This document shows, one piece after another, positions 1 to 48,615 of a stretch of DNA of 48,615 bases (its first letter is position 1; every line of letters begins with the position of its first letter). Made by a program: the position numbers and the translations under genes. A model generated the notes under the pieces. That model ran no database searches. It was given only the letters and a program-made list of their open reading frames with translations, and had not been told where the DNA came from. This stretch comes from Gemmatimonadota bacterium (GTDB taxonomy: Bacteria > Gemmatimonadota > Gemmatimonadetes > Gemmatimonadales > GWC2-71-9): NCBI GenBank assembly GCA_003222155.1, contig QHUU01000038.1, forward strand, positions 1 through 48,615, written 5' to 3'.

Positions 1-18
1 TCAAGTGAGGATGACCGC

Positions 19-624
19 ATGGAGCACGACGACCTGATCACCCGCCGCCAAGCCCTCAGCCGGGTCGCCATCCTGTTGGGCGGCGCCATCTCGGCGCCCA
101 CGCTGGCGGGCGCGCTCGACGCCGCCACGCGGCGCTCCTGGATCGCGCCGCCGCAGGATTGGGCGCCGCGGACGCTCGACGCCGGCCAGCTCGAGCTCGT
201 CGCCGTGATGGCCGAGCACATCGTCCCCCAGACAGACACGCCGGGCGCCCGCGCGGCGGGCGTGCACCGCTTCGTGGACACCTTGCTGAGCGATCACTAC
301 CCGAGCCCCGAGCGCGATCGCTTCGTGGCGGGCCTGGCGGACGTCGACGCGCGGGCGCGGTCCCGGCACGGCAAGACGTTCGTCGAGTGCACGGCCGATC
401 AACAGGTGGCCCTGCTCACCGAGCTGGACGAGGCGGCGTATCCCGCGGTTCGGATCGATTCGCCCCGGGCCTCGGAGACCTGGTTCTTCCGACGCATGAA
501 GGAGCTGACCGTGGTCGGGTATTACACGTCGCAGGTCGGTGCGACGCAGGAGCTGCACCCCAGTCCGTTCGGCGCCTACCGCGGCGACATCCCCTACAGC
601 TCGGTCGGGAGGGCCTGGTCATGA
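19..624 (+). CDS. Gluconate 2-dehydrogenase subunit 3 family protein (small subunit of a periplasmic sugar dehydrogenase)
   Basis: A 201-residue protein with a twin-arginine-like N-terminus (TRRQALSR followed by a hydrophobic stretch, about residues 8-35), so it is probably exported folded. The body resembles the gluconate 2-dehydrogenase subunit 3 family: the LELVAVMAEHIVPQTDTPGA segment and the following helical region fit. Family members have no redox centre of their own; they act as chaperone or hitch-hiker partners that carry a GMC flavoprotein across the membrane by the Tat route. The next gene is exactly such a GMC protein and overlaps the stop codon by four bases (ATGA), so the two are translationally coupled. 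The ATG at 19 has GAGG about nine bases upstream. The gene lies at the window edge, so an upstream cytochrome or operon start may be missing. Confidence 0.88.
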   Translation: MEHDDLITRRQALSRVAILLGGAISAPTLAGALDAATRRSWIAPPQDWAPRTLDAGQLELVAVMAEHIVPQTDTPGARAAGVHRFVDTLLSDHYPSPERDRFVAGLADVDARARSRHGKTFVECTADQQVALLTELDEAAYPAVRIDSPRASETWFFRRMKELTVVGYYTSQVGATQELHPSPFGAYRGDIPYSSVGRAWS

Positions 625-2324
625 TCACGTACGATGCCATCGTGGTCGGGTCCGGGATCACCGGCGGCTGGGCGGCGAAGGAGCTCACGGAGAAAGGCCT
701 GCGTACCTTGATGATCGAGCGCGGGCGCGAGGTGGTCCACCGCAAGGACTACATCACGGAGCACAAGCCGAGCTGGGAGCTGCCGTTGCGCGACGCGCGG
801 CTCTCGGTCGGGACCAAGGGCGCCGAGGAGTACCCGATCCAGGCGCGCACCGGTCAGTTCCGCGAGTCGAACAAGCACTTCTTCATCAAGGACAAGAAGA
901 GCCCCTACATCGAGGACAAGCCGTTCACCTGGATCCAGGGCGACCAGGTCGGCGGCAAGTCCCTCATCTGGGGACGCCAGGTGTACCGCTGGAGCGACCT
1001 CGACTTCGAGGCGAACCTGCGCGACGGGCACGGCGTGGACTGGCCGATTCGCTACGCCGACATCGCGCCCTGGTACAGCTACGTGGAGCGGTTCATCGGC
1101 GTGAGCGGCGAGAAGCTCGGCCTGGCGCAGCTCCCGGACGGCGAGTTCCAGCCGCCGATGGAGATGAACGCCGGCGAGCAGCTCGTGAAGACGGGGATCG
1201 AGCGGGCGTTTCCCGATCGGCACGTGACCATCGGGCGAGTGGCGATTCTCACACAGCCGCTGAACGGCCGGCTGCCGTGCCACTATTGCGGCCCGTGCGA
1301 GCGCGGCTGCTCGACCGGCTCGTACTTCTCGACCCAGGCGTCCACGTTGCCCGCGGCGCAAGCCACCCGGCGCCTCACGGTGCTGCCGAACAGCATCGTG
1401 CACTCGGTCATCTACGACGCGAACAAGAACCGCGTGACGGGCGTCCGCGTCGTGGACACGGTCACGAAGCAAACGCAAGAATACCAGGCGCGCGTCGTGT
1501 TTCTCTGCGCCTCCACCCTCGCCACTACCCGTCTGCTCCTCAACTCGACGTCGCCCCGCTTCCCGAACGGGCTCGCCAACTCGAGCGGCGTGCTGGGGCA
1601 CTACCTGATGGATCATCACTTTCTGGCCGGCGCGGGGGGCAGCATCGAGGGACTGCTGGACCACTACTACCAGGGCAATCGGCCGAACGGCATCTACATC
1701 CCCCGGTTCCGCAACCTGGGCGACGACGCCTCGCGCCGCGACTTCGTGCGCGGCTTTGGCTACCAAGGCGGGGCCAGTCGCCAGGGATGGGGGCGCGGCG
1801 GCGGCGAGCGCGGGTTCGGCGTGGAGCTGAAGCGCAAGCTGCACGACCCAGGACAGTGGTCCATGGGCATGACCGGGTTCGGGGAGTGCCTGCCGCGCGA
1901 GGACAACTACGTGGAGCTTTCCGACCAGAAGGACGAGTTCGGGATCCCGCTCTTGAAAATCCATTGCACCTGGGGCGACAACGAGCTCGCCATGCGCAAA
2001 GACATGGCCGCGTCGGCCGGGGAGATGCTCGAGGCGGCGGGTTGCAAAAACGTCCACACGTACGATGCCTACAGGGGCAGCGGGCAGCTCGGTGCCGAGC
2101 CCGGGTTCGCGATCCACGAGATGGGAACGGCGCGGATGGGACGCGACCCGAAAACGTCGGTGTTGAACGCCTTCAATCAGGCGCACGACGTCCCCAACCT
2201 GTTCGTGACCGACGGGGCCTGCATGGCCAGCTCCTCGTGCGTGAATCCGTCGATCACCTACATGGCGCTGACGGCGCGCGCCTGCGACCACGCCGTGGAG
2301 GAGCTGAAGCGCGGCAATCTGTAG
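621..2324 (+). CDS. GMC-family FAD-dependent sugar dehydrogenase, large subunit (glucoside 3-dehydrogenase-like)
   Basis: A 567-residue flavoprotein. The N-terminus carries a Rossmann FAD-binding motif (VVGSGITGGWAAKEL, about residues 8-22). The GMC C-terminal catalytic region is present, with HEMGTARMG (His499) and CVNPS (Asn542). A cysteine cluster CHYCGPCERGC at about residues 220-230 (Cys-x2-Cys-x2-Cys-x3-Cys) looks like an iron-sulfur ligand set, as known for FAD glucose dehydrogenases; cluster binding is inferred. It has no signal peptide and would be exported with the Tat-type small subunit encoded just upstream. Pairs of this kind oxidise sugars or glycosides, including glucoside 3-dehydrogenases, and pass electrons to a cytochrome; the exact substrate cannot be read here. 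The start ATG at 621 overlaps the preceding stop; longer in-frame extensions would run through that gene and are rejected. Confidence 0.92.
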   Translation: MITYDAIVVGSGITGGWAAKELTEKGLRTLMIERGREVVHRKDYITEHKPSWELPLRDARLSVGTKGAEEYPIQARTGQFRESNKHFFIKDKKSPYIEDKPFTWIQGDQVGGKSLIWGRQVYRWSDLDFEANLRDGHGVDWPIRYADIAPWYSYVERFIGVSGEKLGLAQLPDGEFQPPMEMNAGEQLVKTGIERAFPDRHVTIGRVAILTQPLNGRLPCHYCGPCERGCSTGSYFSTQASTLPAAQATRRLTVLPNSIVHSVIYDANKNRVTGVRVVDTVTKQTQEYQARVVFLCASTLATTRLLLNSTSPRFPNGLANSSGVLGHYLMDHHFLAGAGGSIEGLLDHYYQGNRPNGIYIPRFRNLGDDASRRDFVRGFGYQGGASRQGWGRGGGERGFGVELKRKLHDPGQWSMGMTGFGECLPREDNYVELSDQKDEFGIPLLKIHCTWGDNELAMRKDMAASAGEMLEAAGCKNVHTYDAYRGSGQLGAEPGFAIHEMGTARMGRDPKTSVLNAFNQAHDVPNLFVTDGACMASSSCVNPSITYMALTARACDHAVEELKRGNL

Positions 2325-2331
2325 CTGACCG

Positions 2332-4260
2332 ATGCAGACGATTGCGACCCTCGTCGCGCTGGCAGCGGCTCTGGCGGCCGGCCAGGGTCCGAGAAACCTG
2401 CTCACCGGTGGACTGAGCGAGCAGGCCCTAGCCGCCGCCCTGCTCCCGGCGGCCCACTGGCATCCCTATCCCACCATCCGGGACAGGGCCGATTGGGAGG
2501 CGGTTCCCCCGGAGATTCGCGCCGGGTTCATCCAGACAGCCGGCCAGTATCTGGGCACGACCTGGGAGCGCATCCCGGCCACAGTGACGTTGCAGTTCAT
2601 CCGCAACGGGAACCGCTCGAACTACGATGCGATAAACACCCGGCAGCGTGAGAAGCTGGCGACGCTGGTGCTCGCGGAGGTGTTCGAGAACGAGGGACGC
2701 TTCCTGGACGAGATCGCCGACGGGATCTGGGCGATTTCGGAACAGACCTTCTGGGGATCCACGGCGCACCTCGGCATGCAGCGCGCCGGGAACGGGCTGC
2801 CCGACGTCACCGAGCCGATCGTCGACCTGTTCGCCGCGGAAACCGGCGCGTTGCTCGCGTGGACCGATTACCTGCTCGGCCCCCGGCTCGACACGGTGTC
2901 GCCGCTGCTGCGGAAGCGTATCCGCGCCGAGGTCGACCGCCGCGTTCTTACGCCGGCGCTACAACGCGATGACTTCTGGTGGATGGGGTTCGGCGAACGC
3001 AAGAACGTCAACAACTGGAACCCGTGGATCAATTCCAACTGGCTCGCTGCCGTCCTGCTGCTCGAGCCTGACCCGCAGCGTCGCACTGCGGCCGTCCACA
3101 AGATCATGCGCTCCCTCGACAACTTCATCAATGTCTATCCGGACGACGGCGCCTCGGACGAAGGCCCGGGGTACTGGGGACGGGCCGGGGCGTCGCTGTT
3201 CGACAACCTGGAGCTGTTGCGCAGCGCGACCAACGGCACGGTCGACATCTACCGTTCGCCGCTCGTGCGCAACATGGGGCAGTACATCTACCGGGTCTAC
3301 ATCAAGGACGAGTACTTCGTCCCGATGGGTGACGCCGCGGCGAAAATTACGCCCGACGCCGAGCTGGTGTATCAATACGGGAAACGCATCGGCGATCCGG
3401 TCATGCAGGGATTCGGCGCGCTGCTCGCGCAACGCCGCGGCCCCTATCGACCCGGCGCTTCTTCACCCGGACGCATCCTCCCGGCGCTGCTCGTGGCGCG
3501 TGAGGTCGCCACGGCAAACGTCTCCGAGCCACTGCCCGGGTCGGTCTGGCTGGCGGATCTCCAGCTCATGGCGGCGCGGTCCGTTCCCAATTCGGCGCAG
3601 GGGTTGTACGTCGCCGCGTGGGGCGGCCACAACGCGCAGAGCCACAACCACAACGATGTCGGCAACTTCATCGTGTATGGGGATGGTAAACCGGTGCTGA
3701 TCGACGTCGGCGTGGAAACCTACTCGGCCAAGACGTTCAGCCCGCAGCGTTACGAGATCTGGACGATGCAATCCGCCTACCACAACCTGCCGACCATCAA
3801 CGGCATCATGCAGGGGGCCGGACGGGAGTTCCAGGCGAAGGACGTGTCCTTCAACGAAACGGCGAACCGGGTCACCTTTTCGGCCGACCTCGCCCCCGCC
3901 TACCCAGCCGAGGCGGCGGTGCGGCGCTGGCAGCGGCGCGTCACCCTCGACCGCAAAGCGTCCGTGGTGGAGTTGGAGGACCGCTACGAGCTGAGGCAGT
4001 GGAAAGAGCCGGTGCGCCTGAACCTCATGACACTACTGAGCGTGGACACCGCCAGGCCGGGCGAGGTTCGCCTCGGCGGTCGCTACCTTCTTACGTACGA
4101 TGCACGCGAGCTAAAGGCCGCCGCGGAGGAGATCCCGGTCTCCGACGAGCGGCTCCGCTCCGTGTGGGGCGACCGGCTCGAGCGGCTCGTGCTCACCGCG
4201 CAGGGAACGGGACTCAGAGGCGGTTACCGAGTGGTGCTGCGTGATGCGAAGCGATCCTAG
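2332..4260 (+). CDS. Secreted heparinase II/III-like polysaccharide lyase
   Basis: A 642-residue protein with a short signal peptide (about residues 1-17). It has an alpha-helical toroid N-terminal half followed by a beta-rich heparinase II/III-like domain. Typical landmarks are NNWNPWINSNW (about 227-237) and HNAQSHNHNDVGNF with His438, His440 and Asp442, which in the family lie at the catalytic and metal region. Members cleave uronic-acid-containing polysaccharides by beta-elimination; the substrate here (pectic, alginate-like or glucuronan) cannot be told from sequence. It begins seven bases after the GMC dehydrogenase stop, so it probably belongs to the same transcript. Its TAG stop shares bases with the stop of the convergent GH127-type gene: the two genes end tail to tail with a four-base overlap and no room for a terminator. 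Confidence 0.85.
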   Translation: MQTIATLVALAAALAAGQGPRNLLTGGLSEQALAAALLPAAHWHPYPTIRDRADWEAVPPEIRAGFIQTAGQYLGTTWERIPATVTLQFIRNGNRSNYDAINTRQREKLATLVLAEVFENEGRFLDEIADGIWAISEQTFWGSTAHLGMQRAGNGLPDVTEPIVDLFAAETGALLAWTDYLLGPRLDTVSPLLRKRIRAEVDRRVLTPALQRDDFWWMGFGERKNVNNWNPWINSNWLAAVLLLEPDPQRRTAAVHKIMRSLDNFINVYPDDGASDEGPGYWGRAGASLFDNLELLRSATNGTVDIYRSPLVRNMGQYIYRVYIKDEYFVPMGDAAAKITPDAELVYQYGKRIGDPVMQGFGALLAQRRGPYRPGASSPGRILPALLVAREVATANVSEPLPGSVWLADLQLMAARSVPNSAQGLYVAAWGGHNAQSHNHNDVGNFIVYGDGKPVLIDVGVETYSAKTFSPQRYEIWTMQSAYHNLPTINGIMQGAGREFQAKDVSFNETANRVTFSADLAPAYPAEAAVRRWQRRVTLDRKASVVELEDRYELRQWKEPVRLNLMTLLSVDTARPGEVRLGGRYLLTYDARELKAAAEEIPVSDERLRSVWGDRLERLVLTAQGTGLRGGYRVVLRDAKRS

Positions 4261-6743
4261 CGCGTGGCGTCGCCACGAATCATCCGCAGCGCGAAGACGG
4301 TGGCGATCTGGCTCCCGGCCTTGGCCTGGAACCGCACCGTCACCCTGGCCTTTCCAGCGACTAAGTCCTGAGGAATCCGATACTCGACATCGAAGAACTG
4401 GTGCGGGTCCGAGAGCCGGAGCGCCTGGTCGGCCACGCGCCGACCGTCGACTTGAATCTCGAACTCCGCGGGCGTGCCGCGCCGGTCGCCACTGTAGTAG
4501 GTCGCGAGCAGCACCATCGGATGTGCGGACTCCACGGGCACGTCGTAGGAGAACCAGCTCGTCCCTCGCCGTCCCGGGCGGCCCAGGATGCGCTGCGGCA
4601 CAGCGCCCTCGCCAGCCTGGTAGTTGAACTGACGCTCGAAGACGACTTCACCGGGCTCGAGGTACGCCACCGTGGCCGCTTCGAGCCGCCGCACCCGCTC
4701 GGCCTCCGCCGCGTATTCGGCTTTCTTGGACTCCCACTCGCCCGGCGTGAACAGGTCCCAGTAAGTCGCATAGGTGCGGCGGTGCAGGCGGTAGAACGGC
4801 ACGAACTCCACGGCCCGCTCGTGCTCCGTGGCGTCGGGCTCCCGGCCGACGCCGTCCGTGCGGAAGCGCACCGGAGTCCCATCCAGCGGCTTGAGCCACT
4901 CGGCGACCGGCCGCTCGGCTGCGACGAGCACAGGCACCTTGGGCGGCGGCTGAATCGCTTCGCCTTCCGCCGGTTCTCGCGACCGCTCCGGCCCCAGGTC
5001 GCCCGCCAGCACGAGCGGACCCCACATGAGGGACGCGCGGCGCGGATTGTCGGCGAGGGACTCGACGCCGAGGGACTTGGGTAAGGTCACCTCTACGGTG
5101 TCGCCGGCCCGCCAGGTGCGCTTCAGCTCGACGTACGAGCTGACGGGATACGCGTAGCCGTACTGACGGCGCCCACGCGCCGTGTCCCGATCGACAATCT
5201 CCGTTTCGTCCTGCCGCAGCGGCTCGCCGTTGAGCTTTACGGCGAACCCCGCGCCCGCCCAGTAGGGACGACGCAGGGCCAGGGTGAAATGCCTCGGGGC
5301 TGCCGGACTGAGCACGAGCTTCGCCGTCTCCCCTTCGGGGAATCCCGTGTCCATGGCCAGCCGCGCCCGGGCCGCGGCCCACTCCGCCGTCGAGGGCGCG
5401 TAGAGACTCACCCACAGCTTGTCGCCGGCCTCGTAGTAGATGCCGTCGCCGTGGAGGGCGTGGCTCTCCATTCCCGTCCCCACGTCGCAGGTGAAGCCGT
5501 GGAACATGTCCTGGTACTCGTGCTGCACGCCCCGGCCGACCGGAACCATGTAGCACACGCGGCCGTCCTCCGGGTCGATCGACGCCATGATGTGATTGAA
5601 CAGCGCCCGCTCGTGGTAATCGGCGTAGTGCGCGTCGGGCTCGAGGGCGAAGAGCTGTCGCGTTAGCTTCAGCATGTTGTAGACGTTGCACGTCTCGCAG
5701 GTGCGCCCGTCGATCAGGTCGCTCAGCTTGTCGGGCGGGCCGAAGTACTCGTCCTTGCCGTGACCGCCGGTGGCGAAGCTATGATGCTGCGCCACCTGAT
5801 CCCAGAAGAAGCCCGCCGCCAAGAGGTCGGCCGGGGCGCCGGCGTAGACGAAGCGCTTCACCGATCCGAGCAGCTTGGGGATCTGGGTGTTGCCGTGCGT
5901 GCCGCCCAGGTCGTCCTGGTGGCGCTCCAACGGCTCGATGAACGCCCGGTGCTCGAACTTGTAGGAGAGCCGGAGCCAACGCTCGTCACCCGTGTCGGCA
6001 TACAGATCGGCCATCACTTCGTTCATGCCGCCGAATTCGGTATTCAGCATGTGCTGGATCTGCGCGTCGTCGAGCCCCGAGAGCACGCGCTCCGCCCACG
6101 CCGCGAACTTGATCTCGACGGCGAGCGCTGTGCCGTTACCCGTGTAGCGGTACGCGTCCCGCAGACCGGCGTACATCTTGTGCAGGGTGTACCAGGGGGA
6201 CCACTCCCCGTTCAAGTCGAAGGCGGCGGAGCGGATCTCCCCGCGGGCGAGGGCGGCGAACGCCTTGCGCCCTCCCTCGAGCGCGCAGAGGTAGCCGTCG
6301 CCGTGAGCGCGCTGCACGGCCGCGAGCTCCTGGACCATGTACGCCGCGCGCTGTTTCAGCCTGGCGTCGCCCGTGGCCGCCCACATCAGGCTCACGGCCG
6401 AGAGGTGATGACCGGCGATGTGGCCGGTGAGATTGCGGCCTCCGCCGTCCCACCCACCGTACGGCTCGGCTTTCGGCGCCAGGCCGGCGCGCTGCCGGTA
6501 ATACGCCAGCATGCGGTCGGGCTCGAGCGCGAGCAGGTACTGCCGATCGAGCTCCTGTGCATGTTTTAGCGGCCCGCCCGTCAAGCGGACGGCGCTCAAG
6601 GGGAGGGGGCGGGCCCGGAGGACGGCTCGGCCGCGGGGACTGTGTGTGGCGTGGTCTCGGGCCAGAACCGGAAAGCCGCCTAACAGCGGCACGGCGCCCG
6701 CGCCAAGACCGAGCTTGAGGGCGTTCCGGCGGGAAAGCGTCAT
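4257..6743 (-). CDS. GH127/GH146-type beta-L-arabinofuranosidase (DUF1680) with an altered cysteine pair
   Basis: An 828-residue exported enzyme with a Tat-like signal (SRRNALKLGLGAGA, residues 4-17). The DUF1680 helical-toroid domain is recognised from YGGWDGGGRNLTGHIAGHHL, NGEWSPWYTLHKMYAGLRDA and GRTCETCNVYNMLKL (Glu350, Cys352). A C-terminal beta-sandwich extension covers about residues 700-825. The family removes terminal beta-L-arabinofuranose, as in HypBA1, where a Cys nucleophile sits in a zinc site made by Glu338, Cys340, Cys417 and Cys418. Here the corresponding Cys-Cys is Cys419-Asp420 (FTCDVGTGME), so one expected zinc ligand is Asp. Activity is likely but not assured. The start overlaps the stop of the GntR regulator gene (ATGA), placing it last in the SusC-SusD-plug-GntR unit. 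Its Tat signal implies periplasmic action on imported oligosaccharide. Confidence 0.9.
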   Translation of the reverse strand: MTLSRRNALKLGLGAGAVPLLGGFPVLARDHATHSPRGRAVLRARPLPLSAVRLTGGPLKHAQELDRQYLLALEPDRMLAYYRQRAGLAPKAEPYGGWDGGGRNLTGHIAGHHLSAVSLMWAATGDARLKQRAAYMVQELAAVQRAHGDGYLCALEGGRKAFAALARGEIRSAAFDLNGEWSPWYTLHKMYAGLRDAYRYTGNGTALAVEIKFAAWAERVLSGLDDAQIQHMLNTEFGGMNEVMADLYADTGDERWLRLSYKFEHRAFIEPLERHQDDLGGTHGNTQIPKLLGSVKRFVYAGAPADLLAAGFFWDQVAQHHSFATGGHGKDEYFGPPDKLSDLIDGRTCETCNVYNMLKLTRQLFALEPDAHYADYHERALFNHIMASIDPEDGRVCYMVPVGRGVQHEYQDMFHGFTCDVGTGMESHALHGDGIYYEAGDKLWVSLYAPSTAEWAAARARLAMDTGFPEGETAKLVLSPAAPRHFTLALRRPYWAGAGFAVKLNGEPLRQDETEIVDRDTARGRRQYGYAYPVSSYVELKRTWRAGDTVEVTLPKSLGVESLADNPRRASLMWGPLVLAGDLGPERSREPAEGEAIQPPPKVPVLVAAERPVAEWLKPLDGTPVRFRTDGVGREPDATEHERAVEFVPFYRLHRRTYATYWDLFTPGEWESKKAEYAAEAERVRRLEAATVAYLEPGEVVFERQFNYQAGEGAVPQRILGRPGRRGTSWFSYDVPVESAHPMVLLATYYSGDRRGTPAEFEIQVDGRRVADQALRLSDPHQFFDVEYRIPQDLVAGKARVTVRFQAKAGSQIATVFALRMIRGDATR

Positions 6744-7486
6744 ACCGAACCTACATCTGGGCGGCCGTCTTTCTCGGCGGCGTCACCGCTCTGGGCCGCG
6801 TAGTACCGCCGCACGAACGGTTCCTGGTAGCTGAACGACCAGTGCACGTCGCGCAGCAGGTCCGCCGCGGCGCCCACGTTCCCCTGCTCCAGGCAGCGGA
6901 CCATGGCCTCGTGCTCCTCCACTGAGGCGCGCTCCCACTCGGGCACGAAGCCCTTGAGCCGGGGGAAGTCGTAGAGGCGCTGCTTGAGCAGGTGGACCTG
7001 CCGGACCAGCTCGGCGTTGTCCGACAGATTCAGATACGTGTCGTGGAACGCCAGGTTGGTGTCGTAGAAGCGAGCGAAGTCGGATGCGTCCAACGCCCGA
7101 ACCATCTCGCAGTTCAGCTGGCGCATGCGGGCCACGGTCTCGGCCGTGACGCGGGTAGCGACGGACCGCAGGGTGGTGGATTCCAGCGCGCCGAGGATCT
7201 CGTAGATGTGCCTGATGCGGTCCAGGCTGAGCGGCGCGACACGGACGCCCCGGCGGTTATGAATCTCGACGAACCCCTCACATTCGAGACGCAGCAAGGC
7301 GTCGCGCAACGGGGTGCGGCTGATCCCGATCTCTCGCGCCAGGGCATTGAGATCGAGGTACTTGCCGGGGCGGAGGCGTCCGCGGTTCACGAGCGCCCGG
7401 AGGCGGTCGTACACCTCCTCGCGGAGCGAGCGGAGCGGTCGCTTCACCCGGCGTGCGGCTGCGGAGCGAGGGGGCGCGCTGGTCAT
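6740..7486 (-). CDS. GntR/FadR-type transcriptional regulator
   Basis: A 248-residue DNA-binding regulator. The winged helix-turn-helix is at about residues 18-85 (EEVYDRLRALVNRGRLRPGK, then LAREIGISRTPLRDALLRLE). An all-helical FCD ligand-binding domain follows (about 90-225), with the Asp and His residues typical of the metal site in FYDTNLAFHDTYL. FCD regulators usually repress sugar- or uronate-utilisation operons and release DNA when a pathway intermediate binds. It is the only transcription factor in the window and sits inside the SusCD/GH127 unit, 31 bases after the plug-domain lipoprotein gene and overlapping the GH127-type gene by four bases. Autoregulation of this operon is therefore likely. 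Two CTGATNNATCAG palindromes upstream of the SusC gene have the size and symmetry of GntR-family operators. The start ATG at 7486 has GAGGCG upstream. Confidence 0.93.
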   Translation of the reverse strand: MTSAPPRSAAARRVKRPLRSLREEVYDRLRALVNRGRLRPGKYLDLNALAREIGISRTPLRDALLRLECEGFVEIHNRRGVRVAPLSLDRIRHIYEILGALESTTLRSVATRVTAETVARMRQLNCEMVRALDASDFARFYDTNLAFHDTYLNLSDNAELVRQVHLLKQRLYDFPRLKGFVPEWERASVEEHEAMVRCLEQGNVGAAADLLRDVHWSFSYQEPFVRRYYAAQSGDAAEKDGRPDVGSV

Positions 7487-7517
7487 CAGTTTCGCCTCGT
7501 GGTAATGATGATCACGC

Positions 7518-8021
7518 TTAGCGCTTCAGCCTAATCAAAATGACGCCGTTGGCTCCCAGGCTGCCGTAGATCGCCGTGGTGCTCAGGTCCCTGAGAACGG
7601 TGATGCTTTCCACATCGTGCGGATTCAGCCCCTTCAAGGCCAGCCGGATCGCTCGCGGATGCACCGGCATCCCGTCAATGACCAGGAGCGGCTGGTTCGA
7701 CGCGTCGTCACTCTGAAGCGATTGAAACGCGCCGCGGATCCTGAGCCGGATCTCCCCGCCGGGTAGCTCCGTCACCTGCAGCCCCGCCACGTGTCCCCGC
7801 AGCATGTCGAGCACGTCCCGGAGATCGTCGCTTTCCTGCGCCGGGACGCTGGTCACGGCCCCGGTGCTCTTCGCCGCCTCCTGCGCACCGTAAGGGACGG
7901 GGATCGAGTCAGGTTCGTGGCTCGGGGCTGGAGCGCCGGCGTCGGATCGACCAGGGGCACGGCTGCATCCGGGCACGAGCAGCATCATGCACCAGGCGGC
8001 GGAGACCAACGCACGGGCCAT
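7518..8021 (-). CDS. Small lipoprotein consisting of a stand-alone TonB-receptor plug domain
   Basis: A 167-residue predicted lipoprotein: the signal peptide ends in LVPGC with Cys19 as the lipidated residue. A low-complexity linker follows (about 20-60), then a single plug-like domain. The domain aligns by eye with the plugs of the three SusC proteins here: LRDVLDMLRGHVAGLQV, PLLVIDGMPV, LNPHDVESITVLRD and AIYGSLGANGVILI all have direct counterparts. No beta-barrel follows; the protein ends in RLKR exactly where SusC plugs lead into the barrel. It lies between the SusD gene (101 bases upstream) and the GntR gene. It could be a plug remnant of a lost receptor, or a real accessory lipoprotein binding SusC, SusD, TonB or glycan. 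The intact lipobox and open frame favour a functional gene. The ATG at 8021 is preferred over a TTG at 8081 because it gives a clean signal peptide. Confidence 0.75.
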   Translation of the reverse strand: MARALVSAAWCMMLLVPGCSRAPGRSDAGAPAPSHEPDSIPVPYGAQEAAKSTGAVTSVPAQESDDLRDVLDMLRGHVAGLQVTELPGGEIRLRIRGAFQSLQSDDASNQPLLVIDGMPVHPRAIRLALKGLNPHDVESITVLRDLSTTAIYGSLGANGVILIRLKR

Positions 8022-8122
8022 ACGGGCTGCCGACCTAACCTTCCCGTCCCCCAGCGCCGCACGCCGCCGCCGTGCTGGCAAGCGCCACCGCTCGGAGGCT
8101 TCTCGCAGGCATGGTCATCGCC

Positions 8123-9781
8123 CTAGTATCCCGGGTTCTGCTTGAGGTTTGGGTTCGCGTCAATCGCCGACTGTGGAATCGGATAAATCCGCCAGTGCGT
8201 GTCGGCGTCCGCCGCGTGATTGAACCAGGCCTTGGTACTGAACACCCCAAACCGGATGAGGTCCTGCCGCCGGTGGCCCTCGACCGCGAACTCCCACCCC
8301 AGTTCGTCCAGGAAGCGCCCATACTGGATGTCCGCTCCCCCGAACGCTCCTCCCGTGGTGGCCGTCACAGGCGTGCCGCCCGGTCCGGTCTTGACGATCC
8401 CGTCCGTATCATACCAGCCGTACAGATAGGTACTGCCTTGCATGAGGGCCGCGCCGGTCACGGTGGCCTTGGCCGGGTTGGTGGCCGCGAACGCCCGCTG
8501 CCTCACCTGGGTGACGAGCGCGGCAGCTGCATCCGCCTGGCCAGTCCGGAGGAGCGCCTCCGCCTGCATCATGAGGACCTCGGCATAGCGGACGATGGGG
8601 TAATCCACGTCGGACGACCCCGTTTCGCCAGAGTAGATCTCGTACTTCCAGACCGGGAAGCCGAGCCGGAACGCATTCGGGCCCCGGAACTGCGGGATGG
8701 TGTCGGTGAAATCGTAGCCGAACTGCGCGTCCGCCGTGAAGTGCGAGCCCATGAGCCAGGTGTCCTGCTTCCGGTGGTCATCCGGATCGTAGGAGTCAAC
8801 GAACTGTGGGTTGCCGGCGCTCCCGCCCCACGGCTGAGCGTCCATGTTGAATACGTACCTGAGTTCCGGTTTCAGCGTCTTCATGTGGAAGTTGCTGACG
8901 GGGAGATAGACGTGGTCGTAAGGTACGGCCCAGATCACCTCGTGGGACTGTCCGCCGTCCAGCGGCCCGGCAGCCACGGAGAACGGCGTGCGATACGACG
9001 GATCGAGCGCATACTTGCCGCCGTCGATGATGTCCTGGGTCAGTGGGATCACTTTGTCGTACGCCGGGGTCCCGACGTACACGTCGGCGTTCAGGTAGAC
9101 CCGCGCCAGGATCGCTTCCGCCGCCCAACGATTCATCCGGCCGTACATCGCCACGCCGGCTTCTTTCGAAAGACCCGGGATCACGGCGGTCAGCTCGGTC
9201 ACCACGAAGTCGTAGACTTCCTGGGCGGTGTTCTGCTTGGGCAGGTCCTTCGCCGTGAAATCGGTGACGATGGAAACGTTGCGGAAGTCGTCGAGCAACA
9301 GCGAGTAGTCGTAGGCACGCAACGCCCGGAGCTCGGCCAGAATGCCCGCCCTTGCGCTGTCATTCGTCACCGGAATGGTCCCGGACTCGATCTGGTAGAT
9401 CACCCGGTTCACGTCGTTGATGGAGCTGAAGCAGTCGCCCCAGGTATGGCTGAAGGTGTATGAGTTCAGCGTCCAGCTGTGCGTGTGCTGCCGGTAGTAC
9501 ACCCCGCCGTCCCACCAGCCGTTGACCCGTTCCGGCGTCACCAGCACGTCCGCCGGCTCTTCCTGCGCCACGTCCACAATCCCGTACCACCCCATGTACA
9601 TGTCGGCGAGGACCCGGTAAGCCGGCGCGACCAGGGAGCCCAGGTCCTTCTCGCCGGGCTTGAAGTTTGTGTCCGTGATCTCGTCGTAGACCGTTTCGTT
9701 GAGGTCGGTGCAGGCACCTGCTGCCAGAAGCAGGAAGCCGAGCGGCAGGAGTGCGGCCCTTACGGTGGAGAAGGTCGGCAT
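8123..9781 (-). CDS. SusD/RagB-family glycan-binding outer-membrane lipoprotein
   Basis: A 552-residue lipoprotein: the signal peptide ends at Cys24 (LAAGAC). SusD features include the early LNETVYDEITDTNF region, TPR-like helices with NDVNRVIYQIESGTIP and AELRALRAYDYSLLL, the VRYAEVLMMQAEALLRTG helix, and the C-terminal sequence IPQSAIDANPNLKQNPGY that closes nearly all SusD proteins. It is expected to sit as a lid on the SusC barrel encoded just upstream and to capture oligosaccharide at the cell surface. The start ATG at 9781 has AAGGAG eight bases upstream and lies 12 bases after the SusC stop, so SusC and SusD are co-transcribed. The glycan is unknown; the operon's GH127-type gene suggests arabinose-containing material. 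Confidence 0.95.
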   Translation of the reverse strand: MPTFSTVRAALLPLGFLLLAAGACTDLNETVYDEITDTNFKPGEKDLGSLVAPAYRVLADMYMGWYGIVDVAQEEPADVLVTPERVNGWWDGGVYYRQHTHSWTLNSYTFSHTWGDCFSSINDVNRVIYQIESGTIPVTNDSARAGILAELRALRAYDYSLLLDDFRNVSIVTDFTAKDLPKQNTAQEVYDFVVTELTAVIPGLSKEAGVAMYGRMNRWAAEAILARVYLNADVYVGTPAYDKVIPLTQDIIDGGKYALDPSYRTPFSVAAGPLDGGQSHEVIWAVPYDHVYLPVSNFHMKTLKPELRYVFNMDAQPWGGSAGNPQFVDSYDPDDHRKQDTWLMGSHFTADAQFGYDFTDTIPQFRGPNAFRLGFPVWKYEIYSGETGSSDVDYPIVRYAEVLMMQAEALLRTGQADAAAALVTQVRQRAFAATNPAKATVTGAALMQGSTYLYGWYDTDGIVKTGPGGTPVTATTGGAFGGADIQYGRFLDELGWEFAVEGHRRQDLIRFGVFSTKAWFNHAADADTHWRIYPIPQSAIDANPNLKQNPGY

Positions 9782-9793
9782 GGTCGCACTCCT

Positions 9794-12784
9794 TCAGAAC
9801 GTGAGGTTGAAGCCGAGGGTGAACACCCGTGTCGTTGGGTACTGGTCCCGGTGGTCGGTGCCGGGATTGAGATCTGTCCCGGTAACCGTGCGGACCTCCG
9901 GATCCATTCCCTTGTAACCCGAGATGGTCAGAAGATTGCGGCCCGCCAGATAGATCCGGGCCCTTTGGACCGTGCCGGACAAGAACGCCGGGAGCCTGGC
10001 GAAGGTGTACCCGAGGGTGGCGTTGTCCACTTTCCAGTAGTCGCCGTCCTCGATGTAGTAGCTGACGTACACCAGCGGATAGTCCAGCACATGCTTGCCG
10101 TACACGGGATCGAGCGCCGAACGAAGCATGTTGTACTGGGTGTTGTTCAGATTCTCGTAGTACAGGCGGCCGAAGTTCAGGATCTGGAACCCGAACGCGC
10201 CCCGCATGTTCACCGTGAGGTCCAGGTTCCCCCATCGCACGGAGTTGTTGAACGCCACATAGTGCTTCGGGACCCCGTTCCCCAGCACCCGTCGGTCCTT
10301 GGCCGTGGCCTGCGTGATCGGGATTCGGTTGCCCAGGGAATCGAGCACGATCCACTCGCCGGTATTACTGATGTCCACGGACTTGTAGCCGTAGAAGTCG
10401 CCAATGGGCCCGCCGATGCAGACTCGGTGGGTGGAAGTCTGAATGGGCTCGCCGGTGTACCCGGTCTCGAAGCACTCGTCCGCCTGGTACACATCGTTGG
10501 ACAAGCTCAGGAGCCGGTTCCGGTTGGTGGACCAGTTGGCGCTGGCCTGCCAGCGGAACTTGGTCCCGCGCGCCACGTCGTAGGTGAGGGACGCCTCGAC
10601 GCCCTCGTTCCGCATGTGACCCACATTGGCCAGAATGCTATTGTACAGGTAGGGCGGCACCGGCACGTTGTAGTTATACAGCATGTCCCGCGTATCCCGC
10701 CGATACAGATCCAGCGTGCCGGCCATGCGGTAGTCGAACAGCGAGAAATCCACCCCCACGTTGTACTCCGCCTTCTTTTCCCAGCGCAGGTCCGGGTTGG
10801 CGTTCCGGACCGGCACAAGCCCCGGCACCCACTGGCCGCCCACCGGAAAATTGAAGGTTGTCCCGTCGGGCAGCTGGTACGCGTAGGTCGTGAGCGACAG
10901 ATACGGGTTGCTGGGCGCGATGCCGGTGACGCCGTACCCGGCCCGCAGCTTGAGATCGCTGAAGACCGCCGGGACGAAGCTCTCCTTCGAGAGGCGCCAC
11001 CCCAGCGAGACGCCGGGGAACACACCCCACTTGTGAGCCGCGCCGAACCGGCTGTCGCCTTCATAGCGCAGGCTGAGCATGGCAAGGAAGCGGTCGTTCC
11101 AGTCCCAGTTGAGCCGGCCGAAGAACCCGATCGTCCGGTAGGACGACTTGCTGCTTCCCATTCCTGCCACGCCCTGCGGCAACCCGCTTCCCGACTCCAG
11201 CGAGCTGTAGCCGAATAGGTCGGTGGGAAAGCGGTTGTTGTTGGCGTTGAAGCCTTCGTCCAGCCGGTCCAAGTAGCTGTAGCCGCCCAGCAGCGTCACA
11301 TGATGACCGCCGAACGCGCCGGTGTAGGTACCAGTGGCTTCCAGCACCTGGCTCTCGTTGGAGCTGGTGCTGCGGCTGGCGCTGTTGATCCCGGGAACGT
11401 CCGGGTTGTCCAGGCTACGCCACGTGCCTCGGATCCATTCTCCGCGGTCCGTACCCACCAGGAGCGAGAGGCTCAACGGGTCCACCGGCCGGAACCGTAG
11501 GGTCCCGTGTAACCGGAGGTCACGCGATTCGAAATCCCCCCCGTACGTATTCAGCATCTGTATCGGGTTGGTGTAGAAGTAGGTCCCCCGGACCTGGTAA
11601 TTGCCGGCGGCGTCGTAGATCCGGTCGGTGGGATTCCGGATGGTCGCCTGACGCCACATGTAGTTGAAGTCCACGCCGTCGAAGCGCTTCTCCCAGCCGG
11701 TCACCATGTTGAGGTCGGCGGTGAGCTTTCCACCGTACATCGAGTGGCCGATGTTCACACGACCGGTGACCGCCCGGTTGTTCGACTTCTGAAAGATCCC
11801 GTCATCGTTTTGGTAGGTGAGCGAGGCGATGTAGTTCGTGGCTCCCGACGTTCCGCCCAGGATGCTCAAGTTCTGATTGTGGCTGATGGGCGTCCCTCGC
11901 ATCACCACTCGGCGCCAGTCCGTCGCGTAGCCCAGGTCGGTAAACGTGTTTCCCGCCGGGGTCTTGAAGCTGTCCGCCGCTAGGCGCTCAACATCGGCCG
12001 CGGTGAGAAAGGCCGGCATCTTGTAGATGCTCTGGATGCTGGTGTAGGAGTCATACCGTAGCACCGGGCGGTCGCTGTCTTGCCGCTTGGTGGTGATCAG
12101 GATGACGCCGTTGGAGGCGCGCGAGCCGTAGATGGCCGCGGCCGACGCATCTTTCAGCACGTCAATCGACGCGACGTCCTGGGGGGCCACGGTCTTCAGG
12201 TCGCCCGGGACGCCATCCACCAGGACCAGGGGAGAGGTGGACGCGTTGAGTGTACCAAACCCGCGCAGCAGGACCTCGGTCCCGGCGGCGGGATCCCCGC
12301 TCGGTGTATTCACGACGAGGCCGGCGATCTTCCCCGCGACCAGCGACGCGATATCCCGTGGTGGCGTCTGCACGAAATCTTTCGCAGTTACGCTCCCAAC
12401 CGCGCCGGTGATGTCCTCACGGCGCTGGGTGCCGTAGCCCACGACCACCAGCCCCTCGAGCTCCACCGCCTGTGCCTGCAGCTGGAAATCGGCGGTTGCC
12501 GTTTGCCCGGAGACGACGGTGACGCTGAGTGCGACTGTGGCATATCCGATGTGGCGTGCGCGCGCGGTGGTCTCCCCCGTCGGCACCCCCGCGATCAGGA
12601 ACCGGCCGTCCACGCCGGTGACGGCCGAGAGCCGCGTCGCCGCCCCGATGCTCACCTCGGCGCCGACCAGCGCGGCGCCGGTCATCTTGTCCGTAACCGC
12701 TCCGGCTACTGTGCCGACATCCTGGGCGCGGGCCCATTCGAGTGGGAGCAACGCGAGCAGCGACACGACGACGGCGCGGTTCAT
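9794..12784 (-). CDS. SusC/RagA-family TonB-dependent outer-membrane transporter
   Basis: A 996-residue receptor. In order: a signal peptide (about 1-20, ending WARAQ), a carboxypeptidase-D-like regulatory beta-sandwich (about 22-105), a plug domain (from VVVGYGTQRREDITGAV to AAIYGSRASNGVILITTKR), and a long beta-barrel ending in an aromatic residue (FNLTF). This architecture and length are those of SusC. It imports oligosaccharides across the outer membrane, powered by TonB, with the SusD encoded next. The ATG at 12784 is chosen over a reading frame reaching back to 13000 because it is preceded by GGAGG and gives a proper signal peptide; the extension is Arg- and Cys-rich and not protein-like. 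It heads the minus-strand unit SusC-SusD-plug-GntR-GH127 and is preceded by a 357-base leader with two palindromes. Confidence 0.95.
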   Translation of the reverse strand: MNRAVVVSLLALLPLEWARAQDVGTVAGAVTDKMTGAALVGAEVSIGAATRLSAVTGVDGRFLIAGVPTGETTARARHIGYATVALSVTVVSGQTATADFQLQAQAVELEGLVVVGYGTQRREDITGAVGSVTAKDFVQTPPRDIASLVAGKIAGLVVNTPSGDPAAGTEVLLRGFGTLNASTSPLVLVDGVPGDLKTVAPQDVASIDVLKDASAAAIYGSRASNGVILITTKRQDSDRPVLRYDSYTSIQSIYKMPAFLTAADVERLAADSFKTPAGNTFTDLGYATDWRRVVMRGTPISHNQNLSILGGTSGATNYIASLTYQNDDGIFQKSNNRAVTGRVNIGHSMYGGKLTADLNMVTGWEKRFDGVDFNYMWRQATIRNPTDRIYDAAGNYQVRGTYFYTNPIQMLNTYGGDFESRDLRLHGTLRFRPVDPLSLSLLVGTDRGEWIRGTWRSLDNPDVPGINSASRSTSSNESQVLEATGTYTGAFGGHHVTLLGGYSYLDRLDEGFNANNNRFPTDLFGYSSLESGSGLPQGVAGMGSSKSSYRTIGFFGRLNWDWNDRFLAMLSLRYEGDSRFGAAHKWGVFPGVSLGWRLSKESFVPAVFSDLKLRAGYGVTGIAPSNPYLSLTTYAYQLPDGTTFNFPVGGQWVPGLVPVRNANPDLRWEKKAEYNVGVDFSLFDYRMAGTLDLYRRDTRDMLYNYNVPVPPYLYNSILANVGHMRNEGVEASLTYDVARGTKFRWQASANWSTNRNRLLSLSNDVYQADECFETGYTGEPIQTSTHRVCIGGPIGDFYGYKSVDISNTGEWIVLDSLGNRIPITQATAKDRRVLGNGVPKHYVAFNNSVRWGNLDLTVNMRGAFGFQILNFGRLYYENLNNTQYNMLRSALDPVYGKHVLDYPLVYVSYYIEDGDYWKVDNATLGYTFARLPAFLSGTVQRARIYLAGRNLLTISGYKGMDPEVRTVTGTDLNPGTDHRDQYPTTRVFTLGFNLTF

Positions 12785-12953
12785 GGCAGGCCTCCGGCGA
12801 CGGCGGCAAGAGAAGCCCAGCTTGTGATGGGAACGATTCGGAGGGGACGACCAAATGCCCGGCGCGCACACATTGCAGCACCCGACCTCGGCGATGCGTC
12901 TCGCTCGCCTTATCGAGCCGCAGGCTCCCCCTGCGGGACCCGACGGCGAGGGC

Positions 12954-12969
12954 ATCTGATATATCAGAT
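12954..12969. promoter_or_regulatory. Perfect 16-bp palindrome, probable GntR operator copy 1
   Basis: ATCTGATATATCAGAT is perfectly palindromic and AT-rich in a GC-rich setting. It lies 170 bases upstream of the SusC start. Its core CTGAT-NN-ATCAG recurs at 13098-13109. Size and symmetry fit FadR/GntR-type operators, and the operon encodes such a regulator. Binding itself is inference. Confidence 0.6.
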
Positions 12970-13097
12970 TGCAAGCGCCGTACCCCTGCGCGTGACGCAA
13001 CTCACGCAGCGCCGGCTCATAACCCGTTGAGGGGGCCAGGGTGACCCCCGATCCTCTGAGACTACCGCTATTTCTTCGTGGCGGGCACGCTACGGGG

Positions 13098-13109
13098 CTG
13101 ATGCATCAG
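13098..13109. promoter_or_regulatory. CTGATGCATCAG palindrome, probable GntR operator copy 2
   Basis: A perfect 12-bp palindrome sharing both half-sites (CTGAT and ATCAG) and the two-base spacer with the palindrome at 12956-12967, centre to centre 142 bases. It lies 33 bases beyond the symporter stop. Two such sites could allow looping or serve two promoters. Confidence 0.5.
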
Positions 13110-13141
13110 TGCGACGGCACGGGGGGTTCTGCCGGTCCTCG

Positions 13142-14905
13142 TCAGCCCCGGAAATACAGGTACGCCGCGAGAATCAGGAGCAGCACGACGCCCGAGGCGA
13201 TCACGTCCCGCCGGTTCCAGCTGCTGCGGGACTGGACGCGATCCTCGGCGGCGACCGTCGCATAGGTCAGCCCCGCCACCTGCTCGGGGGTCGGCGGCGC
13301 CGTCGCGTAGCTCACGACGAACATCACGACGACGGAGACGACGAAGATGAACACGCTGTAGTACTGGAAGTAGAGATTGTTGACGATCCACAGGAACGAG
13401 CCGGGCGCATATCCGTCGGCGAATCCCGCCAGGTGCAGGCTCACCGGCGTGTCCACGGCCAGGCGGAAGACGCCGAGCACAAAGCCGACGATCAACGCGG
13501 CGAGGCACCCCTTGGCGTTCAGTCGCCGGTTGAAGATGCCGAACACGAACACCGTGAAGATCGGCGGGGCGAGGTAGCCCTGCACGCCCTGGAGATAGTC
13601 GTACAGCCCGCGCGCGCCCTGGATCACGGGAATCCACAGCAGGCTGATCACGACCATCGCGGCGGTGGCGGCGCGCCCCACCCATACCAGGCGGTGCTGT
13701 GGCGCGTGCGGCCGAAACTTCTGGTACAGGTCCATCGTGAAGAGCGTGGACGAGGCGTTGAAGGCGCCCGCCATCGAGCTCATGAGCGCCGCCAACAAGC
13801 CGGCGACCACGATGCCGCGGACGCCCGCGGGCAAGAGGTCCTTCACCATCAAGGGGAACACTGCCTGCGCCGCCTGAGGGATGGGGTGACCCTGCGCGTC
13901 CACGATCACGCCGAGTCCCGGGACCCGGCCCGTCTTCGCGAGCGCGAGGGCGATCAAGCCGGGGATGATGAAGATGAAGACCGGGAACAGCTTCAAGTAC
14001 GCCGCGAAGATGCTGCCCCGCCGCGCCGTGCGCTCGTTTTTCGCGCTGAGGGCGCGCTGCACGATGTACTGGTCCGTGCACCAGTACCAGAGACCAATTA
14101 TGGGCGCGCACAGCAGCATGCCCGGCCACGGGTAGTTCCCGTTGAAGTACCAGGCGATGCGACCGGTCTCTTTCACCGGCGCCCACGAGCCTTCCATGCC
14201 CGCCGGCACGATCGGTTTCCAGAGGTTGAACAGATCGGGGTCGATCACGCGTCGCAGCTCATGCCAGCCACCGAGCTTGGCGAGGCCGAAGACGGTGAGC
14301 AGTCCCGAGCCCACCAGGAGGATGAACGTTTGCAGCGCGTCGGTATAGGCCACGGCCCGCATCCCGCCCAGCACGGTGTACAGACCGGTGAGCAGCACCA
14401 CCGCCACCGTGCCGATCCAGAAGCTGTTGAACGTGGCGCCCCCCACACGCAGCGCCACATCGGGCAAGAGCGTGGCGAAGACGACGCCGCCGGCGAAGAT
14501 CGCCACCGCGAACTTCGTGAGGACGTGCGCCGCGAGGGTGATCACCGACAGCACCCACCGGGCCGTGGGCGAGAAGCGGCGGCCCAGGAACTCGGGCATC
14601 GTATACACCAGGGCTCGCGCGTAGAACGGGACGAACACCCATCCGAGGACGAGCAGGCACCAGGCGTGCAGCTCGTAATGCGCCAGCGCCACGCCGCTCG
14701 TCGCGCCCGCCCCCGCGAGCCCCACCACGTGCTCCGAGCCGATGTTGGACGCGAAGATGGTCGCGCCGACGAGAAACCAGCCGAGGTTGCGGCCCGCGAG
14801 GAAGTAGTCGTCGGCGGTGTCCTGGTTGCGCCGCGCCACCCACCAGGCGAGGCCCAGGAGGAGACCGAAGTAGAGCAGGATGATCAGCCAGTCCCAGCCG
14901 GTCAC
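13142..14905 (-). CDS. Sodium/solute symporter (SSS family, sugar-type)
   Basis: A 587-residue integral membrane protein with about 14 hydrophobic segments. It begins WDWLIILLYFGLLLGLAWW and carries SSS/SGLT landmarks: ADDYFLAGRNLGWFLVGATI, FASNIGSEHVVGLAGAGA, YTVLGGMRAVAYTDALQ and FNASSTLFTMDLYQKF. Members import sugars, amino acids or vitamins with sodium; the SNIGSEHVVGLAGAGA region and the sugar-catabolic neighbours suggest a monosaccharide such as xylose, arabinose or galactose. The GTG at 14905 is preferred to a GTG at 14938 because AGGGAG lies five bases upstream and the protein then begins directly at the first helix. It is a single gene divergent from the plus-strand gene at 14993. 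It may supply the cytoplasm with sugars released by the periplasmic glycosidases around it. Confidence 0.93.
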   Translation of the reverse strand: MTGWDWLIILLYFGLLLGLAWWVARRNQDTADDYFLAGRNLGWFLVGATIFASNIGSEHVVGLAGAGATSGVALAHYELHAWCLLVLGWVFVPFYARALVYTMPEFLGRRFSPTARWVLSVITLAAHVLTKFAVAIFAGGVVFATLLPDVALRVGGATFNSFWIGTVAVVLLTGLYTVLGGMRAVAYTDALQTFILLVGSGLLTVFGLAKLGGWHELRRVIDPDLFNLWKPIVPAGMEGSWAPVKETGRIAWYFNGNYPWPGMLLCAPIIGLWYWCTDQYIVQRALSAKNERTARRGSIFAAYLKLFPVFIFIIPGLIALALAKTGRVPGLGVIVDAQGHPIPQAAQAVFPLMVKDLLPAGVRGIVVAGLLAALMSSMAGAFNASSTLFTMDLYQKFRPHAPQHRLVWVGRAATAAMVVISLLWIPVIQGARGLYDYLQGVQGYLAPPIFTVFVFGIFNRRLNAKGCLAALIVGFVLGVFRLAVDTPVSLHLAGFADGYAPGSFLWIVNNLYFQYYSVFIFVVSVVVMFVVSYATAPPTPEQVAGLTYATVAAEDRVQSRSSWNRRDVIASGVVLLLILAAYLYFRG

Positions 14906-14992
14906 GAGGGCTCCCTGGAGCAGGTCGGAGGGCCACACTACACGTCAGGGGGCCCGTGTCAATGAAACCCCCTCGTCGCCATCTTTCAGCAC

Positions 14993-16792
14993 ATGATCGA
15001 CCCACTCTCCCGTCGCGATTGGTTGAAGGCCGTGGGCGCGGCCGGTGCGGGCGCGCTGGCACATCCGGTGCACCCCGGACTTGCGTCCGGGGTCAGTGCT
15101 GACGCCGGACGCAAGTCCGGGGCCCCTCAGATTCTTCCACTCACGTCCACCAGCGAGGTGCTCGTCCCGCCGCGTGGCCGCGCCTTTCAGAAGTTCAGCT
15201 TCGACTTTCCCGAGCCGTCGGTGGAGTTCGCCGGACTGCGCTTCGGGTTCCTCGTTTTCTCGCGCGAGAACGCGTACGCGCTCGACGCGCGCCAGATGAC
15301 GGCCACGCAGACGGACGCAGGCCTCGAGATCATGGCGACCGGCCTGGTGTGGGCGGGGGGCCAGGAGCGCGCGCCGGGCCGCGTCAGCGCGCGGCTCCGC
15401 GCCGAGGACGACGCCGTCGTGTGGGACGTGACCGCGGAGATGGACCAACCGATCAAGGCGGTGACCACCGTGCTGCGCGGCGTGCCGCGCGGCAAGCTGT
15501 CGAGCGGCGGCGCGGACCCGTTCGACCCCAAGGATAACGAAGTGCTGTGGGGCTATCCCTTCGGCGGCGGCGACTTGTTCGGCGGCAATACCGCGGGAGG
15601 CATGGGGACGCCGCTCGCCGTCGTGCAAGCGGGCGAACAGGAGTTTGTCGGGCTCTCGTCGCTGGACGACCGGGTGCGGACCAAGCGCTTCTACTTTCAG
15701 CCGGGCGAGCGGGGATACCGCGTGGAGCTGGTCCATGAGGTCGAGGGCTGGCTCGACCAGTCCCGCGTGCAGGTCCCGGCGTGGCGCGTGGGCCGCGCCG
15801 CCACACTCGAGGCGGCGGTCGCGCCGCATTACGGGCACCTCGAACGGGCGTACCGGTGGCCCCGCTGGGAAACGCGCGGCGACGTTCCCGCCTGGCTGCG
15901 ACGCACGGCGCTCGTCGTCACGCTGCACGGGATGCATTACACCGGATACGTCTTCAACGACTACGCCAGGATGCTCGCGATCCTCGAGTGGATCGCCACG
16001 CAGATGCCGGCGGAGCGCGTGCTCGTGTTCATCTCGGCCTGGGACGGACGCTACTACTGGGACTATCCCACGTACCGCGCCGCCCCCCGCCTGGGCGGCG
16101 AGGCGGGGTTCCGGCGGTTGGTGCAGGAAGGCCACCGGCTCGGCTTCCGGATCATGCCGATGTTCGGCGCCAACGCCGCGAATCGCCGCCTGCCGAACTT
16201 CACGCAGCTCGCCGATGCGGCGACGGCGCGAGTCGACGGCGATCGTTTCGATCTCAATTGGGTGGATTGGGACAACGACCGCCACCAGGAGGGCTTCGGG
16301 GTCTACATGAACCTGGGCGTCGCTTCGTGGCGCCGCTGGCTCACGGCGCGCATCGCGGACGTCATCGAGCGCTACGGCGTGGACGCCTACTTCCTCGACA
16401 TCGTGGGCGGCTGGGTCAACAACACCAAGGCCGACATGCACGAGGGCACGCGCCGGCTCGTGGCCGACTTGCGCGCCCGGTACCCGCAGGTGCTCGCGTG
16501 CGGTGAGTTTCTGTACGACGCGCTGCTCGAGTTCATTCCGCTGTACCACGTGTACACGCCGCGGGCCGTGCCGTTCGCCCGCTTCTTCTCGCACCTCTCG
16601 CATCCCGCGCCGGGGCGGGGCTCGAGCGGCGTGCACGAATCGGGGTTCGGCCGCTGGGACCCGGCCACCCTGTCGCTGTCCAAGCGGGACGGGCTGATCC
16701 CGACGCTGATGGTGGTGGACGACACGTTCACCGGGTATCGCGAGCAGATGGCCGCCGTGATTGCGCAGGCCAAGGCGTGGGCGGGGTTATGA
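14993..16792 (+). CDS. Secreted TIM-barrel-like protein of unknown function, possible glycosidase
   Basis: A 599-residue protein I cannot assign to a named family. It has a Tat-like signal (SRRDWLKAVGAAGAGALA, residues 6-23). A beta-sandwich-like half (about 45-290, FVGLSSLDDRVRTKRFYFQP and similar) is followed by a barrel-like half (about 300-599). The second half has motifs reminiscent of retaining glycosidases: FISAWDGRYYWDYPTYR, DLNWVDWDNDRHQEG, DAYFLDIVGGW (candidate Asp) and VLACGEFLYD (candidate Glu). The layout recalls domains of unknown function that resemble clan GH-D enzymes such as alpha-galactosidases; this is inference. Residues 27-44 are encoded by a perfect inverted repeat (15073-15122), so the mature N-terminus contains repeat-derived sequence. 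The gene is monocistronic, divergent from the symporter and convergent with the GH31 gene, overlapping its stop by six bases. Confidence 0.8.
   Translation: MIDPLSRRDWLKAVGAAGAGALAHPVHPGLASGVSADAGRKSGAPQILPLTSTSEVLVPPRGRAFQKFSFDFPEPSVEFAGLRFGFLVFSRENAYALDARQMTATQTDAGLEIMATGLVWAGGQERAPGRVSARLRAEDDAVVWDVTAEMDQPIKAVTTVLRGVPRGKLSSGGADPFDPKDNEVLWGYPFGGGDLFGGNTAGGMGTPLAVVQAGEQEFVGLSSLDDRVRTKRFYFQPGERGYRVELVHEVEGWLDQSRVQVPAWRVGRAATLEAAVAPHYGHLERAYRWPRWETRGDVPAWLRRTALVVTLHGMHYTGYVFNDYARMLAILEWIATQMPAERVLVFISAWDGRYYWDYPTYRAAPRLGGEAGFRRLVQEGHRLGFRIMPMFGANAANRRLPNFTQLADAATARVDGDRFDLNWVDWDNDRHQEGFGVYMNLGVASWRRWLTARIADVIERYGVDAYFLDIVGGWVNNTKADMHEGTRRLVADLRARYPQVLACGEFLYDALLEFIPLYHVYTPRAVPFARFFSHLSHPAPGRGSSGVHESGFGRWDPATLSLSKRDGLIPTLMVVDDTFTGYREQMAAVIAQAKAWAGL
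15073..15122. repeat. Perfect 18-bp inverted repeat (REP/BIME-like) inside a coding region
   Basis: CCCCGGACTTGCGTCCGG (15073-15090) is followed after 14 bases by its exact reverse complement (15105-15122). Each arm can itself fold (CCGGAC/GTCCGG), and the spacer contains GTCAG-TG-CTGAC, so the whole 50 bases can form one long cruciform. It is read in frame as linker residues just after the Tat signal of the surrounding gene. Paired, self-complementary arms of this kind are typical of REP/BIME-type dispersed elements; no second copy is seen elsewhere in the window. Confidence 0.8.
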
Positions 16793-19195
16793 GCCGGGCG
16801 GGGCCCGCGTGATCCGCCACTTGACCCGTCCCCCGAGCGGATCGCGCAGCAGCGTGTAGCCCGTCGCGGTCGGACGCAGTTCGAGCGTGTACAGCTCGCC
16901 AGTGGGGAGCGCGAAGCGGCCCGTTGTCGAGCCGCTGTCCGTGCTGAAGACACGGAGCTCCACGTCGCTCCAGTCGATCGCCGCCGTATGCTGCGCGACG
17001 GCGACGTGCGGTATCACCGCGTGGTTCCGTGCCAGGACCACGATCGGGATCGGCCCGGCCGGGATATCGTGCCACACGGCACCGGAATAGACGCGGCCGG
17101 TCTGATAATCGATCCAGCTGCCGGGCGGGAGGTACACGTTGCGGTGGTCCGCCTCCTCGAACAGAGGCGCCACGAGCAGGTCCGAGCCGAACAGGTATTC
17201 GTCCTCGATCAGCCAGGACGTGGGATCGTCCGGGTACTCGAAGAACAGGGTGCGCAGCATGGGATACCCGTTCGCCGCGGACGCCTTGGCCTGCGCGTAG
17301 ATGTAGGGCATCAGCCGGTACTTCATTTCGACCGCTCGGCGGAAGTCCTGCACGAACGCCGAGTCGTATTCCCAGGGCTCGCGCGGGGGCGCGCCGTGCG
17401 TGCGCGTGTGTGAGGTGAGCGCGCCGAATGGGAGCCAGCGGCGGTACAGCGCGCGCGGCGCCCGGTTGACGAAGCCGCCCACATCGTGGCTCCAGAAGGT
17501 GAAGCCCGACAGCCCGAATGACAGTCCGCCCCGCAGCGTCGCGGCCATCGCCGAGTTGGTGTTCTCGGCGTCGCCGCCCCAGTGCAGCGGGTAACGCTGG
17601 CTACCGGCCCACGCGCTCCGCCCCCAGATGATGCCGTCTCCGGTCGCGCGCTTGGTGATCTCCCACGCGGCCTTGTTGTAGCGGACCGGGTAGAGGTTGT
17701 GCTCGTACCAGCCGGTGCGCCCCGAGGCGTACACGCCCGTGAGCGGCGCGCCCTCGCCGAAGTCCGCCTTGATGACGCCGACCCCCAGGTCCAGCAGGCT
17801 CTTGAGCTTGCCCTGGTACCAGCGCACCGCGTCCGCGTTCGAGAAGTCGAGCGTGGCGTCCTCGGGCGCGATGCGGCCCCCCTCGTTCCGGACGCCGTAG
17901 CCGCCCTCCAGCAGCTCGGTCCAGATCCTGTTCTTACGCGTGAAGTAGGGGTACTGCCACAGGCTGATGTGAAAGCCCAAATGCCCGAGGTCCGCGATCA
18001 TGGCGCGCGGGTTCGCGAAGCGGGTGGTGGAGAATTCGTAGTCGCTCCGCCAGTCGGTCTCGAACCAGCCGGTGTCGAGGTGGATCACGTCGCTCGGGAT
18101 GAGATAGCGACGCAACTTCGCCGCCACGTCCCGGACCTCCGCCTCAGCCTTGTAGGTGATCCGGCTCATCCACAGTCCGAAGGACCAGAGCGGCGGGACC
18201 GGGCTGCGCCCCGTGAGCGCCGTGTACTCGCCCAGCACGTCCTTCGGCTGCCCCAGGAAGACGAAAAGGTCCATCACCTCGTCGCCCGTGTAGATGACGG
18301 TGTGCTGATCAAAATCATGGCCGAAATCGAACGTGACGGGCGCGCTGGTGTGCACGAACATGCCGTAGCCGTTGCTGCTCAAGAAGAAGGGGACCGCCTT
18401 GTACTGGCGGTAGTTCTGCACGCCTTGCCCGTCGCGCAAGTACATGACCATCTTCTGGCCGCGCTTGTTCAAGCGCGTGAACGACTCGCCGGTCCCGAAG
18501 ATCTTCTCATCGTACTTGAGCTCGAACGTGGCGGCCGTGCTGCGGCCCAGGTCCCGCGCGCGCCGGATGAACGAGAACGGCGCGTACGGTTGGAACGAGG
18601 CGGGGTCGCCGAGCGTCTGCGTGCGGGTCAGCAACTTTCCCGCGGCGTCGTAGAACTCGATGTGCCACGGGTTCTTGATGAGCCGCAGCTCGCCGTAGGC
18701 GCTCGTGTAGCGGACGATGCTGTCGCCGCTCTGCACCTTCCACGACCGGTCGATGCGCACGGGGCCGGCCAGCATGAGGGAATCGGCGTCCTGGCGCGCG
18801 GCGGGCGGCAGGTCCCGCGTGAAGCAGCGCAGCCGCACCGTTCGCGGGCTGACGAACGTGATTTCGAAGGGGAGCGCCGGGTCGCGATCGTACTCGGTCC
18901 CGGGAAACTCGTTCAGGCCGGCGCGCGCCAGCGCCATGTCCATCTTATTGAACGAGTAGCTGGGCTGGCGCAGGTAGCGATCCCAGCGGAGCACGCCCAC
19001 GCCGGTGGCCGGATCGAACTGGGTGACGCGGCTGCCTACGTAATGGATCTGATCCGGCTGCTCGAACTCCTCGCTCACGTCCACCAGGTCGCCCAGGATC
19101 CGCGGCTGCGGCTGGGCGTGCGGCTCTGTCTGCGCGGCCGCCGGCGTGGACCAGGCGAGCAGCAGCACGATGCAGGCGACCAAGCACGGCTTCAC
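16787..19195 (-). CDS. GH31 alpha-xylosidase-like glycosidase
   Basis: An 802-residue secreted enzyme: the signal peptide (about 1-22) ends STPAAAQ. The N-terminal beta-sandwich (about 50-340) is followed by the GH31 barrel, with DLGVGVIKADFGEG holding the expected nucleophile Asp478 and YPLHWGGDAENT holding the expected acid/base Asp542. KADFGE matches the KTDFGE type of alpha-xylosidases such as YicI rather than the DMNE type of alpha-glucosidases. It should release xylose from xyloglucan-type oligosaccharides. This fits its position 36 bases after xylulokinase, in a xylA-xylB-GH31 unit. The GTG at 19195 is preferred over a GTG at 19222 because AGGGGA lies seven bases upstream and the signal peptide then starts with MKPCL. 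It ends convergently on the gene at 14993-16792. Confidence 0.93.
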   Translation of the reverse strand: MKPCLVACIVLLLAWSTPAAAQTEPHAQPQPRILGDLVDVSEEFEQPDQIHYVGSRVTQFDPATGVGVLRWDRYLRQPSYSFNKMDMALARAGLNEFPGTEYDRDPALPFEITFVSPRTVRLRCFTRDLPPAARQDADSLMLAGPVRIDRSWKVQSGDSIVRYTSAYGELRLIKNPWHIEFYDAAGKLLTRTQTLGDPASFQPYAPFSFIRRARDLGRSTAATFELKYDEKIFGTGESFTRLNKRGQKMVMYLRDGQGVQNYRQYKAVPFFLSSNGYGMFVHTSAPVTFDFGHDFDQHTVIYTGDEVMDLFVFLGQPKDVLGEYTALTGRSPVPPLWSFGLWMSRITYKAEAEVRDVAAKLRRYLIPSDVIHLDTGWFETDWRSDYEFSTTRFANPRAMIADLGHLGFHISLWQYPYFTRKNRIWTELLEGGYGVRNEGGRIAPEDATLDFSNADAVRWYQGKLKSLLDLGVGVIKADFGEGAPLTGVYASGRTGWYEHNLYPVRYNKAAWEITKRATGDGIIWGRSAWAGSQRYPLHWGGDAENTNSAMAATLRGGLSFGLSGFTFWSHDVGGFVNRAPRALYRRWLPFGALTSHTRTHGAPPREPWEYDSAFVQDFRRAVEMKYRLMPYIYAQAKASAANGYPMLRTLFFEYPDDPTSWLIEDEYLFGSDLLVAPLFEEADHRNVYLPPGSWIDYQTGRVYSGAVWHDIPAGPIPIVVLARNHAVIPHVAVAQHTAAIDWSDVELRVFSTDSGSTTGRFALPTGELYTLELRPTATGYTLLRDPLGGRVKWRITRAPPGS

Positions 19196-19231
19196 GATCG
19201 AATCCCCTGTGGTGGCAGCCACGGGCAGGGC

Positions 19232-20728
19232 CTATGAACGGGCCGGCAGAGCCGCGGCATAGCAGGCGCGGAAGCGCTCGTAGACGCGCTGGTACGTGCG
19301 ATGCGCCTCGGGGGTGGCCTCCGTCAGCGGCGCCCGGGTCAGCGTGCACTGCACCGCCGCCTTGAGATCCGGAAACACGCCGACGCCCACGGCGGCGAGC
19401 AGCGCCGCGCCGTAGGCCGGTCCCTCTTCCCGGTTGACCGTAGTCACCGGCAGCCCGAAGACGTCCGCCTGCAGCCGGCGAATGAACGCGCTGCGGGCCC
19501 CGCCCCCCGTCAAAAGCAGGCAGCTCGGGGCCAAGCCCAGCTCCTGGAGGACCGCCAGGCAATCACGCAGCGCGAAGCACACGCCTTCGAGCACCGCCCG
19601 CGTCATGTGGGCGCGCGAGTGAGCGAGGCTCAGGCCGACGAAGGCGGCGCGCAGCGAGGCGTCGCGGTGGGGCGTGCGCTCGCCCTGGAGATAGGGGAGG
19701 AACGTCACCCCCTCGGCGCCCGGGGGCACGCCAGCCGCCTCTTCGACCAGACGCGCGTCGCGCTGATCGGTGTCGGGGAGCTCACGCGCGACCTGATCGC
19801 GGTACCAGGCGAAGGCACCTCCCGCCGACAGCACGACGCCCATTACGTACCAGACGCCGGGCGCCACGTGGCAGAAGGTGTGCGCCCGCAATCCTGGGTC
19901 GACGCGCGGCTCCGCCGTCGGAGCGAGCACGGTCCCCGACGTGCCCCAGCTCGAAACCGCATCCCCGGGCGAGATGGCACCGACGCCCGCGGCACCGCAC
20001 GCGTTGTCGGCTCCGCCACCCACCACCGGCGTGCCCGGAGCCAGGCCCGTGAGCGCCCCCGCCTGCTCGGTGACACGACCGAGGACTGCCGCCGATCCCC
20101 CGACGTCGGGTAACAACGATCGCGGCAGCTCGACCGCATCGAGCATTTCACGACTCCAACGCAGGCCGCCCGGGTCGAACATGAGGGTGCCGGACGCATC
20201 GGACGGCTCGGACGCCACCACGCCCGTGAGCCGGAGCCGAACGAAATCCTTGGCGAGGAGCACGGTCGCGAGGCGGGCGAAGGCTGCGGGCTCGTGATTG
20301 CGCAGCCACAGCACCTTGGGGAGGGTGAACCCTTCCAGCGCGGGATTGCACACCCACTCGCGCAGGTGAGGCTCGCCGCCTGCTCGCTCGACGATCTCGC
20401 GGCATTCGGCCGTGGTTCTCCCATCGCACCACAACAGCGCGGGGCGGATCACGGCGCCGCTCTTGTCGAGAAATACCGAAGAGTGCATCTGACCCGAGAT
20501 CCCGACCGCGGCGACCCGCGCGCCCGCGCGCTGCTCGAGCACGCGCCGGATGGCCGTGCCGCTCGCCTGCCACCATGCCTCCGGATCTTGCTCCGCCCAG
20601 CCGGGTCGTGGCGTGTCGAGCGAAAGCGGAACGGTGGCGGCGGCCGCGACGGCCCCCGCGGGACTCACGAGAATGGCCTTCACGCCGCTCGTACCCACGT
20701 CCAGCCCGAGGAACAGCGAGTCGCCCAT
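19232..20728 (-). CDS. xylB: Xylulokinase
   Basis: A 498-residue cytoplasmic FGGY-family kinase that phosphorylates D-xylulose to xylulose 5-phosphate, feeding the pentose phosphate pathway. Visible motifs are the N-terminal phosphate loop LFLGLDVGTSGVKAILV (about 5-21), GISGQMHSSVFLD, GGGADNACGAAGVGAISPGD and the C-terminal FGGY signature region LLLTGGGARSAFIRRL. Length is normal for XylB (about 490). The ATG at 20728 follows the xylA stop with one base between, so the two are translated from one message. An upstream extension to 20785 would overlap xylA and lacks similarity. The neighbouring isomerase makes xylulokinase far more likely than glycerol, gluconate or ribulose kinase. Confidence 0.95.
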   Translation of the reverse strand: MGDSLFLGLDVGTSGVKAILVSPAGAVAAAATVPLSLDTPRPGWAEQDPEAWWQASGTAIRRVLEQRAGARVAAVGISGQMHSSVFLDKSGAVIRPALLWCDGRTTAECREIVERAGGEPHLREWVCNPALEGFTLPKVLWLRNHEPAAFARLATVLLAKDFVRLRLTGVVASEPSDASGTLMFDPGGLRWSREMLDAVELPRSLLPDVGGSAAVLGRVTEQAGALTGLAPGTPVVGGGADNACGAAGVGAISPGDAVSSWGTSGTVLAPTAEPRVDPGLRAHTFCHVAPGVWYVMGVVLSAGGAFAWYRDQVARELPDTDQRDARLVEEAAGVPPGAEGVTFLPYLQGERTPHRDASLRAAFVGLSLAHSRAHMTRAVLEGVCFALRDCLAVLQELGLAPSCLLLTGGGARSAFIRRLQADVFGLPVTTVNREEGPAYGAALLAAVGVGVFPDLKAAVQCTLTRAPLTEATPEAHRTYQRVYERFRACYAAALPARS

Positions 20729-20729
20729 T

Positions 20730-21911
20730 TTACCGTACACCGAGCAGCAGCTCCATCGTGAGCTGGTCGAGCCGCTCGTAAGCAAAGCCCTGGGTGCGCA
20801 GCGCGTTCAGGTCGAACGCCTCGGCCTTGAGCGCGCGCGCAGTTTCGGGGCTGAACTGCACACGCCCCGCGGCGCTACCTCCGCGGTCGCGCAGCTCTCC
20901 CAACAGCTGCTGGATCTCGGCGTCATGGTTGAAGCGCTCCACCTTCTCCTTCAGAATGAGATAGGTGCGCATGCTCCCGGCGGCGAAGGCCCAGACCCCG
21001 TCTGCATCCTCCGTGCGATAGGCGTGGCTGTCGAAATGCCGCATCCCGGGCCAGCGTGCGTCCTCGAGCAGCTTCACGAGGAAGAACGCCGCCTTGGGAT
21101 CGTCGCTTCCGAACCGCAGGTCCTGATCGAAACGCCCCGGCTGCTGCCCGTTGAGATCGATGTGGAAGAGCTTGCCCGCTTCCAGCGCCTGGGCCACGGC
21201 GTGGGAGAAATCGAGGCCGGCCATCCGCTCGTGCGCGACCTCCGGATTCACACCGACCATGTCGGGGTGATCGAGCCTATAGATGAAGGCCAGCATGTGG
21301 CCGGTGGTCGGGAGAAAGATGTCGCCGCGCGGCTCGTTGGGCTTTGCCTCGAGGGCGAACCGCAAGTCGTAGCGCTGCGACCGCACGTACTCGCACAAGA
21401 AGTTGATAGCGTCGCGGTACCAGCCGAGCGCCGCGCGCGGATCCTTGGCGGCGTTGGTCTCCACTCCTTCTCTCCCGCCCCAGCACACGTACGTCGTGGC
21501 CCCCAGCTCCACCGCCAGGTCGATGGCGGCCATGGTCTTCTGCAGGGCGTACGCCCGCACCCGCGCGTCGTTGCTCGTGAACGCGCCGTCGCGGAACGCG
21601 GGGTCGGAGAAGAGGTTGGTGGTGGCCATCGGCACCCGCATCCCGGTGTCGGCGAGCGCCTGCTTGAACTCGCGCACGATGCGATCGCGCTCCGCGGCGC
21701 TCGCATCCCGCGGCACGAGGTCATTGTCGTGCAGGTTGACGCCGTAGGCGCCGAGCGGCGCCAGCTTGCGAACGATGTGAACGGGGGACAGCGCCGGCCG
21801 CACGGGGTCCCCGAACGGGTCCCGGCCCGGGTTGCCGACCGTCCAGAGTCCGAAGGTGAAATGGTGCTCCGGGCGGGGCGTGTAGGCGTCCTGCGTGGCT
21901 CTCGGACTCAT
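20730..21911 (-). CDS. xylA: Xylose isomerase
   Basis: A 393-residue cytoplasmic enzyme converting D-xylose to D-xylulose with two divalent metal ions. Conserved features: [19 protein letters not shown] near the N-terminus, [15 protein letters not shown] with the catalytic His and Asp, [24 protein letters not shown] (metal Glu, substrate-binding Lys), [20 protein letters not shown] and [20 protein letters not shown] (metal His and Asp). Length and signatures match the short class I, actinobacterial-type isomerases (about 390 residues). The gene starts 46 bases from the divergent galT, so both promoters lie in a very short shared region. It is followed by xylB and a GH31 alpha-xylosidase, giving a self-contained xylose route. 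Confidence 0.97.
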
Positions 21912-21935
21912 GTGGTGGGTTCCCCAAATGGCCGG

Positions 21936-21952
21936 TTAGATTGCCGCTCTAA
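21936..21952. promoter_or_regulatory. TTAGA/TCTAA inverted repeat in the 46-base xylA-galT divergent promoter
   Basis: TTAGA and TCTAA flank seven bases at the galT end of the only non-coding DNA between the divergent xylA (starts 21911) and galT (starts 21958). It is the most AT-rich part of the spacer and is near-symmetrical, so it could supply -10-like sequence in either direction or bind a regulator. With only 46 bases, at least one transcript must have a very short or no leader. Function is inferred from position only. Confidence 0.35.
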
Positions 21953-21957
21953 CGGGC

Positions 21958-22986
21958 ATGGTCTGGGAACAGCGTTGGCATCCGCTGCGGCGCGAGTGGG
22001 TCGTCGTGTCGTCCCACCGCAACGAGCGACCCTGGCAGGGCGAGCGCGTGGACGACACCGCGCGCGCGCTGCCGCCCTACGTCCCGGATTGCTATCTGTG
22101 TCCCGGCAACGTGCGCAGCTCGGGGCAGCGGAACGACCGCTACACCGGCGTCTTCGTGTTCGACAACGACCATCCGTGCGTCGGCCCCGGGGCGCCCACG
22201 GAGCTCACCGCGCCACGGGGAATCTATCGGAACCGGCCCGCCAGCGGATGTGCCCGAGTGGTATGCTTCACGCCGCGCCACGATCTCACCCTCGCCCAGC
22301 TGCCGGCGGCGGAGATGGTGAATCTGCTCGAGGTGCTGCAGGCACAATATCGGGACCTCGGCTCGCGCGACGACGTCCGGCACGTGCTCGTGTTCGAGAA
22401 CAAGGGCGAGGTGGTCGGCGTGAGCAACCCCCATCCGCACTGCCAGATCTACGCCACGAACTTCGTGTTCAAGACCATCGAGCTCGAGGCCGAGGCGCAA
22501 GCGGCGCACCTGGCGGAGCACGGCCGACCGCTGTTCCAGGACATCCTGGCCGCCGAGGAGGCGGACGGTCGACGGCTGTTGGTCCGCCGCGACCAGGCGC
22601 TCTCCTTCATCCCCTACTTCGCCCGCTACCCGTACGAGACGCTCGTGGCGCCTCGGGCCACGCACCCCAGCCTGGCTCGCCTCTCGGCGTCCGAGCTCGG
22701 GGACTTCGCGGCCGTGCTGCGCGAGACGCTGATTCGCCTCGACAACCTGTGGCGCCTGTCGTTCCCGTACGTGATGGTGCTGCACCAGGCGCCGACGGAC
22801 GGGTCGCCGCACCCGGGGTTCCACTTCCACATTCAGATCCATCCGCCGCTGCGCAAGCCGGGCCTGCTCAAGTACCTCGCCGGTCCGGAGATCGGCGGCG
22901 GCAACTTCTTGAACGACACGGCCCCCGAGCAAAAGGCGGCCGAGCTGCAGGCGGTCGCGAGCGTGCACTACACGCAGGGCGGCTGA
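21958..22986 (+). CDS. galT: Galactose-1-phosphate uridylyltransferase
   Basis: A 342-residue Leloir enzyme exchanging UMP between UDP-glucose and galactose 1-phosphate. The HIT-like active site is [11 protein letters not shown], with the expected nucleophile His161 in His-Pro-His-Cys-Gln. Other family features are [20 protein letters not shown] near the N-terminus, [11 protein letters not shown] with a Cys pair that can help bind zinc, FENKGEVVG just before the active site, and the C-terminal [16 protein letters not shown]. Length is typical (about 340-350). It starts a tight plus-strand unit with an IMPase-like gene (one base after the stop) and a GHMP kinase. In plants, L-arabinose 1-phosphate is uridylylated by a broad pyrophosphorylase; whether this GalT could serve such a substrate is speculation prompted by the kinase. 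Confidence 0.95.
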
Positions 22987-22987
22987 G

Positions 22988-24007
22988 GTGGCGGACGTCG
23001 AGCGCCTGCTGGAGCCCATCCTCGCGCTGCACGAGCGCCTCCGGGACGCGGTGGTCGAGGCGTGCACCCGGCAGGGGTCGGAGCTGCTTGCCGCCGTGGC
23101 TTCCGACACGGGAGGAGGAGGGGGGGGCGACACGATTTACGCTATCGACCGCGTGGGCGAGGACACCCTGGTGGAGGGCCTTGCGGAGCTCGCCCGCGAG
23201 GAGCCGCTGTGCGTCGTGGCCGAGGGACTCCCGGGCGACGTCCTCGTCCTACCCCAAGGAGCGCGGGAGCGGGATTGCCGCTGGCGCCTGCTGGTGGATC
23301 CGATCGACGGCACGCGTGGACTCATGTATCAGAAGCGCAGCGCCTGGATTCTCACCGGCATCGCGCCGAACCGCGGCGCCGAGACTCGCCTGCGTGACAT
23401 CGTCCTCGCGGTGCAGACGGAGATTCCGCTCGTCAAGCAGCATCTCTCGGACCAGTTGTGGGCGCTGCGCGGGCGGGGGATGGAGGCGCGGCGATGCAAT
23501 CGCCTCTCCGGCGCGCGGGAGCGTCTCACGCTCCAACCGTCGCGGGCGGACACCATCGCGCACGGCTTCGCGACGGTCGTGCGATTCTTCCCGGGAGCCC
23601 GGGACACGCTCGCTGCCATCGACGACGAAGTCGTGCAGGCGCTGGTGCAGCCGACCCCGGGGCGTGCCGCCTGCTTCGAAGACCAGTACGCGTCGACCGG
23701 CGGTGAGCTGTACGAGCTGATGGCCGGTCATGATCGTCTGATCGCCGACCTTCGCCCCCTGGTGCAGTCAGTCCGCGCGACCCAGGGGCTGCCTCCGGGA
23801 CTGTGTTGCCACCCCTACGATCTCTGTACGGCGCTCATCGCGGAGGAGTCAGGCGTGGTGCTGCGCGATCCGAGCGGAGCGCCGGTCGACGCCCCCTTCG
23901 ACGTAGCTGCCGACGTGGCGTGGGTCGGGTATGCGAACGAGCGGCTGCGCACCCGGGTCGAGCCGATGCTGCAAGACGCGCTGCGGAGGCGCGGGTTGCT
24001 GCGGTGA
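22988..24007 (+). CDS. Inositol-monophosphatase/FBPase-superfamily phosphatase, divergent
   Basis: A 339-residue protein of the lithium-sensitive sugar-phosphatase superfamily. The metal-binding motif DPIDGTR is at Asp104-Arg110, preceded by WRLLV. The second metal motif is represented by CCHPYDLCTALIAEESG with Asp278 in the place of the usual WDxAA Asp. The first acidic motif, normally Gly-Glu-Glu, is only weakly matched by CVVAEGLPGD. A distinctive central segment, CFEDQYASTGGELYELMAG, resembles the GGxLYELxxG region seen in some family members. Substrate is unknown. Position between galT and a sugar-1-kinase gene, with a one-base gap on one side and a four-base overlap on the other, argues for a role on a sugar phosphate of that pathway, perhaps relieving phosphate build-up. 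A run of G at about 23113-23128 encodes a Gly-rich stretch. Confidence 0.8.
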   Translation: MADVERLLEPILALHERLRDAVVEACTRQGSELLAAVASDTGGGGGGDTIYAIDRVGEDTLVEGLAELAREEPLCVVAEGLPGDVLVLPQGARERDCRWRLLVDPIDGTRGLMYQKRSAWILTGIAPNRGAETRLRDIVLAVQTEIPLVKQHLSDQLWALRGRGMEARRCNRLSGARERLTLQPSRADTIAHGFATVVRFFPGARDTLAAIDDEVVQALVQPTPGRAACFEDQYASTGGELYELMAGHDRLIADLRPLVQSVRATQGLPPGLCCHPYDLCTALIAEESGVVLRDPSGAPVDAPFDVAADVAWVGYANERLRTRVEPMLQDALRRRGLLR

Positions 24008-25467
24008 TCCGGCTGCGTCGCCTCCCCGAGGTCCGTAGCGCGGGAGATCTGGTGTGGTTCGAGCCCGCCCTCGACCGCCTGCGCGCCTTGCGGCACGAAG
24101 CGGATCCGCACCTCCGGGAGTTCTTCGCAGGCGATGCGCCCGTCTACATCGCGCGGGCGCCCGGGCGACTCGATGTGATGGGCGGGATCGCGGACTACAG
24201 CGGCGCGCGCGTGCTCGAGCTGCCGCTCGAATGCTCGACGGCGGCGCTCTTGCAGCTACAGGATACGCCGCGCTGCGACATCGCGACGCGCCGCGCGGGA
24301 CGGTGGCATTTCTTCGGGGTCGAGCTGCCGGCCCGCGCGCCGGCGGAGCTCGCGGCTTGGTTCGCAGGACGGGACGCCGACCGATGGGCGAGTTATGTCG
24401 TGGGCATCGTGCAGCACTGTTTGTCATGCGCCGCTCGAACGGGGCGACGGATCCCCCCGGGCGTCCGCCTGCTCGTCGATTCGACCGTGCCGGAAGGGAG
24501 GGGCGTCGCGTCGTCCGCGGCGCTCGAGGTCGCCGCCGGAGCGGCCGTCGCCGCCGGGTGCGGCAGCCCGATGACTGCAACGGAGCTGGCGGCGGCTTGC
24601 CAGACAGTCGAGAACCACGTGGTCGGCGCGCCGTGCGGCATCATGGATCAGATGACCAGCGCCTGTGGTCAACGCGATCGGCTGCTGCGGCTGCGGTGCC
24701 AGCCGGGCACGATCGAGGGGTACGTCGCCATTCCCGACGGATACCGCTTCTACGGCATCGATTCCGGCATCAGCCACGCGGTCGCCGGAGCGGACTACGG
24801 CACGGTCCGTACGGCGGCGTTCATGGGCTACCGCATGATCGCCGCCGCCGCGGGGTTGCCGGCGGTGCGCGACGGCACCCGCGTGCGCATCGAGGATCCG
24901 CGCTGGGGTGGGTATCTCGCGAATCTGACGGGGCCGGAGTTCTCGGGGCTGAGCGGCCTGCTACCGGACGAGATGTCCGGGGCGGAGTTCCTGGAGCGCT
25001 ACGACGGGCTGACCGACACGGCCACCCGGGTCCGTCCCGAACGCCGCTACCCCGTGCGACGGGCCACGGAACACCCGGTCCGCGAGCAGGCGCGCGTGGA
25101 GCGGTTCGCCGAGCTGCTCGGCGCGCTGGCGGACGAGCCGCATGCGGCACTCGAGCTGGGGGCCCTCATGTCCGAATCCCACAAGAGCTACGGCGCTTGC
25201 GGGCTCGGGAGCGACGGGACCGATCGCCTGGTGGAGTTGGTGGCCGCCGCGGGTCCGGAGCAGGGACTGTTCGGCGCGAAGATCACCGGCGGGGGAAGCG
25301 GCGGCACCGTGGCGGTCTTGGGCACGAGCGGGGCGGAGGGGCTGGTGCGCGACGTGGCGGCGCGCTACCGAGCCGAGACCGGTCGCGACGCGGGCGTCTT
25401 CACGACCTCCGGGCCGGGAGCGGCGGAGACCGGAGTCTTGCTCATCGAAGCCCAACACGAACCGTAG
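24004..25467 (+). CDS. GHMP sugar kinase resembling plant L-arabinokinase (galactokinase superfamily)
   Basis: A 487-residue anomeric sugar kinase of the GHMP superfamily. All GHMP motifs are present: APGRLDVMGGIADYSG (about 52-67), the phosphate loop VPEGRGVASSAALEVA (from about 162), APCGIMDQMTSACG with the catalytic Asp, and ITGGGSGGTVAV (from about 427). The first motif is not the galactokinase signature GRxNLIGExTDY. It matches, from memory, the GRLDVMGGIADYSG form of Arabidopsis arabinokinase ARA1, as do YGIDSGISHAVAGADYGTVR, AAFMGYRMI and SYGACGLGSDGTDRLV. It therefore makes a sugar 1-phosphate, either from L-arabinose or, given galT upstream and galM nearby, from galactose. It starts at GTG overlapping the upstream stop (GTGA) and ends 26 bases inside the convergent GH2 gene. 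Confidence 0.88.
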   Translation: MIRLRRLPEVRSAGDLVWFEPALDRLRALRHEADPHLREFFAGDAPVYIARAPGRLDVMGGIADYSGARVLELPLECSTAALLQLQDTPRCDIATRRAGRWHFFGVELPARAPAELAAWFAGRDADRWASYVVGIVQHCLSCAARTGRRIPPGVRLLVDSTVPEGRGVASSAALEVAAGAAVAAGCGSPMTATELAAACQTVENHVVGAPCGIMDQMTSACGQRDRLLRLRCQPGTIEGYVAIPDGYRFYGIDSGISHAVAGADYGTVRTAAFMGYRMIAAAAGLPAVRDGTRVRIEDPRWGGYLANLTGPEFSGLSGLLPDEMSGAEFLERYDGLTDTATRVRPERRYPVRRATEHPVREQARVERFAELLGALADEPHAALELGALMSESHKSYGACGLGSDGTDRLVELVAAAGPEQGLFGAKITGGGSGGTVAVLGTSGAEGLVRDVAARYRAETGRDAGVFTTSGPGAAETGVLLIEAQHEP

Positions 25468-27874
25468 CGGGCGCGAGTCCGTCCGCTTCCGCCGTCAGCG
25501 TCACCGTTCCCGCCCGCTCGCCCGCGCGGACGATGACCAGCGCCTTCCCGTTGAACAGCCGCACGCGATCGGCCTCGAAGGGCGCATGGCTGATCTGGTC
25601 CCCGTTGTCGACTCCCGCGATCCGTGCATCCCCGGCCACCCGGAACCGGACCAGGTGATCCGCCGTCGGCACCGCGATGCCCGCGCGGTCCAGCACGGTG
25701 ACGGTCACGAACGAGAGGTCGCTCCCGTCGGCATGGACGACTGAACGGTCGGGGGCGAGTGCGAGGCGCGCGGGCGCACCGGCGGTCCGCACCTCCTCGG
25801 TCGCGATCGCGTGACTGCCCCTGCGCGCCACCGCCCGCAATGTCCCCGGCGTATACGCGACACGCCACATCAGATGCAGGACGTCGCCCTCTTTCCGCTT
25901 CACGCCCAGCGAGGTGCCGTTCAGGAACAGCTCCACCTCTTCGCCGTTGGTATAGGCCCACACGTCGACGGTGTCGCCCGCCGTCCAGTTCCAGTGCGGG
26001 AAGACGTGCAGCATCGGCCGGTGCGTCCACTCGCTCTGGTACAGGTAGTACGGGTCTTTGGGGAAACCAGCCAAGTCGACAACGCCGAAATAGGAGCTGC
26101 GCGCCGGCCACTGATACGGCGTGGGCTCGCCCAGGTAGTCGATCCCGGTCCAGATGAACATCCCCGAGAGGAATGGGTACCGCTCGAACAGCCGCAACGA
26201 TTCTTCGTGCAGCGAGCCCCAGAAAGCCTTGCGGTCGTCGTACGACGAGAGCCGGTAGTCCTTGTTGGGCTGCGGTCCGTGGTCCTTCACGTACGGCGTC
26301 TCATAGCTGGCGACGCTGTCGGAGGGCTGCTCGTAGACGCCGCGGCTGTTGAGCGCGGACATGGCCTCGGTGATGACGAACTTCGCGCCCGGGAATTGCG
26401 CCGGCAGGTTCGGCCAGGCCTCGTGGTGGTAGTTATGGCCCAGCAGGTCGAGGGCGCCGGCGTGAAACAGCGGGTTCGCCGGACTGCCGTTGTTGTTCGC
26501 TGACGTAATCGGCCGTGTCGGGTCGAGGCGTCGCACGATCCCGGCCAGTTCGCGAGCGATCGGAGCGGCGGTGGTATCGTCGTTGGTCCACTGCTCCATG
26601 ACCTCGTTCCCGATGCTCCACATGAAGACGCTGGGATGGTTCCGGTCACGCCGCACCATATCGGACAGGTCGCGCACGTGCCACGCGTCCCAGTCCAGGT
26701 GGTAGTCGTACTTGGTCTTCTGCTTCTTCCACATATCGAAGGCCTCGTCCAGCACGATGAAGCCCATGCGATCGGTGAGATCGAGCAGCTCGGGGGCGGG
26801 CGGGTTGTGCGACGTGCGGATGGCGTTGACACCCATGTCCCGCATGATCTCGAGCTGCCGCTCGAGGGCGCGGGTGTTCACGGCGGCACCCAGGGCCCCG
26901 AGGTCGTGGTGCAGACACACGCCGCGGATCTTCACGTGCGCGCCGTTGAGGATGAACCCGCGGTCGGGATCGAACGCGAACGTCCGCACTCCGAACGACG
27001 TGCCGTAGTCGTCTGTGCAGGGCTTTCCCCTGCACACCACCCGCGACGCGGCCCGGTACAAGTACGGTCGCTCCAGCGACCACAGCGTCGGGTCCCTGAT
27101 GACCAGGTCCTGCGCGATTTCGCCGATGGAGTCGTGCGGGATGCCGGCCTCGGTCGAGGCCGCCGCCACTTCCCTGCCGGCGGCGTCGTACAGCGACGTC
27201 CGCAGCGTGATCGGCTGATCGGACTGCGACGCGTTGCGGATCGTGGTGCGCATGGTCACCCGGGCCGAGGCCGTGCCGACCTCGGGCGTCGTGACATAGG
27301 TGCCCCAGTGGTCCACGTGTACAGGGTCGGTCGTGACCAGGCGGACGTGCCGGTAGATGCCGGAGCCCGAGTACCAGCGCGAGTTGGGCTGCTGCGCGTT
27401 GTCCACCCGCACGGCCATCACGTTGCTCGCCGGGCCGCGGCGGAGGTGCGGTGTCAGCTCGTAGCGAAATGAGCTGTATCCATACGGCCGCTTCCCCAGG
27501 TAATGGCCGTTGATCCAGACCTCGCTGTTACGGTAGACGCCATCGAACTCCACGAAGACCAGCCGGCTCGTGTCCCCCTCGGCTACGGAGAACGTCTTGC
27601 GGTACCAGCCCACGCCGCCGGGAAGCGCGCCGCCGCCCGCTCCGGCGGGGTTCGTGTCGCTGAACTCCCCCTCGATGCTCCAGTCGTGCGGCAGATCCAG
27701 GCTGCGCCAACCGGAATCGTCGAACGTCGCGTCCTGAGCGCCGGCGACGTCGCCGAGGTGGAACCGCCAGGCGCGGTCGAAGGGGAGCATCGCCCGCTCC
27801 CGCTGCGCCACCGCCGGCGCGAACGGGGCGACCAGCAGCGCGAGCAGGCTGACGACGGCTCGGCGCACGTTCAC
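25442..27874 (-). CDS. GH2 beta-galactosidase-like enzyme, secreted
   Basis: An 810-residue exported glycosidase. After a signal peptide (about 1-23, ending APAVAQ) come the sugar-binding jelly roll (PHDWSIEGEFSDTNPAG, GGVGWYRKTF), an immunoglobulin-like domain and the catalytic barrel. The barrel carries SIGNEVMEQW with acid/base Glu424 and VITEAMSALNSRG with nucleophile Glu503. C-terminal beta domains (from about 640) follow. The GVCLHHDLGALGAAVNTRAL and IRTSHNPPAPELLDL signatures are those of GH2 beta-galactosidases, which remove terminal beta-galactose; some relatives act on other sugars. The start GTG at 27874 overlaps the GH3 stop by four bases, making it third in galM-GH3-GH2. Its 3' end overlaps the convergent kinase gene by 26 bases. 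Confidence 0.92.
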   Translation of the reverse strand: MNVRRAVVSLLALLVAPFAPAVAQRERAMLPFDRAWRFHLGDVAGAQDATFDDSGWRSLDLPHDWSIEGEFSDTNPAGAGGGALPGGVGWYRKTFSVAEGDTSRLVFVEFDGVYRNSEVWINGHYLGKRPYGYSSFRYELTPHLRRGPASNVMAVRVDNAQQPNSRWYSGSGIYRHVRLVTTDPVHVDHWGTYVTTPEVGTASARVTMRTTIRNASQSDQPITLRTSLYDAAGREVAAASTEAGIPHDSIGEIAQDLVIRDPTLWSLERPYLYRAASRVVCRGKPCTDDYGTSFGVRTFAFDPDRGFILNGAHVKIRGVCLHHDLGALGAAVNTRALERQLEIMRDMGVNAIRTSHNPPAPELLDLTDRMGFIVLDEAFDMWKKQKTKYDYHLDWDAWHVRDLSDMVRRDRNHPSVFMWSIGNEVMEQWTNDDTTAAPIARELAGIVRRLDPTRPITSANNNGSPANPLFHAGALDLLGHNYHHEAWPNLPAQFPGAKFVITEAMSALNSRGVYEQPSDSVASYETPYVKDHGPQPNKDYRLSSYDDRKAFWGSLHEESLRLFERYPFLSGMFIWTGIDYLGEPTPYQWPARSSYFGVVDLAGFPKDPYYLYQSEWTHRPMLHVFPHWNWTAGDTVDVWAYTNGEEVELFLNGTSLGVKRKEGDVLHLMWRVAYTPGTLRAVARRGSHAIATEEVRTAGAPARLALAPDRSVVHADGSDLSFVTVTVLDRAGIAVPTADHLVRFRVAGDARIAGVDNGDQISHAPFEADRVRLFNGKALVIVRAGERAGTVTLTAEADGLAPATVRVGLR

Positions 27875-30504
27875 GGCCGGGCCGCGACTCTGAGCGTCCG
27901 CCGGAGCCGGATGTCGGCGGAAGACGCACCGACCGCGATCTCCACGCGCTCGTCCTCGACCACCCAGCGGTGTGCGTCCGGACTCCAATACGCCAGCGCG
28001 GATGCGGCCAGCGGAAACGCGACCGTTCGGGTCTCCCCCGGCTGGAGCGCGACGCGCCGGTAGCCCCGGAGATCCTCCCGGGGCCGCGCGACGCGCGAGC
28101 CGACATGTCGCACGTAGAGCTGGACGACCTCGTCGCCGGCCAGTTTGCCCTGGTTCGTCACGTCGACCTGGACGGTGAGCGTGTCACTTCCCGCGAGCGT
28201 CGCGGCGCTCGTGCGCAGGTTCTTGTACGCGAAGCTCGTGTAGCTCAAACCGTATCCGAAGGGGTAGAGCGGCGTGCCCTTGAAGAATCGGTAGGTCCGC
28301 CCTGACATGGCGTAGTCGTCGAACGGCGGCAGGTCGGCGACGCTCTTGTAGAACGTCACTGGCAGGCGCCCGCCCGGGTTGTAGTCTCCGAACAGCACAT
28401 CCGCGAGCGCGCTGCCCGCCGCCTGCCCGCCGTACCAAGCCTCGACGATCGCGGGGACGTGCTGCTCGGCCCAGTTCACCGCCAGCGCGCTGCCGTTGAG
28501 TAGCACCAGCACCGTGGGCTTGCCCACGGCGACGATGCGCTCGAGCAGCCGCTCTTGCGGCGCGGGGAGGTCGATCTGCGTGCGGTCTCCGCCTCGGAAG
28601 CCGTCGATCTCGACCCGCATCTCCTCGCCCTCGAGCTGGGCCGTGAGGCCCAGGCACAGCACGACGACATCCGCCTGCGCGGCCGCCCGCACCGCCTCGG
28701 CCTCGAGCATCTCCTGGGGAGTAGACCAGAGCAGGTGGAGCTGTGCGTCGCCGTAGGACTCCTGGGCGTCCACGCGTAGCCGATAGCTTCTGCCCGCCTC
28801 GAGCCGCAGCGGCTCGCTCCGTACCGGGCGCGGGTCCGGGAATTCCCCGTCGTGTGTGGGATACACCGAGCGGACGACCAGACTATCGTCGAGGAAGAGC
28901 TGGAACCGCATGGTGCCGATCAAGCCGAGCCGATACGTCCCGCTGTGCGGCGGCCGCAAAGCACCCGTCCAGCGTACCGCGAAGTCGTCGGGGTTCAGGT
29001 CCGCACGCGGCGCGCCGTCGTTCCAGTTCACATCCAGCGCCGTGTCGACGGCAGTGGACACGGGAGCGCCCGCCATCGCTCGACTGTTGAAATAGGCGAC
29101 GTCGAGGCCGAGCGCGCCGGCGCTCGTGGAGAGCGCGCTGGACGGAGTGACGTCCAGCACCGGGAAGCCATCGGCCAGGTCCGCCCCGCGGGCGTAGAGC
29201 ACGCGCGTCCCCTTCCCCACCGCTTCGCGAATGCCGCGCAGTGGGGTCACGGGATCGGCCGGGAGCCCGTTGTAGTTGCCGAGCAGCATGCGCCACTGAT
29301 CGGCGTTGGGCCCGATGACCGCGAGCGTGCCCAGGTCCTTGCGGAGCGGGAGCAGCCTGCCGGCATTCTTCAGAAGGACGATTGATTCACGCGCTGCCTG
29401 ACGCGCGAGCGCACGATGCGCCGGCTGGTCGAGCACACCCGCCGGGATGCGCGCCCAGCGCACGCGATCCGGCGGGTCGAACATCCCCAGTTTGAACCGC
29501 GCCAGGAACAAACGCTTGAGCGACGTGTCCATCTCCTGCTCGGTAACGAGCCCCTGCCTGACCGCGTCGCCGAGGTTCGCGTAGACGTGGCCGCACTCCA
29601 GATCGGTGCCGGTTTTCACGGCCAGGGCCGCCGCCTGGGCAGCAGTCGCGACGACCTTGTGGCGGGCATAGATGTCGTCGATGGCACCGCAGTCGGACAC
29701 GACGTAGCCCTTGAAGCCCCACTCGCCCCGCAGGATGGCTTCGAGCAGCAGATCGCTGCCGCACGCCGCCTTGCCGTCGACCCGGTTGTAGGCACACATC
29801 AGCGAATACGCCCCGCCCTCCCGGATGCCGGCCTCGAAGTGCGGCAGATAGCTCTCGCGCAGGTCGCGCTCGCTCACGACGGCGTCGAAGGTGTGCCGCT
29901 CCGGCTCGGGACCCGAGTGCACCGCGAAATGCTTCACCGTGGCCACGGTCTTCAGGTAATTCGGATCGTCGCCCTGCATGCCGCGGATGAACTGCACCGC
30001 GAGTCGGCCCGTGAGAAACGGGTCTTCGCCGTAGGTCTCCTGGCCCCGCCCCCAGCGCGGATCGCGGAACAGATTGATGTTGGGGGACCAGAAGGTCAGG
30101 CCTTGATAGCGCTGGCGCGAGCCCGCTCGGACGTACTCGTGGTGCTTGGCGCGCGCCTCGTCCGAGATAACCGTGGCCATCCGGAAGATCAGCGAGTCGT
30201 CCCAGGTGGCGGCGAGGCCGATGGCCTGGGGAAACGAGGTCGCCAAGCCGGAGCGGGCGACGCCGTGCAGCGCCTCGTTCCACCAGTTGTATTGCGGGAT
30301 CCCCAGCCGCTCGATCGCCGGTGCGACGTCCTGCATCTGAGACACTTTTTCCTCGAGCGTCATGCGGGACACGAGGTCGTCCACGCGCCGCCCCAGCGGC
30401 ACGTCCGGGTTCAGGTAGTCGGCCGTCTGCGCGGCAAGCCGGGCGGCGATCGCGCTCCACACCAACGGAAGCACGAGCAGTACACGATGACTGCGAGCCC
30501 TCAT
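27871..30504 (-). CDS. GH3 beta-xylosidase/beta-glucosidase with inserted PA14 domain
   Basis: An 877-residue exported enzyme with a signal peptide (about 1-25, ending ARLAAQ). The GH3 N-terminal barrel includes YNWWNEALHGVARSG, FWSPNINLFRDPRWGRGQET, ETYGEDPFLTGRLA and KHFAVHSGPEPERH. The nucleophile is Asp271 in YVVSDCGAIDDIY. In the C-terminal sandwich domain a PA14 module is inserted at about 468-595 (TYRLGLIGTMRFQLFLDDS, SYRLRVDAQESYGDAQLHLL), a known GH3 arrangement that shapes the substrate pocket. A general-acid region follows at LEGEEMRVEIDG. A C-terminal fibronectin-like domain ends the protein. The NWWNEALHG type is most often seen in beta-xylosidases, with beta-glucosidase and alpha-arabinofuranosidase also possible. 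It overlaps galM upstream and GH2 downstream by four bases each. Confidence 0.94.
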   Translation of the reverse strand: MRARSHRVLLVLPLVWSAIAARLAAQTADYLNPDVPLGRRVDDLVSRMTLEEKVSQMQDVAPAIERLGIPQYNWWNEALHGVARSGLATSFPQAIGLAATWDDSLIFRMATVISDEARAKHHEYVRAGSRQRYQGLTFWSPNINLFRDPRWGRGQETYGEDPFLTGRLAVQFIRGMQGDDPNYLKTVATVKHFAVHSGPEPERHTFDAVVSERDLRESYLPHFEAGIREGGAYSLMCAYNRVDGKAACGSDLLLEAILRGEWGFKGYVVSDCGAIDDIYARHKVVATAAQAAALAVKTGTDLECGHVYANLGDAVRQGLVTEQEMDTSLKRLFLARFKLGMFDPPDRVRWARIPAGVLDQPAHRALARQAARESIVLLKNAGRLLPLRKDLGTLAVIGPNADQWRMLLGNYNGLPADPVTPLRGIREAVGKGTRVLYARGADLADGFPVLDVTPSSALSTSAGALGLDVAYFNSRAMAGAPVSTAVDTALDVNWNDGAPRADLNPDDFAVRWTGALRPPHSGTYRLGLIGTMRFQLFLDDSLVVRSVYPTHDGEFPDPRPVRSEPLRLEAGRSYRLRVDAQESYGDAQLHLLWSTPQEMLEAEAVRAAAQADVVVLCLGLTAQLEGEEMRVEIDGFRGGDRTQIDLPAPQERLLERIVAVGKPTVLVLLNGSALAVNWAEQHVPAIVEAWYGGQAAGSALADVLFGDYNPGGRLPVTFYKSVADLPPFDDYAMSGRTYRFFKGTPLYPFGYGLSYTSFAYKNLRTSAATLAGSDTLTVQVDVTNQGKLAGDEVVQLYVRHVGSRVARPREDLRGYRRVALQPGETRTVAFPLAASALAYWSPDAHRWVVEDERVEIAVGASSADIRLRRTLRVAARP

Positions 30505-31664
30505 GGCTGAACTCCGAACCGGTAGATGGTACGCGTGCGGTAGTCTTCCCCGGGACGCAGGATCGTCGACGGGAACGCGGGCTTGTTCGGCGAGTCGGGG
30601 AAGTGCTGCGTCTCCATGGCGAAACCGTAGCGGTGCCGGTAGACGACGCCCTGCTTGCCCCGCAGCGTGCCGTCCAGGAAGTTGCCGGAATAAAACTGCA
30701 GTCCCGGCTCCGTCGTCGAGATCTCCATCACCCGCCCGCTCGTCGGCTCGTACACTCGTGCGGCAAGCGTGATGTCTTCCCCTATGCCGCCCTTGCCGCC
30801 TATGCCGCCCTTGTCGAGCACGAAGTTGTGGTCATAGCCCCGCCCGTTGCGGAGCTGTTCGTCGTCCCGGTCGATGCGGGCCCCAATGGCCGTGGGCGTG
30901 CGGAAGTCGAACGGCGTGCCCGCGACGCTCCTGATCTCGCCCGTCGGAATGAGCGTCGAGTCCACCGGCGTGAAGCGGTCGGCGTTGAGCGTGACCACGT
31001 GGCCGAGGATGTCGCCCTTGCCGTCGCCCGCCAGATTGAAGTAGCTGTGCTGCGTGAGGTTCACCGGAGTTGCGCGGTCCGTGGTCGCGTGATAGTCGAA
31101 AATCAGCTGGTTGGCGTTCGTGAGGGTGTAGGTCACCGTCGCTCGGAGCGTGCCGGGGTAGCCCTCTTCTCCGTCCGGGCTCGTGTAATTCAGGACGAGA
31201 CCGACGCTGTCACCACGCTCGAAGGGTGCGGCGGCCCAGACCACCTTGTCGAAGCCGCGCGCGCCGCCGTGCAGGTGATTGGGGCCATTGTTCGTGGCCA
31301 GCGTGTAGGTCCGGCCGTCCAGCGTGAACCGGCCCCGGGCGATGCGGTTGCCGTACCGGCCGATCAGGGCGCCGAAGTAGGGTGACCCCCGCTCGTAGTC
31401 CCCGAGGGAGTCGAATCCCAGCACGACGTCGTCGAGCCGGCCGTTCCGGTCGGGGACCCGGAGCGACACGATGATGCCGCCGTAGTCGAGCACCCGCAGC
31501 TCGATCCCGTGGGCGTTCTTGAGGGTGTACACGCTCACGGCCTCCCCCCGCGCGGTGGCGCCGAACGGCTTCCGGGCGCCCCCACCTCCCCCACCAGAAC
31601 AGGCAGCGCTCAGGGACACGATCACCAACCAGCGGGACGGTCTGCGGTCGAGAATGGGGTGCAT
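30501..31664 (-). CDS. galM: Aldose 1-epimerase (galactose mutarotase), predicted lipoprotein
   Basis: A 387-residue mutarotase interconverting alpha and beta anomers of galactose and other aldoses. Motifs: LRVLDYGGIIVSLRVPDRNG, IGRYGNRIARGRFTLDG, NNGPNHLHGGARGFDKVVW with the catalytic His region, VNLTQHSYFNLAGDG with the second His, RGYDHNFVLD, and PGLQFYSGNFLDG near the catalytic Glu. It carries a lipoprotein signal, SLSAACSGGGGGG with the lipidated Cys at about residue 22, so it acts in the periplasm or at the membrane rather than in the cytoplasm. Just after RGYDHNFVLD there is a short KGGIGG-KGGIGE insertion from an 18-base tandem repeat. It is first in the minus-strand galM-GH3-GH2 unit, divergent from a SusC gene 135 bases away. 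Confidence 0.94.
   Translation of the reverse strand: MHPILDRRPSRWLVIVSLSAACSGGGGGGARKPFGATARGEAVSVYTLKNAHGIELRVLDYGGIIVSLRVPDRNGRLDDVVLGFDSLGDYERGSPYFGALIGRYGNRIARGRFTLDGRTYTLATNNGPNHLHGGARGFDKVVWAAAPFERGDSVGLVLNYTSPDGEEGYPGTLRATVTYTLTNANQLIFDYHATTDRATPVNLTQHSYFNLAGDGKGDILGHVVTLNADRFTPVDSTLIPTGEIRSVAGTPFDFRTPTAIGARIDRDDEQLRNGRGYDHNFVLDKGGIGGKGGIGEDITLAARVYEPTSGRVMEISTTEPGLQFYSGNFLDGTLRGKQGVVYRHRYGFAMETQHFPDSPNKPAFPSTILRPGEDYRTRTIYRFGVQP
30783..30816. repeat. 18-bp tandem duplication inside galM
   Basis: The unit TATGCCGCCCTTGCCGCC is followed directly by a near-copy, TATGCCGCCCTTGTCG. It encodes a Gly-rich KGGIGG repeat in a loop after the RGYDHN motif and keeps the frame. Probably a slippage-type duplication in a tolerant surface loop. 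Confidence 0.7.
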
Positions 31665-31699
31665 GCTCTGTCTCCTGGGAAAACTTCACACGCCTCGCT

Positions 31700-31725
31700 C
31701 CGACGCGCCACCCGGGACGCGTCGG
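31700..31725. promoter_or_regulatory. CCGACGCG/CGCGTCGG inverted repeat in the galM-SusC divergent region
   Basis: A perfect 8-bp inverted repeat with a 10-base loop (which contains CCCGGG) lies in the 135-base spacer between the divergent galM (starts 31664) and SusC (starts 31800). Position suits an operator controlling both units. Alternatively it forms a hairpin in a leader transcript. No clear promoter elements could be assigned. Confidence 0.4.
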
Positions 31726-31799
31726 CATGGGACTTGCCGATTTGCCATCGCGTCCGACCGCCAAGCAGGACCGTCTTCCCGCACCATTCGGAGGGGCGT

Positions 31800-34700
31800 A
31801 TGACCCGTTCGTCTGGACTTGGCACGCGATGCCTGCCAGCAGGCGCTCTTGTTCTCCTGTCGCTGGTCCCGGCGGCGGTCGGCGCGGCGCAAACGCCCGA
31901 CAGCGTGCGCGGCCGCGTGGTCAGCACGAGCGACGCATCTCCGGTGCCAGCGGCGCGCGTGCTCGTGGGCGGCACCGCCCAGGGCACCTTCACCGACGAC
32001 AAAGGGGAGTACCGTCTCGAGCTGCCGCCCGGCGCCCGCACGCTGCTGTTCCGCGCGATCGGCTACAAGACACTGGAAGTGGCGATCGAGGGCCGTGCGG
32101 TCGTCGACGTGTCGCTCGAGGCGGCACCGCTGACGCTGCAGGAGCAGGTGGTGATGGGGTACCTCACGCAACAGCGCCGCGACGTGTCGGATGCGAGCGC
32201 GGGGGTCACCGGGGACCAGGTGCGTGGGGCACAGGTAGCCACGGTCGAAGAGGCCCTGCGTGGCCGGCTCGCGGGCGTGCAGATCTCCGCGTCGGGGGAG
32301 CCGGGGCGGCCGGCGGACGTCGTCATCCGCGGTCAGAACTTCCTCAGCAATTCGGCGCCGCTCTACGTCGTGGACGGGATGTACCTGGGACAGAACCCCA
32401 ACCTCGATCCCGACGACATCGAATCCATCGAAGTGCTGAAAGACGCGTCGGCTGCCGCGCAGTACGGCGCGCAGGCGGCCAACGGCGTGGTGGTCATCCG
32501 GACGCGTCGCGGGCGCGGCGATACGCGGGTCGAGCTGCAGTCCTACTACGGGTACCAGCAGATCCCCAAGCGCGTCCCGATGATGAACACCACCGACTGG
32601 GCCGCGATCGCCCGCCAGGCGTACCAGAACGCGGGTCAGCAGGTGATCCCCGGTGCCGCGAACCCGCCGCCGATCAGCACCGATTGGCAGGACGCGGTGT
32701 TCACGACCGGCGCCATCCAGGACCACGGGGTGACTGTATCGGGCGGGACGGCCGGCGCCAGCTACCTGATCTCGGGCGGCTACCTGCAGCAAGATGGCGC
32801 CATCGTTCAGACCGGATTCCACCGCTACAACTTCCGGATCAACTCCCAACTGCAGCGCGGGCGGCTGACGCTCGGGGAGACCATGGCGCTCTCGAGCACG
32901 CGGCGACAGTTCCTGGACGGCTTTCCCCTGATCGACGTGGTCCGGTTTCCTCCCGCCATCCCCGTGCGCGACAGCACTACGTCCAGCGGGTTCGCCTTCG
33001 GCAGCGACGCGGTCCCCACGTTCGGCACCAACCCCGTGGGCGAGCTGATGATGCAGAACAACTGGGGCCGCTCCAATCAGCTGATCGGGACCACGTTCGC
33101 CGAGCTGCAGCTCGCGTCCAGCTTGCGCTACCGCTTCAACCTCGGCGTCAACCTCGAAGCCTACACGCAGGAGAACTTCGTCCACCGGGGACAGCTGCGC
33201 TTCCGCGATCCGCTGCTGCCCGCCCGGCTGACGAGCACGCAGGACGAGCGCACGTCGCTCCTCGTGGAGAACCTCCTCACGTTCGACCGGAGCTTCGGAT
33301 CCGCGCACCGGCTCAACGCGGTCGCCGGCTTCACGGAGCAGCGAGACACGCGCGACGCACTGGTCGCGTATCGCGAGGGCTACACCAACGAGAACCTGCA
33401 GGTGATCGATGCGGGCCAGCGCAGCAACCTGAATAACGGCGGGTCCCGCCTCGAAAACGCGCTGCGCGCACTGCTGGTACGCGCCAACTACGCCTACAGA
33501 GATCGCTACCTCTTCACCGGGAGCCTGCGACGCGACGGCTCGTCGCGCTTCGGCCCGGGGAATCGCTATGGCACGTTCGGGGCGGCATCCGTGGGTTGGG
33601 TGCTGAGCCAGGAACGCTTCTACCCGTCGATCCCCCTGCTCGGCCGCGGCGTGGACTACTTCAAGCTGCGGGTGAGCCACGGCGTGCTGGGGAACCAAGA
33701 CATCGGCGACTACCGGTTCTCTGCGCCGATCGTCCAGGGCTTGAACTATCTGTTCGGGTCGGACGTGGTCGCGAGCGGAGCCACGCAGCTCACGCTCGCC
33801 AACCCGAACATCCGCTGGCAGAGCAACCGCGAGACGAACGTCGGCGTCGATCTGGGTCTGTTCCAAAGCCGACTCACCGTCACGATGGACTACTATGTCT
33901 CGACATCGGATGGGCTGCTGGTCCCGGCGCCGATTCCGCCGAGCCTTGGCGTCACCGAGTTCCCCGTCGTGAACGCCGGTACGATCCGCAACACCGGCTT
34001 CGAGCTCGCCGCGACGCACCGGCTCGAGCGGGGCGATTTCCAGCTCACCACGAGCCTGACACTCACCACCACCAGGAACCGGGTGCTCCACCTCGGGAAC
34101 GGCGGCCAGCCGATCTTCGCCGGGCCGTTCGGCGTCGCCCGCACCGCCGAGAACTCTCCGATCGGAACGTTCTGGGTGCTCCAGACCGACGGCATCTTCC
34201 AGAGCGCGGCCGAGGTCCAGGCCAGCGCACAGCCCAACGCGAAGCCGGGTGACGTGCGATACGTAGACCGGAACGGCGACGGCAGCATCACCCTCGACGA
34301 CCGCTACGCCGCCGGGAGCGCCATCCCCGACGTGACGGGCGGTCTGTTTCTGGACGGCCACTACCGGCGGTTCGATTTCACCGTCAACCTGCGCGGCTCC
34401 TTCGGCGGCAAGATCTTCAACGTGGCGCGCTACTGGACCGACCGCATGGACGACATCTCGAACTTCCGCCAGGGGCTCTCGCCCTGGTCGCCCACCAACC
34501 CGAGCACTACCACGCCGCGCGCCGTGATCGGTCCGCAAGGTGCAAGCAACGCCAACCCGCTGTCGGATCGCTGGATCGAGAGCGGCTCGTTCCTGCGAAT
34601 CCAGAACGTCGCGTTGGGCTACCGCGTGCCGGCCGCGGTCGTACGGTGGCTGGGCGTCGCCGACGCCGAGCCGCGAGTCTTCGTCAGCGTGCAAAACCTG

Positions 34701-34835
34701 TACACGTTCACCGGCTTTTCGAACTGGGACCCGGAGACGCTCGGATTCGGCGATGCGCTGGCGCGCGGCATCGACGATGGCGCGATCTATCCCAATCCCC
34801 GCACGATCACCTTCGGCCTCGATTTTCGGCTGTGA
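31800..34835 (+). CDS. SusC/RagA-family TonB-dependent outer-membrane transporter
   Basis: A 1011-residue receptor. A signal peptide (about 1-29, ending AAVGAAQ) is followed by a carboxypeptidase-D-like domain (SVRGRVVSTSDASPVPAARV to about residue 110) and a plug domain with EALRGRLAGVQISASGEPGR, APLYVVDGMYLGQNPNLDP and IEVLKDASAAAQYGAQAANG. The barrel ends with an aromatic-containing strand, ITFGLDFRL. It imports an oligosaccharide with the SusD encoded next. The ATG at 31800 is fixed by GGAGGGG upstream; the open frame extends to 31509 across the divergent galM start and is not coding there. It heads SusC-SusD-GH43-GH2, suggesting an arabinose- or galactose-bearing glycan. Note QYGAQAANG where other SusC plugs have IYGSRGANG. 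Confidence 0.95.
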   Translation: MTRSSGLGTRCLPAGALVLLSLVPAAVGAAQTPDSVRGRVVSTSDASPVPAARVLVGGTAQGTFTDDKGEYRLELPPGARTLLFRAIGYKTLEVAIEGRAVVDVSLEAAPLTLQEQVVMGYLTQQRRDVSDASAGVTGDQVRGAQVATVEEALRGRLAGVQISASGEPGRPADVVIRGQNFLSNSAPLYVVDGMYLGQNPNLDPDDIESIEVLKDASAAAQYGAQAANGVVVIRTRRGRGDTRVELQSYYGYQQIPKRVPMMNTTDWAAIARQAYQNAGQQVIPGAANPPPISTDWQDAVFTTGAIQDHGVTVSGGTAGASYLISGGYLQQDGAIVQTGFHRYNFRINSQLQRGRLTLGETMALSSTRRQFLDGFPLIDVVRFPPAIPVRDSTTSSGFAFGSDAVPTFGTNPVGELMMQNNWGRSNQLIGTTFAELQLASSLRYRFNLGVNLEAYTQENFVHRGQLRFRDPLLPARLTSTQDERTSLLVENLLTFDRSFGSAHRLNAVAGFTEQRDTRDALVAYREGYTNENLQVIDAGQRSNLNNGGSRLENALRALLVRANYAYRDRYLFTGSLRRDGSSRFGPGNRYGTFGAASVGWVLSQERFYPSIPLLGRGVDYFKLRVSHGVLGNQDIGDYRFSAPIVQGLNYLFGSDVVASGATQLTLANPNIRWQSNRETNVGVDLGLFQSRLTVTMDYYVSTSDGLLVPAPIPPSLGVTEFPVVNAGTIRNTGFELAATHRLERGDFQLTTSLTLTTTRNRVLHLGNGGQPIFAGPFGVARTAENSPIGTFWVLQTDGIFQSAAEVQASAQPNAKPGDVRYVDRNGDGSITLDDRYAAGSAIPDVTGGLFLDGHYRRFDFTVNLRGSFGGKIFNVARYWTDRMDDISNFRQGLSPWSPTNPSTTTPRAVIGPQGASNANPLSDRWIESGSFLRIQNVALGYRVPAAVVRWLGVADAEPRVFVSVQNLYTFTGFSNWDPETLGFGDALARGIDDGAIYPNPRTITFGLDFRL

Positions 34836-34855
34836 TTTCCACGGGAGCTCCCCCC

Positions 34856-36343
34856 ATGAGACTCCGGAGACTCGTCGCTTCGCTGCTCGCCGGTGCGGTC
34901 CTTGCCGGATGCACGAATCTGGACTTGACGGACCCCAACCAGCCGAGCACCGACACCTTCTGGCGCACCACGGCGGACGCCGTAGCGGGTGTGAACGCCG
35001 TTTATAACGGCCTGCAGAACAACGGCACGTACGGCCGCTGGCTCGTGTTCGCCACCGACCTGCGCTCGGACGTCGGGCTGATCAATAGCCCGTGGACCGA
35101 TCTTTCGAACTTCACCAAGTTCACCTTCACGAGCTACGACTTCGAGGTGAACCACGATCTCTGGCAGCACCACTACCAGGCCATCTTCCGGGCCAATCAG
35201 GTCATCGCCCGGGTGCCCGGGATCGCCATGGATGCAGCGTTGCGGGACCGGATCGTCGGGGAGGCGAAGTTCCTCCGGGCCCTGCTGTACTTCAATCTGG
35301 TGACGTTGTACGGCAACGTCCCCCTCATCACCACGCCGCCCGAGCTCACCGATCGTCCCGCCACGGTCGGGCCGCCCCAGCTCTGGGCGCAGATCGAGCA
35401 GGACCTGACCGAAGCGCGCGCCGTACTGCCGCAGGCGTACAGCGGCGCCGACGTGGGCCGCGCGACCTGGGGCGCGGCGACGGCGCTGCTCGGCAAGGCG
35501 CATTTGCAACAACACGAGTGGAGCGAGGGGGAGGCGGCCCTGAGCGAAGTGATCGGGTCCGGCCGCTATGACCTGATGGCGAACTACGGGGACAACTTCA
35601 CCGACCGCTTTGAGAATAACGTGGAGTCGGTGTTCGAGGTGCAGTTCGGCGACCGCTCGTTCCTGAGCGCGGGGACCCGCGGGCTCAACATTTCGCGCAT
35701 GGTGGGCCCGTGCGGGCCGAGCTACTGCGACGGCCGGCCGACGCGCTGGTACATCGATCAGTTCCTGCAGGACACCACGGTCACCGGCCGGCCCGATCCG
35801 CGTCTGGACTACACGCTGTACTACAAGGGCGGCAGCGACGTGTACGGCGTGGCGAACGCCACGTACTTCGCGGACGACACGACGACGCACAACATCCGCG
35901 AGGACACGCTCATCTTCTTCAAGAAATACGGGGAGTACTACCTCGGCCTGCGGGACCAGGACTGGGACGCAGGGATCAACTTCCGGGTCATCCGTTACGC
36001 CGACGTCCTGCTGATGGAGGCCGAGGCGCTGAACGAGCTGGGACGCACGGCCGAAGCGTACCCGTTCGTCGACCGGGTGCGGGCGCGCGTCACCATGCCA
36101 CCGCTCCCGGCCGGCCTGACCCAGGCCCAAATGCGGGACCGCATCCTGCGCGAGCGCATGTTCGAGCTCGGGCTCGAGGGACAGCGCTGGGCCGATCTCG
36201 CGCGTCACGACCTGCTCACGCCTGCCCTCCAGGCAGAGGACGCCGAGTTCCAGTTCTTCGTCGCCGGCAAGTCGGAGCTGCTGCCGATCCCACAGTCGGA
36301 GCGCGATCTCAACCCCAACATCAAACAGAACCCGGGGTGGTGA
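34856..36343 (+). CDS. SusD/RagB-family glycan-binding outer-membrane lipoprotein
   Basis: A 495-residue lipoprotein: the signal peptide ends in VLAGC (Cys19). SusD hallmarks are LDLTDPNQPSTDTFWRTTAD after the lipidated Cys, the helical core with VNAVYNGLQNNGTYGRW and QAIFRANQVIARVPG, LRALLYFNLVTLYGNVPLI, FRVIRYADVLLMEAEALNEL, and the C-terminal QSERDLNPNIKQNPGW. It should act as the surface lid of the SusC encoded 20 bases upstream. The ATG at 34856 is preceded by GGGAG. The stop at 36341-36343 is followed almost at once by a 40-base hairpin repeat (36346-36385), which separates it from the GH43 gene and might reduce downstream expression. Confidence 0.95.
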   Translation: MRLRRLVASLLAGAVLAGCTNLDLTDPNQPSTDTFWRTTADAVAGVNAVYNGLQNNGTYGRWLVFATDLRSDVGLINSPWTDLSNFTKFTFTSYDFEVNHDLWQHHYQAIFRANQVIARVPGIAMDAALRDRIVGEAKFLRALLYFNLVTLYGNVPLITTPPELTDRPATVGPPQLWAQIEQDLTEARAVLPQAYSGADVGRATWGAATALLGKAHLQQHEWSEGEAALSEVIGSGRYDLMANYGDNFTDRFENNVESVFEVQFGDRSFLSAGTRGLNISRMVGPCGPSYCDGRPTRWYIDQFLQDTTVTGRPDPRLDYTLYYKGGSDVYGVANATYFADDTTTHNIREDTLIFFKKYGEYYLGLRDQDWDAGINFRVIRYADVLLMEAEALNELGRTAEAYPFVDRVRARVTMPPLPAGLTQAQMRDRILRERMFELGLEGQRWADLARHDLLTPALQAEDAEFQFFVAGKSELLPIPQSERDLNPNIKQNPGW

Positions 36344-36345
36344 GA

Positions 36346-36385
36346 CCTCACCCCCTGACCCCCTCTCCACGGCGTGGAGAGGGGG
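36346..36385. repeat. Dispersed hairpin repeat, copy 1 (intergenic)
   Basis: CCTCACCCCCTGA (36346-36358) leads into a perfect 12-bp stem: CCCCCTCTCCAC (36359-36370), loop GGC, GTGGAGAGGGGG (36374-36385). A second copy lies in opposite orientation at 37515-37553. Together they bracket the GH43 gene. Without a T tract it is not a convincing Rho-independent terminator, though the strong hairpin may affect transcript stability. Confidence 0.85.
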
Positions 36386-36420
36386 AACGACGGACTGTCA
36401 ACGTCCCCTCTTTCCGCGGC

Positions 36421-37449
36421 TTGCGGCGCGCGGTGCTGCCGTTGCTGGTCGCGGCGTGCGTCAATCCGTCCAGCGCGACGGCCGGCCAGACGCCCCCAGC
36501 TCGAGCGTGCACCTTCGTCAATCCCGTTGCGCCGGGCGCCGATCCCTGGGTCGTGCGGTGGAGCGGCTGGTACTATCTGATCCAGTCGAGGGACCGCGCC
36601 ATCTGGGTCTACAAGTCCGACAAGCTGACAGAACCGACGAGCACCGGCGTCCGGGTCTGGACGGCTCCGGACAGCGGGTGGAACCGGACCAACGTGTGGG
36701 CGCCGGAGCTCCACCATATCGATGGCCGCTGGTACATCTACTACGCGGCGGGGCGAGCGGGCCCGCCGTTCATCCATCAGCGGAGCGGCGTGCTCCAGTC
36801 CACTGGCGATGATCCCCAGGGAGAGTACCGCGACAAAGGAATGCTGGACACGGGCGGCATCTGGGCGATCGACCTCACCGTCGCCCGTCTGGGCGGGCAG
36901 CTGTACGCCGTGTGGTCGGGGTGGGAAGCGAACGCTCCCACCGACCGCACACCGCAACACCTGTACATCGCCCGGATGTCCAATCCCTGGACGATCGCTG
37001 CGAGCCGGGTGCGCATCTCCTCCCCGACCGAGAGTTGGGAGCGAGGCACCGAGCTGGACTTGAACGAAGGGCCGGAGTTTCTCGCGCACGGAGACCAGAC
37101 CTTCATTATCTACTCGACCCGCGAGTCCTGGCTCAAGGAGTACCGGCTGGGACAGCTCCGCCTGAGGAGCCCCGACGCCGATCCGATAGACTCGAGCAGC
37201 TGGCTCAAGACAGGGCCGGTGTTCACGGGTAGCACGACCGTGTACGGGGTGGGACACGCCAGCTTCACCACATCCCCGGACAGCCTGGAGGACTGGATCG
37301 TCTATCACTCCAAGGTCGATTCGCAGCCGGGGTGGGACCGCGTGATCCGGATGCAGCAATTCGCGTGGCATCCGGATGGCTCGCCCGACTTCGGCACACC
37401 GGTTCCCTCGGGCGAGCCGATTAACGTTCCCTCGGGTCAGTGCCGATGA
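36421..37449 (+). CDS. GH43 family glycosidase (arabinofuranosidase/xylosidase-type), lipoprotein-like
   Basis: A five-bladed beta-propeller glycosidase of about 342 residues. The three GH43 catalytic carboxylates are visible: Asp41 in PGADPWVVRW, Asp151 in GGIWAIDLTVARL, and Glu216 in LDLNEGPEF. NVWAPELHHIDGRWYIYYAA is the usual GH43 signature. Such enzymes release alpha-L-arabinofuranose or beta-xylose; the exact specificity is not readable. The start is uncertain. TTG at 36421 gives a short lipoprotein-type signal (LLVAAC) but has no obvious ribosome site. GTG at 36340 overlaps the SusD stop (GTGA) but would translate the whole hairpin repeat into the N-terminus. The stop overlaps the GH2 start (ATGA), so SusC, SusD, GH43 and GH2 form one unit. 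Confidence 0.88.
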   Translation: MRRAVLPLLVAACVNPSSATAGQTPPARACTFVNPVAPGADPWVVRWSGWYYLIQSRDRAIWVYKSDKLTEPTSTGVRVWTAPDSGWNRTNVWAPELHHIDGRWYIYYAAGRAGPPFIHQRSGVLQSTGDDPQGEYRDKGMLDTGGIWAIDLTVARLGGQLYAVWSGWEANAPTDRTPQHLYIARMSNPWTIAASRVRISSPTESWERGTELDLNEGPEFLAHGDQTFIIYSTRESWLKEYRLGQLRLRSPDADPIDSSSWLKTGPVFTGSTTVYGVGHASFTTSPDSLEDWIVYHSKVDSQPGWDRVIRMQQFAWHPDGSPDFGTPVPSGEPINVPSGQCR

Positions 37450-40259
37450 TCGCACTGGATAAGACACCAACGTTGGCGACGATCACGGTTGCCGCAGCGG
37501 CGCTCGCCTTGAGTGCCCCCTCTCCCGACGGGAGAGGGGGACAGGGGGTGAGGACCCCCCTCCCCGAACATCCCCGCCCCGACTTCCAACGGGACCTGTG
37601 GCAGAACCTCAACGGACCCTGGCAATTCCAGTTCGATGCACCGGACTCGGGAGAGGCGCGCGGCTGGTCTCGCGGCGAGCTCCCGTCGCCGCGGCAGATC
37701 GTCGTGCCCTTCCCCTGGGGCAGCCCGCTGTCTGGGGTCCCGGACAGCGCCGTCATCGCCTGGTACTCCCGGTCGATCACCGTGCCGTCCGCATGGGCGG
37801 GGCGGCGCGTCTTCCTCGTGATCGGCGCCGCCGACTGGCGCACCACCGCCTGGCTCGACGGCCAGAAACTCGGCACGCACGAAGGCGGCTACATCCCGTT
37901 CGAGTTCGAGCTGACCAGATACGTGAAGAAGGGACAGCAGCAACGGCTCGCGCTGCGGGTCGATGACGCGCCGCGCGCCTTCAAGCTGGAGGGCAAGCAG
38001 GGATACGGGAACGCGCGCGGCATCTGGCAGACGACCTACCTCGAGGCGCGTGGCGGCGCGCCGCTCCGCACGCTGCACTTCTCGCCCGACGTCGACCGCG
38101 GCCGCGTCGTGGTGGCGGCCGGGCTGCTCCAGAAGGCGCCCCGCGATCTCACGCTGACGCTGCGCTTCAGGAACGCCGACTTGCCGACTGTGAGCTGGCG
38201 CATACCGAAGGATGCAGACCGGGTGACGTTCGACGTGCCGATCCCGCACGCCCACCTCTGGTCGCTGGACGATCCGTTCCTCTACGAGGTCGATGCCGCG
38301 GTGGGCGACGATCGGGTACGCAGCTACTTCGGGATGCGAAACATTTCCGTCGTGAACCTTCCCGGAACCGACTACCGGTATGTGGCGCTGAACGGCAAGC
38401 CGCTGTACCTGCAGCTGACGTTGGACCAGGCGTTCCACCCGGGCGGCTTCTATACGTACCCGAGCGACTCGTTCGTGCGTGCCGAAATCCTGCGTGCCAA
38501 GAGCATCGGCCTCAACGGGCTGCGCGAGCACGTCAAGGTCGAGTCGCCGCGCAAGCTTTATTGGGCCGACCGGCTGGGGCTCTTGATCATGGCGGACGTG
38601 CCCAACTCCTGGGGCGAACCCGACTCTGCCATGCGCCGCGAGGCGGAGTCGACGCTCCAGGGAATGGTGGCGCGCGATTACAACCATCCGGCCATCTTCG
38701 CCTGGGTGCTGTTCAACGAGACGTGGGGGCTGTTCACGAAGGCCGATGGGAAACAGGTCTACCGCCCCGAGACGCAAAAATGGGTCGCGTCTGTCTATCG
38801 GGCAGCGAAGGCCCTCGACCCCACCCGCCTGGTGGAAGACAACTCCCCCTGCTGCAGCCGCGGCCACACCGAGACTGACCTGAACTCGTGGCACTCCTAC
38901 CTGCCGGGGTGGGCGTGGGAAGAGCACGACCGGCTGGTGAGCGACAGTACCTATCCAGGCTCACCGTGGAACTTCGAGGCCGGCTACCGCCAGGCGCGGC
39001 AACCGAATCTCAACAGCGAGTTCGGCAACGTCTGGGGCTACGAGGGGAGCACGGGCGACGTCGACTGGAGCTGGGACTACCACCGCGCGGTGAACGCGTT
39101 CCGACGCCATCCGAAGATCGCCGGCTGGCTCTACACCGAGCTGCACGACGTGGTCAACGAATGGAACGGCTACTGGCGCTACGACCGCTCCACGAAGGAG
39201 ACCGGGTTGGGCGAGCTCGTAGAAGGGATGTCGCTGCGCGATCTGCATGCCCCGGTCTACGTCGTCGTGGGAGACTCGCTGAGCCAGACCGTGGCCGCCG
39301 GGGCCGAGCTGCGAGTGCCCCTGTACGCGTCGTTCCTCACCTCCAGCAAGGCTCTGGGCGACAGCCTCACGCTGCGGTCGGAGCTGTACGGCTGGGATGC
39401 CCTCGGCCGGAAGCGCAGCTACTCCGAGACGACGCATCATGTGCCCTATCATCCGTGGATGACAGGGGCGCTCGAGCCGCTGCGCGTCACCATGCCCGAG
39501 GGTCCGGCCGTCCTCGTGCTCGCCGTGCGTCTGGAAGACCGGGCCGGTACGGTGCTGCACCGCAACTTCTGCACGTTCGTGGTCGAGGGTGAGCCGCCGC
39601 AGGAGGTGCGGCTGGACGACGGCCGGCGCGCGCGCCTCGTGCCGATCGACCCCGCGCGCTTCGATTCGACGGCGTGGTCGCTCAAGCAATGGACCGTCAT
39701 GGACGGACTGAAGGTGAACGGCGCGGGGTCGGGGTTCTTCGAGTATCGGGTCGCGTGGCCCTCGGGAATGCAGCTCGCCGACGTCGACACTGCGTTCTTC
39801 GTGGCGGAAGTCTCGTCCAAAGAGCTGTTCGGCAAGGACCGGGAGGACGCCGCTCGGATCGAGGGCGACTTCATGCGAGGCCGGGGCACGTTCGACCCGA
39901 GCCTGAACCCGAACGCCTACCCGATGACCGACGAGCGGCTCTATGCCAGCGCGGTGACAGTGCGTATCAACGGCGTGATCGCGGGGCGCCAAACGCTCGC
40001 CGACGACCCGGCCGACCACCGTGGCATCCTGTCCTGGCACTATCAGAAGCACGACCGGCGGTTGCGCGAGGCCGGCTCCTACGGCACCCTGCTGCGTGTC
40101 GCGGTACCGCGCGACGCGCTCGAGCGCGCGGCCGCGCTGGGACAGCTGGTGATCCGGTTGGAGGTCGACGCCGAGCTGGCCGGGGGACTCGCGATCTACG
40201 GCCGGCGCTTCGGGCGCTATCCGCTCGATCCGACGGTGACCTTTCTATTGCGCCGGTAA
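37446..40259 (+). CDS. GH2 family glycosidase, secreted (specificity unknown)
   Basis: A 937-residue enzyme. A signal peptide (about 1-24, ATITVAAAALALSA) is followed by residues 24-36 that are encoded entirely by a dispersed hairpin repeat. Then come the jelly roll (PDFQRDLWQNLNGPWQFQFD, PFPWGSPLSGV), an immunoglobulin-like domain, and the barrel with ARDYNHPAIFAWVLFNETWG (acid/base Glu425) and QPNLNSEFGNVWGYEG (nucleophile Glu525). A long C-terminal beta region (about 600-937) follows. The NLNGPWQF opening is common in GH2 enzymes; beta-galactosidase, beta-glucuronidase or arabinopyranosidase activity are all possible. The ATG at 37446, overlapping the GH43 stop by four bases, is preferred to a GTG six bases earlier. 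The 3' end overlaps the convergent isomerase gene by 15 bases. Confidence 0.9.
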   Translation: MIALDKTPTLATITVAAAALALSAPSPDGRGGQGVRTPLPEHPRPDFQRDLWQNLNGPWQFQFDAPDSGEARGWSRGELPSPRQIVVPFPWGSPLSGVPDSAVIAWYSRSITVPSAWAGRRVFLVIGAADWRTTAWLDGQKLGTHEGGYIPFEFELTRYVKKGQQQRLALRVDDAPRAFKLEGKQGYGNARGIWQTTYLEARGGAPLRTLHFSPDVDRGRVVVAAGLLQKAPRDLTLTLRFRNADLPTVSWRIPKDADRVTFDVPIPHAHLWSLDDPFLYEVDAAVGDDRVRSYFGMRNISVVNLPGTDYRYVALNGKPLYLQLTLDQAFHPGGFYTYPSDSFVRAEILRAKSIGLNGLREHVKVESPRKLYWADRLGLLIMADVPNSWGEPDSAMRREAESTLQGMVARDYNHPAIFAWVLFNETWGLFTKADGKQVYRPETQKWVASVYRAAKALDPTRLVEDNSPCCSRGHTETDLNSWHSYLPGWAWEEHDRLVSDSTYPGSPWNFEAGYRQARQPNLNSEFGNVWGYEGSTGDVDWSWDYHRAVNAFRRHPKIAGWLYTELHDVVNEWNGYWRYDRSTKETGLGELVEGMSLRDLHAPVYVVVGDSLSQTVAAGAELRVPLYASFLTSSKALGDSLTLRSELYGWDALGRKRSYSETTHHVPYHPWMTGALEPLRVTMPEGPAVLVLAVRLEDRAGTVLHRNFCTFVVEGEPPQEVRLDDGRRARLVPIDPARFDSTAWSLKQWTVMDGLKVNGAGSGFFEYRVAWPSGMQLADVDTAFFVAEVSSKELFGKDREDAARIEGDFMRGRGTFDPSLNPNAYPMTDERLYASAVTVRINGVIAGRQTLADDPADHRGILSWHYQKHDRRLREAGSYGTLLRVAVPRDALERAAALGQLVIRLEVDAELAGGLAIYGRRFGRYPLDPTVTFLLRR
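37515..37553. repeat. Dispersed hairpin repeat, copy 2 (in frame within GH2)
   Basis: Inverted copy of the element at 36346-36385: an 11-bp stem CCCCCTCTCCC/GGGAGAGGGGG (37516-37540) with a 3-base loop, then ACAGGGGGTGAGG, the complement of the other copy's lead sequence with one change. It spans 13 whole codons (APSPDGRGGQGVR) right after the GH2 signal peptide and keeps the frame open. Confidence 0.85.
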
Positions 40260-41183
40260 CTCCGCCACGCCGGCCTGGCGGAGATATCCACCCGCGACGG
40301 TGGCGAATTGCGCGAACGCCACCTCCGGCTCCTCGATGTCGGGGTGCCAGCGCTTTTCCCACTCGAAGCTGTAGAAGCCGCGGTACCCGCTGTGCGCCAG
40401 GGCCTCGATCTGACGCCGCACCGGCACCTCGCCCGTGCCGGTGAGCACGTAGCGGCGGTCCTTCCCGTCGGGTCCCTTGGGCACCGAGTCCTTCAAGTGC
40501 GTATGCCGGATATAGCGCCCGAGCTGGCGAACGGTGTCCTCCGGCTGCTCCTTGCCCGCCACGAACGTATGATGCGCGTCCCACAGCAGGGCGACGGCGG
40601 GGGACGCCGCCTGCTGCAGCAGCTCGAGCAGCGAAGGCGAGTCGGTGAAGTCGCCGTGTGATTCGATCAGCACGGTGACGCCCTTGGGTCGGGCGTAATC
40701 GCCCAGCTCGCGCAGACCCCGGGCGATGTGCGCGAGCATCATCTCGCGCGGCACACCCTTCACGTAATTGTTGCCGAACACGCGCACGTAGGGGGCCCGG
40801 AGCGTCTCTGCGAGGTCGATGAAGCGGCGCGCCTCGTCGAGCTGGGCGGCGCGCTTGGTGGGGTCCTGCTCGTGCAGCTGCGCCGAGGCGCCGAGGTCGG
40901 ATATCCGCAGCCCGCGCTCGCGCAGCTCCCGCTTCGACTCTTCGATACGTCCGCCGTCGCGTGACAGCTCGGGCGCGAGGGTCAGGTCCATGTTCGTCTG
41001 GAGCCCGCGCAGCTCGATCGCCGCGTAGTCGTGCGACTGGGCAAAGGCGAGAATCTGCTTCCATGTCCATGCCGGGCAGCCGAGGGTCGAGAAGCCGAGC
41101 GGGAGGCGTGCGGCGGGCCTCACCCCCTGCGGTGAGACCAGGATCGCAGCGGCAGTCTCGAGGAACGCGCGGCGGGTCGTCAT
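40245..41183 (-). CDS. Tat-exported sugar isomerase/epimerase (AP-endonuclease-like TIM barrel)
   Basis: A 312-residue TIM-barrel protein of the xylose-isomerase-like/AP endonuclease 2 superfamily. The N-terminus TTRRAFLETAAAILV is a twin-arginine signal, so it acts in the periplasm. Barrel landmarks: LGFSTLGCPAWTWKQIL, YAAIELRGLQTNMDL with a likely metal Glu, VRVFGNNYVKG, VLIESHGDFTDSP (metal Glu), LLWDAHHTF (metal Asp and His), IRHTHLKDS (His) and YSFEWEKRW (final Glu). These fit a divalent-metal sugar epimerase or isomerase. Periplasmic members are often neighbours of 3-keto-sugar genes; a GMC dehydrogenase pair does lie at the other end of this window, but far away. It is the last gene of SusC-SusD-GH51-lyase-isomerase, overlapping the lyase stop by four bases. 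The start ATG at 41183 is chosen over 41279, which lies inside the lyase gene. Confidence 0.88.
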   Translation of the reverse strand: MTTRRAFLETAAAILVSPQGVRPAARLPLGFSTLGCPAWTWKQILAFAQSHDYAAIELRGLQTNMDLTLAPELSRDGGRIEESKRELRERGLRISDLGASAQLHEQDPTKRAAQLDEARRFIDLAETLRAPYVRVFGNNYVKGVPREMMLAHIARGLRELGDYARPKGVTVLIESHGDFTDSPSLLELLQQAASPAVALLWDAHHTFVAGKEQPEDTVRQLGRYIRHTHLKDSVPKGPDGKDRRYVLTGTGEVPVRRQIEALAHSGYRGFYSFEWEKRWHPDIEEPEVAFAQFATVAGGYLRQAGVAELPAQ

Positions 41184-42337
41184 GGTCCGGCTCCTTCCCA
41201 GAGCCATAGGAGTGGTTGGCGAATCGGGTAGTTGCGGATCACCTCGTCCACCGTCGGATCGGGGTCGAGCGTCTTCCACAGATCTATGTAGCGCGACTCG
41301 TGCAGCGCCAGGCCCCCGAATAGTAAAGCCGGATCACGGACCGGCCACTGATCGAAATACATCACGTCCGGAGGCTTGGGCCAGGTCCGCTTGTCCTTGA
41401 TGAAGGGATACATGAACGCGAGCGCCCGGCGCATGCCGCGCCCGTCGGGAGTGGTGAACGTCCAGGCGTCGAGCACCCACGCCAGGGTCGCCATGACGTC
41501 CAGCTGAAATAACGAGTAGCCGTACGGCTTGGTGCGCCCGAGCTCCCGCGGGAAGCTGCCGTCCGCGGCCATCTGCCCGGCGACGAGTGTGTCTGCGAAG
41601 AAGCGCCGCATGCGGGCGAGCTGCCGCGCGTCGCCCACCAGGTGGGCGAACTCGGCGACCTGCAGGGCCCACGCCGCCGCATGATTGTTGCCGCTGGTCC
41701 GCTCGTCGTTGCCGTACGCGTGGGTCGTCATCCACTGGAGGTACTGCCGGAACCATTCCCTGGTCCCGGCGAGGGCCGGGTCTCTGTACCCCAGGTGCTC
41801 GAGCACCCAGGCGGCCCGCGCGACCTCCACCAGGTGAATCGTGTCGATCAGGCCGGTGCCCCGCCCCGTGGCGCGACCCTCGATCGCCTGGGCGTACAGG
41901 AGGCTCGGGTTCATGCGGGTGGCGTCGTCCACGAACCAGGCCCGCAGGTGCGCCGCGGCGTGACGGGCGTAGCGCGCGTCGCGCGTGAGCTGGTAGGCGG
42001 CGACCAGCGCCGGGACGATCTGGCTGAGCCGCCGCATTGCGTCGCGGTGGGCCACGAAGTTGGCCGGGTTGGTCTCCCCGTCGCGCCGCACGTACGGGCT
42101 GTCGGGGCTGCGAGGGTCGGGCCACCAGTAGTCGCCCTCGGAATAGAAGTCGTGCGCCCCGCCGGCGCTGCGCGACGCCGGGAACGTGGTGATGGTCACG
42201 GGCGCCTGGCGCAGATACCGTTCCGCAGCGGCGACGACGCGCGGCCGCTCGAGATGCGCGACCTCGGTGGAGTCGAGCTGCGCCGCGGCCGGCGCCGCCG
42301 CCAGCATGAGCGTCAGGACCGGGATACACCCTCGCAT
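41180..42337 (-). CDS. Secreted alginate-lyase-fold polysaccharide lyase (PL5/PL38-like)
   Basis: A 385-residue exported protein with a signal peptide (about 1-20, ending APAAAQ). The alpha-helical toroid of the alginate lyase superfamily is recognised from HDFYSEGDYWWPDP, NPSLLYAQAIEGRATGRGTG, SGNNHAAAWALQ (Asn218, His219), and PRELGRTKPYGYSLFQLD (Arg264 or Arg268, and Tyr272 or Tyr274). Asn, His, Arg and Tyr of these segments correspond to the catalytic set known in PL5 alginate lyase A1-III. Relatives with this fold act on alginate, glucuronan or other uronate polymers; in a hemicellulose/pectin locus a glucuronate- or galacturonate-containing chain is plausible. It begins 12 bases after the GH51 stop and overlaps the isomerase gene. 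Confidence 0.85.
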   Translation of the reverse strand: MRGCIPVLTLMLAAAPAAAQLDSTEVAHLERPRVVAAAERYLRQAPVTITTFPASRSAGGAHDFYSEGDYWWPDPRSPDSPYVRRDGETNPANFVAHRDAMRRLSQIVPALVAAYQLTRDARYARHAAAHLRAWFVDDATRMNPSLLYAQAIEGRATGRGTGLIDTIHLVEVARAAWVLEHLGYRDPALAGTREWFRQYLQWMTTHAYGNDERTSGNNHAAAWALQVAEFAHLVGDARQLARMRRFFADTLVAGQMAADGSFPRELGRTKPYGYSLFQLDVMATLAWVLDAWTFTTPDGRGMRRALAFMYPFIKDKRTWPKPPDVMYFDQWPVRDPALLFGGLALHESRYIDLWKTLDPDPTVDEVIRNYPIRQPLLWLWEGAGP

Positions 42338-42349
42338 GTCAGGGCTGGC

Positions 42350-43879
42350 TTATTGCAGCTCGACCACGACGATCGACTTGGGGGGCAGCTCGACGGTGAG
42401 CTTCTCGCCCGACACGCGTACACCGGTGAACGGCGCCGGCTCGACCGCAGCGGGCTGGTCGAACGTGTTGTGCGCGTTCAGCGCGGACGCCGTCAGCACC
42501 CGTCCGGACGCGCGTGACACGTGCGCACCCGCGATCTCTCCGTTGACCGTCCAGGCGCGATTGGGGTCGAGATTCGTCAGGGTCACGTGGACACGGCCCT
42601 CCTTGTCTCGTGACGCAGACCCGCTCACCGCGGGAATCGATTGGCCTTCATACTCGTAACGTGGCTGGGCGCCCTCGAACGTCAGCGGCAGCAGTACCGC
42701 GTCATGGTGCACCGTGTACAGCTCGAAGACATGGTACGTGGGCGTGAGGATCATGCGGTCGCCCTGCGTCAGGATCATCGCCTGCAGCACGTTGATCGTC
42801 TGGGCGATGTTGGCCATGCGGACCCGGTCGGCGTGGCGGTTGAAGATGTCGAGCGACACGGCGGCGACGAGCGCGTCGCGCAGCGAGTTCTGCTGGTACA
42901 GGAACCCGGGATTCGTTCCCGGCTCCACGTCGTGCCACAGGCCCCACTCCCCGACGACGAGCGCCACGCGCTTGCGCGGGTCGTATTGATCCATCACGGC
43001 CGCATGGCGAGTGATCAAGTCCTCCACGTGCAGCGCCTTCTGCAAGGCGGTGAACCACTCCCGTTCGCTGAAATCGGTGGCCGACCCTTTGTGGGCCCAG
43101 GAGCCGACGACCGTGTAATAGTGGAGGTCGAGGCCGTCGATCATGCGGCCCGCATCGCGCATGACGACGTCGGTCCAATGGTAGTCTTCGGAGTTCGGGC
43201 CGGTGGCGATCCGGAACGGGCGGACCGGCCCGTAGGCCGCCAGGAAGGTGGCGAACCGCTTGTAGACGTCGGCGTAGTACTCGGGCGTCATGTTGCCGCC
43301 GCAGCCCCAGCTTTCGTTGCCCACGCCCCAGAGGCGCACGCTCCAGGGCGTGTGGCGGCCGTTCTTCTCCCGCAGGGCGGTCATCGGGCTCGTGCCGTCG
43401 AAGCTGACGTACTCCCACCACTCGGCCATTTCGCGCGGGGTGCCGCTGCCGACGTTGCCTACGATGAACGGCGCGGCGCCGAGTCGTTCGGTCAGCTCGA
43501 GGTATTCGTGCGTCCCGAAGCTGTTGTCTTCAGTGACGTTGCCCCACATCGTATTGACGATGGTCGGGCGCTGCTCCGGCGCACCGATGCCGTCCTGCCA
43601 GTGGTAGCGATCGGCGAAGCAACCGCCCGGCCAGCGGACGTTGGGAACCTGGATCTTGCGCAGCGCCGCGATGACGTCGTCGCGGAGGTGCCAGCGACCG
43701 GTGCCGCTCTTGGTCCAGAAGCCGTCGTAGATGTCGCGCCCCAGGTGCTCGGCGAACTGGCCGTAGATGTGGCGGCTGATGGTGTCGCGCCCCAGGTCGG
43801 CGTGGATCACGAGGCGGGCGCCCTGCCCGAACGCCGCGACGGGCAGGCCGAGGACCAGAGCCAGCGGGAGCGCGCGAAT
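42350..43879 (-). CDS. GH51 alpha-L-arabinofuranosidase, probably exported, apparent ATT start
   Basis: A retaining arabinofuranosidase of about 509 residues. ISRHIYGQFAEHLGRDIYDG opens the GH51 barrel. WGVGNESWGCGG holds acid/base Glu189 and VVGEWGLWHD holds nucleophile Glu311 (numbered from 43879). VRWPGGCFADRYHWQDGIG is a typical GH51 segment. The first ordinary start codon, GTG at 43810, falls inside the first beta-strand (RLVIHADLG) and would give no signal peptide. Read upstream in frame, the DNA encodes RALPLALVLGLPVAAFGQGA, an excellent signal peptide, preceded by ATT at 43877-43879 and then directly by the SusD stop. I therefore place the start at this ATT. Either ATT is used, or an ATG was lost by mutation or sequencing error. 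The enzyme should remove arabinose from imported oligosaccharides in the SusCD operon. Confidence 0.88.
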   Translation of the reverse strand: MRALPLALVLGLPVAAFGQGARLVIHADLGRDTISRHIYGQFAEHLGRDIYDGFWTKSGTGRWHLRDDVIAALRKIQVPNVRWPGGCFADRYHWQDGIGAPEQRPTIVNTMWGNVTEDNSFGTHEYLELTERLGAAPFIVGNVGSGTPREMAEWWEYVSFDGTSPMTALREKNGRHTPWSVRLWGVGNESWGCGGNMTPEYYADVYKRFATFLAAYGPVRPFRIATGPNSEDYHWTDVVMRDAGRMIDGLDLHYYTVVGSWAHKGSATDFSEREWFTALQKALHVEDLITRHAAVMDQYDPRKRVALVVGEWGLWHDVEPGTNPGFLYQQNSLRDALVAAVSLDIFNRHADRVRMANIAQTINVLQAMILTQGDRMILTPTYHVFELYTVHHDAVLLPLTFEGAQPRYEYEGQSIPAVSGSASRDKEGRVHVTLTNLDPNRAWTVNGEIAGAHVSRASGRVLTASALNAHNTFDQPAAVEPAPFTGVRVSGEKLTVELPPKSIVVVELQ

Positions 43880-43882
43880 GGG

Positions 43883-45403
43883 TCAGTACCCCGGGTTTTG
43901 CCCCAGCGCGGGGTCGAGATCGATCTCCCGCTGCGGGATCGGCATGAACACCATGAAGTCCTTGATGGCGATCTTCGCCACGGGGTCGTCCTTCAGCGTG
44001 TTGTAGAACTGCCCCCAGCGCTTCAGGTCGAACACCCGCTTGGACTCGAACGCCAGCTCCCAGCTGCGCTCTTGATGGACCGCCTTCCGTAGCGAATCCT
44101 GGCTCAGACCGACCAGCGGCAGCAGCTGGGCGCGGGCCCGCACGAGATTGATGGCGTCGAGCGCCGGCTGCGTCGGCCCAGTGGCCTCGTTTTCCGCCTC
44201 GGCGAACATCAGGAGCACCTCGGCGTAACGGTAGATCGGCCAGTTCAGGTCGGTTCGCGAATTGTTCAGCGCGATGGCTCCGGGGCCGCCAGCATCGTAG
44301 AACTTGCCGTAGTACGGCATCGGCTGCTCGAAGCCGGGCCCGCGTTTCTGGAAGTCGCCGAACCCGGTGGAATCGGCCTTGTGATACGAATACGTCTTGG
44401 TGCCGGCGATCACCTGCGTGAGGAAGGTGACCGGCTTACGGGCGTCCACGGCGTTGAAGCTGTTCATGAAGGCGGCGGTCGAGAACCAGTAGTTGCTGCA
44501 GGACTCGATGCCGACGCCTGACGGCCGCGACTGGCAGGTGTACAGGTTGCGTTTGACGCCCGCGAACTGGATCGAGTAAATGTGCTCGGGGCCGTTCTTG
44601 TTCCTGATCAGCCACAGGTCCGCGAAGTTCGGCACGAGACTGTACGCCTTGCCGTCCATCACCGCCTTGGCCGCGCGCGCCGCGTCGGCCCAGTGGTTCT
44701 CCTGGACGAGTGCCCCCGACATGTTCATGTACACGTCGGCGAGCATCGCATTGGCGGCGCCGCGCGTCGGCCGGCCGTCGTCGGGCGTGGCCGAGTCGGG
44801 CCAGCGGATCGGTAGCAGCGTCGCCGCGTCCTCGAGGTCTTGCGCGATGGAGTCGTAGATCTCCGCGATCGGCGCGCGCGTGATCGCGCTGGCGGAGGCG
44901 AACTCGCTCGTCGGCCGCATCATGAGAGGAACACTCCCCCACACGCGCACGGCGTTGAAGTGATTGAACGCGCGGTGAAACTTGAAGGCCCCGAGGTAGC
45001 GGTCCCGCACGTCCTGCGGCAACGTGGTCAACCGGGGGATCCGCTCGATGACGACGTTCGCCTGGTTGATCGCGCCGTAGATCTGCTGCCACACACGCCA
45101 CAGCCATTCGTTCGATGGGCCGAGCGTGTAGCTGTCCTGCTCGTAGCGTGAGCCGCTGGTCTGTGTGGTGATGGTCTGGTCGGACGGCACTTCGGTGAGG
45201 ATCGGCCAGCCGCGGATGAAGTACGGCTGGTTCGATCCGCCGGTGTACCAGTCGTCGATCCCCGCGAGCGCGATCTTCAGGTCCGACTCGGTCGAAGGAA
45301 AGTCGTTGGGCGTGAAGAAATCCTCGGGCGCCTCCGTGAGCCAGGCGTTGCAACCCGCCAGCGTGAGCGCGGCCACAAGGGGCAGGAGGGGGTTGCGTCT
45401 CAT
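43883..45403 (-). CDS. SusD/RagB-family glycan-binding outer-membrane lipoprotein
   Basis: A 506-residue lipoprotein: the signal peptide ends LTLAGC (Cys18). SusD features are LTEAPEDFFTPNDFPSTESD following the Cys, QIYGAINQANVVIERIP, YLGAFKFHRAFNHFNAVRVW, NWPIYRYAEVLLMFAEAENE, and the C-terminal PIPQREIDLDPALGQNPGY. The start ATG at 45403 is fixed by AGGAGG upstream, and it lies 11 bases after the SusC stop. Its TGA is immediately followed, in the same frame, by the signal-peptide coding sequence of GH51. Frames extending upstream to 46678 run inside SusC and are shadows. It partners the SusC encoded upstream for uptake of what is probably an arabinose- and uronate-containing glycan, judging from GH51 and lyase downstream. 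Confidence 0.95.
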   Translation of the reverse strand: MRRNPLLPLVAALTLAGCNAWLTEAPEDFFTPNDFPSTESDLKIALAGIDDWYTGGSNQPYFIRGWPILTEVPSDQTITTQTSGSRYEQDSYTLGPSNEWLWRVWQQIYGAINQANVVIERIPRLTTLPQDVRDRYLGAFKFHRAFNHFNAVRVWGSVPLMMRPTSEFASASAITRAPIAEIYDSIAQDLEDAATLLPIRWPDSATPDDGRPTRGAANAMLADVYMNMSGALVQENHWADAARAAKAVMDGKAYSLVPNFADLWLIRNKNGPEHIYSIQFAGVKRNLYTCQSRPSGVGIESCSNYWFSTAAFMNSFNAVDARKPVTFLTQVIAGTKTYSYHKADSTGFGDFQKRGPGFEQPMPYYGKFYDAGGPGAIALNNSRTDLNWPIYRYAEVLLMFAEAENEATGPTQPALDAINLVRARAQLLPLVGLSQDSLRKAVHQERSWELAFESKRVFDLKRWGQFYNTLKDDPVAKIAIKDFMVFMPIPQREIDLDPALGQNPGY

Positions 45404-45414
45404 CAGTATGCCTC

Positions 45415-48400
45415 CTAGAAGCCGACGTTCATGCCGAAGGTGACGGTGCGCGTGCCCGGATAGCTCGAGTCGTCCCAGCCCAGGTCGCGATCGCCGGTGC
45501 CGCGCGAGCTGACCTCGGGGTCGTACCACGAGTATCTGGTGGCGGTGAAGAGGTTCTGGCCGCTCACGTAGAGCCGCAGCTGACGCGCCCCGAAGCGGCG
45601 GGTGAGCTCGGGCGGTACCGCCCAATCGACCGTCACGTTCTGCAGCCGCACGAACGAGCCGTCTTCGATCCAGCGCGACGACATGCGGCTGTTGTCCGGC
45701 CCGATGCCCAGGCCGGTCATGGCGTTCGTGTGGTTGGTGGGAGTCCAGTAGTCGAGCACCGAGCGGAGCATGTTGGTCGAGCCGCCGGGTGTCTCCATGC
45801 CGAGGCGATTCAGATTCACGACCTGGAAATCCAGGGCCCCACGCACGATGTAGCTGAAGGAGAGGCCCTTGTACCCGATGACGCCGGTCAGGCCGAACAG
45901 GTACCGCGGCTGGGCGTTCCCGAGAATAGTCCGGTCGGCGGAGTTGACGACCCCGTCGCCATTCAAGTCCCGGAACTTCTCGGCGCCCGGCTTGGCCCCG
46001 GGCTGGCCGCTGTGGGCGGCCTCGACCGAGTCCTGGAAGATCCCATCCCACGCGTAACCGTAGAAATTCCCCAACGGCTCCCCGACGCGCACGATCGCCC
46101 CGTCCCGGATATTCGGTAACGAGCTGTTCGCGCCCGCCAGGAAAAATTCCCGGTCCGCGCCGAGATCGAGCACCTTGCTGCGGTTGAGAGACAGGTTGCC
46201 GCCCAGACGCAGCTGAAGCGGGCCGACCGTGTGACGCGTGTCGACGGCCAGCTCCAGCCCTCGATTCTGCACCTTCCCGATGTTGGCGAGGTAGCTGTCG
46301 AAGCCCGTGAAGTACGGCACCTGTTTCGCGTACAGCAGGTCGCTCGTGGTCTTGTGGTAGGCGTCCACGGTGACGCTGACCCGGTTTTCGAGCAGGCCGA
46401 GATCGAGGCCGGCATCGTACTCGTTGGTGCTCTCCCACCGCAGGTTCGGGTTCGTGATCCGGTCGAGGGTGGCTCCGTTGTTGAACGTCGTCAGGCCGAT
46501 CGCGTAGGGCGAACCGACGCTCCACGCCGCCAGGGACTGATACGCGGGGATCGCCTCGTTCCCGGTGCGACCGGCGCTCAAGCGCAGCTTCAGCTCGCTC
46601 ACCGCGGGCGCCAGCCGGCGGAAGAACGGCTCGTCGCTCACCCGCCATGCCACCGCCACCGATGGGAATGTCGCCCACTTGTTGTTGACGGCGAACTTGG
46701 AAGAGCCGTCGCCGCGAATCGTCCCGGTCACGAGGTACTTTCCGGCGAATCCGTAGTTCACGCGAGCGAGGAACGAGGCGAGCCGGGACCGGGACAAGCT
46801 GGACGTTCCCGTCACCCGATCGGCCGCGTTGATGCGCGCATAGCCGAGCTGGTCACTCGTGAAACCGACCCCCTGCTCCCCGTTCGAAACGCTGCGCGTC
46901 TCCTGGGCCGTGAATCCACCCAGCACCGTGAAGTCGTGCTTGCCGGCCAGCGTGCGTCGCAGGGTGATCGTGTTCTCGGACAGCCAGGTGCTCCCCTTGG
47001 TGTTGTCGAGGTTGGCCTGCCCGAGGTTCAACGACGCCTGCAGCTGCCGGGACGTGTATTGCTGCTCCAGAAAGCTGCGCGAGGTGTACGCGAGGCTCGA
47101 ACGCAATGTGAGTCCCGGCACCAGGTCGAATTCGGCGAAGGCATTGCCGATGAAATAATCCGTGGTGCTCTTGTCACTCCGGAGATCGACGATCGCCAGC
47201 GGATTGTCCATGACCTGGCCGGCGAGCAGCGGGCCGCTGAACTTGCCGCTCGTGTCGTACACCGGGATGGTCGGCGCGAAGCGCAGCGCCATCATGGTCA
47301 CCGGCCCACCGGCCGAGCCGTAGCCCGTGTTGACCCGGACCTGGTTGCCCACGGAGCGGCTGTAGCTGACGCGCGTGCCCACGCGGACCCGCTCGCCGAG
47401 GCCCTGGTCGAGGTTGACGCGCAGCGACCCGCGGCCGAAGTCGGAGCCGAGCACGACGCCATCCTGATCGAACCAGTTGGCGGAGAGCATCAGGCTCGTG
47501 GTGCCCGCGGTTCCAGAGATGCGGACATCGTGACTCCGGACCGGCGCCGTCTGATAGATGACGTTTTGCCAGTCGGTCGTCGCGAGAGACTCGGGATGCG
47601 CGAACGTCACGCTCTTGTCGTGGTTCGGATTGAGCATGTACAGCCGTGCGAACTCGGGGCCGCTCAGGAGCGGGATGTGCTTGCTCACGTCCTGCATGCC
47701 GGTGTATCCGGTGTAGTCGAAGGTGATCTGCCCCGGCCGGCCCCGCTTGGTCGTCACCAGGATGACGCCGTTCGCGCCGCGGGTACCGTAGATCGCGGTC
47801 GCCGACGCATCCTTCAGGACATCGACGGACTCGATGTCGCTCGGGCTGATCGCGTTCAAGTCCGCGCCGATGACGCCGTCCACGACGACGAGCGGATCGT
47901 TGCTCGCCTGCAGCGAGCCGCTGCCGCGGACGCGCAGCCGCATCACGGCGCCCGGCTGCGCGTTGGTGGTCTGGACCTGGACGCCGGACACGAGCCCCGG
48001 GATCGCCTGATCGATCCGGGCCACGGGGATGTTCGAAATATCGTCGCTCGAGACCGAACCGATGGAGCCCGTGAGGTCCTTCCGGAGCTCGGTGCCGTAG
48101 CCCACCACCACCACCTGGTCCAGCGCGATCGCCGCACTCGGCAACGCGAAGTCGGCGCTCGCCTCTTCTCCCGCGACGACCGTGATCGCCTGGTCCCGCG
48201 ACGTATACCCGATGCGCGTCGCGCGGAGCTGGTAGGTCCCCGGGGTCACTCGCGGAATCACGTAGCGTCCGTCCGGTCGGGTCACCGCGCCGAAGTGCGT
48301 CCCGATCGCCACGACGCCGACCCCTTCCAGCGGCACCCCCGTCTCGCCCCGCACAGTGCCTTGGATCTGTCCCGTGGGGGCCTGGGCCTGGGCTCCCGCC

Positions 48401-48447
48401 CCGAACAGCGCAACGCAACCAACGAGGCAGGCACTCGTCGCTGTCAT
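45415..48447 (-). CDS. SusC/RagA-family TonB-dependent outer-membrane transporter
   Basis: A 1010-residue receptor with a signal peptide (about 1-22, ending GAGAQAQ). A carboxypeptidase-D-like domain (IQGTVRGETGVPLEGVGVVA to about residue 100) precedes a plug: VVVVGYGTELRKDLTGSIGS, RIDQAIPGLVSGVQVQT, PLVVVDGVIGADLNAISPSD, ATAIYGTRGANGVILVTTKR. The long beta-barrel ends in VTFGMNVGF. It is the outer-membrane channel for the SusC-SusD-GH51-lyase-isomerase unit. The ATG at 48447 gives a clean signal peptide and has GGAG about ten bases upstream; the open frame continues to 48558 but that part is Arg/His-rich and not protein-like. The gene's promoter must lie in the last 168 bases of the window or beyond. 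Confidence 0.95.
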   Translation of the reverse strand: MTATSACLVGCVALFGAGAQAQAPTGQIQGTVRGETGVPLEGVGVVAIGTHFGAVTRPDGRYVIPRVTPGTYQLRATRIGYTSRDQAITVVAGEEASADFALPSAAIALDQVVVVGYGTELRKDLTGSIGSVSSDDISNIPVARIDQAIPGLVSGVQVQTTNAQPGAVMRLRVRGSGSLQASNDPLVVVDGVIGADLNAISPSDIESVDVLKDASATAIYGTRGANGVILVTTKRGRPGQITFDYTGYTGMQDVSKHIPLLSGPEFARLYMLNPNHDKSVTFAHPESLATTDWQNVIYQTAPVRSHDVRISGTAGTTSLMLSANWFDQDGVVLGSDFGRGSLRVNLDQGLGERVRVGTRVSYSRSVGNQVRVNTGYGSAGGPVTMMALRFAPTIPVYDTSGKFSGPLLAGQVMDNPLAIVDLRSDKSTTDYFIGNAFAEFDLVPGLTLRSSLAYTSRSFLEQQYTSRQLQASLNLGQANLDNTKGSTWLSENTITLRRTLAGKHDFTVLGGFTAQETRSVSNGEQGVGFTSDQLGYARINAADRVTGTSSLSRSRLASFLARVNYGFAGKYLVTGTIRGDGSSKFAVNNKWATFPSVAVAWRVSDEPFFRRLAPAVSELKLRLSAGRTGNEAIPAYQSLAAWSVGSPYAIGLTTFNNGATLDRITNPNLRWESTNEYDAGLDLGLLENRVSVTVDAYHKTTSDLLYAKQVPYFTGFDSYLANIGKVQNRGLELAVDTRHTVGPLQLRLGGNLSLNRSKVLDLGADREFFLAGANSSLPNIRDGAIVRVGEPLGNFYGYAWDGIFQDSVEAAHSGQPGAKPGAEKFRDLNGDGVVNSADRTILGNAQPRYLFGLTGVIGYKGLSFSYIVRGALDFQVVNLNRLGMETPGGSTNMLRSVLDYWTPTNHTNAMTGLGIGPDNSRMSSRWIEDGSFVRLQNVTVDWAVPPELTRRFGARQLRLYVSGQNLFTATRYSWYDPEVSSRGTGDRDLGWDDSSYPGTRTVTFGMNVGF

Positions 48448-48544
48448 AGGCACGGCTCCAGGGACGTTTGAGGGAGGGAGACGGCCGACACGGCGATGGC
48501 GGAGACGCGGCGGCGCCGGTTTCGAGCGATGCTCACGAGCAACA

Positions 48545-48569
48545 TGTGCTGCACGCACTCAACAGCACA
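48545..48569. promoter_or_regulatory. TGTGCTG/CAGCACA inverted repeat upstream of SusC
   Basis: A 7-bp perfect inverted repeat with an 11-base spacer, 98 bases upstream of the SusC start in the otherwise gene-free end of the window. It could be an operator. It does not share sequence with the CTGATNNATCAG palindromes of the other SusC leader, so a different regulator would be involved. Weak evidence: position and symmetry only. Confidence 0.3.
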
Positions 48570-48615
48570 CGCTGAAACTCCCTGGCACCAGGAAGGAAAG
48601 TCACCACCGGCAGCT

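Follow-up and report, generated by a model that had tools for sequence, protein, structure and literature searches.

The window, the whole stretch of 48,615 nucleotides that was analyzed, comes from a soil Gemmatimonadota genome (Gemmatimonadales) and carries a susC-susD-plug run (Table 1). The order is anchored by a genome of the same order (G230) with DNA identical over 15 kb to plasmid 2 of Gemmatirosa kalamazoonensis; the host belongs to a different family from Gemmatirosa. The plug gene is the last of the run, ahead of a GntR gene; its placement between SusD and a GntR regulator by an earlier sequence-only reading agrees with the gene order. The SusC and SusD next to it are both complete. 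The GH127 neighbour suggests arabinan or an arabinoside as the substrate of the operon. A scan of positions 7300-8300 for promoters and terminators found none. The short remnant upstream of the plug gene derives from a first plug-lipoprotein gene that the sister locus L144 has in full (sequence comparison, with a gap in blastn). A split receptor, with the plug encoded here and the barrel elsewhere, was considered and ruled out, because a plug, a TonB box, and a barrel are all present in the adjacent SusC itself. Since this SusC is already supplied with a plug and a TonB box, the plug lipoprotein is regarded as an accessory protein.

Table 1. Positions of the plug-only gene, its neighbours, and related loci. 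Residue numbers refer to the 167-aa product.
Feature	Position	Strand	Description
Plug-only lipoprotein gene	7518..8021	minus	ATG 8021 to TAA 7518, 167 aa
Signal peptide	residues 1-18		
Predicted lipidated cysteine	Cys19		
Linker	residues ~20-37		
TonB-box-like motif	residues 38-45		DSIPVPYG
SusC-type plug domain	residues ~50-167		
Remnant of first plug gene (plug1)	8035..8112	minus	25 codons, MPARSLRAVALASTAAACGAGGREG*; ends after signal peptide and lipobox
susD	8123..9781	minus	SusD_RagB, 552 aa; lipoprotein, acidic residues after Cys (CTDLNETVYDE)
susC	9794..12784	minus	own plug, TonB box EGLVVVGYGTQ, barrel, NTE-like domain; start possibly up to 13000
GntR/FCD regulator	6740..7486	minus	
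GH127 beta-L-arabinofuranosidase	4257..6743	minus	
plug1, whole copy	L144 3534-3986		Pfam Plug E 5e-11
susC-susD-plug loci			window, L024, L025, L046, L047, L087, L088, L091, L095, L098, L099, L106, L109, L113, L115, L131
Further susC-susD-plug loci			L144; L238 (by SusD alone)
VCBS/ASPIC-GH97 subfamily			L026, L049, L050, L051, L092-L096, L102, L110, L112 (L095 itself of the susCD-linked type)
Small-barrel loci	L025:7849-8385		also L089, L090, L095, L097, L098, L099, L100, L101, L103, L131
Distant plug-like subfamily	L055:8226-8690; L056:1715-2155		also L130, L132, L134, L138
Frame in Cellulophaga	L203 3332-4456	plus	375 aa, plug near its end

A plug without a barrel

A Pfam search of the 167-aa product returned a single domain, Plug PF07715, over residues 50-160 and with near complete coverage of the profile (3-107 of 107); its score of 52.9 bits (E 6e-14) exceeds the cut-off of 23.9. 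The SusC/RagA signature TIGR04057 was matched at 47.6 bits (cut-off 46.2). The longer SusC/RagA model TIGR04056 scored 108.9 bits, short of its cut-off of 368.25, and aligned over the plug part only (profile 84-204 of 981). The product is not a full-length SusC/RagA receptor with a 22-strand barrel; the stop codon comes directly after the plug and before the first barrel strand, and the earlier description of a plug-like domain ending where the barrel should begin was thus accurate. In a phmmer search, the product matched the plugs of solved SusC/RagA proteins (best 7e-16). The domain search gave no match to an STN domain in the plug protein, which is hence not a FecA-type signalling receptor.

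An AlphaFold2 model, for which 55 sequences from the window and the collected loci were used as input, reached a pLDDT of ~90 or higher for the greater part of residues 70-167, with less confidence around 90-110 and at the N-terminus. The best matches of the model among solved structures were SusC plugs (Foldseek 1e-8 to SusC 8aa4; VIA Z 10.4 to Bt1763). In the alignment to Bt1763, model residue 39 falls opposite residue 84, which lies at the TonB box of Bt1763. The lipobox had been described as intact, a wording that is slightly too strong for a box that reads L-V-P-G-C, with proline at -2. Proline at this position falls outside the usual lipobox pattern. The lipoboxes of relatives are canonical, e.g. 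VIGC, AAGC, and VAAC, and a lipobox-like cysteine is found in 88 of the 97 collected plug proteins.

Family, selection, and gene contexts

About 90 relatives of the same size, all barrel-less and nearly all lipobox-bearing, were collected from six families of the host's class, so the search for same-length homologues that the sequence-only reading had proposed was successful. The source genome itself holds two further plug-only genes of the window type, and two genes of a second type lie in it in tandem. A family-level profile search gave a match in 73 of 102 genomes, SusC plugs being counted too, and the best-scoring matches were short frames that span the whole profile, including the lipoprotein part. 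In a class-wide sample, matches at E 1e-34 or better were present in 56 of 295 genomes; they were mostly short frames and fall in families f1, f2, f4, f5, f7, and f8. Judged by these sequence comparisons, the window protein belongs to a family of SusC-type plug lipoproteins without a barrel that is conserved in Gemmatimonadota. In 40 Bacteroidota genomes, no clear plug-only lipoprotein was seen among the matches listed (best ~150), which were frames of SusC length aligning only from the plug onward, except one of 366 aa. Separately, a frame in Cellulophaga with the plug near its end may be either a SusC with a frameshift or a true plug-only gene.

The sister locus L144 has the gene order susC-susD-plug1-plug2. 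Its plug2 differs from the window gene by 12 bases, comprising 11 synonymous changes and 1 replacement. The resulting omega is 0.03 for the plug, compared with 0.26 for susD and 0.18 for susC, and the probability of at most one replacement change under neutrality is 3e-6. Other plug pairs that were compared gave omega values of 0 to 0.47. The proposed dN/dS check therefore revealed no relaxation, and these codon comparisons indicate that the window plug lipoprotein is under purifying selection. Together with the same-length homologues, they support a genuine plug without a barrel and not a truncated SusC. That the gene might be a decayed, functionless remnant of SusC is refuted for the family and highly improbable for the window copy; the sequence-only reading had judged decay to be less likely. 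The window copy has diverged at positions fixed elsewhere and the adjacent first copy has truly been reduced to 25 codons, but decay is contradicted by the low omega, by the same-size relatives throughout the class, and by a signal peptide and lipid-bearing cysteine placed directly before the plug, which is not so in SusC. As a side observation, L144 (VBEO01000151.1) is labelled 'Chloroflexi bacterium CF_28' in GenBank and is 91-97% identical to the Gemmatimonadota window locus; the label of this MAG is probably a binning or naming error.

A co-directional susC-susD-plug order recurs across several genera, in about 16 loci, and is often preceded by an ECF sigma factor and FecR. In L113, from another genus, the order is the same as in the window, susC-susD-plug-GntR, and identities to the window are 59% for SusC, 61% for SusD, 75% for GntR, and 45% for the plug. 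Many other family members adjoin different systems without a co-directional susCD, namely VCBS/ASPIC and GH97 genes, SSS symporters, or an M23 peptidase. The second subfamily, often in tandem pairs, lies near VCBS/ASPIC repeat proteins and GH97 genes and has no TonB box. In 11 loci, a small conserved gene for an outer-membrane barrel (~170 aa) follows within tens of bases of the plug gene; susCD is absent from six of these, where the plug and small-barrel pair thus travels alone. A distant plug-like subfamily, separate in the tree, has the same location in several genomes, close to an M23 peptidase and metG.

The sigma-FecR-susC-susD-plug order in several loci raises the possibility of a signalling partner, in which the plug would relay the state of the transporter to the anti-sigma factor (in loci with ECF sigma, FecR, and an STN-bearing SusC) or, in the window, to GntR. 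Such a role is improbable, given that the plug protein has no STN domain while the SusCs of the sigma/FecR loci carry one themselves, that a GntR/FCD regulator is cytoplasmic and needs no periplasmic relay, and that many loci are without sigma/FecR.

A tree of 161 plug domains (129 columns) was used to place the standalone plugs. The standalone label required 3 changes on this tree, compared with 52.8 in shuffles. A single branch, at a modest SH-aLRT of 71, separates all 79 of 79 standalone plugs of the main group from every SusC. The window plug forms a pair with a standalone plug from a different family (SH-aLRT 97). The window plug is 41% identical to the neighbouring SusC plug. Recent copying from that plug is disfavoured by the tree and by this identity, although an AU test permits it, since a sister position to its own SusC plug was not rejected (p 0.36). 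With 129 columns, AU tests are expected to leave alternatives open. Several columns are peculiar to standalone plugs (E71, R77, G89, L129, R155, and G156), and some residues near-fixed in SusC plugs are relaxed in them (E138, S139, and the KDASA stretch). The relaxed SusC residues, together with positions fixed only in standalone plugs (E71, R77, G89, and R155), hint at a different contact. Of the susCD-linked copies, that of the window is one of the most divergent, carrying L71, H77, L146, and L155 at positions fixed elsewhere.

Membrane orientation and the TonB-box-like motif

In Bacteroidetes, acidic residues after the lipidated cysteine drive the export of lipoproteins to the cell surface (PMC5080379). 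At least two acidic residues at +2 to +11 after the cysteine were present in 10% of the plugs and 94% of the SusDs (p 6e-14), a contrast to which conservation within the SusD family may contribute. The window plug, CSRAPGRSDAGA, has no acidic export-type motif after the cysteine and so lacks the surface-export feature of the Bacteroidetes type, by a rule known from Bacteroidetes only. Because the plugs are without the acidic run that SusDs carry, by a rule from a phylum other than that of the host, they are probably anchored in the outer membrane and face the periplasm. Modulation of SusC gating and glycan binding had been among the initial suggestions and may hold; glycan binding at the cell surface, however, is less likely given the missing sorting motif. 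As an observation on the SusDs themselves, the acidic residues directly after the lipid-bearing cysteine in 94% of 33 SusDs at the collected loci are a candidate surface-export signal of Gemmatimonadota.

A TonB-box-like motif (DEVSVGYGTQ-like) is located 11-22 residues after the cysteine in 23 of about 87 members, including L228, which was added by eye. It occupies the place of the SusC TonB box, which in Bt1763 reads DEVVVTG (PMC7782687). The window motif, DSIPVPYG, bears prolines, is weakened, and fits the loose pattern only, whereas relatives show clear DEVSVGYG-type boxes. Adjacency to susCD, counted by eye, was found for 13 of the 23 box carriers and 8 of the 64 others (Fisher 7e-5, uncorrected for kinship). 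The box is absent in several susCD-adjacent members (L025, L095, L099, L109, L113, L115, and L131). The initial suggestion that the protein binds TonB thus gains partial support from sequence: the motif has a constant location in roughly one-quarter of the members, is absent in most, and is weakened here.

One use of such a box would be as a TonB adaptor or sink, by which the lipoprotein recruits TonB to the SusC of the operon or keeps TonB away from it. A constant distance of 11-22 residues from the anchor in several families, while the linker varies, and the enrichment beside susCD are consistent with this role. It is nevertheless rather unlikely, as the motif is missing from most members, including several that are susCD-adjacent, the purifying selection on the plug itself would be left unexplained, and the window box is degenerate.

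Possible roles beside SusCD

The explanation that we prefer, and hold tentatively, is that the protein may be a lipid-tethered spare plug that acts in trans on SusC barrels from the periplasmic side. In vitro, the SusC plug of Bt1762-63 leaves its barrel when the SusD lid closes, and it is absent from the closed Bt1763 barrel (PMC7782687). The tethered plug would be held under the mouth of the SusC barrel on the periplasmic side and would occupy or guard the barrel vacated by SusC's own plug during the import cycle. Through the TonB-box-like stretch close to the lipid anchor, TonB would be able to remove the tethered plug or would be drawn to the complex. This explanation is preferred because a SusC-type plug has been kept, the gene lies in a susCD operon, and SusC plugs leave the barrel in vitro. 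In older work on E. coli FhuA, an isolated TonB-receptor plug could reportedly be supplied in trans to its own barrel.

The tethered spare plug is further supported by the presence of a plug fold and a SusC signature and no further domain, purifying selection (omega 0.03 against L144), the repeated susC-susD-plug order, the grouping of standalone plugs in the tree, the lack of an acidic export-like motif of the kind seen in SusD, and a TonB-box-like motif near the cysteine that is enriched beside susCD. Against it, the neighbouring SusC is complete and has no obvious gap for a spare plug to fill, many members adjoin other systems without a co-directional susCD, and the family-specific and relaxed residues hint at a different contact. 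In addition, the window box carries prolines, the AU test permits a sister relationship between the window plug and the plug of the adjacent SusC, and the evidence for the sorting rule comes from Bacteroidetes and not from Gemmatimonadota. The broader proposal of a phylum-wide family of periplasm-facing spare plugs, moved by TonB via the anchor-proximal box and forming an undescribed gating subunit of SusCD, is conceivable and doubtful.

The other gene contexts and the family-specific residues make a second explanation nearly as likely as the spare plug, and likewise possible without being probable: the plug fold may have been repurposed as a periplasm-facing module that serves outer-membrane barrels in interaction or assembly, SusC in some loci and the ~170-aa barrel in others, independently of TonB. 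Most members have no TonB box yet retain the fold, conserved positions are peculiar to standalone plugs, and the small barrel gene follows the plug in 11 loci, six of them without susCD. However, the window has no small barrel gene and its plug is tied to susCD, and the TonB box is kept far more often beside susCD, as counted over related sequences that are not independent.

Whether as a spare plug or otherwise, the protein can be compared with three known systems. It resembles the plug of SusC/RagA (Bt1763, RagA) in fold, signature motif, and the position of the TonB-box-like stretch ahead of the plug, and differs by having no barrel, no NTE domain, a lipid anchor, and its own conserved residues. 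Like SusD and the surface lipoproteins of SusCD utilisomes, it is a predicted lipoprotein of the same operon; unlike them, it has no acidic export-type motif, has an unrelated fold, and probably faces the periplasm. Some relatives lie in ECF sigma-FecR-susCD operons, which recalls FecA/FoxA-type STN receptors, but the plug protein is without STN and a signalling role is not indicated.

A literature search, with most subscription papers outside its scope, returned nothing to the point on plug-only lipoproteins or Gemmatimonadota SusCD. As far as searched, the protein represents a new, undescribed architecture of a known domain. It marks an uncharacterised accessory family in the glycan uptake of Gemmatimonadota, a phylum for whose SusCD systems the search returned little literature. 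A natural plug-only protein conserved beside SusCD offers a direct handle on whether the plug stays in or leaves the barrel during TonB-driven import.
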